Positions 1 through 64,000 of a DNA stretch of 64,000 nt are shown here, piece after piece; position 1 is the first letter of the stretch, and the number at the start of each line of letters is the position of its first letter. The position numbers and the translations under genes are program-made. The notes below the pieces were generated by a model. That model worked only from the letters and a program-made list of their open reading frames with translations, was not told the DNA's origin and did not search any database. Source of the stretch: Gemmatimonadaceae bacterium (lineage in GTDB: Bacteria > Gemmatimonadota > Gemmatimonadetes > Gemmatimonadales > Gemmatimonadaceae); the NCBI GenBank assembly GCA_016742275.1, contig JACVCD010000007.1:62001-126000 (forward strand), written 5' to 3'.

Positions 1-2220
1 CAACCGTTGCGTGTGGAAGTGGCGCGCACCATGGCGCTCACGTCAACCATCACGAACGGTGCCGGTCAGACGGTCACGGGTCGCTCACCCACGTGGTCCA
101 GCAGTGCTCCCAGTGTAGCCACTGTCAGCGCCACGGGTGTGGTGACAGCAGTTGGACCGGGCACCACGCGAATCGTGGCCGAAGTCGGCAACCGTCTCGC
201 GGCGGTTGATGTGCGCGTCGTGCCGCAGCCGCAGGTGCTCACCATCGTATCGTCGGGCTTCAGTGGCACGGGCACTATCACATCAGCACCTGCGGGCATC
301 AGCTGCACGATCAACGGTCAGCAGGTCACCGGTGCGTGCAACTTCACCTTCCCTGGTGATGTCTCGGTCGTACTCACGGCCACACCGGCATCCGGCAGTG
401 AACTCGTGGGCTGGGCGGGCGATTGCAGCGGCACGCAGGGCGCTGCGTGTCAGGTCAACATGAATGCCGCGCGCAACGTCGGCATCGCATTCCGCGCCAT
501 GCGCAATCTCCGCATCAGCGGCGCAGGCTCGGGTCTCGGCACCATCAATGGCGATCAGGGCGGCATTCTCTGCGTCTCGCAGGGTGGCACAACAACCGGC
601 ACCTGCTCCGCGACATTCGTCGAAGGCGCCGTGGTGACGCTGTCCGTATCCGCTGCGGGTCAAAGCATCTTCCGCGGCTGGACGGGTGATGCGTGCAGTG
701 GCAGCACGGCCACGACGTGTCAGATCACCATGAACGGTGACCGCAACATCACGGCGCGCTTCGAAGCGCCCGTCACGGTCACGATTCGTGGCACGGGCCA
801 GGGCAACGGACAGATCACCTCCACACCGCTCGGCATCCAGTGCAATCTCGTGGGTGCCAATGGTTCGGGTGCTTGCACGGCGCTCTTCAACGAAGGCACG
901 AGCATCACGCTCAACGCCGCCGCCGCGTCTGGCCATTCCTTCCGCTCGTGGGGCGGTGACTGCGCCGGTCAGACGGGAACGCAGTGCATCCTGCCCATTA
1001 CTGGCAGTGCACGTAACGTGACGGTGCAGTTCGATCCACCAGCCGTCATCACGGTTGTGCCGACGGGCACGGGTGATGGACAGGTGTTTGCTGGTGGCGT
1101 CATCAACTGTCTGCGTGCGAACGGCTCGAACAGCGGACAGTGCAGTGCCACCGTGTCGAACGGCACCGTGCTCACACTGACCGCACTACCTGACGGCGAA
1201 AGCGAGTTCAGTGGCTGGACCGGCGCGTGCAGTGGTGCCACGCTGTGTCAGGTCACCATGGATCAGGCGCGCACGGTGACGGCGGTGTTCACACGTCGTC
1301 AGGTGCAGCTCACGCTCACGCTGCTGACCAGCGAATCTGGTGGCTACGGCAGTGTAAGAACGGCGAGTGGCTTCACCTGCACGCTCAACGAAGGTGAAAG
1401 CAGCAAGCAGTGCATCACCTTCGTCGACGTGAGCCGTTCACTCATACTGACCGCGACACCGGGCGCCGAACAGACCTTCTCGGCCTTCACCGGATCGTGT
1501 ATCTCGAGTTCGGCGACGTGCTCATTCATCGTTACGGCAAACGCTGCGGTAACTGCAACATTTGGTCCGCCCACGGGCCAGATCACGGTGTCACCGGAGT
1601 TCAACAGCACGGGCAACGGCGTCGTCTACCTCGACGATCCAATGGAGATGTATTCCAGCCCGATCGACTGTGCGATGACGGGCGCATCGATCAATAGCGG
1701 CAGCACCTGCTCGCAGACGGTGCCTGGCGGAACCACGGTTACGCTCATTGCATCGGCAGATGTCGGTCACATGTTCGCCACATGGGGCGGTGCATGCGCC
1801 TCATTTGGTTCAAGCCCGTCTTGCACGCTGCTGGCCAACGCCAACCTCACTGTCACGGCACGCTTCATCAGCGTGCCCACCGTGACGGTCTCAGTGACAC
1901 TGTCCGGTATGGGCGTTGGTGGACAGCTCCTGCTGAGTGGCAACTCCTTCAGTCAGAGCTGCACGCGACCCGCGAACGAAAGCAATCCCACCACGGTGTG
2001 CAACCTGCAGGTTCCGAGTGGCCAGGGCTTCTCGGCAATCCTGACAGGCTTCAGCGGCGCCATCGGGACGTTCACCAGCGGCGGCTCAATCTGTCAGATG
2101 AGCAGCAGCCCGTGCACGGAAGTCGCGAGCAGCGGTGTCACCACCACGACGTCCATCGCCGCCATGTTCTTCTCCCCGTCACCGCCGGCCATCAAGGCCA
2201 GTGGTCGATCGGGTGACTGA
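1..2220 (+). CDS. Secreted Cys-rich repeat protein (Big_2 plus InlB-B-like repeats), 5' partial
   Basis: The reading frame is open from the window edge, so the N-terminus and any signal peptide lie upstream. The first 70 or so visible residues look like a bacterial Ig-like group 2 domain (WSSSAPSVATVSATGVVTAV). From about base 235 to 2180 there are seven degenerate repeats of 85-100 residues. Each ends near a GW-x-G(D)-C-S-G signature and a V-x-x-F strand, as in the divergent InlB B-repeat domain (Flg_new_2-like). Most repeats carry two cysteine pairs, which suggests two disulfides per unit and an extracytoplasmic location. The C-terminus is Ser/Pro-rich with no obvious anchor. Function is unknown; surface or adhesin-like is an inference. 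A strong hairpin follows the stop codon. Confidence 0.8.
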   Translation, partial: QPLRVEVARTMALTSTITNGAGQTVTGRSPTWSSSAPSVATVSATGVVTAVGPGTTRIVAEVGNRLAAVDVRVVPQPQVLTIVSSGFSGTGTITSAPAGISCTINGQQVTGACNFTFPGDVSVVLTATPASGSELVGWAGDCSGTQGAACQVNMNAARNVGIAFRAMRNLRISGAGSGLGTINGDQGGILCVSQGGTTTGTCSATFVEGAVVTLSVSAAGQSIFRGWTGDACSGSTATTCQITMNGDRNITARFEAPVTVTIRGTGQGNGQITSTPLGIQCNLVGANGSGACTALFNEGTSITLNAAAASGHSFRSWGGDCAGQTGTQCILPITGSARNVTVQFDPPAVITVVPTGTGDGQVFAGGVINCLRANGSNSGQCSATVSNGTVLTLTALPDGESEFSGWTGACSGATLCQVTMDQARTVTAVFTRRQVQLTLTLLTSESGGYGSVRTASGFTCTLNEGESSKQCITFVDVSRSLILTATPGAEQTFSAFTGSCISSSATCSFIVTANAAVTATFGPPTGQITVSPEFNSTGNGVVYLDDPMEMYSSPIDCAMTGASINSGSTCSQTVPGGTTVTLIASADVGHMFATWGGACASFGSSPSCTLLANANLTVTARFISVPTVTVSVTLSGMGVGGQLLLSGNSFSQSCTRPANESNPTTVCNLQVPSGQGFSAILTGFSGAIGTFTSGGSICQMSSSPCTEVASSGVTTTTSIAAMFFSPSPPAIKASGRSGD

Positions 2221-2251
2221 CAGCGCGACTGATCTGATGTGACGGACAAGC

Positions 2252-2288
2252 AAACGGGGCGCGATCCGAAGTGGATCGCGCCCCGTTT
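2252..2288. terminator. Bidirectional rho-independent terminator
   Basis: A perfect 16-bp inverted repeat (2252-2267 and 2273-2288) has a 5-nt loop and A/T runs at both outer ends. It lies between the convergent repeat-protein gene and the CsgG-like gene and can serve both. Confidence 0.85.
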
Positions 2289-2353
2289 GTTTTCTCAGCT
2301 ATTCGTCCAAACCTGCGTTGCAATGCGATGCAAACGACAGGCAAGTTCGCTGA

Positions 2354-3151
2354 TTACTTGGTCCCGCGCTCCAGACTCGCCAGCAAGGTCTTGGCCCGCG
2401 AGTTGTCCGGATTGGCCTGCAATGATTCCTTGTACAGCGCGATGGCCTGCGTGTTGTTCTTGCGATCCTGCTGCTCGAGTGCGCGGCTCAGCAACATCAT
2501 GGACTTGAGCTGATTGGGCCCCTTGGCACCAACAGCAGCGCCTTCCTGAAACCCTTGCTGCACCGCTGGCAGCTTGAGACCGGAGTTGAGCTTCGCGCCG
2601 AGTTGTGCCAGCAACTCCAACATGTTGTCGGCTTTACCCGACACCGAAGCGGCGTATTCGAGCTCCGACGTTTCCGTGTTGATGGCTCGCACGTCCATGC
2701 GCATCCGCTCCTTGGGGTCGATCACAAAACTCCCCATCAGCATGTGCAACGCGCCCAGCGTCTTGCCGATCTTGGCGGCCGTTTCCTTCTCGACCCGTCC
2801 ACTTGCGCCAAGATTCTGCTCCTCAAGCAGCGCCTGCAGTCGATCGCGCTCCACCACCCGGATATTCGTGTTGGCGGAGAGTTCGGTGATCAGCATTTCT
2901 GCCAACCCCTTGCTCAGCGGCGCATAATCGGCATTGTTGGCGAGGGCGCCATTCGTGAAGTACATGATGGCCACCGTGGGCTTGCTGCTGCCGGCGGCCC
3001 CCTGCGCCTCTACTGGGGCGGCAGCTGCCGCCAAGGCTGTTGCCGCCATCGCCAACATCGGGATGCCAAGGGTCCGCGTCATCGCCTGACGTACGACCTG
3101 ACGTACGGTCCGATGTACCCGGCGGGGGAGCAAAGTGACGGTCATCTGCAT
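2354..3151 (-). CDS. CsgG/FlgO-like exported protein with C-terminal TPR-like helices
   Basis: This is a 265-residue exported protein. Residues 24-50 form a signal peptide ending APVEAQG, so the start may be the internal Met at residue 24 (MTRTLGIPM). The body has the fold signature of CsgG/FlgO/LpoB-type proteins: PTVAIMYFTNG, a helix with LSKGLAEMLITEL, then RVVERDRLQALLEEQ. These are periplasmic or outer-membrane assembly factors. The last 60 residues (KNNTQAIALYKESLQANPDNSRA) look like one TPR. It is divergent from the Ser/Thr kinase with only about 45 bp between likely starts, so the two probably share a promoter region. A role at the envelope side of the adjacent T6SS is possible but unproven. 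Confidence 0.75.
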   Translation of the reverse strand: MQMTVTLLPRRVHRTVRQVVRQAMTRTLGIPMLAMAATALAAAAAPVEAQGAAGSSKPTVAIMYFTNGALANNADYAPLSKGLAEMLITELSANTNIRVVERDRLQALLEEQNLGASGRVEKETAAKIGKTLGALHMLMGSFVIDPKERMRMDVRAINTETSELEYAASVSGKADNMLELLAQLGAKLNSGLKLPAVQQGFQEGAAVGAKGPNQLKSMMLLSRALEQQDRKNNTQAIALYKESLQANPDNSRAKTLLASLERGTK

Positions 3152-3195
3152 ATTCTCCGGTGGGTGATTCCCCGGAACATACCGCTTCTCCCAGC

Positions 3196-5058
3196 ATGCC
3201 CAAAGTCTGTCCTGTCTGCGATACCAGCTACGCCGACTCCAATATCTTCTGCCCGGCCGACGGCTCGACCCTCCGAGCCGCCGATGCCGAGGGAGATCTG
3301 ATTGGCTCGGTCGTCGCCGATCGCTATCTCGTCACCGACCTGCTCGGTGAGGGCGGCATGGGCAAAGTGTACCTTGCCCGCCACGTGCGATTGCCGCTTC
3401 AGGCAGCCATCAAGGTGCTTCGGCCGGAGCTGCTCAAGGACCCCGCCTCGGTCGCCCGCTTCAATCGGGAAGCCGCCAACGCCAGCCGTATCGAACATGA
3501 GCGGGTTGCCCGTGTGTTCGACTTCGGTGAGACGGGCGACGGCTTGGTCTATCTCGCCATGGAGTACGTACAGGGCGACACGCTCAAGAATCTGCTCGCC
3601 AATGAGGGGCCGCTCTCACCTGAACGCACGGGCCGCATTGTGCGCCAGGTCGCAGACGGTCTTGATGCCGCGCATCGCTTGGGCATCGTGCACCGCGATC
3701 TCAAGCCAGACAACATTCTCGTCACCACCGACGAGAGCGACGGCACGGATCGCTGCAAAGTCGTGGATTTCGGTATCGCCAAGGCAGTCGGCAGCAACGA
3801 AAAGGAATCAGGACTGACGCGTACCGGCTTTGTGGTCGGTACGCCCGAGTTCATGAGTCCCGAGCAGTTGCTCGGCAGTGATATCGATCACCGAAGCGAC
3901 GTGTATGCACTCGCCCTCGTGGCATACCAGTGCCTCACGCTCGATATGCCGTTCGATACCAACACGCCGGACCGCGGCATGACCGCGCGTCTCGTTTCGG
4001 CGCCGCGTCCGCTGTTTACGGTCAAGAAGGACGTGCGGTGGCCTCCGGCTTTGCAGCAGGTCTTCGATCAGGCACTCGACAAGGATCCGGCCAAGCGCAC
4101 CGTGTCGGCCGGCGCATTTGCCAAGGCGTTTGAACAGGCCTTGGTGGCACCTGCTGCTCCGGCGCCAGCCGCCGCAGCGCCGGCTCCCGCACCGGCCGCT
4201 GGTGCACCACAAGCGTCGATTCTCGAAAAGATCGACACGCCGGGCGCCGCGCGCGCCATGGCAACGCTGAATCGCGACGATGCGGCCAAGTCCGGCAAGG
4301 CGGCCAAGGGAGCCAAGCCCACTCCGGTCGCATCGAAGTCGCAGAGCAAGCCCAATACGAAGTCCAGCCCCACACCATCCGGTCGCATCGATGTACAGCA
4401 GGCGCCGCGGCGGTCGTTTCGTCTACCGCGTCTTCCGCTCCCCAGCCTGTCACTCATTCTGGTCGCAGCCGCGGGATGGTGGTGGTATACAAAGCAGCGT
4501 GCTCCACGGCCCAGCGACGTCACGCGTCTCGTAAATCAGGCCACCAGCACGGCCGATCGCATGCTCAACGACGCGCGACAGGCCGCGAGTTCGGTGACTC
4601 CTGGAACGGGCACGCAGACACCCGCCGGCACACCACCCGCAACTGGCGCGACACCACCGACTGCATCCCCAGGTTCAACCGGCAGCACCACTACACCGCC
4701 GACTGGTAGTGATGCCGGAGCGACTGCTCCACCAACCACAGCAGCCGGTCGAGCCGTTTCACCCGTTGGAGTCGCCGCGCGCAATACACTCGACAGCCTC
4801 ACCAAGGCACTCGACCCTGGTTCGGCTGACGAAGAAACGGCGCGTGCCGCCATTCCGGCGCTGCGTGCCGTACTGGTCCGACTGCCGACGCCCGAAGACA
4901 GCACATGGGCGTTTATCCGCATTGCTGAAGCGCACTTGTTGCTCGATGAAGTGCGTCCAGCCTGCACCGCCCTGCGTAGCGCCCGCGCATCCGCGCGCAC
5001 GATGAATCAAGCCGACATCATCACGCGCTACAGCGGTCAGATGGGGTGTGCGCAGTAA
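3196..5058 (+). CDS. Zinc-ribbon Ser/Thr protein kinase, membrane-anchored (PpkA-like context)
   Basis: Residues 1-22 hold a CxxC...CPADG zinc ribbon, which decides the start at 3196 over the in-frame ATG at 3160. A complete Hanks-type kinase domain follows: Gly-rich loop GEGGMGKVY, the AIKVL lysine, HRDLKPDN catalytic loop, DFG (VVDFGIAK) and a GTPEFMSPEQ activation segment, so it should be active. A Pro/Ala-rich linker leads to one membrane segment near residues 413-430 (SLILVAAAGWWWY). A Pro/Thr-rich stretch and a helical extracytoplasmic region follow. Kinases of this type regulate T6SS assembly in other bacteria (PpkA with an FHA partner). No FHA protein is encoded here. The substrate is unknown; the FT[QR]M protein at 11141-12856 is a candidate. 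Confidence 0.88.
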   Translation: MPKVCPVCDTSYADSNIFCPADGSTLRAADAEGDLIGSVVADRYLVTDLLGEGGMGKVYLARHVRLPLQAAIKVLRPELLKDPASVARFNREAANASRIEHERVARVFDFGETGDGLVYLAMEYVQGDTLKNLLANEGPLSPERTGRIVRQVADGLDAAHRLGIVHRDLKPDNILVTTDESDGTDRCKVVDFGIAKAVGSNEKESGLTRTGFVVGTPEFMSPEQLLGSDIDHRSDVYALALVAYQCLTLDMPFDTNTPDRGMTARLVSAPRPLFTVKKDVRWPPALQQVFDQALDKDPAKRTVSAGAFAKAFEQALVAPAAPAPAAAAPAPAPAAGAPQASILEKIDTPGAARAMATLNRDDAAKSGKAAKGAKPTPVASKSQSKPNTKSSPTPSGRIDVQQAPRRSFRLPRLPLPSLSLILVAAAGWWWYTKQRAPRPSDVTRLVNQATSTADRMLNDARQAASSVTPGTGTQTPAGTPPATGATPPTASPGSTGSTTTPPTGSDAGATAPPTTAAGRAVSPVGVAARNTLDSLTKALDPGSADEETARAAIPALRAVLVRLPTPEDSTWAFIRIAEAHLLLDEVRPACTALRSARASARTMNQADIITRYSGQMGCAQ

Positions 5059-5087
5059 CACATCACACAACACATCGCACAATCGAA

Positions 5088-5114
5088 AGAGGCCACGCAA
5101 ATTGCGTGGCCTCT
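5088..5114. terminator. Rho-independent terminator after the kinase gene
   Basis: A 13-bp stem (agaggccacgcaa with its complement) flanks a single central base. A T-rich tail (cttgtatgt) follows on the plus strand. It lies between the convergent kinase and tssM genes. Confidence 0.75.
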
Positions 5115-5137
5115 CTTGTATGTCTGATCTCTCCACC

Positions 5138-5178
5138 CTTTACGCTATAGTTTCTTTACGCCCGCTTTCTCTTTACGC
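5138..5178. repeat. Three short direct repeats CTTTACGC
   Basis: The octamer occurs at 5138-5145, 5154-5161 and 5171-5178, in near-helical-turn spacing (16 and 17 bp) within a pyrimidine-rich strip. It lies in the gap between convergent kinase and tssM genes. No function is known to me. Confidence 0.6.
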
Positions 5179-5183
5179 TTTTA

Positions 5184-8100
5184 TTACTTGGTTACTTGGG
5201 CAACGCAGCTCATCCGCCCCAACCACCCCCGCGTCAGCACATTGCTGGCTTCACGGCGCAGCGCCTCGAAGCTCACACGCACCGGCTCCGCATCCTTGCC
5301 AGTCGCGTTCCACGTCACGTTGGAGCCTTCGAACTGATCGGCTGCCGCCACCAGACGGAAGATCGCCCAATCGCCCGCGCCCTGACGTACCGGAATGGGC
5401 TTGTTCTTCTTGAACTGCGCCTGCAACTGGGCGTCGCGACCATTGGTGGCCGGCCACACCACTTCGTTCTTGAATGAGCGCTTGTCGAAACGCGCTTCCT
5501 TGCCGTTGTTGCGCAGAATGAGCAGCGGGGTGTTGTCGGTGATCACACCACTCGCCAACCAGCGCACCATCGGCGTTGAGGGATCTTCCGCAAACAACGC
5601 GGCTGACACTTCTGCCGAACGATTGAAGAAGTCCACGAAACTCTTGGACAACTCCACCTTGCCACCAGTCTTGGCCACCCACGCACTGCCCTGCTTCTCG
5701 AGATAGGGCTGCAAGCGCTCCTGCTGGAACACCCACAACTCACCTTCACCTGGAGCGAGAATGGCCTTCACATCGGCCACACTCGCATCGGCAGCGGCCG
5801 TGGCATTGAACGGGAAGCGTGACGTGAGTTGATCCACGCGTGAGCACAGCGCCCGTCCACGTTCATTGAGAATGGCCGCTTCTGCCGCTGCCGCGGCCGC
5901 CGCTCCACCTCCGCCTCCACCGCCGCCAGCAGGAGGAGCAGCGGGCGCCGGTGCTGCCGCCACACGCTTGGCCGGCGGACGCTGACTCGCTGCCGTCTTG
6001 AGTACCGCTTCTGCACCGGTGATTGGTGCCAGCAGCAACTGCTCAACCGGCGACGCCAACGCACCACCAACATCGCTCACATCAAAGCCCTGCGAGACAC
6101 GCTTCGCGGCAACACGCGCCTTGGTGACATCACCTGCTGCCAACTGCGCCGCTTGCACCAATGCCTGCGTACTCGGTGTGTCTGTTGCCGCCGGCATGTT
6201 GGCGACCTGAAGCAGCGCGCCCTGCAAACTCAGCAAACCATCCATGTACGGCTGGTTCTTCTCCGACACGAACTTGTCGGTGATTTCCGGCGGCGTTACG
6301 GCATGCACGGGCTGGAAGGCCGCACGCATCGACGAATCCACCGCCGTATTGACCGCCACCGTGCGCAACACCTGCAACAACGGCGACTGCACACCCGCCA
6401 GTTTGTCGAGACGCTCCGCCGCATCCTTCACCGAGGCGGCGCGCACCACCGTGGCGCTCTGCACCACCTGACGCCACGTGCGCTCATAGTCGTCGCGATA
6501 CCGCGAGCGCAGCGCCGCCACCACCGAATCGCGATCGAGCGAGCGCGCAGCCGTAGCATCGCCCACCACCCACGTTTCACCCTGGAAGTACTGATCGGCG
6601 TTGCGGAACGCGTCGCTCATGAATGTCGCGCCCTTCGTCGAAAACGCACCTGCCACTTCGGCCGTGGCCGTCAGCAGACCCGGTTCCTGCGGAATCTTGA
6701 CCGGCGGTGATTGCTTGTTGGCCGCGCCGAGCATGTTCACGTAGATCTGCTCGGCACCGGTGAAGCGCGAAAGAAAATCCCGCGCATGTGACACGATCGA
6801 CGCGTCCGCTGCACGCGGATACGGATTGATCGTCGGCAACACCGTGGCGTAGTACGTGAATTGACGACGTGCGAGATCCGTCACCTCTTCATCCGTCGTC
6901 ATGCCACGCTGCCAACTGTTCAGCAGCACCGGTGCCAGGAATTCCGCCGTACTGCTGTCCGGTGTGGTCGTGGTGATCAGGTATCCCTTGAGCCAACCGT
7001 AGGTCGTGCCATAGTCGTTGCTGGTGGTTGGCACATCGGGCAACGCTTTGAGCGAATCACTGAGCGCCGTCCACGCATCGGCGAAAAGCTGCTTGCGGAA
7101 GCCATCGAACCACACCGGTCGTGCCGCATCGAGCAATGCCGTGCCGCGCCACAAACCGAAACGCAAACGTAGCGGCGGACCGTCGGTGGTGTATTGCTGC
7201 ACCGTGTCCATTTGTGCACGCAGCGCATCGAGACGCGTGAGTGCCTCTGCGCTCGGAAACGCGACAGTGCCAGGCGCTGACTGCACCGTAGGCAATGCGG
7301 CGACGGCAGCTGCCGCATCATGGACACGTCCCTGCAGGGCACGGTTGCCAAGCCACGATGTCGTCACACCCGCCAGCAGCAGCAGCGTCGCAGCAATGGC
7401 CGTCCCCAGCATCACACGGCGTGTACGCTGCACACTCACACCACCGCGCGCCACGGAAGCTGCGCCACGATCGGACAGAATCACGTCGCGCAGCAGGCGA
7501 TCGAGGAACACCCACTCCGGAACTTTGCGCGCTGCCGTATTGGCCTGCGCCACGGGCGCTGCAGCGGCCAATGAAGCCTGACGGAAAATTCCTGTCGCAT
7601 CTGATGCGATCGGCGCCGCCGCCACTGCCGCAGCAGGAGCGGAGGCCGCGACATCACGCACCAACACCGGACGCGCACCCGTGAAGTAGAAGCCGCGCAG
7701 CAACGGACTCGAGCCAAGCTGCGTCGGACGGCACAACTCCATCAGGAAGGACGCAACAGCCGGCTGCAATTTCCGAATCTCGCGCGGCAGTTCGTACGAC
7801 GCATAGCGACGATCGACCTGTGCCTCACGACCCAGCACATCCACGCGACGCGCACCAAGCGAATCGGCAATCTCGGCGAATGCGTGATCGATACGTGGCG
7901 CCAAACGCTCGGCGTAGTTGCCCGTATTCGACGCCGGATCGAACGCGAACGACGCACCGAGTGGTGCGCGCAGCTCGTCCTTCGTGAACACACTGGCCCA
8001 CGGCTCGAAATGCGGAATACGGTCCATCTTCGTGAACAGCACATATACCGGCAACGCGAGTCCCAATTCCCGCGCCGCTTCAGCGAGGCGCTGACGCATG

Positions 8101-8738
8101 GCCTGCGCGAGCTTCTGCAGCTGTTCCCCATTGCCGCCGGAATAGAACAGATCACACGGCACGCACAGCAGCGCGGCGCGCGGCGCCGCATCACCCTTGC
8201 CTACCGCCGCGGCGACACGCGGCGCACGCAGCGCGCGCACGACCTTCGCGAAACGCGGTGCATCCGTAAGAAGCGAACTGGCGAGCTCGGTGATCGTGGC
8301 CTGCTGCATCGCCCATACATTGGCCGTGCGTGTCGATGGCGGGACTTCATTGGCACCTGCGGGCGCCTCACCGGCCAGCAATTCCGGATCACCACCGGAG
8401 CGCGATACGACAGTGGTCTTGGCGCTGCCTTCAGGCCCCAGCACCAGCACCATCGCTCGCGATGCGAAGCTGCCGCGCGGCAAACGCGCGCGCGCTCCAC
8501 CAATGGCCAACAGCACATCATCGCCCGGATCGAGCACGGGCTCCTGATCCTGCGGACGCATATACCACAAAATCGTGCCGGCCAGTACGAGACCGAGCAG
8601 CACAAACACAATGCGCAGCACCCAGGTCTGGGTGACATCCAGTGTCATCGTGCGCTCGAGCACGACGATCAGCAGGATCATGAGCAGCAGGGCGGCCGCA
8701 GCCAGGACCCACCGCAGAAACGGCTTGCGATCTGACAT
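5184..8738 (-). CDS. tssM: Type VI secretion membrane subunit TssM (IcmF/VasK)
   Basis: This 1184-residue inner-membrane protein is the usual TssM size. Two membrane segments lie near residues 10-28 and 42-60, and a third near 443-462. A cytoplasmic P-loop (GPEGSAKTT, about residue 101) sits between the second and third, as in NTP-binding TssM. A TKMD motif and an FFLDRLL-type stretch precede the third segment. The long periplasmic part contains an unusual low-complexity Gly8-Ala7 tract near residue 936, before the C-terminal domain that in other systems contacts TssJ. No tssJ is present in this locus. It lies just downstream of tssL (23-bp gap), in a minus-strand unit tssK1-tssL-tssM. Confidence 0.96.
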   Translation of the reverse strand: MSDRKPFLRWVLAAAALLLMILLIVVLERTMTLDVTQTWVLRIVFVLLGLVLAGTILWYMRPQDQEPVLDPGDDVLLAIGGARARLPRGSFASRAMVLVLGPEGSAKTTVVSRSGGDPELLAGEAPAGANEVPPSTRTANVWAMQQATITELASSLLTDAPRFAKVVRALRAPRVAAAVGKGDAAPRAALLCVPCDLFYSGGNGEQLQKLAQAMRQRLAEAARELGLALPVYVLFTKMDRIPHFEPWASVFTKDELRAPLGASFAFDPASNTGNYAERLAPRIDHAFAEIADSLGARRVDVLGREAQVDRRYASYELPREIRKLQPAVASFLMELCRPTQLGSSPLLRGFYFTGARPVLVRDVAASAPAAAVAAAPIASDATGIFRQASLAAAAPVAQANTAARKVPEWVFLDRLLRDVILSDRGAASVARGGVSVQRTRRVMLGTAIAATLLLLAGVTTSWLGNRALQGRVHDAAAAVAALPTVQSAPGTVAFPSAEALTRLDALRAQMDTVQQYTTDGPPLRLRFGLWRGTALLDAARPVWFDGFRKQLFADAWTALSDSLKALPDVPTTSNDYGTTYGWLKGYLITTTTPDSSTAEFLAPVLLNSWQRGMTTDEEVTDLARRQFTYYATVLPTINPYPRAADASIVSHARDFLSRFTGAEQIYVNMLGAANKQSPPVKIPQEPGLLTATAEVAGAFSTKGATFMSDAFRNADQYFQGETWVVGDATAARSLDRDSVVAALRSRYRDDYERTWRQVVQSATVVRAASVKDAAERLDKLAGVQSPLLQVLRTVAVNTAVDSSMRAAFQPVHAVTPPEITDKFVSEKNQPYMDGLLSLQGALLQVANMPAATDTPSTQALVQAAQLAAGDVTKARVAAKRVSQGFDVSDVGGALASPVEQLLLAPITGAEAVLKTAASQRPPAKRVAAAPAPAAPPAGGGGGGGGAAAAAAAEAAILNERGRALCSRVDQLTSRFPFNATAAADASVADVKAILAPGEGELWVFQQERLQPYLEKQGSAWVAKTGGKVELSKSFVDFFNRSAEVSAALFAEDPSTPMVRWLASGVITDNTPLLILRNNGKEARFDKRSFKNEVVWPATNGRDAQLQAQFKKNKPIPVRQGAGDWAIFRLVAAADQFEGSNVTWNATGKDAEPVRVSFEALRREASNVLTRGWLGRMSCVAQVTK

Positions 8739-8761
8739 GTGAGAGGGGTTCCGGTCGCGGG

Positions 8762-9469
8762 TTAGCGAAGCGCAGTGGTAGTGGCCGGCGCCAAGGTGCG
8801 CACAGCATCAGTGCCGCTTCGCAGCGACCAGGCATACGTCCCCCACAGCGCGAGCAGCACCACCACGGCAGTCAACGCGCCAATGCCAAGTGGACGCAGC
8901 CACGGATCGCGCGCATCGACGGCATCGGCAGGCGGTTGCCATGCTGGCGCCAGATCACCACCCGACTGACGGAGTCGCGACAGTCGTTCCGCAACGCGCG
9001 ACGTGTACGCATGCAGCTGTCCATGATCACCGGCACCGAATTTTCCACGGAAGCCAAGCAGCAGGCAGAGCTGGTAGACCTCGAGGAGGGCGGCCAGCTC
9101 TGCACCATCAGGACGGGCGAGCAATTGATCGATGTGCTGGAAGAACCACTCGCCACCCATGTGTCCGCCGAACAGCTCGTCCTGCAACGGACGACGCGCC
9201 CAATCAGCCAGCGTGGGAATTCGGGTGTTCAGGACCGACTCATCGAGGAAGGCCACGATGGCGAAGATTGCCAATCGCGCATCCTGTGTATTGAACCCCA
9301 ACGCCAGCGCGTCCTGTTCGGCCCGCGCCAGCAATTGCACAATCTGTGATCGAAAAGCCGCGCCGTCCGGCACATTCTGTCGCTCCGCTCGCAGGCGAAC
9401 GACGGCCGTCAGCGGCTCCTGCAGCGCACTGGCCAGACGCCCAGTGGCCACGGCAGGGGGAAGAGTCAC
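8762..9469 (-). CDS. tssL: Type VI secretion membrane subunit TssL (DotU/IcmH family)
   Basis: The 235-residue protein has the DotU hallmarks: AFLDESVL, WARRPLQDELF, a GGEWFF motif and LGFRGKF. A single membrane anchor lies near residues 195-213, with a very short periplasmic tail. It therefore lacks the OmpA-like peptidoglycan-binding extension that some TssL proteins carry. It forms the inner-membrane complex with TssM. It lies between tssK1 and tssM on the same strand. Confidence 0.95.
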   Translation of the reverse strand: MTLPPAVATGRLASALQEPLTAVVRLRAERQNVPDGAAFRSQIVQLLARAEQDALALGFNTQDARLAIFAIVAFLDESVLNTRIPTLADWARRPLQDELFGGHMGGEWFFQHIDQLLARPDGAELAALLEVYQLCLLLGFRGKFGAGDHGQLHAYTSRVAERLSRLRQSGGDLAPAWQPPADAVDARDPWLRPLGIGALTAVVVLLALWGTYAWSLRSGTDAVRTLAPATTTALR

Positions 9470-9546
9470 GAGTATTCCTCAGGGATGGGCAATCGGACCG
9501 GGCCGTACGCCCGGCCCGCAGGAAGGCATCGGGAAACGATCTGAAT

Positions 9547-10956
9547 TCAGGACGGCAACAACAGCGCAAGTTCGACGTACGCACCCGGCAACGCATCGGG
9601 CACGTACACACCGATCTCCCGACTCTCCGACAACGACTGGGCACACGGTCCTGTCATCGTGAGTTCGAAGTAGACGAGATCCGGTTTTGGCGCGAGTCCG
9701 GAGGGCGGCATCGGCACATGCTCCGTCGGCAGTCCGTTGAATGCACGACGCACCAGTTCGAGTACGAACTTGCTGGCGCATGTCTTGGTCAGACGTTGCA
9801 CCCGATCGATCAACTCGGCGCTCCCCACCTGCGCGCGCACGGCGATAAACCAGCGCACATCGGGCTCGAAGCAGCGCGGATCGGAGACGAGCGCGGTGTG
9901 CAGCACTTCACTCACCTGCTGCAGCGGCATGACCAGTGCGCGCGCGGAAATCACCACATCGAGGTGGATGCGCAGCGCGCGCTCCAGCGCTTCGAATGTT
10001 TCCGTCAGCGCATCGTGATCATAGAGCGGCACGTCACGCGGATGACTCGTCATCGAAAAGGTGCACAACGCACCGGAGAGACGCGCCAGTTCGCTGTAGA
10101 GCTGCTCAGGATGTGCACGGCGTGACAGCAGCAAATGCCGAAGCGGTGCGTCAGCCGAGCGTACCGCGTGCAGCAACCAGCGTGTGGCGAGCTCATTGCC
10201 CACATAGGCAGCCGCGCCACCGGCCGCTGTCGCCGTCGCCTGGGCGAGTGTTGCCGCCAATCCCTGACCCTTGGCTTCCACCAGCGACACGATATCGCGT
10301 GTCAACGCCAACAGCCGATCGCTCGCCGACAGATGCAATGTCGGTGGGATGTAACGCGCATCGAGCTGGTACTGACCACGTCCGTCGCGCGAAATACGCG
10401 CAATCGGTAGTGACGCGTGTCCGTCGGGCAGATCGTCGTCGAAGCGCACCTGGAAGTTGCGCGCCGCGAACTTCACCGGAACCGGATCTTCCCCGGTGGA
10501 TTCATCGACGACGACATCTTCGTCGACGCGAAAACGGGCGTCGCCACCAAACACCGGATCCACGAGATTCGCGGAGTCGGCGCGCCACGGAGCCAGCGTG
10601 AGATACACCACGTGGCTGTCTCGTGTCGGCGAGAAACGCGACGCGACCTCGACCGGCGCCGGGACGGCATCAGCATCGGGCAGGTGAAACACCGTACCAT
10701 CGGGCAGTGCGCCGCGCGCTGACAGTACCGCGAAGGTGCCATTGTGGAGCGCATCATGGTCGATGACCAGTGACGCCAGTCCATAGGCAAACGGATGCAC
10801 CGCGGCCAGTGCGCGGGACACCTGATCTTCGTGATAGCGGCGCTGCGCCTGAAAATGCTGTGGGGTGAGGTGCATGCCATCTTCCCACACCACACGACGT
10901 GCAGGCGGTGACGTCAGATGCACAGGCACGACTCCGGAACAACGGGCATTGGACAC
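9547..10956 (-). CDS. tssK: Type VI secretion baseplate subunit TssK, copy 1
   Basis: This 469-residue protein starts at GTG. It has the TssK N-terminal signature VVWEDGMHLTPQHFQAQ followed by RRYHEDQ, and ends LPGAYVELALLLPS as the family does. TssK trimers link the baseplate wedge (TssEFG) to TssL/TssM. It is first in the tssK-tssL-tssM unit, and a divergent gene starts 184 bp away. A second TssK is encoded at 12972-14318. The two align by eye over the N-terminus (W-x-x-G-x-x-LTP-x-H-x-QAQ) but are clearly diverged. Confidence 0.94.
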   Translation of the reverse strand: MSNARCSGVVPVHLTSPPARRVVWEDGMHLTPQHFQAQRRYHEDQVSRALAAVHPFAYGLASLVIDHDALHNGTFAVLSARGALPDGTVFHLPDADAVPAPVEVASRFSPTRDSHVVYLTLAPWRADSANLVDPVFGGDARFRVDEDVVVDESTGEDPVPVKFAARNFQVRFDDDLPDGHASLPIARISRDGRGQYQLDARYIPPTLHLSASDRLLALTRDIVSLVEAKGQGLAATLAQATATAAGGAAAYVGNELATRWLLHAVRSADAPLRHLLLSRRAHPEQLYSELARLSGALCTFSMTSHPRDVPLYDHDALTETFEALERALRIHLDVVISARALVMPLQQVSEVLHTALVSDPRCFEPDVRWFIAVRAQVGSAELIDRVQRLTKTCASKFVLELVRRAFNGLPTEHVPMPPSGLAPKPDLVYFELTMTGPCAQSLSESREIGVYVPDALPGAYVELALLLPS

Positions 10957-11140
10957 ACCATGCGCGGGCGGGACGGGGCTGGCAGGAGGTGGTGGTGCCG
11001 GGGGTGACCGCGTGACACGATGCAGCCACGATATACGTTGCGCACAACCTGCGTCGCGTGAACAATTGAAGAATACATCAGCGTGACGGTTGTCGCGTCA
11101 TTTCAGACGTCGCCGTTCGCATCACAGGGATTGTCCGGAC

Positions 11141-12856
11141 ATGAGCGACGATTTCAATACACGCTACCGCCTGCTCAAGTGCGTGGCGGTGGCCGATGGT
11201 ATTCGCACACACAACGCGCAGGAGTTGGCGACGGGGCGCGTGGTGATGGTGCATCTGGCCGATGCGGCAGGCCCCGATGATGTCGATCGGTTGCGACTGC
11301 AACTCGGACGCCTGTCAGGTCCGGACAAGAATCGTGTGCTGGAGACAGCCACGCTGCCGTCGGGCTTTGCCATCGTCACCGAATTTCTGGCGGGACTGCA
11401 GTCATTTCCGGGATGGCTGACGAGCAAGGCGGGGCCGGCCGGTGCTGGGCCGGTGACCGAAGCCGTTACCGCGCCAACACAGCTCCCGCCGGTGCCGGAG
11501 CCTGCGCTGGAGTCCGTGCCATTGGCACCACCTCCAGCCCCGCCAACACCTGAGCCGACACTGTCGCCGCTGATGGCGGAGCCGAGTGGTAGCCAGCCGA
11601 TCGTAGTTCCGCCGGCTGAACATCCGCCACGAATAGAACACTTGCAGGACACTATGGAGACAATTGCGACTCCTGCGCGTCCAATCGAGGCAATTCCGCA
11701 GGCGCCGGTGCCTGCACCGCCCGCCGCCCCAGGCGCTTTTACCCAGATGTTCGGCGCCCCGCAAATCCCGTCCGCGCCAGCCGCTCCATCTACTCCTCCC
11801 GCCGCCACAGCTTCCGCACCATTCGCTTCCGCCCCACCCGCTCCCGCAGTTCCCCCAACCCCCCCGCCAGCCCCAGCCCCGGCTGCCCCGGCTCCCGGCG
11901 CCTTCACCCAGATGTTCGGCGCCCCCAGTATCCCCCAAGCGACGCCACCGGCCGTACCGCCAGCCGCGCCACCAGCTGCAGCTCCCTCCGCCCCTCCGGC
12001 TGAACCAGGCCTGCGGATCTCGCAGGTGGCGCCGGTCATTATTCCGCCGCCACGGTTTGATACACCACCGCAGCCGGCCCCTGCTGTTCAGCCACCGACC
12101 ATGCCGGCGTCAGCGCCGCCGCTTGCTCCACCTCCTGCCGCTCCCAGCGGACCCGGCGACTTCACCCGCATGTTCTCGGCGCCCGTCACCGCCGCGCCCA
12201 TGCCGTCGTCACCACCGCCCTCACCGGTGGCACCTCCCGCGCCATCTTACGGAGCGCCTCCAGCCGGTTCACAGCCGAACTATGGCGCTACTTCACCGAG
12301 CTGGGGAACCGCGCCATCGTCTCCATCGCCACTGTTCGGTAGCGCACCACCAGCAGCCGGCTCGTCGCCAGCGGCACCGCTACCACTCCCCCCGCTGCCA
12401 TCAGCTCCACCGGCGGCCAGCCCACCGCCAGCTGCCGCTTCGGCGCCTGCCGCACCGCTGTTTGGCGATTCACCTGCCATCCTGCCGCCGCCGATTTTTG
12501 CCCAAAGCGCATCAGGTGCGACCCCGCTCTCACCCATGGGAGGCGCCGCCGCGCCCAGCACGAGCAAGGGCCCGAGCGACTTCACGCGCATGATCAGCAA
12601 GGCACCGGCACCAGTCGTTCCGGAGGCCGCGCCGCCACCAGCCCCCAAGGCCGCAGCGGCACCGGCCAAGAAAGCCATTCCGCTCGCGCCCATTCTCATC
12701 GTCAACGCCGTCATCATCGTGGCGCTGCTCGTGTGGGTGTTCGTCCTGCGCAAACCCGCACCGCCGACGTCCGTGCCAGCCACTCCCAAGGCGCCGACCG
12801 TCGCTGCTCCCAAGGTGACGGCTCCAACAGTCACGCCCCCCAAGGTCACCCCATAG
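11141..12856 (+). CDS. T6SS-locus Pro/Ala-rich membrane protein with four FT[QR]M motifs
   Basis: I place the start at 11141 (MSDDFNTRYRLLKCVAVADG), 17 codons inside the longest frame. Residues 1-95 form a compact domain. Its first strands (YRLLKCVAVADGIRTHNAQ...GRVVMVHL) recall a kinase N-lobe without a Lys/Asp catalytic set. About 400 residues of Pro/Ala-rich linker follow. Embedded in it are four near-copies of [AGS]-[AD]-F-T-[QR]-M-[FI] at bases 11731-11760, 11896-11925, 12151-12180 and 12571-12600. A single membrane helix (ILIVNAVIIVALLVWVFVL, near base 12690-12750) and a short Pro/Thr tail end the protein. I do not recognise the family. Its position inside the T6SS locus between two tssK genes suggests a regulatory or scaffold role. 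The Thr in each motif could be a kinase target (inference). Confidence 0.75.
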   Translation: MSDDFNTRYRLLKCVAVADGIRTHNAQELATGRVVMVHLADAAGPDDVDRLRLQLGRLSGPDKNRVLETATLPSGFAIVTEFLAGLQSFPGWLTSKAGPAGAGPVTEAVTAPTQLPPVPEPALESVPLAPPPAPPTPEPTLSPLMAEPSGSQPIVVPPAEHPPRIEHLQDTMETIATPARPIEAIPQAPVPAPPAAPGAFTQMFGAPQIPSAPAAPSTPPAATASAPFASAPPAPAVPPTPPPAPAPAAPAPGAFTQMFGAPSIPQATPPAVPPAAPPAAAPSAPPAEPGLRISQVAPVIIPPPRFDTPPQPAPAVQPPTMPASAPPLAPPPAAPSGPGDFTRMFSAPVTAAPMPSSPPPSPVAPPAPSYGAPPAGSQPNYGATSPSWGTAPSSPSPLFGSAPPAAGSSPAAPLPLPPLPSAPPAASPPPAAASAPAAPLFGDSPAILPPPIFAQSASGATPLSPMGGAAAPSTSKGPSDFTRMISKAPAPVVPEAAPPPAPKAAAAPAKKAIPLAPILIVNAVIIVALLVWVFVLRKPAPPTSVPATPKAPTVAAPKVTAPTVTPPKVTP

Positions 12857-12891
12857 GGGCAAACGCCAGAAGCAATGGCGCCAAAGGCAGA

Positions 12892-12929
12892 CGCCGGTTC
12901 ACTGAGCTTGAAGCATCAGCGAACCGGCG
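12892..12929. terminator. Hairpin between convergent genes
   Basis: An inverted repeat of 14 bp with one mismatch (12892-12905 and 12916-12929) encloses a 10-nt loop. It sits between the Pro-rich gene and tssK2. There is no T-tract, so termination is only likely, not certain. Confidence 0.5.
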
Positions 12930-12971
12930 CGCCTGACAACGCACAACACGCTCGTTCAGCGGTTCAGCAAC

Positions 12972-14318
12972 TCACCGCAACACAATCACCAGTTCGAAAC
13001 GCGCGTCCACCAATTCGGCCGGCACATACACGGCCAAATTGCGGGCGCGCGCAATGGCATCCCACGCCGCGCCGGCCTTGCGAATCGCGAAGTACTGGAA
13101 GTCGAGCTTGACCGGTACGGCTGGCGGCGGCGCTGACACATGCGCGAGTTCGATACCCGGCAGGGCCTGACGAATGAGCGTGTCGACCACATCGGCCGAG
13201 CCCACCTTGCAGCCCTGCAGCACCTTCGGGATGAGCTCCTGTTGCCGCATGTTCGCACTCACGGCCAGGAACCATTGTGGCGCGTCCAGCCACGTCGGCT
13301 GATCGATGGCCACCGCATGCAGTGTCGGTCGCACCGGCTTGAGCGGCAGCGACACGGCGCTATCCACCACCGCGCCATCGAGCAGCTGATACAGCCTACG
13401 CTCGAGCTCGGCGAATCCGTCACCCAGGCGCATGTGATCGTACGTCGGCAGCGTACGAGCATCGGCGTGCGTGGCAAACGCCGAGAGCGCACCGACCAAT
13501 GCGAGCATCGCTTCCCAGAGGCGCGACGGGTGTCCACGCCGCACATCGTGCAGGTGGCGAATGGCCGGCAGATGCGTGTTGATCGTGTAGAGAAGCCAGA
13601 AACTTCCGACATCCGCCACGGAGAAATCGGCCAGATCCTGATTGCGCTGACGGCGGCTGCCGGAGAGTGAAGCACTGCGCGCCGACAACCGCTCCACGAG
13701 ACGGCGGGCCAGACCCATGAGCCATTCGTTGGCCGCCACGTCAAGCAGCGGTGGTACATAGCCGCGATCCAGTGACAACTCACCCGATGTCGAACGCTCG
13801 AGACGAGCGATCGGCAACGTGGTGTACCCTTCGAGACTCTCTCCCTCGACAACCAGTCGCAGACTGGGTGGCGCCACCTGGATGGGGCGCTCGGTCAGAC
13901 CGGTGGTCTCGTCGCGCACGAGTTGTTCGGCCGATTGCCAACGCGTGAGTACCGCGTCGCCGGCATGCGCCACGTTGCGCGCGCCCGGTCGATACTCGGG
14001 CACGGCGAGATAGACGAGCAGTGATCGCTGATCGGCCCCGAACGCGCCGCCCACAGTGCGTGGCGGTGGTGTCGGGCCAGCCAGCGGCGCATCGAATAGC
14101 AATCCATCGGAGAACCGGCCGGCGACCGAGTGCACCACCAACGTGCCACCGCTCAAGGCGTCCAGATCGAATTGCAACTCTCGCACACCCCACGGGCAGA
14201 ACGCGAGTGTCCCCACCTGAAAGGCGAGGACATCCTCGTGGTGACGATCCTGCGCCTGCAGATGGTGCGGGGTGAGTAGCGTCCCCTTGGTCCAGAGCAC
14301 GGGTGGTGTATGTCGCAT
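12972..14318 (-). CDS. tssK: Type VI secretion baseplate subunit TssK, copy 2
   Basis: The start at 14318 (MRHTPPVLWTKG) puts the conserved TssK N-terminus at the right place. The longer in-frame Met at 14450 adds an unlikely leader. The 448-residue protein has LLTPHHLQAQDRHHED, typical of TssK, and ends PAELVDARFELVIVLR. It is diverged from the copy at 9547-10956 and transcribed alone, opposite to tssB. Two paralogues could form mixed or alternative baseplates, or one may have been recruited as an adaptor. Confidence 0.9.
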   Translation of the reverse strand: MRHTPPVLWTKGTLLTPHHLQAQDRHHEDVLAFQVGTLAFCPWGVRELQFDLDALSGGTLVVHSVAGRFSDGLLFDAPLAGPTPPPRTVGGAFGADQRSLLVYLAVPEYRPGARNVAHAGDAVLTRWQSAEQLVRDETTGLTERPIQVAPPSLRLVVEGESLEGYTTLPIARLERSTSGELSLDRGYVPPLLDVAANEWLMGLARRLVERLSARSASLSGSRRQRNQDLADFSVADVGSFWLLYTINTHLPAIRHLHDVRRGHPSRLWEAMLALVGALSAFATHADARTLPTYDHMRLGDGFAELERRLYQLLDGAVVDSAVSLPLKPVRPTLHAVAIDQPTWLDAPQWFLAVSANMRQQELIPKVLQGCKVGSADVVDTLIRQALPGIELAHVSAPPPAVPVKLDFQYFAIRKAGAAWDAIARARNLAVYVPAELVDARFELVIVLR

Positions 14319-14610
14319 GCAGCAAACGTATGCGCCGTCGCGCTGAGACGTGAGAGCCGCCACCATGCAGATACTGACGATTCGGTTCGTCGTCAGTGCT
14401 GCCGCACTTTTGGGACCATCCGAGGACGCACTCCGAAGGTGCCGCGTCACGGCAGCGCACGAGTCTGGTCACGCCAATGGCCAGAACATGTCGTATTGCT
14501 TGACATTGGGCGTTACGTGCTCAACACTTGCGAGTCTCGCGAGCATCCGCATTTGCTTGCGCGATGTCCCCTCCCTTTCCATCCGCCCAGTCCTACCGCC
14601 GGAGTTTGTA
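14319..14610. promoter_or_regulatory. Divergent promoter region tssK2 / tssB operon
   Basis: This 292-bp gene-free stretch separates divergent tssK2 and tssB and must carry the promoter of the main T6SS operon. A possible sigma-70 -35 box TTGACA is at 14500-14505. The matching -10 (AACACT near 14523) is weak. No convincing -24/-12 element was seen. A GGAG ribosome site at 14601-14604 precedes tssB. Confidence 0.4.
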
Positions 14611-15117
14611 ATGGCTGAGAGTACCCAGAAGAAGCTGGAGCGAGTTCGCCCGCCTCGCATTCAGATTTCGTACGAAGTCGAAACCGGCGGCGCCATCGAG
14701 ATGAAGGAACTGCCCTTCCTCATGGGCGTTCTGGGTGACTTCAGTGGCCACGTCACTGAGCCTCTCCCGCGTCTCAAGGATCGCAAGTTCGTCGAGATCA
14801 CGCCCGACAACTTTGACGACACGCTGGCCAGCATGAAGCCGCGTCTGCAGATCGCCGTGGAGAACAAGCTTTCCGACGATCCTGATGCGCCGAAGCTCGG
14901 CATCGAGCTCAACTTCCGCAGCATGGACGACTTCTCGCCCGACGCGGTCGCACGCCAGGTCAAGCCGCTCAAGGAGCTGCTCGATCTCCGCGAAGAACTC
15001 GCCAACCTGCGCGCCAATCTGCAGACCAACGAGAAGCTCGACGAAGTGCTGCAGGATACGCTGGGTGACACGGACAAGATGGCCAAGCTGAAGGCCGAAC
15101 TCGGACTGGAGAGCTGA
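14611..15117 (+). CDS. tssB: Type VI secretion sheath small subunit TssB (VipA)
   Basis: This 168-residue protein has a start supported by GGAG 7 bp upstream. It has the TssB pattern: RVRPPRIQISYEVETGG, then LPFLMGVLGDFSG and KFVEITPDNFDDTL. It ends with LLDLREELANLRANLQTNEKL, the helix that pairs with TssC. TssB and TssC polymerise into the contractile sheath. It is the first gene of the long plus-strand T6SS operon, and tssC follows after 2 bp. Confidence 0.97.
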   Translation: MAESTQKKLERVRPPRIQISYEVETGGAIEMKELPFLMGVLGDFSGHVTEPLPRLKDRKFVEITPDNFDDTLASMKPRLQIAVENKLSDDPDAPKLGIELNFRSMDDFSPDAVARQVKPLKELLDLREELANLRANLQTNEKLDEVLQDTLGDTDKMAKLKAELGLES

Positions 15118-15119
15118 AC

Positions 15120-16601
15120 GTGGCCGACGCACAACAGCAAGCGGCCGGACAGGCCGTCACGACCGATGCCGATCTCTCGCTGCTCGATCAGATCGTTGAG
15201 CAGAGCAAGATGGGCAAGGATGCGCAGTCCAAGAGCAAGGGCAAGGATCTCGTCAAGCGGTTCGTGAGTGAGGTGCTCGAGGGCGCCATCACGATCAATC
15301 GCGACACGGAAACGATGATCAACGCGCGTATCGCGCAGATCGATCATCTCCTGTCGTTGCAGCTCAACGAGATCATGCATCACGCCGAATTCCAGAAGCT
15401 TGAGGGCTCCTGGCGTGGCCTGCAGTATCTCATGAAGCAGAGCGAAACGAGCGCCATGCTGAAGATCAAGGTGCTCAACGTCTCCAAGAAGGATCTGCTG
15501 CGCGATCTGCAGCGCGCGCCGGAGTTCGATCAGAGCGCACTCTTCAAGAAGATCTACGAGGAAGAATACGGCGTCTTCGGTGGCACGCCCTTTGGTGCCA
15601 TGGTCGGCGACTACTACTTCGACAAGAGCGGTCAGGACATCGAGCTGCTCGAGAAGATTTCCAACGTGGCTGCGGCCGCGCACGCGCCGTTCATCAGCGC
15701 CACCGACCCGTCCATGCTCAGCCTCGAAAGCTGGACGGATCTCGACAACCCGCGCGATCTCGCCAAGATCTTCGACAGCACCGAGTACGCGAAGTGGAAG
15801 AGCTTCCGCAGCAGCGAAGACTCGCGCTACGTGGCACTCACCGCCCCGCGCGTGCTCGCGCGTGAGCCGTACGGCAGCGCCACCGTGCCGGTGGAAACGT
15901 TCGGCTATGAAGAGCGGGTGGACGGCACCACGCACGACCACTACTGCTGGATGAATGCGGCCTACGCCATGGCGGCCAACGTCAACAAGGCGTTTGCCTT
16001 GTACGGCTGGTGTGCATCCATTCGCGGTGTGGAGAGCGGCGGTTTGGTGGAACAGCTCCCGGTGCACAACTTCCGCACCGAGTCGGGAGAAGTGGCCATG
16101 AAGTGCCCGACCGAAGTGCAGATCACCGATCGCCGCGAAAAAGAACTCGCCGATCTCGGTTTTGCGCCGCTCGTGCACCAGAAGGGCACGGCCAACGCCG
16201 CCTTCTTCTCCGTGCAATCGACGCAGAAGCCCAAGACCTACGACGATCCGGCAGCGACCAGCAGTGCGCGTATGTCGGCGCAGTTGCCGTACATCTTCGC
16301 CACGTCGCGTTTCGCGCATTTCCTCAAGGTCATGATGCGCGACAAGATCGGCGGATACACCAGCCGCGATCAGATCGACACCTTCCTCAATCGGTGGATC
16401 TCCAACTACGTCGCGGCACCGGGATCCAGTGCGAGTGTCATGCAGAAGCGTCCTCTGTCTGCCGCACGTGTTGATGTAGTCGAAGTGGCAGGCAAGCCCG
16501 GCGCCTATCGCGCCGTCGCGTTCTTGAAGCCGCATTACCAGCTCGATGAACTCGGAGTCTCCATGCGACTCGTGGCAGACCTTCCGCAGCCGGCGAAATA
16601 A
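15120..16601 (+). CDS. tssC: Type VI secretion sheath large subunit TssC (VipB)
   Basis: The 493-residue protein starts at GTG, 2 bp after tssB. It contains the canonical LEGSWRGLQYLM, FGGTPFGAMVGDYYF, a PYG-containing stretch and EFF-like core segments. The C-terminal KPHYQLDELGVSMRLVADLP matches the family end. It builds the contractile sheath with TssB. Confidence 0.97.
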   Translation: MADAQQQAAGQAVTTDADLSLLDQIVEQSKMGKDAQSKSKGKDLVKRFVSEVLEGAITINRDTETMINARIAQIDHLLSLQLNEIMHHAEFQKLEGSWRGLQYLMKQSETSAMLKIKVLNVSKKDLLRDLQRAPEFDQSALFKKIYEEEYGVFGGTPFGAMVGDYYFDKSGQDIELLEKISNVAAAAHAPFISATDPSMLSLESWTDLDNPRDLAKIFDSTEYAKWKSFRSSEDSRYVALTAPRVLAREPYGSATVPVETFGYEERVDGTTHDHYCWMNAAYAMAANVNKAFALYGWCASIRGVESGGLVEQLPVHNFRTESGEVAMKCPTEVQITDRREKELADLGFAPLVHQKGTANAAFFSVQSTQKPKTYDDPAATSSARMSAQLPYIFATSRFAHFLKVMMRDKIGGYTSRDQIDTFLNRWISNYVAAPGSSASVMQKRPLSAARVDVVEVAGKPGAYRAVAFLKPHYQLDELGVSMRLVADLPQPAK

Positions 16602-16651
16602 GTCGTCGGTCAGCTACTCTCAACTAACCACCAGTCATCTAGGAGTTCTCA

Positions 16652-17131
16652 GTGGCGATTTACCTGAAGCTGACGCCCGAAGTGAAGGGCGAAGCCACGG
16701 CCGAAAAGGCCAAGGGCTACATTGTGCTTACCTCCTTCCAGTTCGGCGTCGGCGTCGGCGTGTCGATGGCCGTGGGCAGTGGTAACCGCGAGACGTCGCT
16801 TCCCTCGCTCTCCGAAATCACGGTCACCAAGGGCACGGATGTCGCCTCGACGTCGCTGTTCGAGAGCGTCTGCCTGCGCAAGAACTACACGTCGGCCGAA
16901 ATCATCTTCACCACGATGACGGGTGAAGGAAAGGAAGAGACGTTCCTCAAGTATGATCTCGCCAACGTGATCTTCAGTGGATACAGCGTCTCCAGCGGCG
17001 GCGACCGTCCGTCGGAATCGCTGTCGCTCAACTACACCAAGGTCACGGTGCAGTATCAGCTCGACGAGAACAACAAGCTCAAGTCGGATTCGCCGATCAA
17101 GTCGTGGGATCTCTCGAAGAACACCGCCTGA
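16652..17131 (+). CDS. hcp: Type VI secretion tube protein Hcp (TssD)
   Basis: The 159-residue protein starts at GTG, with an AGGAG ribosome site at about 16640. It has the Hcp beta-barrel pattern: AIYLKLTPEVKGEAT, GYIVLTSFQFGVGVGV, and an ITVTKGTDVASTSLFE loop. It ends LKSDSPIKSWDLSKNTA. Hexameric rings stack inside the sheath and are secreted. A stable hairpin follows the gene, which could raise hcp mRNA relative to downstream genes. Confidence 0.96.
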   Translation: MAIYLKLTPEVKGEATAEKAKGYIVLTSFQFGVGVGVSMAVGSGNRETSLPSLSEITVTKGTDVASTSLFESVCLRKNYTSAEIIFTTMTGEGKEETFLKYDLANVIFSGYSVSSGGDRPSESLSLNYTKVTVQYQLDENNKLKSDSPIKSWDLSKNTA

Positions 17132-17147
17132 TCGCTTGCGGTTGAGC

Positions 17148-17182
17148 CCTGCGCCCGTGTGGTTCTGCCGCACGGGCGCAGG
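17148..17182 (+). terminator. Intra-operon hairpin after hcp
   Basis: A perfect 12-bp GC-rich stem (17148-17159 and 17171-17182) has an 11-nt loop and is followed by a T-containing tract. It lies 17 bp after the hcp stop and 28 bp before tagJ. It may be a partial terminator or mRNA-stabilising structure. Confidence 0.6.
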
Positions 17183-17210
17183 CGTGTCTTGTCCCTTTCC
17201 AAACCCGTAG

Positions 17211-17912
17211 ATGAGCGCCCAAGCCCTGTACGCCGCCGGCCAGCTCGATGCTGCCATTGCGCAGCTCCTCGAGGAGCTCCGGTCGCACCCCGCCGACGCT
17301 GTGCGGCGCACCTTCCTCTTCGAACTCACCAGTTTCGCCGGCGAGTGGGAGCGGGCCCTCCGTCAACTCGACGTCCTGGCCAAGGCTGGACACATGGCCG
17401 AAGCCGGCACGCTGCTCTACCGCTCGGCCGTGCACAATGAACGCGTGCGTGAGCACATGTTCGACACCGGCGATCTCCCCAGCGACCCCGCTCCGGAGCC
17501 GGTTCGAGGCACCCTTAACGGCACACCATTCTCCTCGCTGCGAGACGCCGACCCGCGCATCGGAGCCCGCCTCGAAATCATGGCCGGTGGGCGGTATCTC
17601 TGGCTCCCCTTCGCCCATCTCGCCGCCGTCACCATGGAAGCTCCCGCGCGCCTGCGCGATCTCCATTGGGCACCGGCCCGGGTCGTCGTCGGACCGTCCA
17701 TTCGGGATCAGGAACTGGGCGAAGTCCTTCTTCCGGCGCTGACTGCCGGCGCCTGGCGACACGCCGATGATGCGGTGCGCCTCGGACGCGCGACCGACTG
17801 GGTCGATCTGCCCGACGGCGATTTCGCACCTGTTGGTCAAAAGATCCTGATGGTCGATGAGCGTCCCGTTCCGCTCGTCGATGTGCGTGAGCTCCGCATC
17901 GCCACCGACTGA
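17211..17912 (+). CDS. tagJ: TagJ/ImpE family T6SS accessory protein
   Basis: The 233-residue protein belongs to the ImpE/SciE family. It opens with a TPR-like helical part (LYAAGQLDAAIAQLLEELRSHPAD, RTFLFELTSFAGEWERALRQLDVL). A beta-rich C-terminal domain follows with GGRYLWLPFAHLAAVTMEAPARLRDL and WVDLPDGDFAPVGQKILMVDE. In Pseudomonas, TagJ binds TssB and ClpV and modulates sheath recycling. It lies between hcp and tssA. Confidence 0.9.
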   Translation: MSAQALYAAGQLDAAIAQLLEELRSHPADAVRRTFLFELTSFAGEWERALRQLDVLAKAGHMAEAGTLLYRSAVHNERVREHMFDTGDLPSDPAPEPVRGTLNGTPFSSLRDADPRIGARLEIMAGGRYLWLPFAHLAAVTMEAPARLRDLHWAPARVVVGPSIRDQELGEVLLPALTAGAWRHADDAVRLGRATDWVDLPDGDFAPVGQKILMVDERPVPLVDVRELRIATD

Positions 17913-17941
17913 TTCCGCGTTCGCTCCTCTCATCGCTGGCC

Positions 17942-19780
17942 ATGCCGCTCAACGCTGATCTTCTCGCCGCCTGTCTCGCACCGATCTCCCCGGACCAACC
18001 GGCGGGCGCTGACCTTCGCTACGACACGCGTCTCGATCCCATCAAGGAGGCGCGCCGTGAGGAGCTCCTCCCGGGTACCGACTTCAAGCTCGCCGACTGG
18101 GCGGCCGTCATTGCCCAGTGCTCGGCCCTGCTGCAAAAAGAGACGAAGGATCTGCAACTCGCAGCCTGGCTCACGGAAGCCCTGGTGCGTCGCAACGGCG
18201 TGCCCGGCCTGCTCACGGGCGTGTCGATCACACGAGGTCTCCTCGAGGGATTCTGGGACACCATCTATCCACTCCCGGAAGATGATGATCTGGAGTTGCG
18301 CGCGGGGCCACTCGAGTGGGTAGGCACCAAGCTCGCCCTTCCGCTGCGTTTGTCTCCGATCTTCGGACGCTTCTCCTGCGCGGACCTCGATACGGCGCGC
18401 ACGGTTCCCGATGAGAGCAAGGCGCAACAGGACAACGAAGCGCGCACGGCACGTGAAGCCGCCATTGCTGATGGAAAACCCACTCCGGAAGAGGTGGCGC
18501 AGGATCAGGAGGCTCTGAACAAGGGGCAGCTGCGCAGCCTGATCGCCGATATCGACGCCACAGTCGCGGAACTGCAGGCGCTGGAGCGCTTCTGCGACGA
18601 GCGCATGGGGCGCGATGCTCCCACGTTCGGTCCTCTGCGCAGTGCGCTCGACGAGCCCCGTCGGATCCTGACTTCTTTGCTGGCGCGGGTACTGGAGACG
18701 GATCCGGATCCGATCGACGAACCGACCGCCGAGGATGGCGCTGGCGAAGGGGATGCGGGCGAAGGCGATGGCACCCTGCCCACCGAGCCCACCAGCGCGG
18801 CCGACGCCGGACGACGTATCGGCACGATTGCCCGTTGGTTGCGTCAGGAACAGCGCGCCAATCCAGCGGCGTATCGACTGCTGCGCGGATACCGGTGGGG
18901 CGAGCTGTTGACCGACACACCGGTCCTCAACGAACGACTGCTCGAAGCGCCCCCTACCGCCATTCGCTCCAGACTCCGCGCGCTCCTGCTCGACGGCAAG
19001 TGGCCCGAGCTGCTGGAGCAGGGCGAATCGCTCATGGCAACGACGGCCGGTCGTGGATGGCTGGACCTGCAGCGTTATGCCTGGACCGCCGCGACGAACC
19101 TCGGTGGTGAGTATGCCGCTGTAGCCACCGCGATTCGCGCAGAGCTGCGTACACTGCTCGCTACGTTCCCCCAGTTGCCCCGGCTCATGCTCATGGACGA
19201 AACGCCCACGGCCAACGACGAGACTCGCGCGTGGATCGCCGACGAAGTGCTGGCGGACCCGGCCCAGGTCGCTGCCGAACCAACGGATGAGGCCGACGCG
19301 CTGCCATCGGACGGCACGGAGCTTGTGGCGGACGCGATCGTCGAAGATCATCGCACCGCCGAGCAGGGCGGTCTCGCCCGTACGCGCGGACGTCATCCTG
19401 CGGCAGCTGGTGCCGATCCATTCGTGCAGGCCTTGGCCGAGCATCGGGCAGGTCGGCCGCAGCGTGCCATCGAACTTCTCACGGCTGAATTGCAGCGCGA
19501 ACGCTCACCGCGAGGCCGCTTCCTCAGACAGACGCAGATTGCCTTCGTGATGGTCGAGGCCGGGTTGCATGCCGTGGCCCATCCAATTCTGCAGCAGCTC
19601 GTGGAGCGCATCGACGAACGCAAGCTCGACGAGTGGGAGTCCGGTCCGCTGGTGGCACAGCCACTCGCTCTTATGCACCGCGTGCTCGTTGCCCGAAACG
19701 AAGACAGCTCGGAACAGGAACGCCTGTACCTGCGCATCTGCCGTCTCGATCCGATCCAGGCGTTGGGCCTGCGTTCCTGA
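17942..19780 (+). CDS. tssA: Type VI secretion assembly protein TssA (ImpA family)
   Basis: The 612-residue protein has an ImpA N-terminal domain: PISPDQPAGADLRYD, DWAAVIAQCSALLQKETKDLQLAAWLTEAL, and GFWDTIYPLPEDDDLELRAGPLEW. An acidic low-complexity linker lies near residues 250-285. The C-terminal half carries VasJ-like helices ending DEWESGPLVAQPLALMHRVL. TssA organises baseplate docking and sheath-tube polymerisation. It lies downstream of tagJ in the operon. Confidence 0.93.
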   Translation: MPLNADLLAACLAPISPDQPAGADLRYDTRLDPIKEARREELLPGTDFKLADWAAVIAQCSALLQKETKDLQLAAWLTEALVRRNGVPGLLTGVSITRGLLEGFWDTIYPLPEDDDLELRAGPLEWVGTKLALPLRLSPIFGRFSCADLDTARTVPDESKAQQDNEARTAREAAIADGKPTPEEVAQDQEALNKGQLRSLIADIDATVAELQALERFCDERMGRDAPTFGPLRSALDEPRRILTSLLARVLETDPDPIDEPTAEDGAGEGDAGEGDGTLPTEPTSAADAGRRIGTIARWLRQEQRANPAAYRLLRGYRWGELLTDTPVLNERLLEAPPTAIRSRLRALLLDGKWPELLEQGESLMATTAGRGWLDLQRYAWTAATNLGGEYAAVATAIRAELRTLLATFPQLPRLMLMDETPTANDETRAWIADEVLADPAQVAAEPTDEADALPSDGTELVADAIVEDHRTAEQGGLARTRGRHPAAAGADPFVQALAEHRAGRPQRAIELLTAELQRERSPRGRFLRQTQIAFVMVEAGLHAVAHPILQQLVERIDERKLDEWESGPLVAQPLALMHRVLVARNEDSSEQERLYLRICRLDPIQALGLRS

Positions 19781-19800
19781 CGTCGGCCCGGACGCGCACT

Positions 19801-20283
19801 ATGGCTCGTACCGAAATCGATCGGGCGGTTCTGCCCTCACTACTGGACCGACTCACCGACGAACGGCCGACACAGTCGGCCGATCCGCCGGTCTCGCGTG
19901 ACGAATCCGCACGGCGCTTTCGTGAAAGTGTGCAGCGCGATCTCGACTGGCTGTTGAACGCACGGCGGACTATCCGCACCGGCCCACCGGAGTCGGCCGT
20001 GTCCCGCTCGGTGCACGAGTACGGTCTGCCCGACTTTACGTCCCGCACGCGATCCGATGCCGGCTGGCAGGACCGTCTGCTCGAAGACATCGCCGAAACC
20101 ATCCGCCGCTTCGAACCGCGACTCACGGACGTACGTGTCGGACTCGCCGACGACGGCAACCGGCAGCGCGTGCGGTTCAACATCGGGGCCACGTTGATCA
20201 TGGACCCCAGCCCGGAACAGGTGGTCTTCGACACCGTGCTCGAAGTGGCGAGTGGCGACATCTCGGTTGAGGACCACACGTGA
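19801..20283 (+). CDS. tssE: Type VI secretion baseplate wedge subunit TssE (gp25-like)
   Basis: The ATG at 19801 gives a 160-residue protein of normal length. The gp25-like core has SVHEYGLPDFTSRT, a helix IAETIRRFEPRLTDV and RVRFNIGATLIMDP. The longer in-frame Met at 19633 lies inside tssA. The stop overlaps the tssF start by 4 bp (GTGA), indicating translational coupling. Confidence 0.94.
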   Translation: MARTEIDRAVLPSLLDRLTDERPTQSADPPVSRDESARRFRESVQRDLDWLLNARRTIRTGPPESAVSRSVHEYGLPDFTSRTRSDAGWQDRLLEDIAETIRRFEPRLTDVRVGLADDGNRQRVRFNIGATLIMDPSPEQVVFDTVLEVASGDISVEDHT

Positions 20284-22130
20284 GCGCCGATCAGGACGTC
20301 CTGCTCTACTACGAGAACGAGCTCACGTATCTGCGCAAACTTGGGGCGGAGTTCGCACGTCAGTACCCCAAGGTGGCCGCACGTCTGCAGCTCGAAGCGG
20401 GACGTTGCGAAGATCCGCATGTCGAACGACTGCTCGAAGGATTCGCGTTCCTCACGGCTCGCATCCACCGTCGTCTCGACGAGGATTTCCCCGAGGTTTC
20501 GCAGGCTCTGCTGGAAATGCTCCACCCACAGCTGATCCGGCCGCTTCCGGCCATGAGTGTAGTGGAGATGCATCTCGATCCAGCGCAGGGTCGGTTGCCC
20601 GACGGGTTTCATGTCCCACGCGGCAGCATCTTGCACACGCGTCCGGTCAACGGCATGCCGTGTGTGTTCCGCACGTCCTACGACACCACGCTGTGGCCAC
20701 TCACAGTGTCGACTGCGGAGTGGACGGGTCCTGACCGTGCGGGTGGCAGTGGGCGCAGTCGGGAAGCTGTGGGCGCGGTCCGTCTCGAGTTGCGGGCTTT
20801 CGATGGTGTCAAACTCGGGGCCCTTACGCTCGACGCTCTGCGTCTCCATCTCGCCGGCGATGGTGCCGTCGTGGGGACGCTGTACGAACTCCTCGCCAAC
20901 CACGCGATCGACGTTGTGGTGCGCAATCCGGATCGCCCGGATGCGATGCCAGTGTCGCTCGGGTCGCGGGCTATCAAGCCTGTGGGATTCGACGAAGACG
21001 ATGTGATGCTTCCGCATCCCTCGCGCAGCTTCGTGGGCTATTCACTGCTGCAGGAGTTCTTCGCGTTCCCCGAGAAGTTTCACTTCCTCGACGTGCAGGG
21101 CCTCGGCGACGCCATGCGCCGGCTGCAGGCCACGGATCGTGTCGAGGTGATCTTCCTGATCGGCAGCTTCGAGCGCACCGAGCGTCGGCAAGCCATTGAA
21201 GTCGGGCTGTCGGCGCGTACCGTGCGGCTCGGCTGCGTCCCCTGCGTGAATCTCTTCACCCAGGTGGCTGAACCGATCCTGCTCACCGAACGGACTCACG
21301 AGTACGTGGTGGTGCCAGACGCGCGGCGGCGACTCGAAATGGAAGTTTGGTCGGTCGACGACGTCACGCTCATCGAGCACGCCGAACAGCGCGCCCGCAC
21401 CATCCCCCCGCTGTACTCGCATCGGCACGATGGCGGTGGTGAGACGGCTCCGCTTTTCTGGCAAACATCCCGGCGTCCCACCGCCTGGCGCACCGATCAA
21501 GGCACGGAAGTCTTCGTATCGTTTGTCGATCTGTCCGGCACATTGCGCGCCCCCGACGTCGATGTCGCATCGCTCACCGTCACCTGCCACAACGGCGAGC
21601 TGCCGAGCCGGCTCCCATTCGGGGCCGATGATCGTTCTGATTTCGAGCTCGTGGGCGGTGGCCCGGTGCCGCGGATCATGGCGGTCACCAATCCCACGCG
21701 CGCCGTGCAGCCCGCTCTTGGTTCGTCGCTGCTGTGGCGTCTCGTATCGTCGCTATCGCTGAATCATCTGTCGCTCACTGACGCCTCCGCGGACGCACTG
21801 CGCGAATTGCTGCGGCTGCACAATCTCGCCGATTCGTTAAGCGCCGAACGGCAGATCGACGGTCTCGTCGGTGTGCGTAGCGCGCCTTCGTTGTCGCGCG
21901 TCGCGGCCCCTCACGGCATGGCGTTCGCCCGCGGACGCCGTATTGAACTGGAATTCGATGAGGATCAGTTCCCCGGCGGCGGCATGTTTCTCATGGCGAG
22001 CGTGCTCGAGCGCTTCCTGGCGCTTTACACCAACATGAACAGCTTCACGCAGGTGGCGGTACGTTCGCGTCAGCGGCGCAAGCCGGTGGCGGAGTGGCCG
22101 CCACGCGCTGGCTGGCGCGTGCTGCTGTGA
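20280..22130 (+). CDS. tssF: Type VI secretion baseplate subunit TssF
   Basis: The 616-residue protein starts at GTG overlapping the tssE stop. It has the family opening LLYYENELTYLRKLGAEFARQYPKVA, then DPHVERLLEGFAFL and EVSQALLEMLHPQLIRPLPAMSV. The C-terminus RGRRIELEFDE...GGGMFLMASVLERFLALYTNMNSFTQ is also typical. It forms the wedge with TssE and TssG. Confidence 0.96.
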   Translation: MSADQDVLLYYENELTYLRKLGAEFARQYPKVAARLQLEAGRCEDPHVERLLEGFAFLTARIHRRLDEDFPEVSQALLEMLHPQLIRPLPAMSVVEMHLDPAQGRLPDGFHVPRGSILHTRPVNGMPCVFRTSYDTTLWPLTVSTAEWTGPDRAGGSGRSREAVGAVRLELRAFDGVKLGALTLDALRLHLAGDGAVVGTLYELLANHAIDVVVRNPDRPDAMPVSLGSRAIKPVGFDEDDVMLPHPSRSFVGYSLLQEFFAFPEKFHFLDVQGLGDAMRRLQATDRVEVIFLIGSFERTERRQAIEVGLSARTVRLGCVPCVNLFTQVAEPILLTERTHEYVVVPDARRRLEMEVWSVDDVTLIEHAEQRARTIPPLYSHRHDGGGETAPLFWQTSRRPTAWRTDQGTEVFVSFVDLSGTLRAPDVDVASLTVTCHNGELPSRLPFGADDRSDFELVGGGPVPRIMAVTNPTRAVQPALGSSLLWRLVSSLSLNHLSLTDASADALRELLRLHNLADSLSAERQIDGLVGVRSAPSLSRVAAPHGMAFARGRRIELEFDEDQFPGGGMFLMASVLERFLALYTNMNSFTQVAVRSRQRRKPVAEWPPRAGWRVLL

Positions 22131-22140
22131 GGCGGGCGGC

Positions 22141-23148
22141 ATGACCAGCGTATCGACGGAGCAGCGGCTCCGTGATCTGGAGCGCGACGCGGCCGGCTAT
22201 GGGTTCTCGCAGCTGATTCGTCTGCTCTCACGGGCCCGTGCGCAACGGGCTCCCGTGGGCGGCTGGGCTGGGCCGACATCCGAAGTCGTGCGGTTCACCG
22301 TCCCCCCCTCTCTCGCCTTCCCCGCGAGTGAAGTGGCCGGCATGGAACTGCCCGAAGGAGATGACGAGCCGGTTCGCATGGATGTCCGCTTTTTCGGTCT
22401 GACCGGACCGCAGGGCGTACTGCCGCACTCGTACACATCGCACGCGGCCACGCGGGCCCGGGCGCGTGATACCGCATTTCGCGATTTCCTCGATCTCTTC
22501 CACCATCGCGCGCTTTCACTCTTTCATCGCGCGTGGGAGCACCACCGGCCGTCGCTCGCCGCTGAACGGGGTGGTGCAGATCGCCTGCGTGAGCATCTCG
22601 ATGATCTGGCCGGCATCGGCACCGAAGCCGTGCGTCGGACGGCCGATACTCTCGCCGATTCGATGCCGTACTATGCCGGGCTGTTCGCCCTGCGTACCAG
22701 GCCGGCCCACGGACTGGCACAGCTGATCGGCGATTACTTCGATGTACCCACCAGCGTGGACCAGTTCGTAGGCGAATGGCGTCCATTGGGAGACGGTGGA
22801 CAGCTGTGCCTCGATGACGATGGAATCGACGGGCGTCTCGGCAGTGCCGTGATTGGTGACGCCGTCTACGATCCGCATGCGCGGGTGCGTCTGCGGTTGG
22901 GTCCACTCACGCGTACGCAATTCGATTCGCTCCTTCCTCAGGGGCGGTTTCACGAACCACTCCGTCGACTTGTCCGTCTCTACGCCGACGATCAGGTCGG
23001 TGTGGATGTGCAGCTCGTTCTGCGCCGTACTGATGCGCCACAGGCTGCGCTGAGCTCGGCCAACGCCCCCACGCTTGGGTTCGGGACTTGGCTGCGCTCG
23101 CGTCCTGTTACCCGTGATCCCGATGATGTACTGCTAGCCCTGTGTTGA
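22141..23148 (+). CDS. tssG: Type VI secretion baseplate subunit TssG
   Basis: The 335-residue protein has TssG features: YGFSQLIRLLSR near the N-terminus, VRFTVPPSLAFPASEV, and FFGLTGPQGVLPHSYT. It also has FRDFLDLFHHRALSLFHRAW. It forms the baseplate wedge with TssF and TssE. It lies 10 bp after tssF. Confidence 0.95.
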   Translation: MTSVSTEQRLRDLERDAAGYGFSQLIRLLSRARAQRAPVGGWAGPTSEVVRFTVPPSLAFPASEVAGMELPEGDDEPVRMDVRFFGLTGPQGVLPHSYTSHAATRARARDTAFRDFLDLFHHRALSLFHRAWEHHRPSLAAERGGADRLREHLDDLAGIGTEAVRRTADTLADSMPYYAGLFALRTRPAHGLAQLIGDYFDVPTSVDQFVGEWRPLGDGGQLCLDDDGIDGRLGSAVIGDAVYDPHARVRLRLGPLTRTQFDSLLPQGRFHEPLRRLVRLYADDQVGVDVQLVLRRTDAPQAALSSANAPTLGFGTWLRSRPVTRDPDDVLLALC

Positions 23149-23240
23149 CCTGCTCCTGATGCACGGTGGATCCGTTCTCCAGCATTTGACGTGATCCACT
23201 GCTCCTTCCTCTTTCTCGCCGCCATTTCCGTGGAGTCGCT

Positions 23241-25907
23241 ATGTCCGTGAACCTTCGTGGTCTCATCGCCAAGCTCAATGCGCCGCTGCGCAGCGCCGTC
23301 GAAGGCGCTGCCGGTCTGTGTCTGTCGCGCACCAACTACGATGTCGAGCTCGAGCACCTGCTGATCAAGCTGCTCGACGCCACGGACAGCGATCTCGCCG
23401 TCACGTTCAAGCACTTCGGCATCAATCGTACGCGCTTTGCGGATGACCTCGCGCGTGCCGTCGACCGCCTCAAGACGGGCAACGGGCGGACTCCCTCACT
23501 CAGCACGTCGTTGGTAAACGCGCTGCGTGAAGGCTGGGTGATCGGCTCGGTGGAATACGGTGCGCCGCGCGTGCGTACGGGCCACCTGCTGCTGGCGCTG
23601 CTCTCGGTGCCGGAACTCCAGCGCATGGCCGTCGACATCAGCAAGGAATTCGAGAAGGTTCCGCTCGATGTGTTCAAGAAGGACTTCGTGACCGTCACGT
23701 CGTCCTCCTCCGAGGCCACGGCGGAAATCGGCAGCATTGACTCAGTGGCTGCCGGGGCCAGCGCTTCGGGCGGTGGTGGTGCGATGCCCAAGGCCGGCGG
23801 TCGCACACCCAATCTCGATCAGTACTGCGTCGACCTCACGGCCAATGCCAAGAGCGGCAAGATCGATCAGGTACTCGGTCGCGATTTCGAAGTGCGTCAG
23901 GTGGTCGACATCCTCACGCGTCGTCGTCAGAACAATCCCATCCTCGTTGGCGAAGCGGGCGTTGGCAAGACAGCCGTCGTGGAAGGCTTTGCGCGTCGCA
24001 TCGTGGATGGAGACGTGCCGCCCCCGCTCCGCAACGTGCGCTTGCTCTCGCTCGACCTGGCCATGCTGCAGGCTGGCGCCGGTGTGAAGGGTGAATTCGA
24101 GAATCGCCTCAAGGGACTCATCGAAGAGGTCAAGAATTCACCCACGCCGATCATCCTGTTCATCGACGAAGCGCACACGATGATCGGTGCCGGTGGCGCC
24201 GCCGGACAGAACGACGCGGCCAATCTGCTCAAGCCGGCGCTCGCCCGCGGTGAACTCCGCACCATCGCCGCCACCACGTGGAGCGAATACAAGAAGTTCT
24301 TCGAGAAGGATCCGGCGCTGTCGCGTCGCTTCCAGCTCGTCAAGGTGGAAGAGCCCACCGAAGACGTGTGCTGCATCATGATGCGCGCCGTCGTGCCGTC
24401 ACTCGAGAAGCACCACACGGTGCACATCCTCGACAGCGGCATGGAAGCCGCCGTGCGTCTTTCGCATCGCTACCTCGCCGATCGTCAGCTGCCTGACAAG
24501 GCGGTGAGCGTGCTCGATACCGCGTGCGCGCGTCTGGCGCTCGGTCAGAGCGCCACGCCGGGTCCGGTCGAAGACTGCAAGCGCATTCTCGACGACCTCG
24601 CGCTGCAGGATCGTGTACTCACGCGCGAGCAGACCGCTGGTGCCGATCACCGGGAGCGTCTCGCGTCCATTGCGACGCGCCGCACGCAGGTGGAAGCGGA
24701 GCTCGCCGAACTCGAAGGCCGCTGGCTCAAGGAAAAGGATGTCGTCGCGAAGATTCTCGATATCCGCGGCAAGCTGGTGGCAGAATCGGGCAATGCCGAT
24801 CAGACAGCGGCCGATGCATTGCGGAACGAATACACGCAGGCCGTGAGCGAACTCGAAACGCTGCAGGGTGAAGACCCGCTCGTGCGTCCGTTCGTGGATG
24901 CGTCCATTGTCGGCGAAGTAATCTCGGGCTGGACGGGTATTCCGGTTGGCAAGATGATGAGCGACGAGTTGGGTACGATGCTCGAACTCGAGAAGCATCT
25001 TGGCGCGCGCGTCATCGGTCAGGACCACGCGCTGGTCGACATCTCGCGCCGCGTGCGCACCAGCAAGGCCGGTATCGAAGATCCGAACAAGCCGAAGGGT
25101 GTGTTTATGCTCGTTGGCCCGTCCGGTGTCGGTAAGACGGAAACGGCGCTGGCGCTTTCCGACATGCTGTTTGGTGGCGAACGCAACATCATCACCATCA
25201 ACATGTCGGAGTTCCAGGAAGCCCATACGGTGTCCACGCTCAAGGGTTCACCCCCGGGCTACGTGGGCTACGGCGAGGGCGGTGTGCTCACCGAAGCCGT
25301 GCGCCGTCGGCCGTACAGCGTGGTGCTGCTCGACGAAGTCGAGAAGGCCCACCCCGACGTGCTGGAGCTCTTCTTCCAGGTATTCGACAAGGGCGTCATG
25401 GAAGACGGTGAAGGACGACAGATCGATTTCAAGAACACGATCATCATCCTGACCACCAACGCCGGCACTGAGACCATCATGAAGCTCACGGCCGATCCGG
25501 ACACCATGCCGTTCCCGGATGCCATGGCCAAGGCGCTCAAGCCCGAACTTGATGCGGTGTTCAAGCCGGCCTTCCTCGGCCGTATGGTCATCGTGCCGTT
25601 CTACCCCGTGCGCGACGAGAACCTCAAGCAGATCGTGCGTCTCAAGGTCGGCAAGATTTCCCGCCGTCTGCGCGAAGTGCATCGCCTCGAACTGCAGCAC
25701 GACGAGACGCTCATTCAGCAGGTGGCGGCTCGTTGCACGGAAGTTGAAAGCGGCGCGCGTAACGTGGACAACATCCTCAGCAACACGCTGTTGCCCGAGA
25801 TCTCGCGCATGCTGCTCGCTTCGATGGCGGAGGGACAGCGTCCCTCGGCACTTCGTGTCGGAGTGAACGACAGCGGCGACTTCACGTACGACACCGTCGT
25901 GGCGTGA
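23241..25907 (+). CDS. clpV: Type VI secretion AAA+ ATPase ClpV (TssH)
   Basis: The 888-residue Clp/Hsp100 ATPase has an N-domain (LISKLN-like opening, two Clp-N repeats) and two AAA modules. The first has Walker A GEAGVGKTAV near residue 236 and Walker B ILFIDEAHTMIG. The second has GPSGVGKTETA near residue 625 and VLLDEVEKAHP. The middle coiled coil is moderately long. It disassembles contracted TssBC sheath for reuse. The gene follows tssG after 92 bp and precedes vgrG. Confidence 0.96.
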   Translation: MSVNLRGLIAKLNAPLRSAVEGAAGLCLSRTNYDVELEHLLIKLLDATDSDLAVTFKHFGINRTRFADDLARAVDRLKTGNGRTPSLSTSLVNALREGWVIGSVEYGAPRVRTGHLLLALLSVPELQRMAVDISKEFEKVPLDVFKKDFVTVTSSSSEATAEIGSIDSVAAGASASGGGGAMPKAGGRTPNLDQYCVDLTANAKSGKIDQVLGRDFEVRQVVDILTRRRQNNPILVGEAGVGKTAVVEGFARRIVDGDVPPPLRNVRLLSLDLAMLQAGAGVKGEFENRLKGLIEEVKNSPTPIILFIDEAHTMIGAGGAAGQNDAANLLKPALARGELRTIAATTWSEYKKFFEKDPALSRRFQLVKVEEPTEDVCCIMMRAVVPSLEKHHTVHILDSGMEAAVRLSHRYLADRQLPDKAVSVLDTACARLALGQSATPGPVEDCKRILDDLALQDRVLTREQTAGADHRERLASIATRRTQVEAELAELEGRWLKEKDVVAKILDIRGKLVAESGNADQTAADALRNEYTQAVSELETLQGEDPLVRPFVDASIVGEVISGWTGIPVGKMMSDELGTMLELEKHLGARVIGQDHALVDISRRVRTSKAGIEDPNKPKGVFMLVGPSGVGKTETALALSDMLFGGERNIITINMSEFQEAHTVSTLKGSPPGYVGYGEGGVLTEAVRRRPYSVVLLDEVEKAHPDVLELFFQVFDKGVMEDGEGRQIDFKNTIIILTTNAGTETIMKLTADPDTMPFPDAMAKALKPELDAVFKPAFLGRMVIVPFYPVRDENLKQIVRLKVGKISRRLREVHRLELQHDETLIQQVAARCTEVESGARNVDNILSNTLLPEISRMLLASMAEGQRPSALRVGVNDSGDFTYDTVVA

Positions 25908-25953
25908 TCGCCACTCGCGGCGATCATTCCGGACCTTTCCGGAGGCACGTGGC

Positions 25954-28140
25954 ATGACGATGTACACGCAGGCGAATCGGCCGTTCAAACTCACCACCCC
26001 GCTCGGCGAGGACGTATTGCTTCTCGCCGAGTTCACCGGTGAGGAGCATGTCGCCTCACTGTATCGCTGGACCGTCCGCGCCTGGAGCAAGAAGGCCACC
26101 ATTGCCCCGCGCGAACTGTTGCTCAAGGCGGTGTCCATCTCGATGGAGTTGTCCGAGGGGGGCACACGCATGATCCACGGCGTGGTGAGCCGGTTCACAC
26201 AGACCGGAGGCGCGCGCGACGATCTCGTGGAATACGAACTCGAGATCGTTCCGCCGCACTGGGTGCTCTCGCTCGACGAGAGCTTTGACATCTTTCAGAA
26301 CAAGAGTGTGCGTGATGTCTGCGGTGATCTGCTCAAGGGCACGCCCTTTGAGTGGAAGCTGGTCCGCACACTCGAGCCACGTCCTTACTGTTTCCGCTAT
26401 CGCGAGAGTCGCTGGCAGTGTGTGTCTCGTCTGCTGGAACAGGAAGGCATCTGGTACCGCTTCGACCACAGTGGTGGTGAAGCCAAGCTGGTTATGGCGG
26501 ATACGTCGGCGTCGGCGCAGCCGGCGTGGAGTGTGTCACAGCTGGTGTACGACACCGATGCGCGTCGCGATGGACGTCTCACGAATCTGACGCTGCAGGC
26601 ACGGCCATTTGTAGCGGAAACCCGCGTCCGCAGCGCAAGCGAGTTCCTGGCCACCCGCAACGTGGGCAACGTGGTGGCTGGAGGCGGAGAGTTCAAACCG
26701 CCCGCCGATCTCAAGTCCTATCGGTTCGAACAACAGCTCACCGGGCACCGCACGGGTATCACGCACACGGGCGGCGATTCGGCCAGCGACTCCAGCAAGT
26801 TGCCCGATGACACCAAGGTCTACGCGCGCCTTCGACAGGAGGAAGCCGAATCCCTGGGCATCCTCTTCCAGGGGGCCAGCACCTACCCGGGACTGCAGAG
26901 CGGTGCCAAGACCAAGGTGGCCAAGCACCCCGCGGCGTCACTAAACGTGGAGCTGTTCGTGCTGGGCGTCTCCCACCAGGGGAGCAACGGCTCCTACTTT
27001 TCGAATGACGGCGGCGCCTCGTACTCCAACTCGTTCATCGCCATCCCGGCCACCACGCCGTATCGACCACCTCGCACCACTCCCTGGCCGCGCGTGGCCG
27101 GTTCGCATGTTGGCACGGTGGTCGGTCCCGAAGGCGAGGAGATCTACACCGACAAGCATGGACGCGTGCAAGTCGTGTTCAAGTGGGATCTCGAAGATTC
27201 GAAGAAGCTCGAGCGCTCCTGCTGGATTCGTGTGGCTCAGGTGTTCGCCGGCCAGAACTTTGGCGCCGTATTCCTGCCACGCATCGGACACGAAGTCATC
27301 GTGGACTTCCTCGACGGCAACCCCGACAATCCGGTGGTGGTAGGCAGCCTGTACAACAGCGCCAACCTGCCGCCATGGAAGTTGCCCGACAACAAGACGC
27401 AGAGCGGTGTGCGCACCAAGAGCACCCTCAGAGGCGGCGCCGACAACTTCAATGAGCTGCGCTTCGAGGACAAGAAGGGCGAGGAGCTCATCTACGTCCA
27501 GGCGGAAAAGGATCTCACCACGCTCGTCAAGAACGACGAGAAGCGCACGGTCAAGCACGATCGCACGACCGAGATCCAGAACAACGAGGAGAAGGTCGTC
27601 AAGGAAGGCTTCGAGCACGTGACCATCGAGAAGGGCGAACAGGTCATCAAAGTGCTCGACAACAACCGAGAACTACTCGTCGAGAAGAATCACACCGTCA
27701 CGGTGAACGGCGAGGAATCCATCACCGTCACCAAGGCGCGCACCGTGGTGGTGAAGGACAAGCAGTCGCACGAAGTCCAGAAGGACAACGTGCACACGGT
27801 GAAGGGCAAGCAGACCAGCACGATTACCGGTAACGATGCCACCAAGATCGAACAGGGTAACTCCACGCTCGAAGTGAGCATGGGCAACCTGACCGAGCAG
27901 GCCAAGATGGGTAACATCACCATCAAGGCCGACATGGGTGCCATCACCATTCAGGCGATGCAGAAGATCGAGCTCAAGGTGGGTGGCAGCTCGATCGTCA
28001 TCGACATGTCCGGTGTGCAGATCAAGGGTCCGATGGTGAAGATGGAAGGGCAGGCCATGGCGCAGATCAAGGCGCCCATCACGCAGGTCAATGGTGATGG
28101 CATGGTCATGATCAAGGGCGGCATCACCATGATCAATTGA
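25954..28140 (+). CDS. vgrG: Type VI secretion spike protein VgrG (TssI)
   Basis: The 728-residue protein has a gp27-like N-terminal half (FTGEEHVASLYRWTV, GVVSRFTQTG, YRESRWQCVSRLLEQEGIWYRF). The gp5-like OB fold follows, with TDKHGRVQVVFKWD, SCWIRVAQVFAGQNFGAVFLPRIGHEV and DGNPDNPVVVGSLYN. From about base 27400 there is a long beta-helix of short Val/Thr/Lys-rich repeats ending MVMIKGGITMIN. No fused effector domain is visible. A small protein and PAAR follow directly. Confidence 0.97.
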   Translation: MTMYTQANRPFKLTTPLGEDVLLLAEFTGEEHVASLYRWTVRAWSKKATIAPRELLLKAVSISMELSEGGTRMIHGVVSRFTQTGGARDDLVEYELEIVPPHWVLSLDESFDIFQNKSVRDVCGDLLKGTPFEWKLVRTLEPRPYCFRYRESRWQCVSRLLEQEGIWYRFDHSGGEAKLVMADTSASAQPAWSVSQLVYDTDARRDGRLTNLTLQARPFVAETRVRSASEFLATRNVGNVVAGGGEFKPPADLKSYRFEQQLTGHRTGITHTGGDSASDSSKLPDDTKVYARLRQEEAESLGILFQGASTYPGLQSGAKTKVAKHPAASLNVELFVLGVSHQGSNGSYFSNDGGASYSNSFIAIPATTPYRPPRTTPWPRVAGSHVGTVVGPEGEEIYTDKHGRVQVVFKWDLEDSKKLERSCWIRVAQVFAGQNFGAVFLPRIGHEVIVDFLDGNPDNPVVVGSLYNSANLPPWKLPDNKTQSGVRTKSTLRGGADNFNELRFEDKKGEELIYVQAEKDLTTLVKNDEKRTVKHDRTTEIQNNEEKVVKEGFEHVTIEKGEQVIKVLDNNRELLVEKNHTVTVNGEESITVTKARTVVVKDKQSHEVQKDNVHTVKGKQTSTITGNDATKIEQGNSTLEVSMGNLTEQAKMGNITIKADMGAITIQAMQKIELKVGGSSIVIDMSGVQIKGPMVKMEGQAMAQIKAPITQVNGDGMVMIKGGITMIN

Positions 28141-28150
28141 GGACGCGATC

Positions 28151-28843
28151 ATGACGACACCTCCCGTGATTGCACCCGATCCGCTGGCGGCGTGCACGCC
28201 ACCGATTCGGTGGTTGCTGGAACGTTCGGCGCCTGACGACGACGCTTTGGAGTTGCTCGATCCGAAGCAATCCATCGAGGCCATGTTTGCGCTGTGGACC
28301 CAGAAGGGGTTTCACTCATCAGGTATTCGACTCATTGCCGGTGTACTGCCAGCGCGCGAAAGCATCTGGTGGGCGTGGGTTTCAGCGCGCTACGCGACAC
28401 AGGCGGCCGGTGGCACTGCCGCTACGGCTGCGGTGCACAAGGCACTTGCTGCTGTTGAGCAGTGGATTGTGCGCCCTGATGACGAAGCGCGTCGATCAGC
28501 GTGGGATGCAGGCAACGCGGCCGGACTCGACACACCAATCGGCATGGTGGCGGCAGCCGTTTTCCTGAGTGGCACCACCGTCGCGCCGCCGAACGTGGCG
28601 CCGGTTCCACCACCGCCCGGTGCTGCGCTTCCGCTGGTCTCGGGCGCGATTCTGATGGCGGCGGCGTCCAACAGCGAAGCAGAACAAGTCGAACCCACCA
28701 TGGCGGCATTTGCCGCACAAGGGCTCGAGATCGTCAAACGTCTGGGTGGATGGGATGCGGCGCTGCACCTGGCGCACGAAACCCATCAGCGCATGGCGCA
28801 CGATTACGCGCAGGCCACTGCACCTCAGCCAGCAGCGAGGTAA
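28151..28843 (+). CDS. VgrG-PAAR intervening protein, candidate T6SS adaptor
   Basis: The 230-residue protein has no signal peptide. Visible features are a helical N-terminal half with RESIWWAWVSARYATQAAGG and RPDDEARRSAWDAG. A central Pro/Ala-rich hydrophobic stretch (VAAAVFLSGTT...PLVSGAILMAAAS) and a final amphipathic helix follow. It resembles small proteins found between vgrG and PAAR genes in other T6SS loci, possibly those filed as DUF6931 (from memory, unverified). An adaptor or chaperone for spike loading is an inference. Start 10 bp after vgrG. Confidence 0.7.
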   Translation: MTTPPVIAPDPLAACTPPIRWLLERSAPDDDALELLDPKQSIEAMFALWTQKGFHSSGIRLIAGVLPARESIWWAWVSARYATQAAGGTAATAAVHKALAAVEQWIVRPDDEARRSAWDAGNAAGLDTPIGMVAAAVFLSGTTVAPPNVAPVPPPPGAALPLVSGAILMAAASNSEAEQVEPTMAAFAAQGLEIVKRLGGWDAALHLAHETHQRMAHDYAQATAPQPAAR

Positions 28844-28846
28844 CCC

Positions 28847-29149
28847 ATGACCATGCCAGCAGCGCGTATCACAGACATGCACGTATGCCCCATGGTGACG
28901 CCTGGTGTACCACCCATTCCGCACGTGGGTGGTCCCATCGTGATGCCTGGAGCGCCAACAGTGCTGATCTGCGCCATGCCATCGGCAACAGCCACCAGCA
29001 TGTGCGTGTGTGTCGGCCCGCCTGACACGATCGCCAAAGGATCAGTGACGGTGCTGCTTTCTAGCAAACCTGCGGCGCGTCTCGGTGATCTCACCGCGCA
29101 TGGTGGTACCATCGTTGCCGGAGCACCAACGGTATTGATCGGCGGCTGA
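28847..29149 (+). CDS. PAAR domain spike-tip protein
   Basis: The 100-residue protein is a bare PAAR domain: AARITDMHVCPMVTPGVPPIPHVGGPI, two repeats of GAPTVLI, and AARLGDLTAHGGTIVAGAPTVLIGG. The His/Cys residues that bind the tip metal are present. It caps the VgrG trimer. There is no C-terminal toxin extension. It starts 3 bp after the upstream gene and ends the operon. Confidence 0.94.
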   Translation: MTMPAARITDMHVCPMVTPGVPPIPHVGGPIVMPGAPTVLICAMPSATATSMCVCVGPPDTIAKGSVTVLLSSKPAARLGDLTAHGGTIVAGAPTVLIGG

Positions 29150-29163
29150 GTCGGCGAGTAGCC

Positions 29164-29209
29164 AGCAAACACAAACCCCGGAACGCAGGTTCCGGGGTTT
29201 GTGTTTGCT
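29164..29209. terminator. Strong terminator closing the T6SS operon
   Basis: A perfect 21-bp inverted repeat (29164-29184 and 29189-29209) has a GCAG tetraloop and A/T-rich stem ends. It works for both strands, between PAAR and the convergent lipoprotein gene. Confidence 0.9.
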
Positions 29210-29218
29210 GTACTTGAA

Positions 29219-29806
29219 TCAGTTCGCAGCTGGCGTTGCAATCGTAAAGTTGAACGTGACATCGATGTCAGTGTCACCCTGACAGGATGTCTGAGTACCA
29301 ACCTTGGCATCTTCGTAGTGGCAGAGCACTACGCGAGTCGTACCGTTGGTTGCACCAGTGGCTCCAACGGCCTTCGTGAAGTTCACACCCAATGGACGTC
29401 CCTGGGAGTCGTTGTCAGTGGTCGTAACCGTGACGCCAGTTCCCGTCACTGTATAGAACACGCGGTGCGAATTCGCTTCAGCCTGCACTTCCGTGGTGAT
29501 ATCCTGCGGGGGGTTCACCAGCCGATTTTCGAATTTCACCGTGCCTGTGTAAGACGCACCGGGCGTTAACGCGAGTGTGCCGACCTGGGCACTGGGCGCT
29601 TGCGCTCCGTTGCCATCCGGATCTTCGATGAAGGCCGTGAGCGCCGTGCCACCGCCGCTCGGTGTGAGTGTGAGCGTTACACGCGAGATGACTTCCTGCT
29701 CGCCACCTGGTTCGGTGCTCGAGTCACCACAAGCAGCAAGGCCAAGACTCGCCACAGTGAAGCTCGCCAGCGCCACGATACGGCGCGTCCGGTTGATGTG
29801 CGTCAC
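29219..29806 (-). CDS. Lipoprotein paired with a TonB-dependent receptor
   Basis: The start is the GTG at 29806 with GGAG 9 bp upstream. The longer frame adds 38 unlikely residues. The signal peptide ends in a lipobox LAAC at about residues 23-26, followed by DSSTEPGGE. The mature part has VTLTLTPSGGGTALTAFIEDPDGNG, TGTVKFENRLVNPPQDITTEVQAEANSH and VFYTVTG. This pattern recalls Bacteroidota lipoproteins encoded next to TonB receptors (from memory). It is the next gene after the TonB receptor on the same strand, so a substrate-capture role is plausible. Substrate is unknown. Confidence 0.75.
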   Translation of the reverse strand: MTHINRTRRIVALASFTVASLGLAACGDSSTEPGGEQEVISRVTLTLTPSGGGTALTAFIEDPDGNGAQAPSAQVGTLALTPGASYTGTVKFENRLVNPPQDITTEVQAEANSHRVFYTVTGTGVTVTTTDNDSQGRPLGVNFTKAVGATGATNGTTRVVLCHYEDAKVGTQTSCQGDTDIDVTFNFTIATPAAN

Positions 29807-29923
29807 GTTGCTATGCTCCGTCGCAGTTGAGGGGTGAACGTACAGGCCCGTGATGTCTCCCTCAGCGGCATCACGCACGGTATACGAGCAATACACTGCT
29901 GATGCAGTATCGTGACACAAAAT

Positions 29924-32329
29924 TCAGAACGGCATCGTGATGCGAAACACCACATCGCGTCCTGCATCATTCACAAACAGTCGATAGCGGCTGAGATAAT
30001 CGCGATATCGTGTATCAAGCGCGTTGTTCACGGACAATGAAATACGTGCCGCTTGCCCGAAGAACGCGACATCAGACGCGCCTGCTTCGAGTGAAAGCAA
30101 TGCATAGCCCGCCGTTGGCAGCGTATACACCGTGCCAGACGGAACACCATCCTGTTTGCGCACGAGCATGGTACCGGTGCCGAGGTACCAGTTGCCGATA
30201 CGCGGACGTGAACCGAGCCATCGCGCGGATAATGAGACGCGATCCGCCGGCATGTCGAACAACGGCTCATCAGTGTCGCGATTCGTTCCGCGTACGAGTG
30301 TGCCGTTTGCCATCAGCTGTAGACGAGCAACGGGGGTCCATGTGTTGCTCACTTCGAGACCACTCAAACGCGCGGAAGTTTGTGTGTAGCGATATCCGGG
30401 AAACGTGCCGCGCAGCGTGAAGATGGGTTCGGTGGGCTGCAGATAAATGAATCCATCGATCGTATTCGCATAGGCAGATATGTCTGCCTGCCATCGCGCA
30501 CCACGATGACGAAGACTTCCCTCCACACCACCGCTCACTTCGGCGTTGAGTTGTCCATCACCAAGCTCATACTGTGCGGTGCCGTGATGCACACCCTGTG
30601 CATACCGCTCGTTGACTGTGGGTGGACGCCAAGCACGCGCTACACGAACCGACACATCGAGTCCATCACGCAATAGGTATGCCGCACCAAGCGAACCCGA
30701 CATGTTGCGCCACGATTTAGTCCCAGCGGGACTGCGAATACCGGCGTCAGCAAAGGCGATCGTGGTTTGCGAAATCACATCAGCACGCAAACCGGTGATC
30801 AAGGACAATCGACCGAGCCCCAGCTCTTCCTGTGCGTACAGGGCTCCCTGCCACAGATCATAACCCGGGATGAGAAATGCCTTGCCGAGTGTCTGATTGC
30901 CCTGCGCGATGGCGCTCGTGCCGATTGTGCCACGCCAACCGTTCCACCGCGCGTGCGTCCACCGCACATCCAATGAGTTGGTGAACAACTTGAGATTGAA
31001 CGCGGGCTCGTCGCGGAAACGCAGCGGACCGTGATTGTCATACTCGCGGCGATGGTTGTACTGAAAGCCGTACACCACCTCGAGTTCCTGATCGTTGTGC
31101 AATGCAAACACCGAGCGTGAGCGCAATGTTGTGTGCGACACGCGCTGATTGGGGCGACCAATCGCATAGGTGAACGCGGAATCGCGAGGCTCCGTGCGCA
31201 TCGCACGCTCGAGGTCTTCGAGATTGCCGACGTGGGCCTGTCGCAGCACACCGAGCTCGGTGGAGAATCGGCTCAGTGTGACTTCGCTACGACCCCACGG
31301 ACGATGTACGCCAAGTGAGAGACTTCCATTGAGCTCGCGAAAGCCCGTGTTGCTGAGATAGTAGTCGGGTGCGGCGCCATTGCCGGCAATGCGCGACGTG
31401 AGACGCAAGCGATAGCCCGTCGCACCGATGCCTGGCAGAGAAAGATCTGCACCTTCGGCGCCAAGGGAGATCGCACCCTGACGGCTGTTACTGAACGCAT
31501 TGAGCGCGATCTCACCGCGAATGCCGCCGGTGTCCGGCAGCGCGGCATGATCCACGCGCACCACGCCACCCAGTGCATCTGCGCCATACAACACGGTGGC
31601 TGCACCACGCACCACGGTCACAGCATCAGCATTGAAGCTGTCGATGTTGGGCGCATGCTCTGTGCCCCACTGCTGGTCTTCCTGACGAAGCCCGCCATTC
31701 ATGACCAGCACACGCTGCGAGTTGAGCCCGCGAATAACCGGCTTGGCGATACTTGGTCCGAACTGGATCACCGCCACACCGGGCAAATTCTTGATCGTCT
31801 CACCGAGCGTCTGACCACGCGAGGCAGCCAGTGCAGCACCATCCAACGTGGACGTAGCGGCGACCCGTCCAAGGCGCTCGGCCATCGTATCCGCGCGCAC
31901 TGCCACTTCCTGCAGCACCGTCGTGGCGACCGAGAGGTGCACCGTGAGCAGACGGTCGGCATTCGTCAGGTCGACCAGATCATTTGAGGGAGCGAATCCC
32001 ACCGCTCGTACATGCACCCGAACCCGACCGGCCGGCAGGTCGCGGAAGTCGAAACGACCATTCCCATCGGTTCGTGTACGAACCGTGCGAGTTGCGCCGC
32101 TCGCCGTGTATTCCACGAACACTTCTGCTTCGCGAAGCGGGCGCCCGGAAACGGAATCCTCAACGATTCCGTGCAGATGCCGCCGATCGCCATGCGGTGC
32201 CTCCTGAGCACCCAGCGCGCCATGGTCTCCGAATAGCTGCTGTAGGCCCGGAGCGGCAATCAGAATTGCCGCAGAAAGCCCCAGTGATGCCCAGGACGGG
32301 AGGTTCGGGAGTCGCAGTCGTAACAGCAT
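29924..32329 (-). CDS. TonB-dependent outer-membrane receptor with carboxypeptidase-like N-domain
   Basis: The 801-residue receptor has a signal peptide (to about residue 41). A His-containing segment (HGDRRHLHG) leads into a carboxypeptidase regulatory-like beta-sandwich (GIVEDSVSGRPLREAEVFV...GRFDFRDLPAGRVRVHVRAVGF). The plug domain shows LGETIKNLPGVAVIQFGPSIAKPVIRGLNSQRVLVMNGGL and VTVVRGAATVLYGADALGGVV. The C-terminal barrel ends with an aromatic residue (VVFRITMPF). It imports a ligand with TonB-ExbBD energy. Plug and His-rich features resemble zinc receptors such as ZnuD, but the substrate is not determined. Confidence 0.93.
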   Translation of the reverse strand: MLLRLRLPNLPSWASLGLSAAILIAAPGLQQLFGDHGALGAQEAPHGDRRHLHGIVEDSVSGRPLREAEVFVEYTASGATRTVRTRTDGNGRFDFRDLPAGRVRVHVRAVGFAPSNDLVDLTNADRLLTVHLSVATTVLQEVAVRADTMAERLGRVAATSTLDGAALAASRGQTLGETIKNLPGVAVIQFGPSIAKPVIRGLNSQRVLVMNGGLRQEDQQWGTEHAPNIDSFNADAVTVVRGAATVLYGADALGGVVRVDHAALPDTGGIRGEIALNAFSNSRQGAISLGAEGADLSLPGIGATGYRLRLTSRIAGNGAAPDYYLSNTGFRELNGSLSLGVHRPWGRSEVTLSRFSTELGVLRQAHVGNLEDLERAMRTEPRDSAFTYAIGRPNQRVSHTTLRSRSVFALHNDQELEVVYGFQYNHRREYDNHGPLRFRDEPAFNLKLFTNSLDVRWTHARWNGWRGTIGTSAIAQGNQTLGKAFLIPGYDLWQGALYAQEELGLGRLSLITGLRADVISQTTIAFADAGIRSPAGTKSWRNMSGSLGAAYLLRDGLDVSVRVARAWRPPTVNERYAQGVHHGTAQYELGDGQLNAEVSGGVEGSLRHRGARWQADISAYANTIDGFIYLQPTEPIFTLRGTFPGYRYTQTSARLSGLEVSNTWTPVARLQLMANGTLVRGTNRDTDEPLFDMPADRVSLSARWLGSRPRIGNWYLGTGTMLVRKQDGVPSGTVYTLPTAGYALLSLEAGASDVAFFGQAARISLSVNNALDTRYRDYLSRYRLFVNDAGRDVVFRITMPF

Positions 32330-32398
32330 ACCCAGAAGGATACTGAGAATGCGTCATCAAATCAAACTGCTATACCTTTGGCGGCCGATTCGGCCAAC

Positions 32399-32764
32399 CT
32401 AGCCCCGATACTCGCACCCCGATGTGCAGGTCTCCCGGACAATGACCGCGCTCAGTCCCGGCAAATCCGGCTTCAGGCGCTCCCAAATCCAGACGGCCAG
32501 TCGCTCGCTGGTCGGATTCTCGAGGCCAGGGATGTCGTTCAGGTAGTGATGGTCCAGCTGGTCGTAGATGGGCTTGAAGACAGCCTTGATGTCGGCAAAG
32601 TCCTGCACCCATCCCAGTTCCGCATCGATCGCGCCCCGCACCCGAAGCTCGATACCAAACGAGTGCCCATGCAAACGGGCACACTTGTGTCCTGGTGGAA
32701 CGTTCGGCAATCGGTGCGCCGCTTCCACGGTGAACTGCTTGTAGATCTCCATCGGTCCGCTCAT
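32399..32764 (-). CDS. queD: 6-carboxy-5,6,7,8-tetrahydropterin synthase QueD
   Basis: The 121-residue protein converts 7,8-dihydroneopterin triphosphate to 6-carboxytetrahydropterin in queuosine synthesis. Zinc ligands His17, His32 and His34 and catalytic Cys28 (CARLHGHSF) are visible. [18 protein letters not shown] and the C-terminal [13 protein letters not shown] complete the active site. It stands alone here; queF is about 11 kb away, and queC/queE are not in the window. Confidence 0.95.
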
Positions 32765-32853
32765 GCCCTGAAGCTATGCGTCCCGGATGCGGTGTGCACC
32801 CGGGACGTCATTGCTGTCGAGATTCGTATCCGTAGAGGATGACGAAAAAGGCG

Positions 32854-33593
32854 CTACCAGCGCGCGACTCCTCGCGTGCGACGATGGAGAAACTGTGCTC
32901 CTGCGCCAATCAGCAACAGCGCAGAGTTGCCCGGTTCCGGCACCGGTATCGAGCTGCCGCCGAACACGCTGTACTGCACGTTTGCGGCACTCTGCAGTAC
33001 CAGTCCACCGATCACATTCCCGTCGGCATCCAGTCCTTCAATGAGTTCAATGCCGGCCGTATTCAGAAAGTCTGAACGCGCACCGCGTCCAACGCAGTCG
33101 CCAATACCACAATGCGTCTCGTTTTCATCGTAGGACGGCGATGGCAGATGTGCTCGAGCCACGAGTGCCAGCGCAAAATCCACGACGCCATCTACCACAC
33201 CAACCGTGAAGGTGCTCCGCTCTACCCGCAGTGATGGCGCCGTAGGAAATCCCCAGCCAATGCCGCCCGATGGGATCTGACCATCAATACTGATCGTGTG
33301 CACGGGCTCCGCACCGCCATGGTACAGTGACAGCGCGCCATACGAGGTACTGCTTCCAGTCACACCGCCATGCAGAAACAATGACAGACGCACGGACGAC
33401 GGTACAACTCCGCCCTCGAATGTGAAGTGCCCTGCCCAGTACACATGCGCTCGAGCGGGCCTTCAGACTGCACTTCGCAGACCGTGAAACCATTGAGATA
33501 CACACGCGTGGACACCGAACGGTACGGCTGCGCATGCAGCCGCGTCGGAACCAATGATGGGGCGAGCAACAGGGTGCACCACAACAATTGCAT
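32854..33593 (-). pseudogene. PEP-CTERM-type exported protein split by a frameshift
   Basis: The upstream frame has a signal peptide from Met at 33593 (MQLLWCTLLLAPSLVPTRLHAQ) and continues SVSTRVYLNGFTVCEVQSEGPLERM, then turns to Cys-rich nonsense. The other minus frame carries the rest from about 33444 (YWAGHFTFEGGVV) to a C-terminal sorting signal VPVPEPGNSALLLIGAGAQF plus LHRRTRG. The two halves join near 33430, so one indel would restore a single gene of about 245 residues. It is either a decayed gene or an assembly error. The C-terminal signal normally targets proteins to exosortase, which is not encoded here. Confidence 0.65.
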
Positions 33594-33817
33594 GGCGCGC
33601 CGGACACGCGACGAACGCCGAGATTCCTGGCGCACACGGAGTGCCGCGCCTTCTTGGGACGAGTTGACAGCAGAGAGCATATGAACCTCAGCGCCACATC
33701 GTCGTGACGCATTTGCATGGGACAATTGGCACCGGTGTGCCGACCGATGATCACACGAAATCGATGATCTATGTATTCATTGAGCGACAGGGCTCCATTC
33801 GACGTTACATTCTGGAG

Positions 33818-35755
33818 ATGTGGCCCCGGCTGCTCCCCACCTCACGCCTTTCGCGCCGCTTGGCGCTTGCGCGCTGCATGCTCGCGCTCTCATGCGGCGC
33901 ATTCGTCATGACCGCATCCAGGCTGCACGCACAAGAGTTCGTGCGACAGCAAATCGTGATCGTTCCCTTCATCGGTGACAGTGCGAACGACCTCGCCGAA
34001 CTTGGTCGGGACATTGCCGATGTCGTCCGCGATCGCACAGGTGATCGTGTCGACAAGCGCGAAGCTGAAGTGCTCGGTGCGTTTCATCTGAACCGTCTTC
34101 TCGCACAGTCCAACTACAACAAGCGCGCGATCCTCAGTCAGATGGAGCTGCGGCATGTGGCCACGCAGCTTCGTGCAGACGAGACAGTCACGGGCACCGT
34201 GACACGTGAAGGTGGACAGCTGGTGGTGCGTGCACGGCTCACGCGCCTCAAGAACTGGCACTTGTCGCAACCGCTCTCTCTCGTGCGCGCACCAACTGCG
34301 CGAGCTGCTGGTGAAGCAATAGTTACCGAACTACTGCGTGCCCGTACACAGCTCGTTCCACTTCGTAGGTGCGAGAACGCATTGGCCGGCGGTGATCGCG
34401 CAACCGCAGTACGTGAAGCCGAACGTGCGATTCGATTGTACCCGGATGCTGTGCTCGCCCGGACCTGCCTCATCGTCGCTCTTTTTGACGGAAGAACAGG
34501 CAGTGACTCCATTCTCCACGTGGCCGATGCCGTGCTGGCACGCGACACAGCCAACGTGGTGGGGAATGTGGTACGTGCTCAGTCGCTCGAAGCACTTGGC
34601 CGTCGTCTGCCTGCGGCTTCGCAGTGGGCGCGGGTGTATGCACTGCATGGCGACAGTATTCCAATCGCGCTCGCATCAGTTGAAGGATTGTTGCGTATGG
34701 GCCAGGCCCAGGAAGCGCTCGACGATGCCAAGGCGCTTCTTAAGCGGAATGGTCCCAATGCCTCGCTCAGGCGTTTGTCCTTCCGAGCGTATGCCATATT
34801 GGGTTCATGGAAGGAAGCCGCACTCATCGGAGACTCCCTCGAACTTGAGGATGACGTCTTTCGCACCGATTCGAGTTATGGTGCGCGCTACGTCGAAGCC
34901 CTGCGGCAAACGCATGACACGCTTGCCGCCCTTGAGTTGAGTGTGCGCAATGTGCGTCGCTTTCCTGGCGACTCACGTCTTTATCTGCAGTACGTGCAGA
35001 TCCTGAATGGGGAACAGGCTGTCGCACTGCCGCGCGCGCTGGCACGCTTCCCCAAGGTGCCGGAGTTCCCGCTGCTCGCGGCCAGTCAGGCCCGACGGAA
35101 CGGCAATCGTGGTGAAGCCATTCGCGCCACGCGCGAGGCACTGCGTCGTGACAGCGCACTGTTCCAACCGTATCTCGCGCTCGCCGAGTACTATCTGGAA
35201 GAGCATGCAGTGGATAGTGCGGTTGCTGTGTTGCGTCGTGCGCCTCGCGCAACGGATGCCGCGGAAACACTGCGCAGCTATGCTATTGCACGTGGGTTGG
35301 GTTTACTGCGCACAGCTGGCGACAGCGTCCCGCGCGAACAGGAAGCGGGCGTCTCACTGGTGGTGCTGGCCGATACGATCTCTTCCCGCGCGGACTCGCG
35401 CGCCTACGTGGCTGCCGCCTCATTGCAGCTGGCGCGCAATCAACTGGTCACCGCCAGCCGCTCGCGCAGCTGCACTGATCTCGATCAATCAGCTGCCACA
35501 TTGCAGTTGGCAGGCAACGCGATCGAAACAGGGCTGGGCGAAAGTCCCAATGTGAGTGAAATCGTTGCCGCCTATGAAGAAATGAAGTCGGCTGTTGAAA
35601 AGGCGCGCCCCATTCTTTGCAAAGATGGCGGAGGTCAGAGCGGACCGGTCAACGGAACGTCAGGCGCCGCCGTTGTGGGCAAAAGTCCCAACGCACGTGG
35701 ATCGGGTGCCACTTCAACGGCGCGCCCCGTCGCACTGAATCCGGAACGCACATAG
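33818..35755 (+). CDS. Exported FlgO/TolB-N-like and TPR protein
   Basis: The start at 33818 (MWPRLLPTSRLSRRL) gives an Arg-rich n-region and a signal peptide ending RLHAQ. The ORF's earlier Met at 33704 is less likely. Residues 40-175 have the FlgO/CsgG-like fold (RQQIVIVPFIGDSANDLAELGRDIADVV, VLGAFHLNRLLAQSNY, ADETVTGTVTREGGQLVVRARL). About ten TPR-like helical pairs follow to residue 560. The C-terminus is Gly/Ser-rich. It may be an envelope scaffold. The last 121 bp overlap the convergent GNAT gene. Confidence 0.8.
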   Translation: MWPRLLPTSRLSRRLALARCMLALSCGAFVMTASRLHAQEFVRQQIVIVPFIGDSANDLAELGRDIADVVRDRTGDRVDKREAEVLGAFHLNRLLAQSNYNKRAILSQMELRHVATQLRADETVTGTVTREGGQLVVRARLTRLKNWHLSQPLSLVRAPTARAAGEAIVTELLRARTQLVPLRRCENALAGGDRATAVREAERAIRLYPDAVLARTCLIVALFDGRTGSDSILHVADAVLARDTANVVGNVVRAQSLEALGRRLPAASQWARVYALHGDSIPIALASVEGLLRMGQAQEALDDAKALLKRNGPNASLRRLSFRAYAILGSWKEAALIGDSLELEDDVFRTDSSYGARYVEALRQTHDTLAALELSVRNVRRFPGDSRLYLQYVQILNGEQAVALPRALARFPKVPEFPLLAASQARRNGNRGEAIRATREALRRDSALFQPYLALAEYYLEEHAVDSAVAVLRRAPRATDAAETLRSYAIARGLGLLRTAGDSVPREQEAGVSLVVLADTISSRADSRAYVAAASLQLARNQLVTASRSRSCTDLDQSAATLQLAGNAIETGLGESPNVSEIVAAYEEMKSAVEKARPILCKDGGGQSGPVNGTSGAAVVGKSPNARGSGATSTARPVALNPERT

Positions 35756-36288
35756 AAGCCCAGTGCGGCGGGATGATCGAGTGTACAGGTGTGCACATGC
35801 ACACGTGACACACCGGTCGTGGTCCACGCAATCTCCATGGCCTGTTCCATAAGCCAGCGTCCCACGCCGTGGCCAACGTACGATTCCAGTACACCAAAGA
35901 ACGCCAGCTCGCACGACCCGGCAACACGAAAGTCGAGTTCGAGCAATCCAATGACACCCGCTGCCTCCGAATGCACAGCGTAGGCCTGTACGGCCACATC
36001 GTCGAGAATCGCTTTCAGCGACGCATCATCTAAAGCAAGGCGCGAAAACCACAGCCAGCGCTCGCCCACTGCGGCAAACAGCGCGCGATACGCTGACAGG
36101 TCCGAACCACCGAGGCGCTGCAACGACAGTTCATCGTTTGCCACGCGTGTTGGACGACGCGGCGGTCGTGTCCGCATCTCGAGAAAGGTCACGACACTGG
36201 CCAGATGACCGGCAGGAACATGACTGTAGCCGTGAGCCACAGTAGGCCAGGATGGCGTCGTGGACGCAGCGTTGGGCGCGGTGGTCAT
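35635..36288 (-). CDS. GNAT family N-acetyltransferase
   Basis: The start at 36288 (MTTAPNAAST) gives 217 residues; the longer frame runs into the divergent gene. The GNAT fold shows ALFAAVGERWLWFSRLALDD, the acetyl-CoA loop YVGHGVGRWLMEQAMEIAW and the strand HVHTCTLDHPAALGFYVRSGF. It likely acetylates a small molecule or protein N-terminus; the substrate is unknown. The C-terminal 40 codons overlap the convergent TPR gene. Confidence 0.85.
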   Translation of the reverse strand: MTTAPNAASTTPSWPTVAHGYSHVPAGHLASVVTFLEMRTRPPRRPTRVANDELSLQRLGGSDLSAYRALFAAVGERWLWFSRLALDDASLKAILDDVAVQAYAVHSEAAGVIGLLELDFRVAGSCELAFFGVLESYVGHGVGRWLMEQAMEIAWTTTGVSRVHVHTCTLDHPAALGFYVRSGFSATGRAVEVAPDPRALGLLPTTAAPDVPLTGPL

Positions 36289-36406
36289 GGAGCACAAGTT
36301 GATACCGGATGGCCGTAGCGTCCATGCATTCAACACGCGAGCTTCTGGCATGCTCATTCGCGCGCTGTTCCCTCGCCTCCCATTGGTCCGCCCCGAGGCC
36401 ATCCGG

Positions 36407-37285
36407 ATGTCTGCACCCAGTGCGGTGGCGCTGGTACTAGCCGTGTTGCTGATTTCCGCATGCGGCACCAAGCCTGCGCCCAATACAACGCCCGTGCCGG
36501 ATGTGGCGCCCGTTCAGGTGCTCACGGAGAGCGCGGCACCGGAAACACCGACTGACGGCATGAGCGCGGCTTTTCACGAACAGTTTGCCCGCAACGATGC
36601 GCGTGCTCGTGCCATCGTGTACTGGATGCAGTGTGTCGGCACCGTGGCCAGACTGCGTGCCGAGGGCAAGTTTGGCCCGGCAGCGCGAGCGCCTCGTGCC
36701 ATGCATTGCGCACGTACAACTGATGGTGTGCCTATTGGCGGCGTCTACGACATCGATAGCACGTACACGCGTGTACAGCGTTTGACGCTGGTGCGTCTCG
36801 ATGGAGACCGCCCACGATTCACCGACGCCGTGGATACAGTAGCCGTTGCCGCATCAGCACTGCTGGCGCGAGATGTACATCGCACGGTCAATCGCACCTG
36901 GAGCGCAAAGGGTCGGCCATTCTCGGTCGTGCCCATTCAGGTCTCGGCACTCGAGGCCTGGGTCATCCCTCGAGCCAACAAGGCCCGCAGCTATGTCGTG
37001 GGCGGAGACGTGGGCTATGCGAGAAACGATGGCACGCTTCAGGTCATTGATGATCACACCACGACCTGGACGCAGCTCACGCTACCGGCATCCGGACCAC
37101 TGCGCCTGTTCAGCAGTGTCGTGGACGTTGCTGCCGTCACCGATCTCGTGACCGCGCGCTGGCACGCGGAACTTGGGCGCACGGTGTCGCTCAGCACACC
37201 AACTGCCGTAAGCACCCTTGAAGCCGGACTCGACCCGGCTACCGGTGCACGACTGGTGTGGCGTCATGCACCGGTGACACGATAG
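36407..37285 (+). CDS. Lipoprotein of unknown function
   Basis: The start at 36407 (MSAPSAVALVLAVLLISACG) places a good lipobox (ISAC) at residues 16-19. The 292-residue mature part has a Pro/Thr spacer, then a mixed alpha/beta domain with two Cys around MQCVGTVARLRAEGKFGPAARAPRAMHCAR. Later segments are VYDIDSTYTRVQRLTLVRLDGDRPRFT and GGDVGYARNDGTLQVIDDHT. I do not recognise the family. The gene runs divergently from the GNAT gene and convergently, with 6 bp spacing, to the AraC gene. Confidence 0.75.
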   Translation: MSAPSAVALVLAVLLISACGTKPAPNTTPVPDVAPVQVLTESAAPETPTDGMSAAFHEQFARNDARARAIVYWMQCVGTVARLRAEGKFGPAARAPRAMHCARTTDGVPIGGVYDIDSTYTRVQRLTLVRLDGDRPRFTDAVDTVAVAASALLARDVHRTVNRTWSAKGRPFSVVPIQVSALEAWVIPRANKARSYVVGGDVGYARNDGTLQVIDDHTTTWTQLTLPASGPLRLFSSVVDVAAVTDLVTARWHAELGRTVSLSTPTAVSTLEAGLDPATGARLVWRHAPVTR

Positions 37286-37291
37286 GACGCG

Positions 37292-38191
37292 CTAGCGCAC
37301 CGGCACCAGAAGATCGGTGCGCCACTGTTCCTTGGGCGTGGTGCGCATGTCCGTACGGTAGATCTCGAGCGCTGTGCCTTCGGCCAGGACATGGCCACTC
37401 GCTGGCAGCGCTTCACCCATGAAGCGCGACCACACGTCGCCCAGAACTTCGTATCCGCCGATGTGTGTATGGCAGGCATAACTGCCGCCGGGAATGCGCT
37501 GCTCTTCCAATCCGGCCGGTAGCGGAATGCCCTCGGGAATTGAAATGCCGGCGCGTGAACGCAATTCCTCGACAGGAATTCCTTCGGGATCGCTGTCGTA
37601 CGTGGCCACCATCATGGCGCCCGAATGAGCAAACAATCCGGCGCGACCGGCAATTCCACCAAGTTGTTCGAATGCCGCGCCGATCTGATTGAATGGACCG
37701 ACATGCACCACGGTGGCAAGACGCAGTGCCGGCAGCTGTTCGAGATGTACATCCATGTGTTGCCCTCCCGTATCACGGGGCACGAACACGGCCGAAAGAT
37801 CGGCAGTGTCGAAGTGGATGCCGCAGAGTGCGGCCAGAACCGGGCGTCCACGTGGATTGTCGCGAAATGCGGATGGCGCTTCACCAAACGCTACGCGAAA
37901 CGCCCGCGTGAATGCCTCATGGGTTTCGAAGCCGGCCTCAAATGCGATGCTCGTGATCGGCTGGGTGCTGGTGCGCAGTACAGAGGCCGCGCGTTCCAGT
38001 CGCAGACGTCTCAGCAGTTCGAGTGGCGTCTCTCCCACCATACCGCGAAACACGCGGTGAAAATGGAACGGTGACATGTGCGCCAGTGACGCCAGTGCAG
38101 CAAGATCCGGTGCCGCGTCCATATGCGTCACGAGATGGCGCAGCACACGAGTCACCGCGTCCAGGTAGTACGCACGCGTGTCAGGTTTCAT
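37292..38191 (-). CDS. AraC-family regulator with GyrI-like ligand domain
   Basis: The 299-residue protein has two HTH motifs of the AraC type (LAALASLAHMSPFHFHRVFRGMVGETPLELL and ITSIAFEAGFETHEAFTRAFRVAFGEAPSAF). A C-terminal SOUL/GyrI-like domain (EQLPALRLATVVHVGPFNQIGAAFEQL...EIYRTD) follows, as in Rob/BmrR-type sensors of small ligands. It likely activates a detoxification or efflux gene not identified here. Confidence 0.9.
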   Translation of the reverse strand: MKPDTRAYYLDAVTRVLRHLVTHMDAAPDLAALASLAHMSPFHFHRVFRGMVGETPLELLRRLRLERAASVLRTSTQPITSIAFEAGFETHEAFTRAFRVAFGEAPSAFRDNPRGRPVLAALCGIHFDTADLSAVFVPRDTGGQHMDVHLEQLPALRLATVVHVGPFNQIGAAFEQLGGIAGRAGLFAHSGAMMVATYDSDPEGIPVEELRSRAGISIPEGIPLPAGLEEQRIPGGSYACHTHIGGYEVLGDVWSRFMGEALPASGHVLAEGTALEIYRTDMRTTPKEQWRTDLLVPVR

Positions 38192-38253
38192 GGCAGGAAC
38201 CTGTCACCGGTGATCGCGGTGTGCTTGATGTCCGTTGCTGAATTTCAGAGCGT

Positions 38254-38859
38254 TCAGTGCCCGTGACCCGCCATGCTCATACCGCGTGCCATGGCAAGAT
38301 GATGCGGACCGTGATGTTCACCACTCGTGAGCAGCCCCACAAACCCCAGAGCGCGGATACGCTGCGTCGTGCGGCTGTCATTGGCTGACGTCGCAGTGAT
38401 AGTGACCAGAGCGCCCGTCGTGGTGGCACGCGTGGTCACGGTGTATCCTGACTCGCTCGACAGCATGTTTCCGTGCGCACGTGACATGCGTTGAATGGCG
38501 CTCACCGTGGCACCTGTTCCCGATACCGCGAAACGCGCTCCGCCGGTGACTGGCGTGCTGGTGACCTGTGCGCGCATCACCACCGCGTCCATGTCGATGA
38601 GGTGCTGACGCAACGCCTCGATATTGACCTTGCTCCAGTCCGTCGTGCTGTCCGCCTCAAGCAACCGCACAATCTCGGCGATGGCCGCAAAGGTGGCCTG
38701 ACCACCCTGCGTTGGAGTCACCGTCGACGGCGGTGTCATGCCCGGTGTATGCTGCATACCGGGGGTGTGGACGTGGCCGCCTTGTGCCGCGAGGTGCGAA
38801 GACGCGAGCAGCATCAGTGCGGAGAGCACGGCAATGGGACGAACAAGACGCAGGCACAT
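38254..38859 (-). CDS. His/Met-rich exported protein
   Basis: The 201-residue protein has a signal peptide ending SSHLAAQ. Both ends are rich in His and Met: HVHTPGMQHTPGM near residues 29-41 and GEHHGPHHLAMARGMSMAGHGH at the C-terminus. The middle has a helix EIVRLLEADSTTDWSKVNIEALRQHLIDMD and a beta-rich part. The metal-ligand pattern suggests periplasmic Cu/Ag or heme-related binding (inference). It is divergent, 57 bp, from a Crp/Fnr regulator that may control it. Confidence 0.75.
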   Translation of the reverse strand: MCLRLVRPIAVLSALMLLASSHLAAQGGHVHTPGMQHTPGMTPPSTVTPTQGGQATFAAIAEIVRLLEADSTTDWSKVNIEALRQHLIDMDAVVMRAQVTSTPVTGGARFAVSGTGATVSAIQRMSRAHGNMLSSESGYTVTTRATTTGALVTITATSANDSRTTQRIRALGFVGLLTSGEHHGPHHLAMARGMSMAGHGH

Positions 38860-38916
38860 CGTGAGCGCTCCGGATGGGGAAACCCTGGTAGACGACAGCG
38901 ATCGCGCGAGCAGATT

Positions 38917-39678
38917 ATGGTCATGCCCCGCGCCGCGCGACTCTTCAACGCTACCACCACGCCGTCGGCGGCCAAAGGCACCAAAGTATCCGACGTGTCG
39001 GTAGTGCAGGCACTGAACCTCGCGCCCACTGTGCGCGAGGCGCTACAACTGATTGTGCGGGACCATGGCACTAGCCTGACACGTCAGGCAAACACTGAAA
39101 TCTTTCGCGCCGGTGACCCGGCTGCGGGTTTGCATCTCGTTGTGTCCGGTGTTGTGCGAGTCGTACGGCAGTCCGGTGACAGGCAAACCGTCGTGCATGA
39201 AGAACGGGCCGGTGGACTGCTTGGTGTAGTCGCATTTTTTGGCGACGGCACCTATCCGGCAACAGCTTACGCCAACGAAGCAAGCGAGTTGATTCTGTTG
39301 CCAGGCGCCGCTGTTCGGGATGGAATGAACTCCTCACCCGTTCTGGCCACCTGGCTACTGTCGTGGATGGCGCAGCGCACACGCGAGGTCATCGGACGAC
39401 TCGATCATGTCGCACACAAGACCGTGCGACAACGCGTGGCTGCCCATCTCATGCAACGTGTGCGGGCTTGGGAACTCGCCAACGGAACACGTCGACGCGG
39501 ACAGCCCGTCGTATCCCTCGGCATGACACAGCACGCGCTGGCCGCTGAACTGGGCACACTCAAACCGCTAGTCGTGCGCGCGCTCGCCGCACTGCGCAAT
39601 GATGGGGTGATTGAATCCATTGGGCGTGGCCAGTACTTGGTGTCGGATAGCCTTCGTCTCGAACGAGAGGCGCATTGA
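38917..39678 (+). CDS. Crp/Fnr-family transcription regulator
   Basis: I take the start at 38917 (MVMPRAARLFN); 38923 is an alternative. The 253-residue protein has a cNMP-binding fold (FRAGDPAAGLHLVVSGVVRVVRQSGDRQTVVHEERAGGLLGVVAFFGDGTYPATAYA). A winged helix follows (VSLGMTQHALAAELGTLKPLVVRALAALRNDGVIESIGRGQYLV). The cysteine cluster of Fnr is absent, so an Fe-S sensor is unlikely. The divergent neighbour is the His/Met-rich protein. Confidence 0.88.
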   Translation: MVMPRAARLFNATTTPSAAKGTKVSDVSVVQALNLAPTVREALQLIVRDHGTSLTRQANTEIFRAGDPAAGLHLVVSGVVRVVRQSGDRQTVVHEERAGGLLGVVAFFGDGTYPATAYANEASELILLPGAAVRDGMNSSPVLATWLLSWMAQRTREVIGRLDHVAHKTVRQRVAAHLMQRVRAWELANGTRRRGQPVVSLGMTQHALAAELGTLKPLVVRALAALRNDGVIESIGRGQYLVSDSLRLEREAH

Positions 39679-39984
39679 AAGCTAGCCCCCGCGCTCAGAT
39701 CTGATTGCAATAGATCCCTCATGTGAAAGTCCGCTGTCAGCGCTTATGGCTTGCCGAGCTAGCTGGCTTCGTCCCCTGCTTAGCGTCTAGACAGGTTCGA
39801 ACTGTCGGTCAGACTGAGCGTCGGAGACCCTGGCATCGTGCGCCAGTTTTCCTGAAACAGCACGGATTGGGGAACCAGACTGCGTGAACTCGTCTGCAGC
39901 GAGACCGCAGCACCACCCAGTCCTGCTGCTTTCGGTCTCGCTTGTGTTTTCGTGGATCGCGAGCTTCTGTCGAGCACCGCATGC
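39679..39984. other. Gene-poor gap before the Fic gene
   Basis: This 306-bp stretch has only short, unsupported frames. One perfect 5-bp stem with a GTTCGAA loop (gacag...ctgtc, near 39790-39810) resembles a tRNA T-arm, but no tRNA can be folded around it. Confidence 0.4.
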
Positions 39985-41457
39985 CTATTGGGGAATCCGC
40001 GCTCGCACGCCAGGCCTCGGTTCTTCTAGTGCATTCGCGGCTCGCAACGCTATGAGCGCTTCATCATACGAACTGAATTCGACGGCAGTAGTTAGGCGTT
40101 GTCCGAATGACAGGACGTCCACCAATGTCTGGATGTGGCTTTCGCGAGTCATCAGTCTCAAGCCGGTGATGTACTCGTCTCTCACGATGATGGGTACCAG
40201 AATGCGCGGTTTTCCGGCAGCTAGCACTTCGGCGTTCATGAACGCGCGTGACACACGACCATTGCCATCGCCAAATGGGTGGACTTCACTCAGGACAAAC
40301 ATCATCGCAACCGCGCGGTGAAACGGTGTATCGAGCGCTCGCACGATCTCGACACCCTTTCGCAGTGTGCCTTCGACGAGATCCGGGTGCACGAACACTG
40401 TCGTGCCAGCCATGTTTTCGGCAGTTTTCCATTCCCCGGGGCGTTCTTCGGGACGCCCACCCATGATGTGGCGATGAGCAGCACGTAGTCGCTCGAGAAA
40501 CTGGTCGGTAGTGTCATCGACGACACTTCGCCGCATGAACTCGTCGCTGCTTACTACGCGGTAGGTTCCTAGGACGTCATGAGCATCTTTCGGCCGTGCT
40601 GTAGGCAACACGCCATGGAAGACGATGTCCTGCGCCTCTTCGACCTTGAACTTTGTGCCCTCGATGTAGTTCGAGAAGTAGGCATCGAAGAATGCACAGT
40701 TCATGAACGCCTCCGTCGATTGCGTCGACTCAGCCATTGCACGAGCTGGCAGAGCGCGGAGGCTGCCCAGAAGGGACTGAAATAGCTGCAGCCGGTCCGG
40801 GTCATAGGGCATGCCTGCAGCACGCGCGAGCGCTACAGGCGCTGTGAGTCGAACAGGACGTGTGTGAAGCAGTCCTCCGATAATGTCATGAAGTACGTCG
40901 AACTCGTGTGCGGCATCCAACGCTGGTGCGAGTTCTCTGGCCTCGTCGCGTAGTCGGTTCAACGCATCGGGACCACCTCCGCGGAGATCGCGCTCGAGTT
41001 CCTCCTCAATGCGACTACGCGGCAGACCGCGTGCGACGCCGGAGCGCGCGCGCGACGGCTTGAGGCATTCGAGTAGAGCACGGGCGCGCGACGCGAGGTG
41101 CACTCCCATCAGGGGGCGATCCCCCGCTAACGGGCCTGGTCCCTCGACAAGGCGAATGACGGTACCGGGCAAAGCCAGTCGCCGTTCGTATGGAGCACTC
41201 ACAAAGACCGAACCGTCTTCTGCGGGCCTATTCTCGATGGCGGTGCGATGCGAGATGACTGTTGCGGGTACGAGTAGCGAGACGACGTGGTAGAGGTTTC
41301 TGGCCACGATGCGCTCTGGCGCACTCGTCATATCGCTCGTGAAAAGCCTCGGCGCGATTTTTCGCGCCCGCTGCTCAGACACAGCTTGCGCGACAGCCCG
41401 CGAAGTTTGCGCCGTGCTGACAAATACATCCGGAAGCGGCGGGGATTTTTTCGGCAT
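39985..41457 (-). CDS. Fic family AMP-transferase with AbiEi-like N-terminus
   Basis: The 490-residue protein has a canonical Fic motif HPFGDGNGR near residues 394-402 and should be an active AMP- or NMP-transferase. An autoinhibitory motif (S/T)xxxE(G/N) is seen as SNYIEG near residues 261-267, in the class II (internal N-terminal helix) position. Residues 25-115 look like the AbiEi-type antitoxin domain (RKIAPRLFTSDMTSAPERIVARNLYHVVSLLVPATVISHRTAIE). No separate antitoxin gene is adjacent. There is no Shine-Dalgarno sequence before the ATG. The leader is very AT-rich, unlike its neighbours, which suggests transfer. Confidence 0.9.
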   Translation of the reverse strand: MPKKSPPLPDVFVSTAQTSRAVAQAVSEQRARKIAPRLFTSDMTSAPERIVARNLYHVVSLLVPATVISHRTAIENRPAEDGSVFVSAPYERRLALPGTVIRLVEGPGPLAGDRPLMGVHLASRARALLECLKPSRARSGVARGLPRSRIEEELERDLRGGGPDALNRLRDEARELAPALDAAHEFDVLHDIIGGLLHTRPVRLTAPVALARAAGMPYDPDRLQLFQSLLGSLRALPARAMAESTQSTEAFMNCAFFDAYFSNYIEGTKFKVEEAQDIVFHGVLPTARPKDAHDVLGTYRVVSSDEFMRRSVVDDTTDQFLERLRAAHRHIMGGRPEERPGEWKTAENMAGTTVFVHPDLVEGTLRKGVEIVRALDTPFHRAVAMMFVLSEVHPFGDGNGRVSRAFMNAEVLAAGKPRILVPIIVRDEYITGLRLMTRESHIQTLVDVLSFGQRLTTAVEFSSYDEALIALRAANALEEPRPGVRARIPQ

Positions 41458-41708
41458 AGTGAACCGAGAAGGAGACGTTCTTACAATATTATTAGTTTAA
41501 TTGGAAATTTTCTACATTATTATCTTTTTAGTGCACATTTTGAAATCCAATCATTCTATCAGTATGTGAGAATATCCAAATAATACGCGCAAAATCTATA
41601 TACATGAACATATTCTTCTGATAAATACAAACTTATACAATAATATCACATTAACAATCAAAATCCGGACAACAACCATCAATAGCAAGCGTCGTAGGAC
41701 GAAAACAC
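41458..41708. other. AT-rich island between Fic gene and tRNA-Phe
   Basis: About 250 bp with a strongly AT-biased composition, in a genome otherwise clearly GC-rich. No coding frame is convincing. It includes likely -10-type sequences for the Fic gene (TAATAT near 41490). It lies on the 3' side of a tRNA gene, a common site for integrated DNA. Confidence 0.7.
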
Positions 41709-41709
41709 A

Positions 41710-41739
41710 AAACGGCGCCCCGAACCCGGAGCGCCGTTT
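41710..41739 (-). terminator. Terminator of the tRNA-Phe transcript
   Basis: On the minus strand a 9-bp stem (aaacggcgc/gcgccgttt) with an inner CCGGG-type loop is followed by TTTTGTGTTTT. It sits about 10 bp downstream of the tRNA. Confidence 0.8.
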
Positions 41740-41749
41740 GTCTTTTCAG

Positions 41750-41822
<73 letters not shown>

Positions 41823-41862
41823 GCACCAGTCCGCCACCGAAGCCGCAGGACCAGAGTCTCGC

Positions 41863-41868
41863 AATATA
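41863..41868 (-). promoter_or_regulatory. Candidate -10 box of the tRNA-Phe promoter
   Basis: TATATT on the minus strand lies about 40 bp upstream of the tRNA 5' end. A convincing -35 box was not found. Confidence 0.35.
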
Positions 41869-41941
41869 GCCGGACCAGCCACAAAGGGAACTGGTCCAAC
41901 TCGGCCGGTAGCCGACGATTCGCCGCCGTCCGCAACCGTTC

Positions 41942-42550
41942 TTATGGCTTTTTCTTGAGTGTCATCTCGAACATGCGCGTCCACGTCTTGCCGTCATCGG
42001 CCGACGTATGCCCGATCTCATGCCACTCGCCGGCTGGCGTCCGCGTGATCGTGTAGCGCGTACGATGTCCATCGGGGCTGCTGTGTCCCCAGATGAATCC
42101 GTCCGTTCCCGTCAGTTCGGCGGTAAACTGCTGCGCCTGACCCGAGCCCGACGCCGAAAAGAACGTGTACTTGTTGGTGATGCCGTCATAGGCAAACATG
42201 CCGGCCGCATTGAACACCAGTCGCTCGGGCTGGTCGGGGGCCATCCTCATCGATCCACGCCCCTGAATCATCAGCGCCGTGTTCATGGCCGCCCGCTGCA
42301 CGGACTCGCGCTGCGTAAGCGTGAAGCTGCGACCGCCATTGATGGCCGTGGCCGGCCCTTCCCACTCGCCTTCCAGCCAGGCAAAACGCGCCATGGCATC
42401 CTGCGCCGTCTTGAGCGCCGCTGCGCGCTGCTCCGGCGTTTGGGCCCGAACCGATGACGGCACGACCGCCACAGCCAGCAGCAACACACCACCGGCGGCC
42501 GCACGCACAAAACCTCGATGGCTCACAATCGCACGCAAAGAATGAAGCAC
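41942..42550 (-). CDS. Exported lipocalin-like protein of unknown function
   Basis: The 202-residue protein has a signal peptide ending SSVRAQ. The mature part begins with helix TPEQRAAALKTAQDAMARFAWL and then EGEWEGPATAINGGRSFTLTQRE. Repeated beta-strands (FAYDGITNKYTFFSASGSGQAQQFTAELTG...GHRTRYTITRTPAGEWHE) resemble DUF1579-like lipocalin barrels, which is a weak assignment. No partner gene is obvious. Confidence 0.75.
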   Translation of the reverse strand: MLHSLRAIVSHRGFVRAAAGGVLLLAVAVVPSSVRAQTPEQRAAALKTAQDAMARFAWLEGEWEGPATAINGGRSFTLTQRESVQRAAMNTALMIQGRGSMRMAPDQPERLVFNAAGMFAYDGITNKYTFFSASGSGQAQQFTAELTGTDGFIWGHSSPDGHRTRYTITRTPAGEWHEIGHTSADDGKTWTRMFEMTLKKKP

Positions 42551-42689
42551 GGGAGAACTCGCTGAAGTCGGGTGGCTGAAGTCTGGTGAATGATGCGATC
42601 ACCGTCTGGTGACACTCCATTCTCGCGCACCAGCTGTCAGGCGTCTTGCAGAAATACGACAACACCCGCGAACAACGCGATCGGCCAAC

Positions 42690-43529
42690 TCAGTCGACCA
42701 ATCCGCCGTGCTCAATGGTGTCCAACCGGTTCTTGAGCCGCGCGGGAGAAAACTTCGTCAATCGCGTCATCTCACGCGTCAAATGTGCCTGATCACTGTA
42801 CCCTGACTCGGCGGCCACACCGGACCAGCCGACACGTTCGGTGAGATGCTCCTCCACCACACGGCGCAGCATGCCGCGGCCACGACGCACCTGGGCAAAC
42901 TGCTTTGGCGTGATGCCCACGAGCGACACGAAATGGCGCTGCAACGTACGCGGATGCACACCGACTGCTGCCGCCACATCCAACATGCGTTGTTGCCCAT
43001 TGCTGGTCACCAGCAAATCCACCGCCTGACGCACCGCCTGCGCCATTGGGGTGCGCAGCACATCATGTGCGCGCGTGGCGCGTTCGGCCAAACGCGTGGC
43101 AATCCACGCGTCATAGCAGCGATGCACGGCCTCTTCATCGGGACACGCCGCTACTTGAGCACCCAGTGTCCATGCTTCATCGCCCAAGACATCGCGTGCA
43201 TCGATATTCTGATCACACAGCCGCGACGGCGGGACATCGAAGAACGCCGCACCACATTCGGGGCGAAAACGGATACCGCGCGAACGTACTCCTTCGCGGA
43301 GCGGTACTTCGTACGACTCGAGCATGCCCGCATGCACACGCGCCGTGATCAGCGAGGTCCCGTGGCATACGAACACCAGTGTCACGCAGCCATGCGGCCA
43401 CACGCGGTGCACAAACGGATTGGTGGGCAGTTCGAACACATCGAAGCCCCAATACGCCGCCACCACGGGCTGCGCGTCGACACCCGGTGGCGTCTCCACA
43501 TAACGCAGCCCGCGCACGGCGTCACTCAT
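42690..43529 (-). CDS. AraC-family transcription regulator
   Basis: The 279-residue protein has an N-terminal sensor domain (RYVETPPGVDAQPVVAAYWGFDVFELPTNPFVHRVWPHGCVTLVFV). A C-terminal AraC HTH follows (MLDVAAAVGVHPRTLQRHFVSLVGITPKQFAQVRRGRGML...GWSGVAAESGYSDQAHLTREMTRLTKFSP). The ATG overlaps the queF stop by one base (TAATG), so it is translationally coupled to queF. No target is evident. Confidence 0.9.
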   Translation of the reverse strand: MSDAVRGLRYVETPPGVDAQPVVAAYWGFDVFELPTNPFVHRVWPHGCVTLVFVCHGTSLITARVHAGMLESYEVPLREGVRSRGIRFRPECGAAFFDVPPSRLCDQNIDARDVLGDEAWTLGAQVAACPDEEAVHRCYDAWIATRLAERATRAHDVLRTPMAQAVRQAVDLLVTSNGQQRMLDVAAAVGVHPRTLQRHFVSLVGITPKQFAQVRRGRGMLRRVVEEHLTERVGWSGVAAESGYSDQAHLTREMTRLTKFSPARLKNRLDTIEHGGLVD

Positions 43530-43948
43530 TACGCGGTGGGCTGACCCTTCGTGTGCTGCGCGCTCGCATGCTGCGCGGTGATGATGCTCTTGAGTCCACC
43601 ACGCACCCGGAAATCACCAACCACCGTCATCGCGTGCGGTTGGCACTTGGCCACGAGATCATCGAGAATGCGATTCACCACACGCTCGTAGAAGATCCCG
43701 TCATTACGGAAGCTCCAGAAATAGAGCTTGAGACTCTTGAGCTCGAGGCAGGTCTCGGCCGGCGTATACGTGATGCGGATGGTCGCAAAATCCGGCGCAC
43801 CACCTTCGAGCAACTTGAGTTCGACCGCGTCCGTTTCGACGCCGCCGAGTGGGCAGAGCGACGTAAACTCGTCGGTCTCCATGTAGATCTCATACTTCCG
43901 ATCCGCATACGGATTCGGAAACGTTTCGAGCAGTTCTGGCTTGGGCAT
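43529..43948 (-). CDS. queF: NADPH-dependent preQ0 reductase QueF
   Basis: The 139-residue protein reduces 7-cyano-7-deazaguanine to preQ1. It has FTSLCPLGG with the likely catalytic Cys32, PDFATIRI, then TCLELKSLKLYFWSFRNDGIFYE and NRILDDLVAKCQP. Most monodomain QueF proteins have CPxTGxPDF with the Cys and PDF adjacent. Here about 14 residues (VETDAVELKLLEGG) separate them, an insertion in the catalytic loop. The start codon lies in a 6-bp hairpin. Its partner queD is about 11 kb away. Confidence 0.93.
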   Translation of the reverse strand: MPKPELLETFPNPYADRKYEIYMETDEFTSLCPLGGVETDAVELKLLEGGAPDFATIRITYTPAETCLELKSLKLYFWSFRNDGIFYERVVNRILDDLVAKCQPHAMTVVGDFRVRGGLKSIITAQHASAQHTKGQPTA

Positions 43949-43966
43949 CCCGAAAGCTAACGGGAT
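43947..43966 (-). promoter_or_regulatory. Hairpin covering the queF start codon
   Basis: The minus strand reads ATCCCG-TTAGCTTT-CGGGAT-G, placing the AU of the queF AUG in the stem. No ribosome-binding site is visible in the same leader. I see no preQ1 aptamer. It may reduce initiation. Confidence 0.45.
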
Positions 43967-44031
43967 CGGGCGGGTCGGTCAGCAGGACCGGACCCGAGGC
44001 AGAACTCAGTCCCGAATGTCAGTCGTGTGCG

Positions 44032-44955
44032 TCAGTCGCCGCGCAGGCGACGCGACCACTCGTCGAGGATGGTCCGCTCGTCGAGCGTGAGACTGTCCAT
44101 GCCCTTGGCCGCAATCTTGTCGAGCACGGCATCGAGGGCCGTGCTGGGCTCGGGCGCCACCGCTGCCGGCGCACTCTGCGGCTTGGGCGACGGCTGCGGA
44201 GGACGCACCCGGGCAATAGCCGCCTTGCTTTGCGCGACGATGTCATCGATCTCGCGCTCACGTGGACGTGCCGATGTCTTGGGCACCGCACGCGGTGGCT
44301 CATCGCCGTAGTCCGGCGCCGGCGCAATGCGATTGCGGAACCGGCCAAGACTGCCTGCACTCGGCGCGCGCAGATACACCCAGCCCGCCACCATGCCACC
44401 GATGTGCGCGGCGTAGGCCGTACCACCCAGGCTGCCCGCGTCCACCACCGCCATGGTGATGTTGATCAGCGCCATGAACACCACCAGCCAGCGCACCTTC
44501 ATGGGCACGACGCCAAAGAACAGCACTTCATCGTCGGGCCAACGCGAGGCATACGCCACGGCAATGCCCAGAATGGCCGCCGATGCACCCACCAGCACAC
44601 CGCCATTCTGCTGGAACATGGAGTGGAAGGCCCACCCACCGATACCGCACCAGAGGTAGTACCAGGTGAATGTGCTCGCGCCCCAGGCCATCTCCACGCG
44701 CGGACCAAACAACCACAACGTCCACATGTTGAGCAGCAGGTGCATCAAACCACCGTGCACGAACATGTAGGTGACAATCGTCCACATGGAGCCCGACGCC
44801 ACATCACCCGACGCGTAGCCGAACCAACGGGCCATGTTCGCATCACCAACCAGGGTGGCCTGCACGAAATACACGGCCACACACGCCCCGATCAGCCAGT
44901 AGACGGCGCTCGGGGTGCGAGGAGAGTCGAATTCGTCGTAGGTGACGTACGCCAT
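44032..44955 (-). CDS. Rhomboid-family intramembrane serine protease
   Basis: The 307-residue protein has six membrane segments in residues 15-205. The catalytic Ser is in GASAAILG near residue 124 and the His in AHIGGMVAGW near 183. HGGLMHLLLNMWTLWLFG supplies the conserved HxxxN region. A long cytoplasmic tail is Pro/Ala-rich and ends in a helix with LTLDERTILDEWSRRLRGD, common in rhomboids of this type. The substrate is unknown. It lies 15 bp downstream of ddl and may be co-transcribed. Confidence 0.94.
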   Translation of the reverse strand: MAYVTYDEFDSPRTPSAVYWLIGACVAVYFVQATLVGDANMARWFGYASGDVASGSMWTIVTYMFVHGGLMHLLLNMWTLWLFGPRVEMAWGASTFTWYYLWCGIGGWAFHSMFQQNGGVLVGASAAILGIAVAYASRWPDDEVLFFGVVPMKVRWLVVFMALINITMAVVDAGSLGGTAYAAHIGGMVAGWVYLRAPSAGSLGRFRNRIAPAPDYGDEPPRAVPKTSARPREREIDDIVAQSKAAIARVRPPQPSPKPQSAPAAVAPEPSTALDAVLDKIAAKGMDSLTLDERTILDEWSRRLRGD

Positions 44956-44970
44956 GGCGAAGGAACCGAG

Positions 44971-46038
44971 TCAGGACCCGTTGAGGTCCCGCGAACGCGT
45001 ATGAGATGCAAGGGCCAGATGCACGATGCGTTCGCACAGGTCTGGAAACAAGACACCGGCGGCCGCAGCGGCCTGTGGGATGAGACTGGTTGGAGTCATC
45101 CCCGGCAACGTGTTGGCTTCAAGACACCACGGCTGCCCATGAGGGTCCAGCCGGAAGTCGATGCGGGCGTACCCGCGCAGCTTGAGTGCTTCGAATGCCC
45201 GACGGGCCTGATCGGCCAACTTGGACTGAATTTCCGGCGCCAGTTCGGCCACAAACTCCTTGGCCATTCCTGGCGTGTACTTGCACTCGTAGTCGTAGAG
45301 CTCCTTCACCGGCTGGATCTCGATGGTCGGCAGGACATCGCTACCCAGAATACCTACGGTGAGCTCCTGCCCCGGCACGAACTTCTCAATCATGACCTCG
45401 TCATCGAAGCGGAAGGCCTCGGTCACCGCGGCCGCCAGCTCAGATGGTTCGCGTACGATCGATAGCCCCACCGTGCTGCCCTGCTTGCTGGGTTTGACGA
45501 CAACTGGCCAGTCGAGATGACGTCCAACCTCATCAGCGTTCACCGCCGAACCATCGGTTGGCGCCATGATCCAGTTGGCGGTAGCCACGCTGGCGGAGCG
45601 CAGTACGACCTTGGTGAGGTGTTTGTCCATGGCCAGCGCGCTGGCCAGGTGACCACTGCCGGTGTACGGCACACCGACCATGTCGAGCAACGCCTGGATG
45701 GTACCATCCTCGCCCTGCCCGCCATGGAGCGCCAGAAACACACAATCGGCGGACGTGATTTCCGGCAGCGTGCCCAGCGACGGCGACAATGATCGCGCGG
45801 CCAGACCGGCCAGGGCCTCAAGCGATGGCGGCGCCGAACCCACACCCGCCGCAAGCAGCGCCGCCTCCGACTCCCGGCTCATGACACCCTCGGCCGGATC
45901 AAGACAGGTGACCGTGTGCCCCTTTTCCCGAAGTGCTACGGCAATGCGCAGTCCACTCGAAAGAGACACATCTCGCTCGGCGGACACGCCGCCCAGCAGG
46001 ACCGTAATGCGCAGCGATTTGGAAGAAGGCGTTGCCAT
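44971..46038 (-). CDS. ddl: D-alanine--D-alanine ligase
   Basis: The 355-residue ATP-grasp ligase makes D-Ala-D-Ala for peptidoglycan. It has LLGGVSAERDVSLSSG, the HGGQGEDGTIQALLD loop, the YTGSG motif and KPSKQGSTVGLS. It also has RIDFRL and EANTLPGMTPTSLIPQA. The middle FVPGQELTVGILG and KYTPGMAKEFVAE fit the family. It precedes the rhomboid gene on the same strand. Confidence 0.96.
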   Translation of the reverse strand: MATPSSKSLRITVLLGGVSAERDVSLSSGLRIAVALREKGHTVTCLDPAEGVMSRESEAALLAAGVGSAPPSLEALAGLAARSLSPSLGTLPEITSADCVFLALHGGQGEDGTIQALLDMVGVPYTGSGHLASALAMDKHLTKVVLRSASVATANWIMAPTDGSAVNADEVGRHLDWPVVVKPSKQGSTVGLSIVREPSELAAAVTEAFRFDDEVMIEKFVPGQELTVGILGSDVLPTIEIQPVKELYDYECKYTPGMAKEFVAELAPEIQSKLADQARRAFEALKLRGYARIDFRLDPHGQPWCLEANTLPGMTPTSLIPQAAAAAGVLFPDLCERIVHLALASHTRSRDLNGS

Positions 46039-46119
46039 GCGCGCAAATTAGCGCGAGCGGGTCCGGGATGCGGGACCCGAAATGTGCGGAGCGTTACGTC
46101 TACGGCTTAAGCCATTGGC

Positions 46120-46494
46120 CTACGCCGCCGTCTCCGCCAGCACAAACGCCACGATCTGCTCCAGCATGGTCGGATCGGGAATGCGATCCCATTCACGCAG
46201 CACGACCAGGCGATCCCATGGATCGAGTGTCACGTGGCGACCCGTCTTTGGCGCCTCGTGATCCACAGCCAGCCACGCCTGCCACAGCGTCATGCCGTGC
46301 ACATTGAGCACGATGCCATGGGCATCGTCCCACGTGGACGGACGAGGGTCGGCGACAAAGGCTGCCAGACAGCCGCGGCTATGGTCACGCAGAGGTTCGC
46401 CGAGCGCATCGGTGAACCGGTCGAGAGCATCGATCATGAATGAACGCACATTGAGGTGCACCCTCACCGAGGCAGCGTCGCCAGTGAGTCGCAT
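46120..46494 (-). CDS. Small protein of unknown function upstream of ddl
   Basis: The 124-residue protein is likely cytoplasmic. It has VRVHLNVRSFMIDALDRFTDALGEPLRDHSRG and a Trp-rich middle (HGMTLWQAWLAVDHEAPKTGRHVTLDPWDRLVVLREWDR). The C-terminal helix is EQIVAFVLAETAA. I do not recognise it. Codon use and position 81 bp before ddl suggest a real gene in a common transcript. Confidence 0.55.
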   Translation of the reverse strand: MRLTGDAASVRVHLNVRSFMIDALDRFTDALGEPLRDHSRGCLAAFVADPRPSTWDDAHGIVLNVHGMTLWQAWLAVDHEAPKTGRHVTLDPWDRLVVLREWDRIPDPTMLEQIVAFVLAETAA

Positions 46495-46629
46495 GGAGGA
46501 GACGGGGGACGAATCGCGTTCGTCACGAAATGCCGTGGAATTACCCCTGAATTCCGTGTGACACGAACTTCGAGGTGTGGGTACAGCGTGGCACGGATCG
46601 AATCACCCGTTTCCCGGAGCTCACGTTCC

Positions 46630-47070
46630 ATGCGACGTACCCGTTCCTTGCTCGCCACCGCGATTGTCAGTCTGGCCACGGCCAGTCTGCTGACTGCGTG
46701 CGCGGGCACCCCTGTCGACAGCACCAGTGAGGACGACAAAGCCTCACCAGCGCCGTCGCAGGGCATTGTCGCCGGCACACTGGAAGTGAAGGCGCAGAAG
46801 CCTGCACTGACACTGCGCAACACCACCGAGCTGGTGGTGGGCTACATGGTGGTGGACAAGGACCAGATGGTGATCGCCCTGTATCCGCCGTGCAACACGC
46901 AGTGTCCCACGATCGTACAGGGTGCCAGTGTCCAGGTGCCGTATAGCCAGATCAGTGGCTACACGGACAAGTCCACCGAAGCAGTCGTGATGTGGTGGAC
47001 CTATCGTCGTCAGGCCGATGGGTCATTGCGTCCCGAAAGCGCTGTGCAGACGACCCGGATCGGTCTGTAA
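46630..47070 (+). CDS. Small lipoprotein
   Basis: The start at 46630 (MRRTRSLLATAIVSLATASLLTACAG) gives a signal peptide with lipobox LTAC at about residues 21-24. GGAG is 11 bp upstream. The 146-residue protein has a short acidic spacer, then a beta-rich domain (GTLEVKAQKPALTLRNTTELVVGYMVVDKDQMVIALYPPC) with two Cys (PPCNTQC). Function unknown. The ECF sigma gene follows 55 bp later. Confidence 0.7.
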   Translation: MRRTRSLLATAIVSLATASLLTACAGTPVDSTSEDDKASPAPSQGIVAGTLEVKAQKPALTLRNTTELVVGYMVVDKDQMVIALYPPCNTQCPTIVQGASVQVPYSQISGYTDKSTEAVVMWWTYRRQADGSLRPESAVQTTRIGL

Positions 47071-47125
47071 GCTTCACGAAGCGCAACACGCTTCAATCTC
47101 TCGCTGAACCGTCATTCTTTCTCCC

Positions 47126-47686
47126 GTGCAACCCCTCGACGCCGGAACACTTCACCTCGTGCTGATGCAGGCACGGCAGGGCGATCGCGCCAGCTTCGCC
47201 CGGCTGGTGGAGCATTACTATCCGCGTGCTTTGCGGTTCGCGTTGCAGATGTTGCATCACCGGGAGGATGCGGAGGAGGCTGTGCAGGATGCCTTCATCC
47301 GTGTGCATGACAACCTGGCACGGTTCCGCGAGGATGCGCCTTTCGATCCGTGGTTTTTCCGCATTCTCGGGAACCGTTGCCGCACACTCATGGCGAAGCG
47401 CAAGCGTCGTCACGAGGTGCATGAGTACGGCGATCTACCGTACGACGCCGCGAGCGAGGACAGTGCCGACATACCCGACGCCGGGTTTGCCCGAGAGGTC
47501 CACGCCGCGTTGGCATCCCTGCCACCTGAACAACGCGAAGCTTTTCTGCTCCGTCACGTGAACGACATGGATTACGAAGAGATGGCCATCGTGACCGGGG
47601 CAAAGGGCTCTACACTCCGCATGCGAGTCAAGCGCGCAATTGATACGTTGCGTGTACGACTGCGTGAGGGTGCGATCCATGAATAA
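47126..47686 (+). CDS. ECF-type RNA polymerase sigma factor
   Basis: The 186-residue protein starts at GTG. Region 2 has LVEHYYPRALRFALQMLHHREDAEEAVQDAFIRVHDNL and WFFRILGNRCRTLM. Region 4 has ALASLPPEQREAFLLRHVNDMDYEEMAIVTGAKGSTLRMRVKRAIDTLR. It directs a stress or envelope regulon. The next gene overlaps it by 8 bp (ATGAATAA), as sigma and anti-sigma pairs often do. Confidence 0.93.
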   Translation: MQPLDAGTLHLVLMQARQGDRASFARLVEHYYPRALRFALQMLHHREDAEEAVQDAFIRVHDNLARFREDAPFDPWFFRILGNRCRTLMAKRKRRHEVHEYGDLPYDAASEDSADIPDAGFAREVHAALASLPPEQREAFLLRHVNDMDYEEMAIVTGAKGSTLRMRVKRAIDTLRVRLREGAIHE

Positions 47687-48377
47687 CCAGACTCCATTCG
47701 AGCCGGGCTGCGAGCCCGGTGCAGAAAACGATCGCTTGCTGCGCCAGGTGCGCAGCGTGCTCACTCCGATGCCTGAAGTCGATCGCCGTGCGATCGCGGG
47801 CATCCTCAATGCCGTGGCGCATCGCAAGCGCACGCCATGGCAACGCTTTGTTTCCCGCTTCGATGGTGTGCGGGAATGGTGGCAGTTTTCCGTGCCACCT
47901 CTGGCGCGCGGCGCATCACTCGCTGCCGGCGCGCTGATGCTGGGCTTCGTGGCTCGCCCGTATCTCACCGGCAACACCAATGGCGTTGGCTCGGTGCCCA
48001 CGGTCGCGGTGCAGGCGGACGGTCAGCGCGCCGAATCACTCGGCGCTGCTTCCCCCATGCGCACCACGCTGCAGGCGGTCGAGGGTGGTGATGTGTCGGT
48101 GTTCCGCATTCCCACGCAGTTTGTGCTCGATGCCCGCGACATACCCAACGCGTCGAGCGTGAGCATCGTCGGTGATTTCAATGACTGGGACGTGACCACA
48201 ACACCGCTCGTGCTCGAGCGCGGCGTGTGGACGATCACCGTACCGCTCTCGCCCGGACGCCACATGTATTCATTCGTCGTGAATGGCGAGACCTGGATGG
48301 CCGATCCGCGCGCCGCGCAGGCCACTGACGCCGACTTTGGGCGCCCGGGTTCAGTCATCATCGTGCAGTCGCCCTGA
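47679..48377 (+). CDS. Membrane protein with cytoplasmic N-domain and glycogen-binding-like C-domain, probable anti-sigma
   Basis: The ATG at 47679 overlaps the sigma-factor stop. The 232-residue protein has a cytoplasmic helical N-terminus with RQVRSVLTPMPEVDRRAIAGILNAV. One membrane helix lies near residues 76-95 (LARGASLAAGALMLGFVA). The C-terminal E-set domain has SVSIVGDFNDWDVTTTPLVLERGVWTITVPLSPGRHMYSFVVNGETWMADP, the AMPK-type/CBM48 signature. Genetic coupling suggests it controls the sigma factor. The C-domain may be the periplasmic sensor. I see no zinc-finger anti-sigma motif, so that role is inferred. Confidence 0.8.
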   Translation: MNNQTPFEPGCEPGAENDRLLRQVRSVLTPMPEVDRRAIAGILNAVAHRKRTPWQRFVSRFDGVREWWQFSVPPLARGASLAAGALMLGFVARPYLTGNTNGVGSVPTVAVQADGQRAESLGAASPMRTTLQAVEGGDVSVFRIPTQFVLDARDIPNASSVSIVGDFNDWDVTTTPLVLERGVWTITVPLSPGRHMYSFVVNGETWMADPRAAQATDADFGRPGSVIIVQSP

Positions 48378-48386
48378 GGTGATGCC

Positions 48387-49073
48387 ATGACCATTCGATT
48401 CACGACTTCGCTGTCTGTTGGCGCATTGGCGTTGCTTTGCAGCCTCGCTCCGGCGACATCCGCTGTGTACGCGCAGGATGCTGTGCCATTCGACGCCATT
48501 GGCGACGACGGAACCCGCACCGCCATTCGCACCATCATTGCCGATGCGGCTGCACGGGGACTGCCGACTGCGCCGCTGGTGACCAAGGTGCGCGAGGGTA
48601 TCGCCAAGAAGGCTGCCCCTGACCGCATTCGCACCGCCACATCAGCGCTGGCCGGTCGCCTGGCAGTAGCGGCCGACGCGCTGGCTCCCACGCGCTCCAA
48701 CGAGGAGCTGGCCGCTGCAGCCGATGCGCTGCAGGCCGGTATTCCGGTCAGTACGCTGCGCGACATGCGGAAGCTCTGGCCCGGCAAGCCGCTCACCGTG
48801 CCCCTCGGCGTGCTGGCCGAAATGGTGCAGTCGGGCGTGTCCAAGCAGGTGGCCACCCAACGCGTACGCGACCTGCTGGTCAAGGGCGCCACGGCCGGTC
48901 AGTTCGCGTCATTGGGCACGAATGTGCGCGATGATATTGCTTCGGGACTCGCGCCAGATGCTGCCATGGAGCTACGCTCCAAGAGTGTCCTTTCCGTGCT
49001 CAATTCTCAGCAGGGTCTGTTCAACGGCCTCACGCCTGCCGCGCCGACGAACATTCGTCCCCGCAACAAGTAA
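48387..49073 (+). CDS. Exported Ala-rich helical protein in the ECF operon
   Basis: The 228-residue protein has a signal peptide ending SAVYAQ. The mature part is helical and Ala-rich. It has repeated-looking segments (RTAIRTIIADAAARGLPTAPLVTKVREGIAKKAA, VLAEMVQSGVSKQVATQRVRDLLVKGATAGQFASLG). It ends TPAAPTNIRPRNK. I do not recognise it. It lies 9 bp after the putative anti-sigma gene. Confidence 0.75.
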   Translation: MTIRFTTSLSVGALALLCSLAPATSAVYAQDAVPFDAIGDDGTRTAIRTIIADAAARGLPTAPLVTKVREGIAKKAAPDRIRTATSALAGRLAVAADALAPTRSNEELAAAADALQAGIPVSTLRDMRKLWPGKPLTVPLGVLAEMVQSGVSKQVATQRVRDLLVKGATAGQFASLGTNVRDDIASGLAPDAAMELRSKSVLSVLNSQQGLFNGLTPAAPTNIRPRNK

Positions 49074-49107
49074 TTCCATACGGTCGTTCGGGAGCGTCAT
49101 CGCACTG

Positions 49108-50292
49108 GTGACGCTCCTGAGCGCCTCATTGTCTGCGCTCGCGGCACAGCCCGTGATGCCGCAAGGCACCATGGCGTGGATGGACGTGGGCGGCGCACGC
49201 GTACAGCAGCCGCAAAGCAGTTTGCGCACCGCCGGATCTTTTGGTGCCGGCGTATGGCATGGTCGCTCGCGGTGGTCAATTGCCAGCGAAGGCACGGCTA
49301 CGCTTGCCGACGACAGTCTGGCCGCCACACAGTGGGTCCTGCGCACGTCATTTGCTCCAGCTTCGCGACTGCGTACGGACATCGACCTTGCCGCCACCAC
49401 CAACGGGCTGGTGATGCCGGGCGTGAATGGCAATCGCAGTGTGTCCGGTCGTCAGAGCGTACTGTTCGGTCCCATCTCGGTGTTTGGTGTCGCTGGCACG
49501 GGACGCACCGAACGTTTCCTCATGACCTCGCGCGGTAACAGCTTTTCGGCCGGTACCGACTGGCAGACATCGCACCGCTCTGGTCTCTGGCGTGTAGCGG
49601 TCACGGGTCAGCGCGCATTCACTGATGACTGGATGCTGATGGAAGCGTCGGGCTTGGTGCTCATACGTGAAGCCGCCGCCTACACGCTCGATGACATATC
49701 AGTCGACATGTCATGGCGAACGAATCGCTTCTCCCTCGGTGCGAGTCGCAGTTGGAGAAAGGGAGCAGGTGCCACGTCCGGCAGCGCCAGAGGGCACAGC
49801 ATCACCGCCGCATGGCAGGCCACACCAAGTGTGATGTTGATTGCGCAGGGCGGCGAACAACTCGCGGATGTTGTGCGTGGTGTACCACAGGCGCTCTATA
49901 CCGGTGTCGGTGTGCGCTGGAATCCCTTGCGTGTACGAGGCGTGCAGCGCGAAGCGCGCGCATTTGCCGACACTCGCAACATGGCACCCAATGTCGTGCC
50001 AGAGCTGCGCGGGGATGAGGTATTGCTGCAGCGACGCGAGGGCGAAGGTGTGCTCACCATCACCGTGCTGGCCATGCAGGATGCGGTGGTGGAGATCGCA
50101 TCGAGCGCCAATGAGTGGACACCCACGCGGGTGTCGCATTCATCGGCGGGTTTTGTGCACAAGCTCACACTGTCATCCGGCACGCATCGCGTAGCGGTCC
50201 GTGTGAATGGTGGTGAATGGCGTGCGCCGCGTGGCCTGGTCGCGGTGGATGACGAGTTTGGTGGAAAAGCAGGATTGGTGGTAGTGCCGTAG
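49108..50292 (+). CDS. Exported protein ending in a glycogen-binding-like domain, start uncertain
   Basis: The open frame is clear to 50292, but no ATG, GTG or TTG lies between the upstream stop and GTG at 49108. That start would leave an unusually short signal peptide (MTLLSASLSALAAQ). The codons before it read IRSFGSVIALVTLLSASLSALAAQ, an ideal signal peptide if ATA at 49078 is the initiator. The body is beta-rich with alternating strands, such as SRWSIASEGTATLADD, and could form a barrel. The C-terminal 80 residues (VVEIASSANEWTPTRV...GTHRVAVRVNGGEWRAPRGLVAVDDEFGGKAGLVVVP) parallel the C-domain of the putative anti-sigma. It may be the outer-envelope partner. Confidence 0.7.
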   Translation: MTLLSASLSALAAQPVMPQGTMAWMDVGGARVQQPQSSLRTAGSFGAGVWHGRSRWSIASEGTATLADDSLAATQWVLRTSFAPASRLRTDIDLAATTNGLVMPGVNGNRSVSGRQSVLFGPISVFGVAGTGRTERFLMTSRGNSFSAGTDWQTSHRSGLWRVAVTGQRAFTDDWMLMEASGLVLIREAAAYTLDDISVDMSWRTNRFSLGASRSWRKGAGATSGSARGHSITAAWQATPSVMLIAQGGEQLADVVRGVPQALYTGVGVRWNPLRVRGVQREARAFADTRNMAPNVVPELRGDEVLLQRREGEGVLTITVLAMQDAVVEIASSANEWTPTRVSHSSAGFVHKLTLSSGTHRVAVRVNGGEWRAPRGLVAVDDEFGGKAGLVVVP

Positions 50293-50310
50293 GCCTGCCG
50301 CTTACGGCAC
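50284..50310. terminator. Hairpin spanning two convergent stop codons
   Basis: An 8-bp perfect stem (GTGCCGTA/TACGGCAC) has an 11-nt loop and covers both stop codons of the convergent genes. It lacks a T-tract, so it may mainly stabilise mRNA ends. Confidence 0.4.
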
Positions 50311-51426
50311 GAATCTCCACGCCCGCGCCTGCGGTCCCATGTCGGCACCATAGCCACCGGTAATCAGCACACCGCCACGCGGCAGCAACGCCGCCGCACT
50401 GAATTGTCCGGCGAGTGTTTCACTGCCTGACACCACTTCGAACCGTGAGTGCGCCGGATCGAACACCTCGGCAAGTGTTGCGCCACCCGCGATCAGCACA
50501 CGTCCGTCCGGCAACAACACCGAGCTACCGGCGTGTTTGTACCGCGCATGCTGCATGCTGGCTTCAACACGTGTGAAGCGCTTGCTTGCCGGATCGTAGC
50601 GCTCTGCATCGCGATACGCGCCACGGTCATCGCGCTCGTCTGATCCGCCCGTCACCAGCACCGCACCATCGGCCAGTAGTACGGCATCGTGTTTGTGCCG
50701 CCGAATTGCCATGTCACCAACGGGGGAAAACTGTCCGCTCGCCGGATCGTACTCTTCCGCTGAAGCAAACAATTTGATGTTCGCGCGTCGGCCTTGATGC
50801 CCACCAATCACGACCACGCGGCCATTGTTCAGCAGTGCGGCAACATGACTCTCACGCGCCACGCTCATTGCGCCGGTTGTTGTGAATCGCCCCGTCGTCG
50901 GGTCATAGCGCTCGGCGCTTGCAAGAAAGCTCCACCCCGTCCCCACACCACCGACAACGAGCACCGTGCCGTCCCGCAGCAACACTGCGACATGACCGCT
51001 GCGCGCCACGTGCATTGCACCCGTGGCGGTAAAGCGGTTCGTGGCCGGATCGTATACTTCGGCGCGCGTGACTGGATCACGATCTGTTCCGTATCCGCCA
51101 ACAATGAGCACCCGACCATCTGCCAGACGTGTCGCGGTGTGACTGTGGCGAACGAGACCCATGGGTCCCGCACTCACATAGCGGCCGCTCTGCGGATCAA
51201 AGATCTCGGCGCCAACAGACGACGACGCCGCAGCAAAGCCGCCCACGATCAGTACGCGTCCATCGCGCAGCGTTGTGGCAGTGTGCGCGGCACGCGCCGC
51301 ACCCATCGGGGCGGCGGAGTGCAGTGTGCCGGGATTGCTGTCGATCGTTGGGTAGCTGGGACTCGGCGCGGTCATGAGCATCAGCATGACCGCGTGCAGC
51401 GCAGTGTGTAGTATGGCAGGAATCAT
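50302..51426 (-). CDS. Exported kelch-repeat beta-propeller protein
   Basis: The 374-residue protein has a short hydrophobic N-terminus (signal peptide likely). At least six kelch-like blades follow, each with H-T/A-A-x-L-x-DGRVLIVGG and AEVYDPATNRF (for example near residues 80-115, 130-165, 180-215). This form is common in secreted bacterial kelch proteins. It may bind a polysaccharide or protein ligand. It converges on the ECF operon. Confidence 0.88.
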   Translation of the reverse strand: MIPAILHTALHAVMLMLMTAPSPSYPTIDSNPGTLHSAAPMGAARAAHTATTLRDGRVLIVGGFAAASSSVGAEIFDPQSGRYVSAGPMGLVRHSHTATRLADGRVLIVGGYGTDRDPVTRAEVYDPATNRFTATGAMHVARSGHVAVLLRDGTVLVVGGVGTGWSFLASAERYDPTTGRFTTTGAMSVARESHVAALLNNGRVVVIGGHQGRRANIKLFASAEEYDPASGQFSPVGDMAIRRHKHDAVLLADGAVLVTGGSDERDDRGAYRDAERYDPASKRFTRVEASMQHARYKHAGSSVLLPDGRVLIAGGATLAEVFDPAHSRFEVVSGSETLAGQFSAAALLPRGGVLITGGYGADMGPQARAWRFVP

Positions 51427-51515
51427 TGGACCGAACGGCGAGAGTAGGCGATGCGCATGACTCTGTGATGCCGCTCGAGCTCCTGCGGTTTAGTTCTAGA
51501 GCGCACCGGGCGAAA

Positions 51516-52208
51516 TCACACCGCCCGGAACTCCGTGGAGTACGCGATCTCCTGCGAGCGCTCTTCGGTCAGAGTGGCGTTGGTATGGTCTTCCGCGCCA
51601 TTGGTCCGCGCCCACTCACGAAAGCCAGCCGGTGCTCGCTGAATTTCGTGAATTCTCGCGTAGCTGATCGATTCGATCTCCTGCCATCCGTGCACATCAG
51701 CCAGATCCGCACGCACCAGAGATGCGGCGGACAGTCGCACATGATCCACCGTCGCCGATTGCAGATGTGCACCTTCGAGGGACGCGGCGATCATGTTGGC
51801 GCCAGTCGGCACGGCATGCTTGAGATTGGCACCATCCAGACGTGCCCCCTGCAGATTGGTGTGGCGAAAACTGGCGTGCTGCAAATTGGCACCGCGCAGA
51901 TCCACTCCTTCGAGCCACGCCCCATCCAGGTTCACACCCGCAAGCGACTGACCGTTTTTCACCAGATTGGCCAGCGCATCAATGCGACCACCACTGCCGC
52001 CTTTGCCCTGCGCGCTGTTCACCACCTGCCAGGCCTGGTAATTGGAATCAGTCAGCGCCTGCGCATTGCGAATTTTATCTGAAGCCAATCGTTCGCGACG
52101 GCTCGCCCAGAACTGATAGGCGCCGAACACGAAGATGATGATCTGCCAGGACTTGACCAGGTTCGCAATGAAGTCGATGAACCGGGATGTATCAGCGGTC
52201 TGTACCAT
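51516..52208 (-). CDS. Membrane-anchored pentapeptide-repeat protein
   Basis: The start at 52208 (MVQTADTSRF) gives 230 residues. A membrane helix lies near residues 20-36 (WQIIIFVFGAYQFW). A stretch of pentapeptide repeats (VNLDGAWLEGVDLRGANLQHASFRHTNLQGARLDGANL) covers residues 95-175 with the A(N/D)LXX periodicity. The C-terminus is charged. Function unknown. Confidence 0.85.
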   Translation of the reverse strand: MVQTADTSRFIDFIANLVKSWQIIIFVFGAYQFWASRRERLASDKIRNAQALTDSNYQAWQVVNSAQGKGGSGGRIDALANLVKNGQSLAGVNLDGAWLEGVDLRGANLQHASFRHTNLQGARLDGANLKHAVPTGANMIAASLEGAHLQSATVDHVRLSAASLVRADLADVHGWQEIESISYARIHEIQRAPAGFREWARTNGAEDHTNATLTEERSQEIAYSTEFRAV

Positions 52209-52287
52209 CAACGCATGATGTGCTGACCGACACACTGATCCAGCCGAGTTACCGTTCGGTTGCGACTTCGTTACACCCGGCGCATCA

Positions 52288-52319
52288 CCAGGCGCACGTC
52301 GCGTACGACGTGCGCCTGG
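52288..52319. terminator. Hairpin downstream of the CBS gene
   Basis: A perfect 14-bp stem (52288-52301 and 52306-52319) has a CGTA loop. It lies just past the cystathionine beta-synthase stop; no T-run follows on the minus strand. Confidence 0.5.
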
Positions 52320-52326
52320 CCATTTC

Positions 52327-53769
52327 CTATCGATGCATCAGGTATTCGAGCACGTCGTACCGCGTGACGATGCCCTGCACCACGCCATCCTTGCGCATGA
52401 GCACCGCGCGATTCGACTTGGAGAGCAGCTTGGCCACACTCTCCACCGGTGCTTCGGCCTCCACCACCGGGAACGGCTGATCCATGACATCACTCACCGT
52501 CTGATCGAGCACACGCGGATCAGCCAGTGACTGCGACGTAAGCCCTGACTCAGCCACGCTGCCCACGCACACGCTGCCGTCCATGACCGGCACCTGACTC
52601 ACGTTGTGCAGCGCCATCAGACGAATGGCCTGCCGCACCGTGGCACCCGGCGTAACACTCACGATGGCCGGTGCGCTGGCGTCCTTGTTGCCCAACACGC
52701 TTTCAATGCTCTGCTGCGGTGTATCGAGCAGCTGATTCTCACGCATCCATTCGTCGTTGAACACCTTGCTGAGATAGCGCTCGCCGGTGTCGCAGAGGAA
52801 CGTCACGACATAGGCATCCGGATCATCGAGGCGGCGTGCCACCGTGAGCGCGGCATGCGCAATGAGACCGGCGCTGCCGCCCACGAAAATGCCTTCCTCA
52901 CGCGTAAGGCGACGTGCCATGCTGAAGGCGTCCTTGTCGCTCACCGTGATGAACTCGTCGATCACGCTCATGTCGAGCGTTTCCGGCACGCAGTCCTGAC
53001 CGATGCCTTCGACCTTGTACGGGGCGCCGGTGGGATGTCCTTCACCCTTTGTACGCCACAACTCCGCGAGCACGCTGCCCATGGGGTCAGCAGCGATGAT
53101 CTTGATATTGGGATTCTTGCTCTTGAGGTAGCGCGCGGTGCCGCTGATGGTACCGCCGGTACCAGCACTGGCCACAAAATGCGTGATGCGACCTCCAGTC
53201 TGCTCCCAGATTTCCGGACCGGTTGTCGCGACGTGCGCCGCAGGATTGGCAGCATTGGAGAATTGTCCTGCGAGCACCGCACCTGGCGTTTCGGCCACGA
53301 TGCGCTTGGCCATCTGCACGTAATTCTGTGGATGGTCAGGCGGCACGGCGGTTGGCGTGATAATCACTTCGGCACCGAACGCCCTGAGGAGACGGACTTT
53401 TTCCTGGCTCATCTTGTCCGGCATCGTGAAGATGCACTTGTAGCCTTTCAGTGCCGCCGCGATAGCGAGTCCGACACCGGTATTGCCACTTGTCGCCTCG
53501 ACAATGATGCCGCCCGGCTTGAGCGTGCCGGCCTTCTCATGCGACTCGATCATGGGCAATCCGATGCGATCCTTGACGCTGCCGCCCGGATTGAAAAAGT
53601 CGGCTTTGCCGTAGACCGGCGTACGCAGACCACGCGCTACACGGGATAGACGAATGAGCGGTGTCCACCCGATCGTCTCCAGCACGTTCTCGTAGGGGCG
53701 GCGGTTCCGCACGTGTTCTTGAGTTTGTGCTTCCACGTGTTCAGGCGAGTGGAGGGAGGTCACGGCCAT
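52327..53769 (-). CDS. PLP-dependent cystathionine beta-synthase with CBS domains
   Basis: The 480-residue protein has the fold-type II catalytic core: PLP lysine in NPGGSVKDRIG near residue 67, EATSGNTGVGLA, GTGGTISGTARYL and the GGSAGL segment. It ends with a CBS-domain pair (SVTPGATVRQAIRLMALHNVSQVPVMDG, QTVSDVMDQPFPVVEAEAPVESVAKLLSKSNRAVLMRKDG). It condenses serine (or O-acetylserine) with homocysteine or sulfide. The CBS domains may bind S-adenosylmethionine. It follows a small TonB-C-like gene by 2 bp. Confidence 0.94.
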   Translation of the reverse strand: MAVTSLHSPEHVEAQTQEHVRNRRPYENVLETIGWTPLIRLSRVARGLRTPVYGKADFFNPGGSVKDRIGLPMIESHEKAGTLKPGGIIVEATSGNTGVGLAIAAALKGYKCIFTMPDKMSQEKVRLLRAFGAEVIITPTAVPPDHPQNYVQMAKRIVAETPGAVLAGQFSNAANPAAHVATTGPEIWEQTGGRITHFVASAGTGGTISGTARYLKSKNPNIKIIAADPMGSVLAELWRTKGEGHPTGAPYKVEGIGQDCVPETLDMSVIDEFITVSDKDAFSMARRLTREEGIFVGGSAGLIAHAALTVARRLDDPDAYVVTFLCDTGERYLSKVFNDEWMRENQLLDTPQQSIESVLGNKDASAPAIVSVTPGATVRQAIRLMALHNVSQVPVMDGSVCVGSVAESGLTSQSLADPRVLDQTVSDVMDQPFPVVEAEAPVESVAKLLSKSNRAVLMRKDGVVQGIVTRYDVLEYLMHR

Positions 53770-53771
53770 GA

Positions 53772-54257
53772 TCAGAGGGGAGATGGGTTGGGACTCTGCG
53801 CGCCTTCAGGGTGGCGATAGTGCACGGGAAACAGCAACGACACCGCCATGGGAATACCGACTCGTCGGGCAGCCCGGAAGCGCAGTCGTTCGGCGTCCGC
53901 AACGGCCGCGCTATCGAACGCCGCATGCCCACTCGACTCGGCCACTCGCGTGCTGTCGCGTACCACCTGACCCAGGCTGTCCACGAACAGTCGCAAGGTG
54001 ACGTTGCCCTCGATCCGCTGGCGATACAATGCGACGGGATACCGAAACGGCAGGTATTCATTCAGCATCTGCGGTCGTTCATCCGGTGCTTCGGCACGAA
54101 ACCATCCCTCACTACTCGCACGCACCGCTCGAGTCCGCTCGGAACAGCCGGAGCTGCCGAGGGGAATGAGCAGTGTCATGATCGGAGTCATGATGGTGAC
54201 GGCAAAACGACCTGCGCGCTTACTCAGTGGGCCGTTGCCTTGTTTCCTGCCTCGCAT
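53772..54257 (-). CDS. TonB C-terminal-like envelope protein
   Basis: I place the start at 54257 (MRGRKQGNGPLSKRAGRF). A hydrophobic segment (VTIMTPIMTLLIPLGSSGC) suggests a membrane anchor or an imperfect lipoprotein signal. The C-terminal part has PVALYRQRIEGNVTLRLFVDSLGQVVRDSTRVAESSGHAAFDSAAVADAERLRFRAARRVGIPMAVSLLFPVHY, the TonB_C pattern. It ends 2 bp before the CBS start, so the two are likely co-transcribed, which is an odd pairing. Confidence 0.75.
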   Translation of the reverse strand: MRGRKQGNGPLSKRAGRFAVTIMTPIMTLLIPLGSSGCSERTRAVRASSEGWFRAEAPDERPQMLNEYLPFRYPVALYRQRIEGNVTLRLFVDSLGQVVRDSTRVAESSGHAAFDSAAVADAERLRFRAARRVGIPMAVSLLFPVHYRHPEGAQSPNPSPL

Positions 54258-54326
54258 GTCGCAATGTACACCAGCCGCCTGAGCACGTCCCCGTTGTTTC
54301 TTCCAAGCACTCACTCATTGGCGTTC

Positions 54327-56729
54327 ATGCGCAGCTCCTTGCCCTTGCAGATCTCATCGTCGGTTCGCGTTTCGGGGTCCATTCACCGACGGCCCCTGTT
54401 CCAAGCCATCCGGTCCCTGGCCGTCATCTCGGCCGTATTGTGGACGACGGCCTGCAAGAGTGGCGAAGCGGCTGGACCTGGTCCCACGCCAACGGCCGTC
54501 CGCGTTCAGGCAGGGAATCAGCAGACCGGCATGGCAGGAGCGGCACTAACCACCACGCTGCAGGTGGTAGTAACAGATGCCAGTAATAATCCGGTGGCGA
54601 ACCGTCGGGTGGATTGGGATGTCGGACCGGGTTCCGGTTCAGTTACACCGGCGACCACGACCACCAATAACCGCGGCGAAGCTTCTACCGTATGGACGCT
54701 TGGCACCGTAGCTGGGACTGCGAGAGTCACTGCGCAGGTGGCGGGTGTAAACCCGGCCATTTTTACGGCAACCGTGCTGCCAGCGGCGGCGGCCACCGTG
54801 GTAGCCACTCCCGACGTGGCATTCGTGGGTGTGGGCGACACGCTCCGCATTCGCACATCCGTTCGTGATCAGTACGGCAATGACGTGCCCAATCAGGTCA
54901 TCAATCTCGCGTCGCTCGATGCGTCGATTGCCAGCATTGATGCCAACGGTCTGCTGACCGCGTTGACCACCGGTACCACGCGCGTTGTGGCATCCAGCGG
55001 TGGCCGCGCTGACACCGTGCCCGTAACGGTTGGAGTGGCTGGTAGTGGTGTGTGCGGCACACTGACCCCCCGTACACTTGGCGTTGGCGAGGTCTACATA
55101 CCGACAGCAGCAGGCAGCGCGGTACGCGAGTGCCTGGTGTCACCTGCAGGTGTGAATGCGGAGTACGCACTCGCGCTCATTTCCACCGCCACGTCGTTCG
55201 GCACATCCAGTACGGTCGATGTGCTGGGCCTTGGCACCATCAGTCCGCTTGCGGTGTCGCTCACGGCATTCGGAGCAGAACCCGCAGCCGCAGTGCTCGA
55301 AACGGTGCCGGAAGCTCAGACGGAAGCGGCCGACGTGGCATGGCAGTCCGAGCTTGATCGTCGCACTTCAGAGCGCCGTGAACTCACGCCGCTGGCCGAA
55401 TCGGCGCGTGCCTGGTATGCCGATCGACAGGATCGCTCGCAATTCCGCGCCTCGGCGGTCGCTGAGGCCAAGGTCGGTGATGTGCTGCGACTCAACGTCA
55501 ACGCCAACAATGCGTGCAGCAATGCTGACATGCGGAATGCGCGAGTAGCCGCTGTCGGCACACGCGCACTCATTGCCAGCGACAACGACAACCCCACCGG
55601 GGGTTACACCGACGCGGAGTACCAGAGCATTCTGGCCACGTTCGATACGCTGGTATATCCCCTCGACACCACGGCGTTCGGCGCCCCCAGCAACATCAGT
55701 CAATACGGCAAGATCATTCTCTTGTACACGCGCGCCGTGAATGCGCTCACGCCAAGCGGCGCGTCGTTTACGATTGGCGGATTCTTCTATGCGCGCGATC
55801 TGTACCCGAAGACAGCTCGCAACAATGTGCCGGCGTGTGCCGCGAGCAATGAGAACGAAATGTTCTACTTGCTCACACCCGACCCCAACGGCTCTGTGAA
55901 TAGCAATCGGCGCACGAAGGACGAGGTGACACTCCTCAACCTCAACACCATCGCGCACGAGCTGCAACATCTCATCAACTCCTCGCGTCGATTGTACGTG
56001 AATACCGGCGCGGCACTCAATGAGCAGACCTGGCTCGACGAGGGGCTGTCGCACATTGCCGAAGAGCTGCTCTACCTGCGGGTATCCGGATTCACGACGC
56101 GTCAGAATCTCAATCTGACAGATGTGGGGGGGAGCACGCTTCGATCCGATCAGTTTCGCAACTACGCATCACAGAACTTCTCGCGCTTCTTCAACTTTCT
56201 TATCGCGCCGGAAACCAACTCGCCGTACGCGCCGAATGATTCACTCGCAACACGCGGTGCCACCTGGAACTTCCTGCGCTTTGCGGCCGGTCGACACGGG
56301 GCGTCCGGTGAATCGGCTTTTCTGCGTGCGCTCGTGAACTCTCCAACGACCGGCGTGGCCAATCTCCAGGGCGTGCTGTCGGGTGGTCAGTTTGCCGACT
56401 ACCTGCGCGACTGGGCGGTCTCGCTCATTGCTGATGACTTCAGCACAGCCACGACGGCCGCGCTGAGCACCTCATACATCAATCCCACGTGGAACTTCCG
56501 CAGCATCTTCCCCGGTCTGCGGTTCGGAAGTGGTGCAGCACTTGGTGTGTATCCCATCGCCGCACGCTCACTCACCAGCAGCGCGCCACAGCGCATTCGA
56601 CTTGCCGGCGGTACCAGCAGCTACGTGCGCTTCGCCATTCCATCCGGACAGCGGGCGGTTGTTTCTGCTGGTAGCAACGGCGGCGAACCGGCTAACGTGC
56701 TCCGCTACTCGTTGGTACGCCTACGTTGA
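54327..56729 (+). CDS. M30-like metallopeptidase lipoprotein with Ig-like domains
   Basis: The start at 54327 (MRSSLPLQISSSV) gives 800 residues with a lipobox WTTAC near residue 46. An Ig-like group 1 domain (AVRVQAGNQQTGMAGAALTTTLQVVVTDASNNPVANRRVDWDV) and an Ig-like group 2 domain (DASIASIDANGLLTALTTGTTRVVAS) come next. The catalytic part carries H544-E-L-Q-H548 and WLDEGLSHIAEEL near residue 572, as in hyicolysin-type M30 peptidases. It is probably a surface zinc protease. The earlier frame upstream of 54327 is antisense to the TonB-C-like gene. Confidence 0.85.
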   Translation: MRSSLPLQISSSVRVSGSIHRRPLFQAIRSLAVISAVLWTTACKSGEAAGPGPTPTAVRVQAGNQQTGMAGAALTTTLQVVVTDASNNPVANRRVDWDVGPGSGSVTPATTTTNNRGEASTVWTLGTVAGTARVTAQVAGVNPAIFTATVLPAAAATVVATPDVAFVGVGDTLRIRTSVRDQYGNDVPNQVINLASLDASIASIDANGLLTALTTGTTRVVASSGGRADTVPVTVGVAGSGVCGTLTPRTLGVGEVYIPTAAGSAVRECLVSPAGVNAEYALALISTATSFGTSSTVDVLGLGTISPLAVSLTAFGAEPAAAVLETVPEAQTEAADVAWQSELDRRTSERRELTPLAESARAWYADRQDRSQFRASAVAEAKVGDVLRLNVNANNACSNADMRNARVAAVGTRALIASDNDNPTGGYTDAEYQSILATFDTLVYPLDTTAFGAPSNISQYGKIILLYTRAVNALTPSGASFTIGGFFYARDLYPKTARNNVPACAASNENEMFYLLTPDPNGSVNSNRRTKDEVTLLNLNTIAHELQHLINSSRRLYVNTGAALNEQTWLDEGLSHIAEELLYLRVSGFTTRQNLNLTDVGGSTLRSDQFRNYASQNFSRFFNFLIAPETNSPYAPNDSLATRGATWNFLRFAAGRHGASGESAFLRALVNSPTTGVANLQGVLSGGQFADYLRDWAVSLIADDFSTATTAALSTSYINPTWNFRSIFPGLRFGSGAALGVYPIAARSLTSSAPQRIRLAGGTSSYVRFAIPSGQRAVVSAGSNGGEPANVLRYSLVRLR

Positions 56730-56771
56730 GGCGGGCAAGTTTAGGAGTACGTCGCGCGAGTACGCTACGTG

Positions 56772-57644
56772 TTACGACTTGGGCGTAATGCGGATTTCGA
56801 ACAGCTTCGACCAGTACTTGCCTGTCACGAAAATGCGATCCTTCTCGGCATCATAGCCGATGCCATTGAGTACATCCTCCTTACCGGTACGATCGATGGT
56901 AGGGAGGATGCCGGTGAGATCGATCCACCCCAGCACATTGCCAGTCGCAGGATCGATGCGCGCGATCTGCTCACTCTGCCACACGTTGGCCCAGATCTCG
57001 CCCTTCACCCATTCCAGCTCATTGAGCTGCGACACCGGCACACCCTTGTCGGTCACTGTCACCGCCTTCACAGCCTTGAACGTGGCCGGATCGCGGTAGA
57101 TCAAGGTGTTCGAGCCATTGCTCATGATGATCGATGATCCATCGGTCGTGAGTCCCCAGCCTTCGCCATCGTAGCTGAATGTTTTCTGACGGGTGAAGGT
57201 CTTCCAGTCATAGGTGAAGGCTTTGCCATTCTCCCACGTGACCTGGAACATCTCGTCACCAATGATGACGATACCTTCGCCGAAGTACGGTTCTTCCAGA
57301 TCCGATTTGCGGATGGCACGACCACTCGCCAGCTCCACTTCACGAATGGACGATTCCTTGACCTGGCCCGTGCTTTCGAAAAAGCGTCCCTGATGCCACA
57401 GCAGCCCCTGCGTGAACGCCTTGGGATCGTGTGGATACGTGGCCACGATTTCGTAGCCGTACGTCGGTGTCCGCACGATGGGTGCCGATCCTGAATCGGT
57501 GTTGGCAGCTGAAGCCCGATCAGCATCATTGCCGGCGTCGCCGCATGCACCAAACGCACCAGCCGTGCCGACCAGTCCAAGCGTGGCACACAGAATCATG
57601 ATCGTGGTGGCGCGCGAACGGCGCAGCGTGGTGAGAATGGGCAT
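56772..57644 (-). CDS. Glutaminyl-peptide cyclotransferase
   Basis: The start at 57644 (MPILTTLRRSRAT) gives 290 residues with a signal peptide and possible lipobox near GAFGAC. The beta-propeller fold shows YEIVATYPHDPKAFTQGLLWHQGRFFESTGQVKESSIREVEL and GEGIVIIGDEMFQVTWENGKAFTYD. It also has GVPVSQLNELEWVKGEIWANVWQSEQIARIDPATGNVLGW and DVLNGIGYDAEKDRIFVTGKYWSKLFEI. It cyclises N-terminal Gln to pyroglutamate on exported proteins. Confidence 0.9.
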   Translation of the reverse strand: MPILTTLRRSRATTIMILCATLGLVGTAGAFGACGDAGNDADRASAANTDSGSAPIVRTPTYGYEIVATYPHDPKAFTQGLLWHQGRFFESTGQVKESSIREVELASGRAIRKSDLEEPYFGEGIVIIGDEMFQVTWENGKAFTYDWKTFTRQKTFSYDGEGWGLTTDGSSIIMSNGSNTLIYRDPATFKAVKAVTVTDKGVPVSQLNELEWVKGEIWANVWQSEQIARIDPATGNVLGWIDLTGILPTIDRTGKEDVLNGIGYDAEKDRIFVTGKYWSKLFEIRITPKS

Positions 57645-57649
57645 ACGTG

Positions 57650-58222
57650 CTAGTGTTCGACCCACTGTCGCAATGCCGTGAGCAGGGCGACCAGGTCGGC
57701 AAGTTGGTGATTGGCGTTGAGACCACTGGGACTGGGTAAGGTCCACAGGGCGGAAGATCCGATTGTTTCTTGTTGCAGCCCCAATTGGGCTTTGGGACGT
57801 GCGAATGCGGTACGGTACGCCCCGATGCCAAGGAATGCCACTACGCGCGGGCGATATCGCGTGACAACGCGCATGAGGCGTTTTCCACCTTCGACGTATT
57901 CATCGGGCGACAACTCCGATGCGGCAGCCGTGGTACGAGGAACCATGTTGGTGATGCCATAACCCAGCGGCAACAATTCCCGCTCTTCCCACGGCTTGAA
58001 CAGACGCGGCGTAAATCCCGCTCCATGCAGGGCAGGCCAGAAACGATTGCCGGGACGAGCAAAGTGGTGCCCGATAGCGGCGGTATAGAGCCCCGGATTG
58101 ATGCCACAGAACAGCACTTTGAGATCCGGTGCCAGCAGATCAGGAACGGTCTTGCTCGCAGCAGCAACCAGATCCGCCTTGCTGGGCTTGGCTGGAACAC
58201 CGGATGCTGTTGCGCGCGTCAT
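57650..58222 (-). CDS. mug: G/U mismatch-specific DNA glycosylase Mug
   Basis: The 190-residue protein has the Mug/TDG motif VLFCGINPGLYTAAIGHHFARPGNRFWPAL near residue 40 and SPSGLNANH near residue 166. It removes uracil or thymine opposite G. Its ATG overlaps the mutS stop (ATGA), so the two mismatch-repair genes are translationally coupled. Confidence 0.94.
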   Translation of the reverse strand: MTRATASGVPAKPSKADLVAAASKTVPDLLAPDLKVLFCGINPGLYTAAIGHHFARPGNRFWPALHGAGFTPRLFKPWEERELLPLGYGITNMVPRTTAAASELSPDEYVEGGKRLMRVVTRYRPRVVAFLGIGAYRTAFARPKAQLGLQQETIGSSALWTLPSPSGLNANHQLADLVALLTALRQWVEH

Positions 58223-60978
58223 GTGGGCACCTTCTTGCCGAGCGATTCCTTGAGCGATGCGAGAGTACTGAGCGCCTGCATGGGTGTCATGCGCTCAGGA
58301 TCGAGTGCATCCACCGCATCGGCCAATGCCGACAATGCCGGATCCTGCACTGCGGGAGCTTCGAAGAAACCCAGTTGGTCCACGTGCAACTGATGCTTGA
58401 GACGCGGTCCGCGTCGCTTCGTACTCTGCGGAGCCTGCATGCCGTCGGCCGTAAGGCGCGCTGCCATCTGCTCGCCCTCACCTTCGAGCAGCGCAAGCAC
58501 TTCCTTGGCACGCGAGATCACTGGAGCAGGGAGACCCGCCAGACGACCCACCTCGATGCCATATGAGCGATCCGCACCACCGGGAATGAGCTTGTGCAGG
58601 AAGAGCACTTCATCACCCACTTCACGTACAGCCACCGTGAAGTTCTTCACGCCACTCAGTTCACTTTCCAGCTGCGTGAGCTCGTGGTAGTGCGTGGCAA
58701 ACACCGTCTTGCATCCAATGGCATCGTGCAAATGCTCACTCACGCTCCACGCAATACTCACACCGTCGTAGGTGCTGGTTCCACGACCGATTTCATCCAG
58801 CAGCACGAGAGAACGACTCGTGGCGGTGTGCAAAATGGCGCTCGTTTCGCTCATCTCCACCATAAAGGTGGATTGGCCGCGCACGAGATTGTCGCTGGCG
58901 CCGACACGCGTGAAGACACGATCCACCACCGGCAGCGACGCGCGACGCGCAGGCACATACGCGCCCACCTGGGCCAAGAGCTGAATGAGCCCAACCTGAC
59001 GCAGAATGGTGCTCTTACCGGCCATGTTGGGGCCGGTGAGGACAATAAGCTGCGCATCCGCTGTGAGGAGCAGATCGTTGGGAATGAACTTCTCGCGCGG
59101 CATCATGCGCTCTACTACCGGATGTCGACCAGCCACGATTTCGAGATCGTAACCATCGTGCAACTCGGGTCTCACGTATTGCTCGCGTTCGGCCACTTCA
59201 GCAAACGCGGCCAGCACATCGATCGTGGCAACACGCCGTGCGACACGCTGCCACCGCCCAATCGCCGATCCAACTTCGCGGCGCACTGCTTCGAACAACT
59301 CGCGTTCGCGCGTTTCGATGCGTTCGGCGGCACTCAAGACCTTTTCCTCGTAGGTCTTGAGCGCAGGTGTGACATAGCGCTCGGCGCCTGTCAGCGTTTG
59401 CCGACGCTGATAGTCATCCGGTACGAGATGCTTGTTGGCGTTGGAGATCTCGAGGAAGTATCCGAAGACCTTGTTGTAACCAACCTTGAGTGACGAAATG
59501 CCCGTGCGTGCGCGCTCCTGCTGCTGAATGGTGGCAATTGCATCCTTGCCTCCGTCACGGAGATCACGCAGTTCATCGAGCTCGACATCGACACCACGTG
59601 CGATCGTATCTTCTTCACCGATCATGAGCGGTGGACGTTCCACCAGCGTGGATACGATGCGCGCTGCATGCTCGGCACCATCATCCCAGCCGTTCAGCAT
59701 GTCCGCCAGCACGCCGCCGTTGGCGCCACCCTGGTTGCCGTGCGCCAATACATCGCGCACAGCGGCAGCGACCTGCGGCAACCGTGCCAGCGAATCGCCC
59801 AGTGCCCGCAGTTCGCGTGGTGTGGCGCGACCAGCAGCGGCCTTGCTGGCGAGACGCTCCACATCGCGCACGCCATCGAGTGCATCGTGCAGGCGCGCGC
59901 GGCCCACCGGGTCGCGCACCAGCACAGTCACGGCATCGAGACGCGCTTCGATCGCATTGCGTTCGAGCAAAGGTGCCAACAACCACTGACGCAACTGCCG
60001 TTGCCCCATGGGCGTGGTCGTGCGATCGAGCACCGAGAGCAGCGTACCGCTGTTGTCACCACGTGATTCACCACCGCGCAACGATTCCACAAGCTCGAGA
60101 TTGCGGCGCGTCATTTCGTCGAGCGGCATGATGCCGCCAGGACGCTCCACAACCGGACGCGCGAGATGCGGCAATCCACCGGGTTGCAATTCACGCAGAT
60201 AGCGGAGCAGGGCACCGCCCGTACCAACAGCCGCGCTATCCTGCGCGCCGAGTCCGAATCCTTCGAGACTCTGAACTTCGAATTGTCGCGTCAGTTCATC
60301 GGATGCGAGATGGGCATCGAATTCCCACCCATCCCGTTCAGTTACGAGCACACGATCAAGCGCCGCCAGTGCGGATTCAAGTTCCGAGTGTTCGCTTCCA
60401 CGCACCAGCAACAGCTCGCGCGGTGCAAGACGCGCCAGCACCGCTGCCGTATCAGCAGGGGTAACGACAAACAGCCGGAGCTCTCCCGTGGAGAGATCCG
60501 CTGCGGCAATACCCACCAAATCACGCGCCTGCTCGATCGCGTGATCACGCCCACCGCTGCGCCCGATCGTGTCACGCCCCATCGCCACAGCGCATACATA
60601 GTTCGCGCGCGATCCATCCAGTAGATCGTCGGCAAACACGGCCCCGGGGGTAATCGTTTCCACGACTTCGCGCTTGACCAGCCCCTTGGCGAGCTTCGGG
60701 TCTTCGACCTGCTCACAGATTGCTACGCGATGTCCGTGGCTTACCAGACGCCGCAAATACTCCGCGGCGGCCTTGACCGGAATGCCGGCGAGCGGGACTT
60801 CTGCCGCACCACCATTGTTGCGCGACGTGAGCGTGAGACCCAATACGCGCGACGCCGTTTCCGCGTCGTCGTAGAACATCTCGTAGAAATCGCCCATGCG
60901 GAAAAACAAAATCGCATCCTGATGACGCGCCTTGATCTCCCGATACTGCTGCATGAGCGGTGTGCTGCTACCACTCAT
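58219..60978 (-). CDS. mutS: DNA mismatch repair protein MutS
   Basis: The 919-residue protein has the mismatch-reading Phe31-x-Glu33 (FYE) motif and the ATPase Walker A GPNMAGKSTILRQ near residue 648. VLLDEIGRGTSTYDG, the signature helix and a C-terminal helix-turn-helix with ALADAVDALDPERMTPMQALSTLASL complete it. It pairs with the coupled mug downstream and the SPOR protein upstream. Confidence 0.98.
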   Translation of the reverse strand: MSGSSTPLMQQYREIKARHQDAILFFRMGDFYEMFYDDAETASRVLGLTLTSRNNGGAAEVPLAGIPVKAAAEYLRRLVSHGHRVAICEQVEDPKLAKGLVKREVVETITPGAVFADDLLDGSRANYVCAVAMGRDTIGRSGGRDHAIEQARDLVGIAAADLSTGELRLFVVTPADTAAVLARLAPRELLLVRGSEHSELESALAALDRVLVTERDGWEFDAHLASDELTRQFEVQSLEGFGLGAQDSAAVGTGGALLRYLRELQPGGLPHLARPVVERPGGIMPLDEMTRRNLELVESLRGGESRGDNSGTLLSVLDRTTTPMGQRQLRQWLLAPLLERNAIEARLDAVTVLVRDPVGRARLHDALDGVRDVERLASKAAAGRATPRELRALGDSLARLPQVAAAVRDVLAHGNQGGANGGVLADMLNGWDDGAEHAARIVSTLVERPPLMIGEEDTIARGVDVELDELRDLRDGGKDAIATIQQQERARTGISSLKVGYNKVFGYFLEISNANKHLVPDDYQRRQTLTGAERYVTPALKTYEEKVLSAAERIETRERELFEAVRREVGSAIGRWQRVARRVATIDVLAAFAEVAEREQYVRPELHDGYDLEIVAGRHPVVERMMPREKFIPNDLLLTADAQLIVLTGPNMAGKSTILRQVGLIQLLAQVGAYVPARRASLPVVDRVFTRVGASDNLVRGQSTFMVEMSETSAILHTATSRSLVLLDEIGRGTSTYDGVSIAWSVSEHLHDAIGCKTVFATHYHELTQLESELSGVKNFTVAVREVGDEVLFLHKLIPGGADRSYGIEVGRLAGLPAPVISRAKEVLALLEGEGEQMAARLTADGMQAPQSTKRRGPRLKHQLHVDQLGFFEAPAVQDPALSALADAVDALDPERMTPMQALSTLASLKESLGKKVPT

Positions 60979-61997
60979 CGCGATGACTCCTGCGCGGGCA
61001 ATTCTGCAATGAATCCGTTCTGACCAGACTTCTTGAGACGCGCGAGTTCGGCGTTGGCCAGCGCGCGCGTAGCGAAGTACCCGGTGCGTACCCGGAACGG
61101 TTTTTCCGAACCATCCACGCGGGCCTTCACGCCAGCCTTTGCCAAACGAGTCACGGCAGCATCTGCTTCACGTTGCGTATCGAACGCGGCAAGCTGCACA
61201 CTGAACTTCGCATCCGCCGGCACGCGCGTGGAGGTAGTGGGCTTGTCACTGGCTGGTGTGGACGCCGCAGGAGCCGGTGCCGATGTGACCGGAGCCTTCG
61301 TTGCGGATGCCGTGCCACCAGGAGGCGTTGCGGCAGTATTCGCAGCGGTATTCGTTGCCGCATTATTCACCGCGTTCACGCTCGTACACCGACGACCCAG
61401 ATCCGTCGCCTGCATCCGGAGTTCACCTTCGGGAATACCTGTCGACTGCAGCTGCGCCAATGTGGCACAGCCATTCACATCATTGCGTTCGTCGAACCAG
61501 GTGCGCGCCACGAGCAATGCACTCTTCGTGCGTTGCACACCAGAAGGAAACTCACGCAGTATCCGCTCGAGATACACACGAGCTTCCGCGGGTTTACCGC
61601 GCAGCAGGTCCAGTTCACCGAGCCGCACAAGTGCATCGGCTGTGCGAGGCGAAAGCGGCGCTTCAATGACCAGACGCTTCCAGTCACGCTCGGCGTCACT
61701 CATGCGCTCAGCCAACACCGCGCGCCAGTACAACGCTTCGGCAATATCAAAGCTTGCTGCTGGCGCTGTGTTTACGAGCGAGTCAAGCAGGTTGCGTGCT
61801 TCCGCGCCTTCACCGCTCTCCACCAACGCGCGTGCGCGGCTGATCTGTCGATCCATGGCCGCCGACACTGTCGACTCCTGTGCATGCAGCATGCGCACAG
61901 AACCGAATGTGAATGCGGCAGCAATCGCGCTCAACATCACGGCGCTACGCGCCGATCCCATGCGGTGGCGATGCGCCATCTTGACGTCGTATGTCAT
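60975..61997 (-). CDS. Exported SPOR-domain protein with TPR-like repeats
   Basis: The 340-residue protein has a signal peptide ending RMLHAQ. TPR-like repeats (ARALVESGEGAEARNLLDSLVN, ELDLLRGKPAEARVYLERILREFPSG) follow. A Thr/Pro/Ala-rich linker leads to a C-terminal SPOR domain (FSVQLAAFDTQREADAAVTRLAKAGVKARVDGSEKPFRVRTGYFATRALANAELARL). SPOR domains bind denuded peptidoglycan at septa. It is coupled to mutS (ATGA) and to holA (TAATG). Confidence 0.9.
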   Translation of the reverse strand: MTYDVKMAHRHRMGSARSAVMLSAIAAAFTFGSVRMLHAQESTVSAAMDRQISRARALVESGEGAEARNLLDSLVNTAPAASFDIAEALYWRAVLAERMSDAERDWKRLVIEAPLSPRTADALVRLGELDLLRGKPAEARVYLERILREFPSGVQRTKSALLVARTWFDERNDVNGCATLAQLQSTGIPEGELRMQATDLGRRCTSVNAVNNAATNTAANTAATPPGGTASATKAPVTSAPAPAASTPASDKPTTSTRVPADAKFSVQLAAFDTQREADAAVTRLAKAGVKARVDGSEKPFRVRTGYFATRALANAELARLKKSGQNGFIAELPAQESSR

Positions 61998-63139
61998 TAC
62001 GCGGCCCGACGACGACGAGTCGCACAGAGTCCCAGCACCAGCGACATCAGTATCTGCTCCGCATTGGAAACGGTGGTGTCCTTGAGTGCCAAGTCGGCTT
62101 CCAGCAGAAGTTCGAGCGCGCGCGCGCAGGCGTCAGCGCTCCATTGATCCGTAACCTTGGTCCATGCCGACGCAGCCTCGCCCCACGGGCGTCCCGGATA
62201 GCCGCCCGTTTCCTTGAGAAACGCAAAGAACTCCTGCGGGAGGCGATTGGTCGGAATACCGGAATCACGTCGTGCCCGACCGTATGACAGCGCAAACGCC
62301 TGCGTTGCCAGCATGAACACGACCTGTACTGCCGTCACCTTGGGTTGGCCAAGGACATGCGGTACCAACGTGACAGCAGCCTGCGCATCGTGACGCGCTA
62401 CGGCATCGAGCAAATCGGTTTCGGTCTCCCCACGACGAATTCCCACGACGGCTGCAACGGCGTCCGCATCGATGGACGCCGCGCTTTCTGGCGATGGATC
62501 CGACGCGTCTGTGTTTGCACCAGCGTTGCCGCGCTGCGCATCCTGTACGCCGAGCACGTAGCTCGCGCACTTGTCGAGTTCTGCAGCAAGCAGATGCAGA
62601 TCATTGCCAACCGCTTGCTGCATCAATTGCGCAGCTTCGTCCGTCACCGCCATCGACAATACGGTACTGGCGTGGTGGGCAATCCACTTGCGCACACGCT
62701 CTGGTGTGAGCGGCGCAAAATCGAGTGCCACTGAAGCGTTGGTGAGCGCGGTATCCGCCTTGCTACCAGCTGGCGATAGCAGCAACAGCAACGTATCGCT
62801 GGCTGGGCGCGTGAGATATTTGTCGAGCTGCTGACGCGCGGCTTTTTTGAGCGCAGTCACATCGCGCAGCACGACGGCGCGCCGTTCGGCCAGCATCGGA
62901 GGAGTAGCCAGCAGACTCCCGAGTGTTTCGGCATCGAGATCACCACCGCGGCGCAATTCACAGTTGAAATCGCGCGTGGATGGATCGATGGCAGCATCGA
63001 GCAGATCGCGGACGGCCGCTTCCTTCAGAAAGTCGTCGTCGCCGAAGAGATAATAGACCGGTTCGAAGGCCCGCGACTGGACAGCGGCCTGCACGACCCG
63101 CAGGGGTGATGCTTCGCGAGGAGTGGACTTCGGCGGCAT
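61997..63139 (-). CDS. holA: DNA polymerase III subunit delta
   Basis: The 380-residue clamp-loader subunit has VYYLFGDDDFLKEAAVRDLLDAAI at the N-terminus. TPPMLAERRAVVLRDV, a P-loop-less AAA core and EALQQAVGNDLHLLAAELDKCASYVLG-like segments (here QQAVGNDLHLLAAELDKCASYV) follow. It loads the beta clamp with the tau and delta-prime subunits. It is first in the overlapped operon with the SPOR protein, mutS and mug. Confidence 0.92.
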   Translation of the reverse strand: MPPKSTPREASPLRVVQAAVQSRAFEPVYYLFGDDDFLKEAAVRDLLDAAIDPSTRDFNCELRRGGDLDAETLGSLLATPPMLAERRAVVLRDVTALKKAARQQLDKYLTRPASDTLLLLLSPAGSKADTALTNASVALDFAPLTPERVRKWIAHHASTVLSMAVTDEAAQLMQQAVGNDLHLLAAELDKCASYVLGVQDAQRGNAGANTDASDPSPESAASIDADAVAAVVGIRRGETETDLLDAVARHDAQAAVTLVPHVLGQPKVTAVQVVFMLATQAFALSYGRARRDSGIPTNRLPQEFFAFLKETGGYPGRPWGEAASAWTKVTDQWSADACARALELLLEADLALKDTTVSNAEQILMSLVLGLCATRRRRAA

Positions 63140-63223
63140 GCAAACAATCTAGCAGAACAGCGGGTCGAGCCGGCGCGTTCGGATACGGTGCGCCTTGATA
63201 CTTCGACCCGTTGATGCGACGGC

Positions 63224-63790
63224 CTACTGTGCGCCGTCGAAGGTATAGCTGGCGTTCACGAACGTGACCGGAACGTCGTCCACCATCATGGCGGCGGACC
63301 AGACCGGATTTCCAGTTGCCATGGCATGCAGCAATTCGGCAGTCACATATGGGGCATCCGGCATAGCCGGGGTCGAAGCAATGACGGGCGCCATACGCAC
63401 CTCTGGTGCGCTGGTATCTGAAACAGCTCGCCAGGCAATCACGCCGAGCATGGCGCTTGCAGCCACCGCCAAGACCGCACGCGTTTGACGGGGCCCCACG
63501 CGATAACCGAGATCCGAGCGCACCGCAGCTGCTGATACCGCTGCCTGAGGAAGAGCGGCCTGCTCCTCTCGGCATTCGGCCAGTCGCGCACGAAGCCGCG
63601 CCTGGAAATCGGCGCTGGGCTCCAGGGTGGGAAGGCTCTTCACCACCATCAACGAGCGGCGCACCAGCGCGTCATGCGCTGCGCAGCTATTACACGCCAT
63701 GATATGGCGCTGTGCTGCGGCCATTAGCGTGCCTGGTAGCGTATCGTCGAGATAGCCCAGGTGGTGTTTACGAAAATTCTTGCAGTCCAT
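63224..63790 (-). CDS. Zinc-finger anti-sigma factor
   Basis: The 188-residue protein has an N-terminal zf-HC2 domain (KNFRKHHLGYLDDTLPGTLMAAAQRHIMACNSCAAHD). A helix SADFQARLRARLAECREEQ and one membrane helix near residues 105-121 (TRAVLAVAASAMLGVIAW) follow. A periplasmic part with YVTAELLHAMATG ends it. It binds an ECF sigma factor; the partner gene probably lies beyond the right edge. No complete gene is seen in 63791-64000. Confidence 0.85.
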   Translation of the reverse strand: MDCKNFRKHHLGYLDDTLPGTLMAAAQRHIMACNSCAAHDALVRRSLMVVKSLPTLEPSADFQARLRARLAECREEQAALPQAAVSAAAVRSDLGYRVGPRQTRAVLAVAASAMLGVIAWRAVSDTSAPEVRMAPVIASTPAMPDAPYVTAELLHAMATGNPVWSAAMMVDDVPVTFVNASYTFDGAQ

Positions 63791-64000
63791 CGTCCGTCGC
63801 GTAAGCCAGCGTATACCAGAAACCCTTCGTCCCAGTCCATCGCCGGATCAGGAGGGCAGGTACGGGAAGGTACCCACCCTGTTGGGGAGGGTTCCGATGG
63901 CTTCAAGTATCGCGATCGGGAGGATCTGAGGGAACAGATGGCGCGAGGATCCGAGGATTTGAGGACAAGAGAGCGGGCCCTGGGAGCGCCCGATGGACAG

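Follow-up and report, generated by a model that had tools for sequence, protein, structure and literature searches.

A conserved ECF sigma factor gene set of Gemmatimonadota encodes a putative membrane anti-sigma factor and a predicted outer-membrane barrel, each carrying an E-set domain

Four same-strand (+) genes at positions 47126-50292 of the window (the whole stretch of DNA that was analysed, 64,000 nucleotides) form a real, conserved gene set in a Gemmatimonas-like genome of 4.57 Mb, whose closest named relative among those compared is Gemmatimonas sp. UKL202c. Their order is S-A-H-B, where S stands for an ECF sigma factor, A for a putative membrane anti-sigma factor, H for a helical protein that is exported and B for a predicted outer-membrane barrel protein, with related E-set domains in A and B. 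While our confidence in the identity of these parts is high, it is moderate for their reading as a signalling system, and we give about an even chance to the view that they make up a four-part trans-envelope sigma/anti-sigma pathway. An earlier note on this DNA had suggested signal transfer across the envelope from the two E-set domains, and because E-sets are placed at both membranes and the set is conserved, this is still the most economical reading. The note also knew of no described system of this form; nothing relevant came up when the literature was searched for an S-A-H-B operon or for an anti-sigma factor with a CBM/glycogen-binding domain, and the system is new as far as the literature was searched. 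Absent from that note were the paralogous copies in the same genome, the barrel nature of B and the occurrence of the set outside Gemmatimonadota.

Table 1. Features of the operon, in window positions, with the basis for each assignment.
Feature	Position	Strand	Basis
ECF sigma factor S, 186 aa, GTG start	47126..47686	+	Sigma70_r2, Sigma70_r4_2, TIGR02937
A, putative membrane anti-sigma factor, 232 aa	47679..48377	+	overlap with sigma, CBM models, TM segment
Predicted TM segment of A (LARGASLAAGALMLGFV)	47901..47951	+	hydropathy scan
E-set/CBM48-AMPK domain of A, W170 and W206	48108..48368	+	family models
H, exported all-helical protein, 228 aa, signal peptide ~1-30	48387..49073	+	AlphaFold
B, predicted outer-membrane barrel protein, 394 aa, probable GTG start	49108..50292	+	ortholog comparison; AlphaFold
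Predicted 14-stranded beta-barrel of B, residues 21-271	49168..49920	+	AlphaFold, Foldseek
C-terminal E-set/CBM-like domain of B, residues 303-393, W337 and W371	50014..50286	+	AlphaFold, conservation

S is an ECF sigma factor, with region 2 (Sigma70_r2, PF04542, 1.1e-15) and region 4 (Sigma70_r4_2, PF08281, 2e-13) recognised above cut-off, as was the sigma70-ECF model TIGR02937 (98.6 bits, cut-off 42.9). Its gene is overlapped by the membrane-protein gene, as had been read from the sequence, by 8 nt. A consists of an N-terminus of about 74 residues, probably cytoplasmic, a TM helix at ~75-91, a linker and an E-set/CBM48 domain at 144-230. This last domain belongs to the CBM48/AMPK family, in agreement with the original description of the outer domain, since both family models score above their cut-offs (AMPK1_CBM 38.1 bits against 26.8, CBM_48 37.9 bits against 22.4). 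A single hydrophobic TM segment is present in 62 of 63 members of the A family, with a median start at residue 65. Adjoining its sigma gene and combining an N-terminus with one TM helix, A has the layout of an anti-sigma factor, in a membrane orientation that we infer. No recognisable anti-sigma domain was detected in the N-termini of 42 Gemmatimonadota A proteins, window A included; ten Gemmatimonadota A proteins begin with a YLDGEL-type motif, a motif that occurs in anti-sigma domains. In a distant relative (L090, 4057-4728), read across one in-frame TAG, the usual zinc anti-sigma domain zf-HC2 was found at 23.1 bits (cut-off 22.2). Operon position, topology and the zf-HC2 match of this relative suggest that A binds the sigma factor.

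The window contains no ATG near the expected start of B. The likely start is the GTG at 49108, because the 69% identical ortholog of locus L010 has an ATG there; an ATA/ATT start was rejected and this codon preferred. The AlphaFold model of B (pLDDT 80.9) shows 14 strands followed by a low-confidence helix and the E-set. A Foldseek search with this model gave 275 matches at E<=0.001, and among the matches listed all were outer-membrane barrels, including VhChiP, BcsC and OmpG. When the barrel folds were compared, the Z score was 19.4 for CymA (242 residues, 3.7 A), 19.1 for OmpG and about 18 for FadL, rows within 1 Z being counted as tied. B is thereby predicted to be a 14-stranded outer-membrane barrel of the CymA/OmpG/FadL class with a signal peptide. 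It differs from these proteins in sequence (~6-8% identity) and in its additional C-terminal, probably periplasmic E-set, and the shared fold shows no function. The placement of this domain follows from barrel topology: because the number of strands is even and the domain lies after the last of them, it is probably in the periplasm, and the same geometry disfavours exposure at the cell surface. In the window the B E-set reaches only 13.7 bits with AMPK1_CBM, below the cut-off, while its same-genome paralogs lie above it, and 36 of 39 B proteins match this family at E<=0.1 (best 3.6e-12). For this reason the claim that an exported beta-rich protein ends in a related domain was right. Its description as an exported partner needs amending; B is exported and does bear an E-set, but it is not a free protein, since the E-set is attached to the predicted outer-membrane barrel.

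H, which had been described as an exported helical protein, has a signal peptide and 11 helices in its AlphaFold model (pLDDT 88.1); export signals occur in most H and most B proteins of the family. Searches of Pfam and NCBIfam gave no family match for H. Against the PDB, Foldseek gave none at E<=0.001, the best being a designed helical repeat at 0.004, and a designed helical repeat was also the best match (Z 10.5) in a VIA fold search. These similarities may reflect only a common helical arrangement. No natural solved fold was matched in the fold searches, and families outside those listed are possible. The G-x-P/S turns conserved in the H family at 58, 118 and 150 fit a repeat protein, and the model indicates a confident helical-repeat-like fold.

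Taken together, these features support a model in which A would be an anti-sigma factor crossing the inner membrane once, with its N-terminus holding the ECF sigma factor and its periplasmic E-set taking the input. B, as a porin-like 14-stranded barrel, would project its C-terminal E-set into the periplasm, and H would bridge or mask the E-sets of A and B. The trigger would arise at the outer membrane, from an oligosaccharide (possibly an alpha-glucan) passing through or binding the barrel, or from the state of the barrel itself. It would alter the contact between the B E-set, H and the A E-set; A could then be exposed to proteolysis or change conformation, so freeing the sigma factor, which would transcribe its own operon. 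To our knowledge, trans-envelope regulation of a sigma factor via an outer-membrane barrel has been described only for TonB-dependent receptors.

The FecA-FecR-FecI type of system (FoxA-FoxR-FoxI, PupB-PupR) likewise encodes, in neighbouring genes, a barrel with a periplasmic domain, a single-pass anti-sigma factor with a periplasmic input and an ECF sigma factor. FoxA-FoxR offers a precedent for contact between the signalling domain of a barrel and the portion of an anti-sigma factor that lies in the periplasm (PMC11637429). In contrast, B has 14 predicted strands rather than the plugged 22-stranded barrel of a TonB-dependent receptor, its E-set is C-terminal where the receptors have an N-terminal STN domain, and H is an extra, helical protein. 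No FecR match was found in A, which matched CBM families only, and neither a plug nor an STN match was found in B. The set would thus act like cell-surface signalling without being a member of that family, because FecR, STN, plug and the 22-stranded receptor are all missing.

Conservation of the gene association in Gemmatimonadota was a test that the earlier note had set beforehand, and the set was found again: 64 neighbourhoods, including the window, were examined, of which 60 further ones were scanned with models of S, A, H and B. These loci were chosen by a match to H, so that A-H adjacency was often known beforehand, while S and B were unselected. The order S-A-H-B was found in 38, S-A-H in seven, B-S-A-H in four and S-A-B-H in four, along with small variants. 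S was detected in 59 of the 64 neighbourhoods and adjoins A in every one of them (59/59); of the five without S, four are truncated by the end of a contig and the fifth is an orphan B-H pair. B lies nearby in 58 of 64, the other six loci being S-A-H without a nearby B, and B may thus be dispensable for the core. Among 200 Gemmatimonadota genomes searched, A was present in 129 and H in 122, with both in 119, A only in 10, H only in three and neither in 68 (Fisher 2e-38, ignoring phylogeny).

Two variants bear on how the genes are joined or repeated. At L048 (3717-5657), one of the loci of S-A-H order, H and B lie in one uninterrupted ORF with a signal-peptide-like stretch mid-frame, either a natural fusion or a lost stop. 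A second H gene follows B in L031, L053 and L064.

Within the genome of the window, an AMPK CBM family search found six E-sets, and there are three complete quartets (the window, L008, and L009 with B first) as well as the orphan B-H pair (L007:3559-5760, contig C13). The orphan pair has neither sigma nor A; its neighbours are a hybrid histidine kinase and a divergent gene of periplasmic-binding-like type, and no other E-set in the genome is as AMPK-like as that of its B (44.4 bits). Trees were built from 14 Gemmatimonas operons and outgroups, and whether S, A, H or B was used, the three paralogous operon types fell into the same clades (support 0.94-1.0), which indicates that parts do not swap and that the copies are inherited as intact units. 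It could be argued that the linkage has nothing to do with signalling, S and A being a standard pair and H and B a structural or transport pair that merely belongs to the regulon, and the orphan B-H pair, present without sigma or A in the same genome, favours this view. We consider this highly improbable: the E-sets of A and B are homologous, the set is co-inherited by paralog type, and H stays with A even at loci without B.

Outside Gemmatimonadota, loci were obtained from a scan of a genome collection with the A alignment, followed by the same S, A, H and B models. The order S-A-H-B was found in Candidatus Eisenbacteria (L077) and S-A-B-H in Myxococcales (L113), Balneolales (L083, and L091, which ends at a contig end) and Salinivenus (L094). 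Nitrospirae have S-A-H (L084, L078), as, more weakly, do a deltaproteobacterium (L090) and Chitinispirillaceae (L102), and S-A was seen in Thermotoga and Acetothermia bins. Because these are mostly MAGs, single assignments may be binning errors. Overall the set occurs, frequently in more than one copy, in about 60% of the Gemmatimonadota genomes sampled, and it is also present in other diderm phyla. If the model holds, porin-like channels gain a direct line to transcription, and a poorly studied phylum, Gemmatimonadota, a first handle on its signalling.

The membership of the E-sets in the AMPK beta/CBM48 family raises the question of glucan binding. In AMPK, the residues in contact with the sugar are W100, K126, W133, L146 and T148; mutation reduces binding, and W100 and W133 mutants lose glycogen binding (PMC2642990). 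Window A keeps W170 at the W100 position and W206 at the W133 position, and window B keeps both tryptophans (W337 and W371), although here the domains are fused to a membrane protein or to a barrel and the remaining contact residues have changed, the K126 and T148 equivalents among them. Across 56 B proteins W337 is conserved in 100% and W371 in 92%. The W100 equivalent is a weak marker of binding, since its invariance in these proteins may have structural causes. For the W133 equivalent, conservation is 71% in A and 92% in B proteins; among the 56 A proteins that have a B nearby, 18 lack it, and these include the A of every one of the four B-S-A-H operons. Every B without it has a partner A without it (5/5 versus 13/51, p=0.002), which favours the four-part pathway, although the five look like one clade. 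Judged from these residues, glucan binding cannot be a universal requirement for A, and our confidence in any identity of the ligand, alpha-glucan included, is low. Cytoplasmic glycogen branching is likely to be present in this genome, where a PF02922 search found one 720-codon open frame of GlgB size.

These residues also bear on whether A might sense glucan directly. RsgI/SigI, the polysaccharide-sensing system of Clostridium thermocellum, resembles A in having an extracytoplasmic carbohydrate-binding module on an anti-sigma factor, and C-terminal CBMs are documented on RsgI anti-sigma factors (PMC4711584). By analogy, the CBM of A would bind periplasmic alpha-glucan and free the sigma factor, while B, as a glucan porin bearing a capture domain, and H would be no more than regulated uptake parts. 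Such a role would suit an A domain that lies above the cut-off for both CBM48 and AMPK CBM and keeps, in the window, the tryptophans whose mutation abolishes binding in AMPK, as well as a B barrel closest, tied with OmpG, to the cyclodextrin channel CymA. We nevertheless find it unlikely, given that 18 of the 56 A proteins have lost the W133 equivalent, the altered K126 and T148 positions and a conserved set without a glycoside hydrolase or an inner-membrane transporter. Nor is A an RsgI protein: it has no RsgI_N match and its partner sigma is ECF. RsgI/SigI is Gram-positive, with a SigI that is not ECF, an RsgI_N domain and other CBM families, and it lacks a partner in the outer membrane as well as a helical one.

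The envelope parts diverge faster than the sigma factor: between the window and L010, sigma is 98% identical, A 76%, H 79% and B 69%, and sigma is 89-98% identical among orthologous operons of the genus. Fast divergence of this kind would also be expected if A, H and sigma monitored outer-membrane assembly or the distance between the membranes in the manner of RseA/RseB, with B as a reporter barrel and E-sets that dock proteins rather than sugar. Retention of the system in the clade that lost the tryptophan signature, and the existence of S-A-H without B, point the same way. RseA-RseB-RpoE shares with the set an ECF sigma factor, a single-pass anti-sigma factor and a periplasmic partner, but here A bears an E-set, H is all-helical and matches no family, and there is a barrel protein as well. 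Searches of the set found no RseA/RseB-type domains, and the presence in one genome of several parallel copies whose barrels have diverged fits different inputs better than a single general stress response; we therefore regard envelope monitoring as a rather poor prospect. Returning to the four-part pathway, its most specific form would be an undescribed, widespread class in which a non-TonB porin-like barrel reports alpha-glucan, or its own occupancy, through an E-set/helical-repeat/E-set relay to an ECF sigma factor, with parallel copies serving different ligands. This form is put forward tentatively, as something possible that we would not yet bet on.

As for autoregulation, in seven operons of one subgroup (L008, L011, L013, L016, L017, L019 and L020) GTGACG stands about 16 bases ahead of TGTTGT/A, immediately upstream of where sigma starts, plausibly the ECF promoter of that one subgroup. 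The start codon lies only a few bases past this element, which suggests a leaderless transcript. No clear promoter-like element of this type was seen in the operon subgroup of the window itself, and a search of its own genome for GTGACG-N15..17-TGTTGT gave two matches against three for the reversed control, so that no regulon was found.

Three further genes lie close to the operon. A small lipoprotein-like gene (46456-47070) is found just upstream of sigma and occupies the same position in L010, L012 and L018, which belong to the same operon subgroup. A rhomboid-like membrane protease gene (44032-44955, minus strand) is situated about 2 kb upstream of the operon. Finally, a pentapeptide-repeat gene lies near the operon at 51516-52235 on the minus strand, and a homolog of it is located between H and B in L015.
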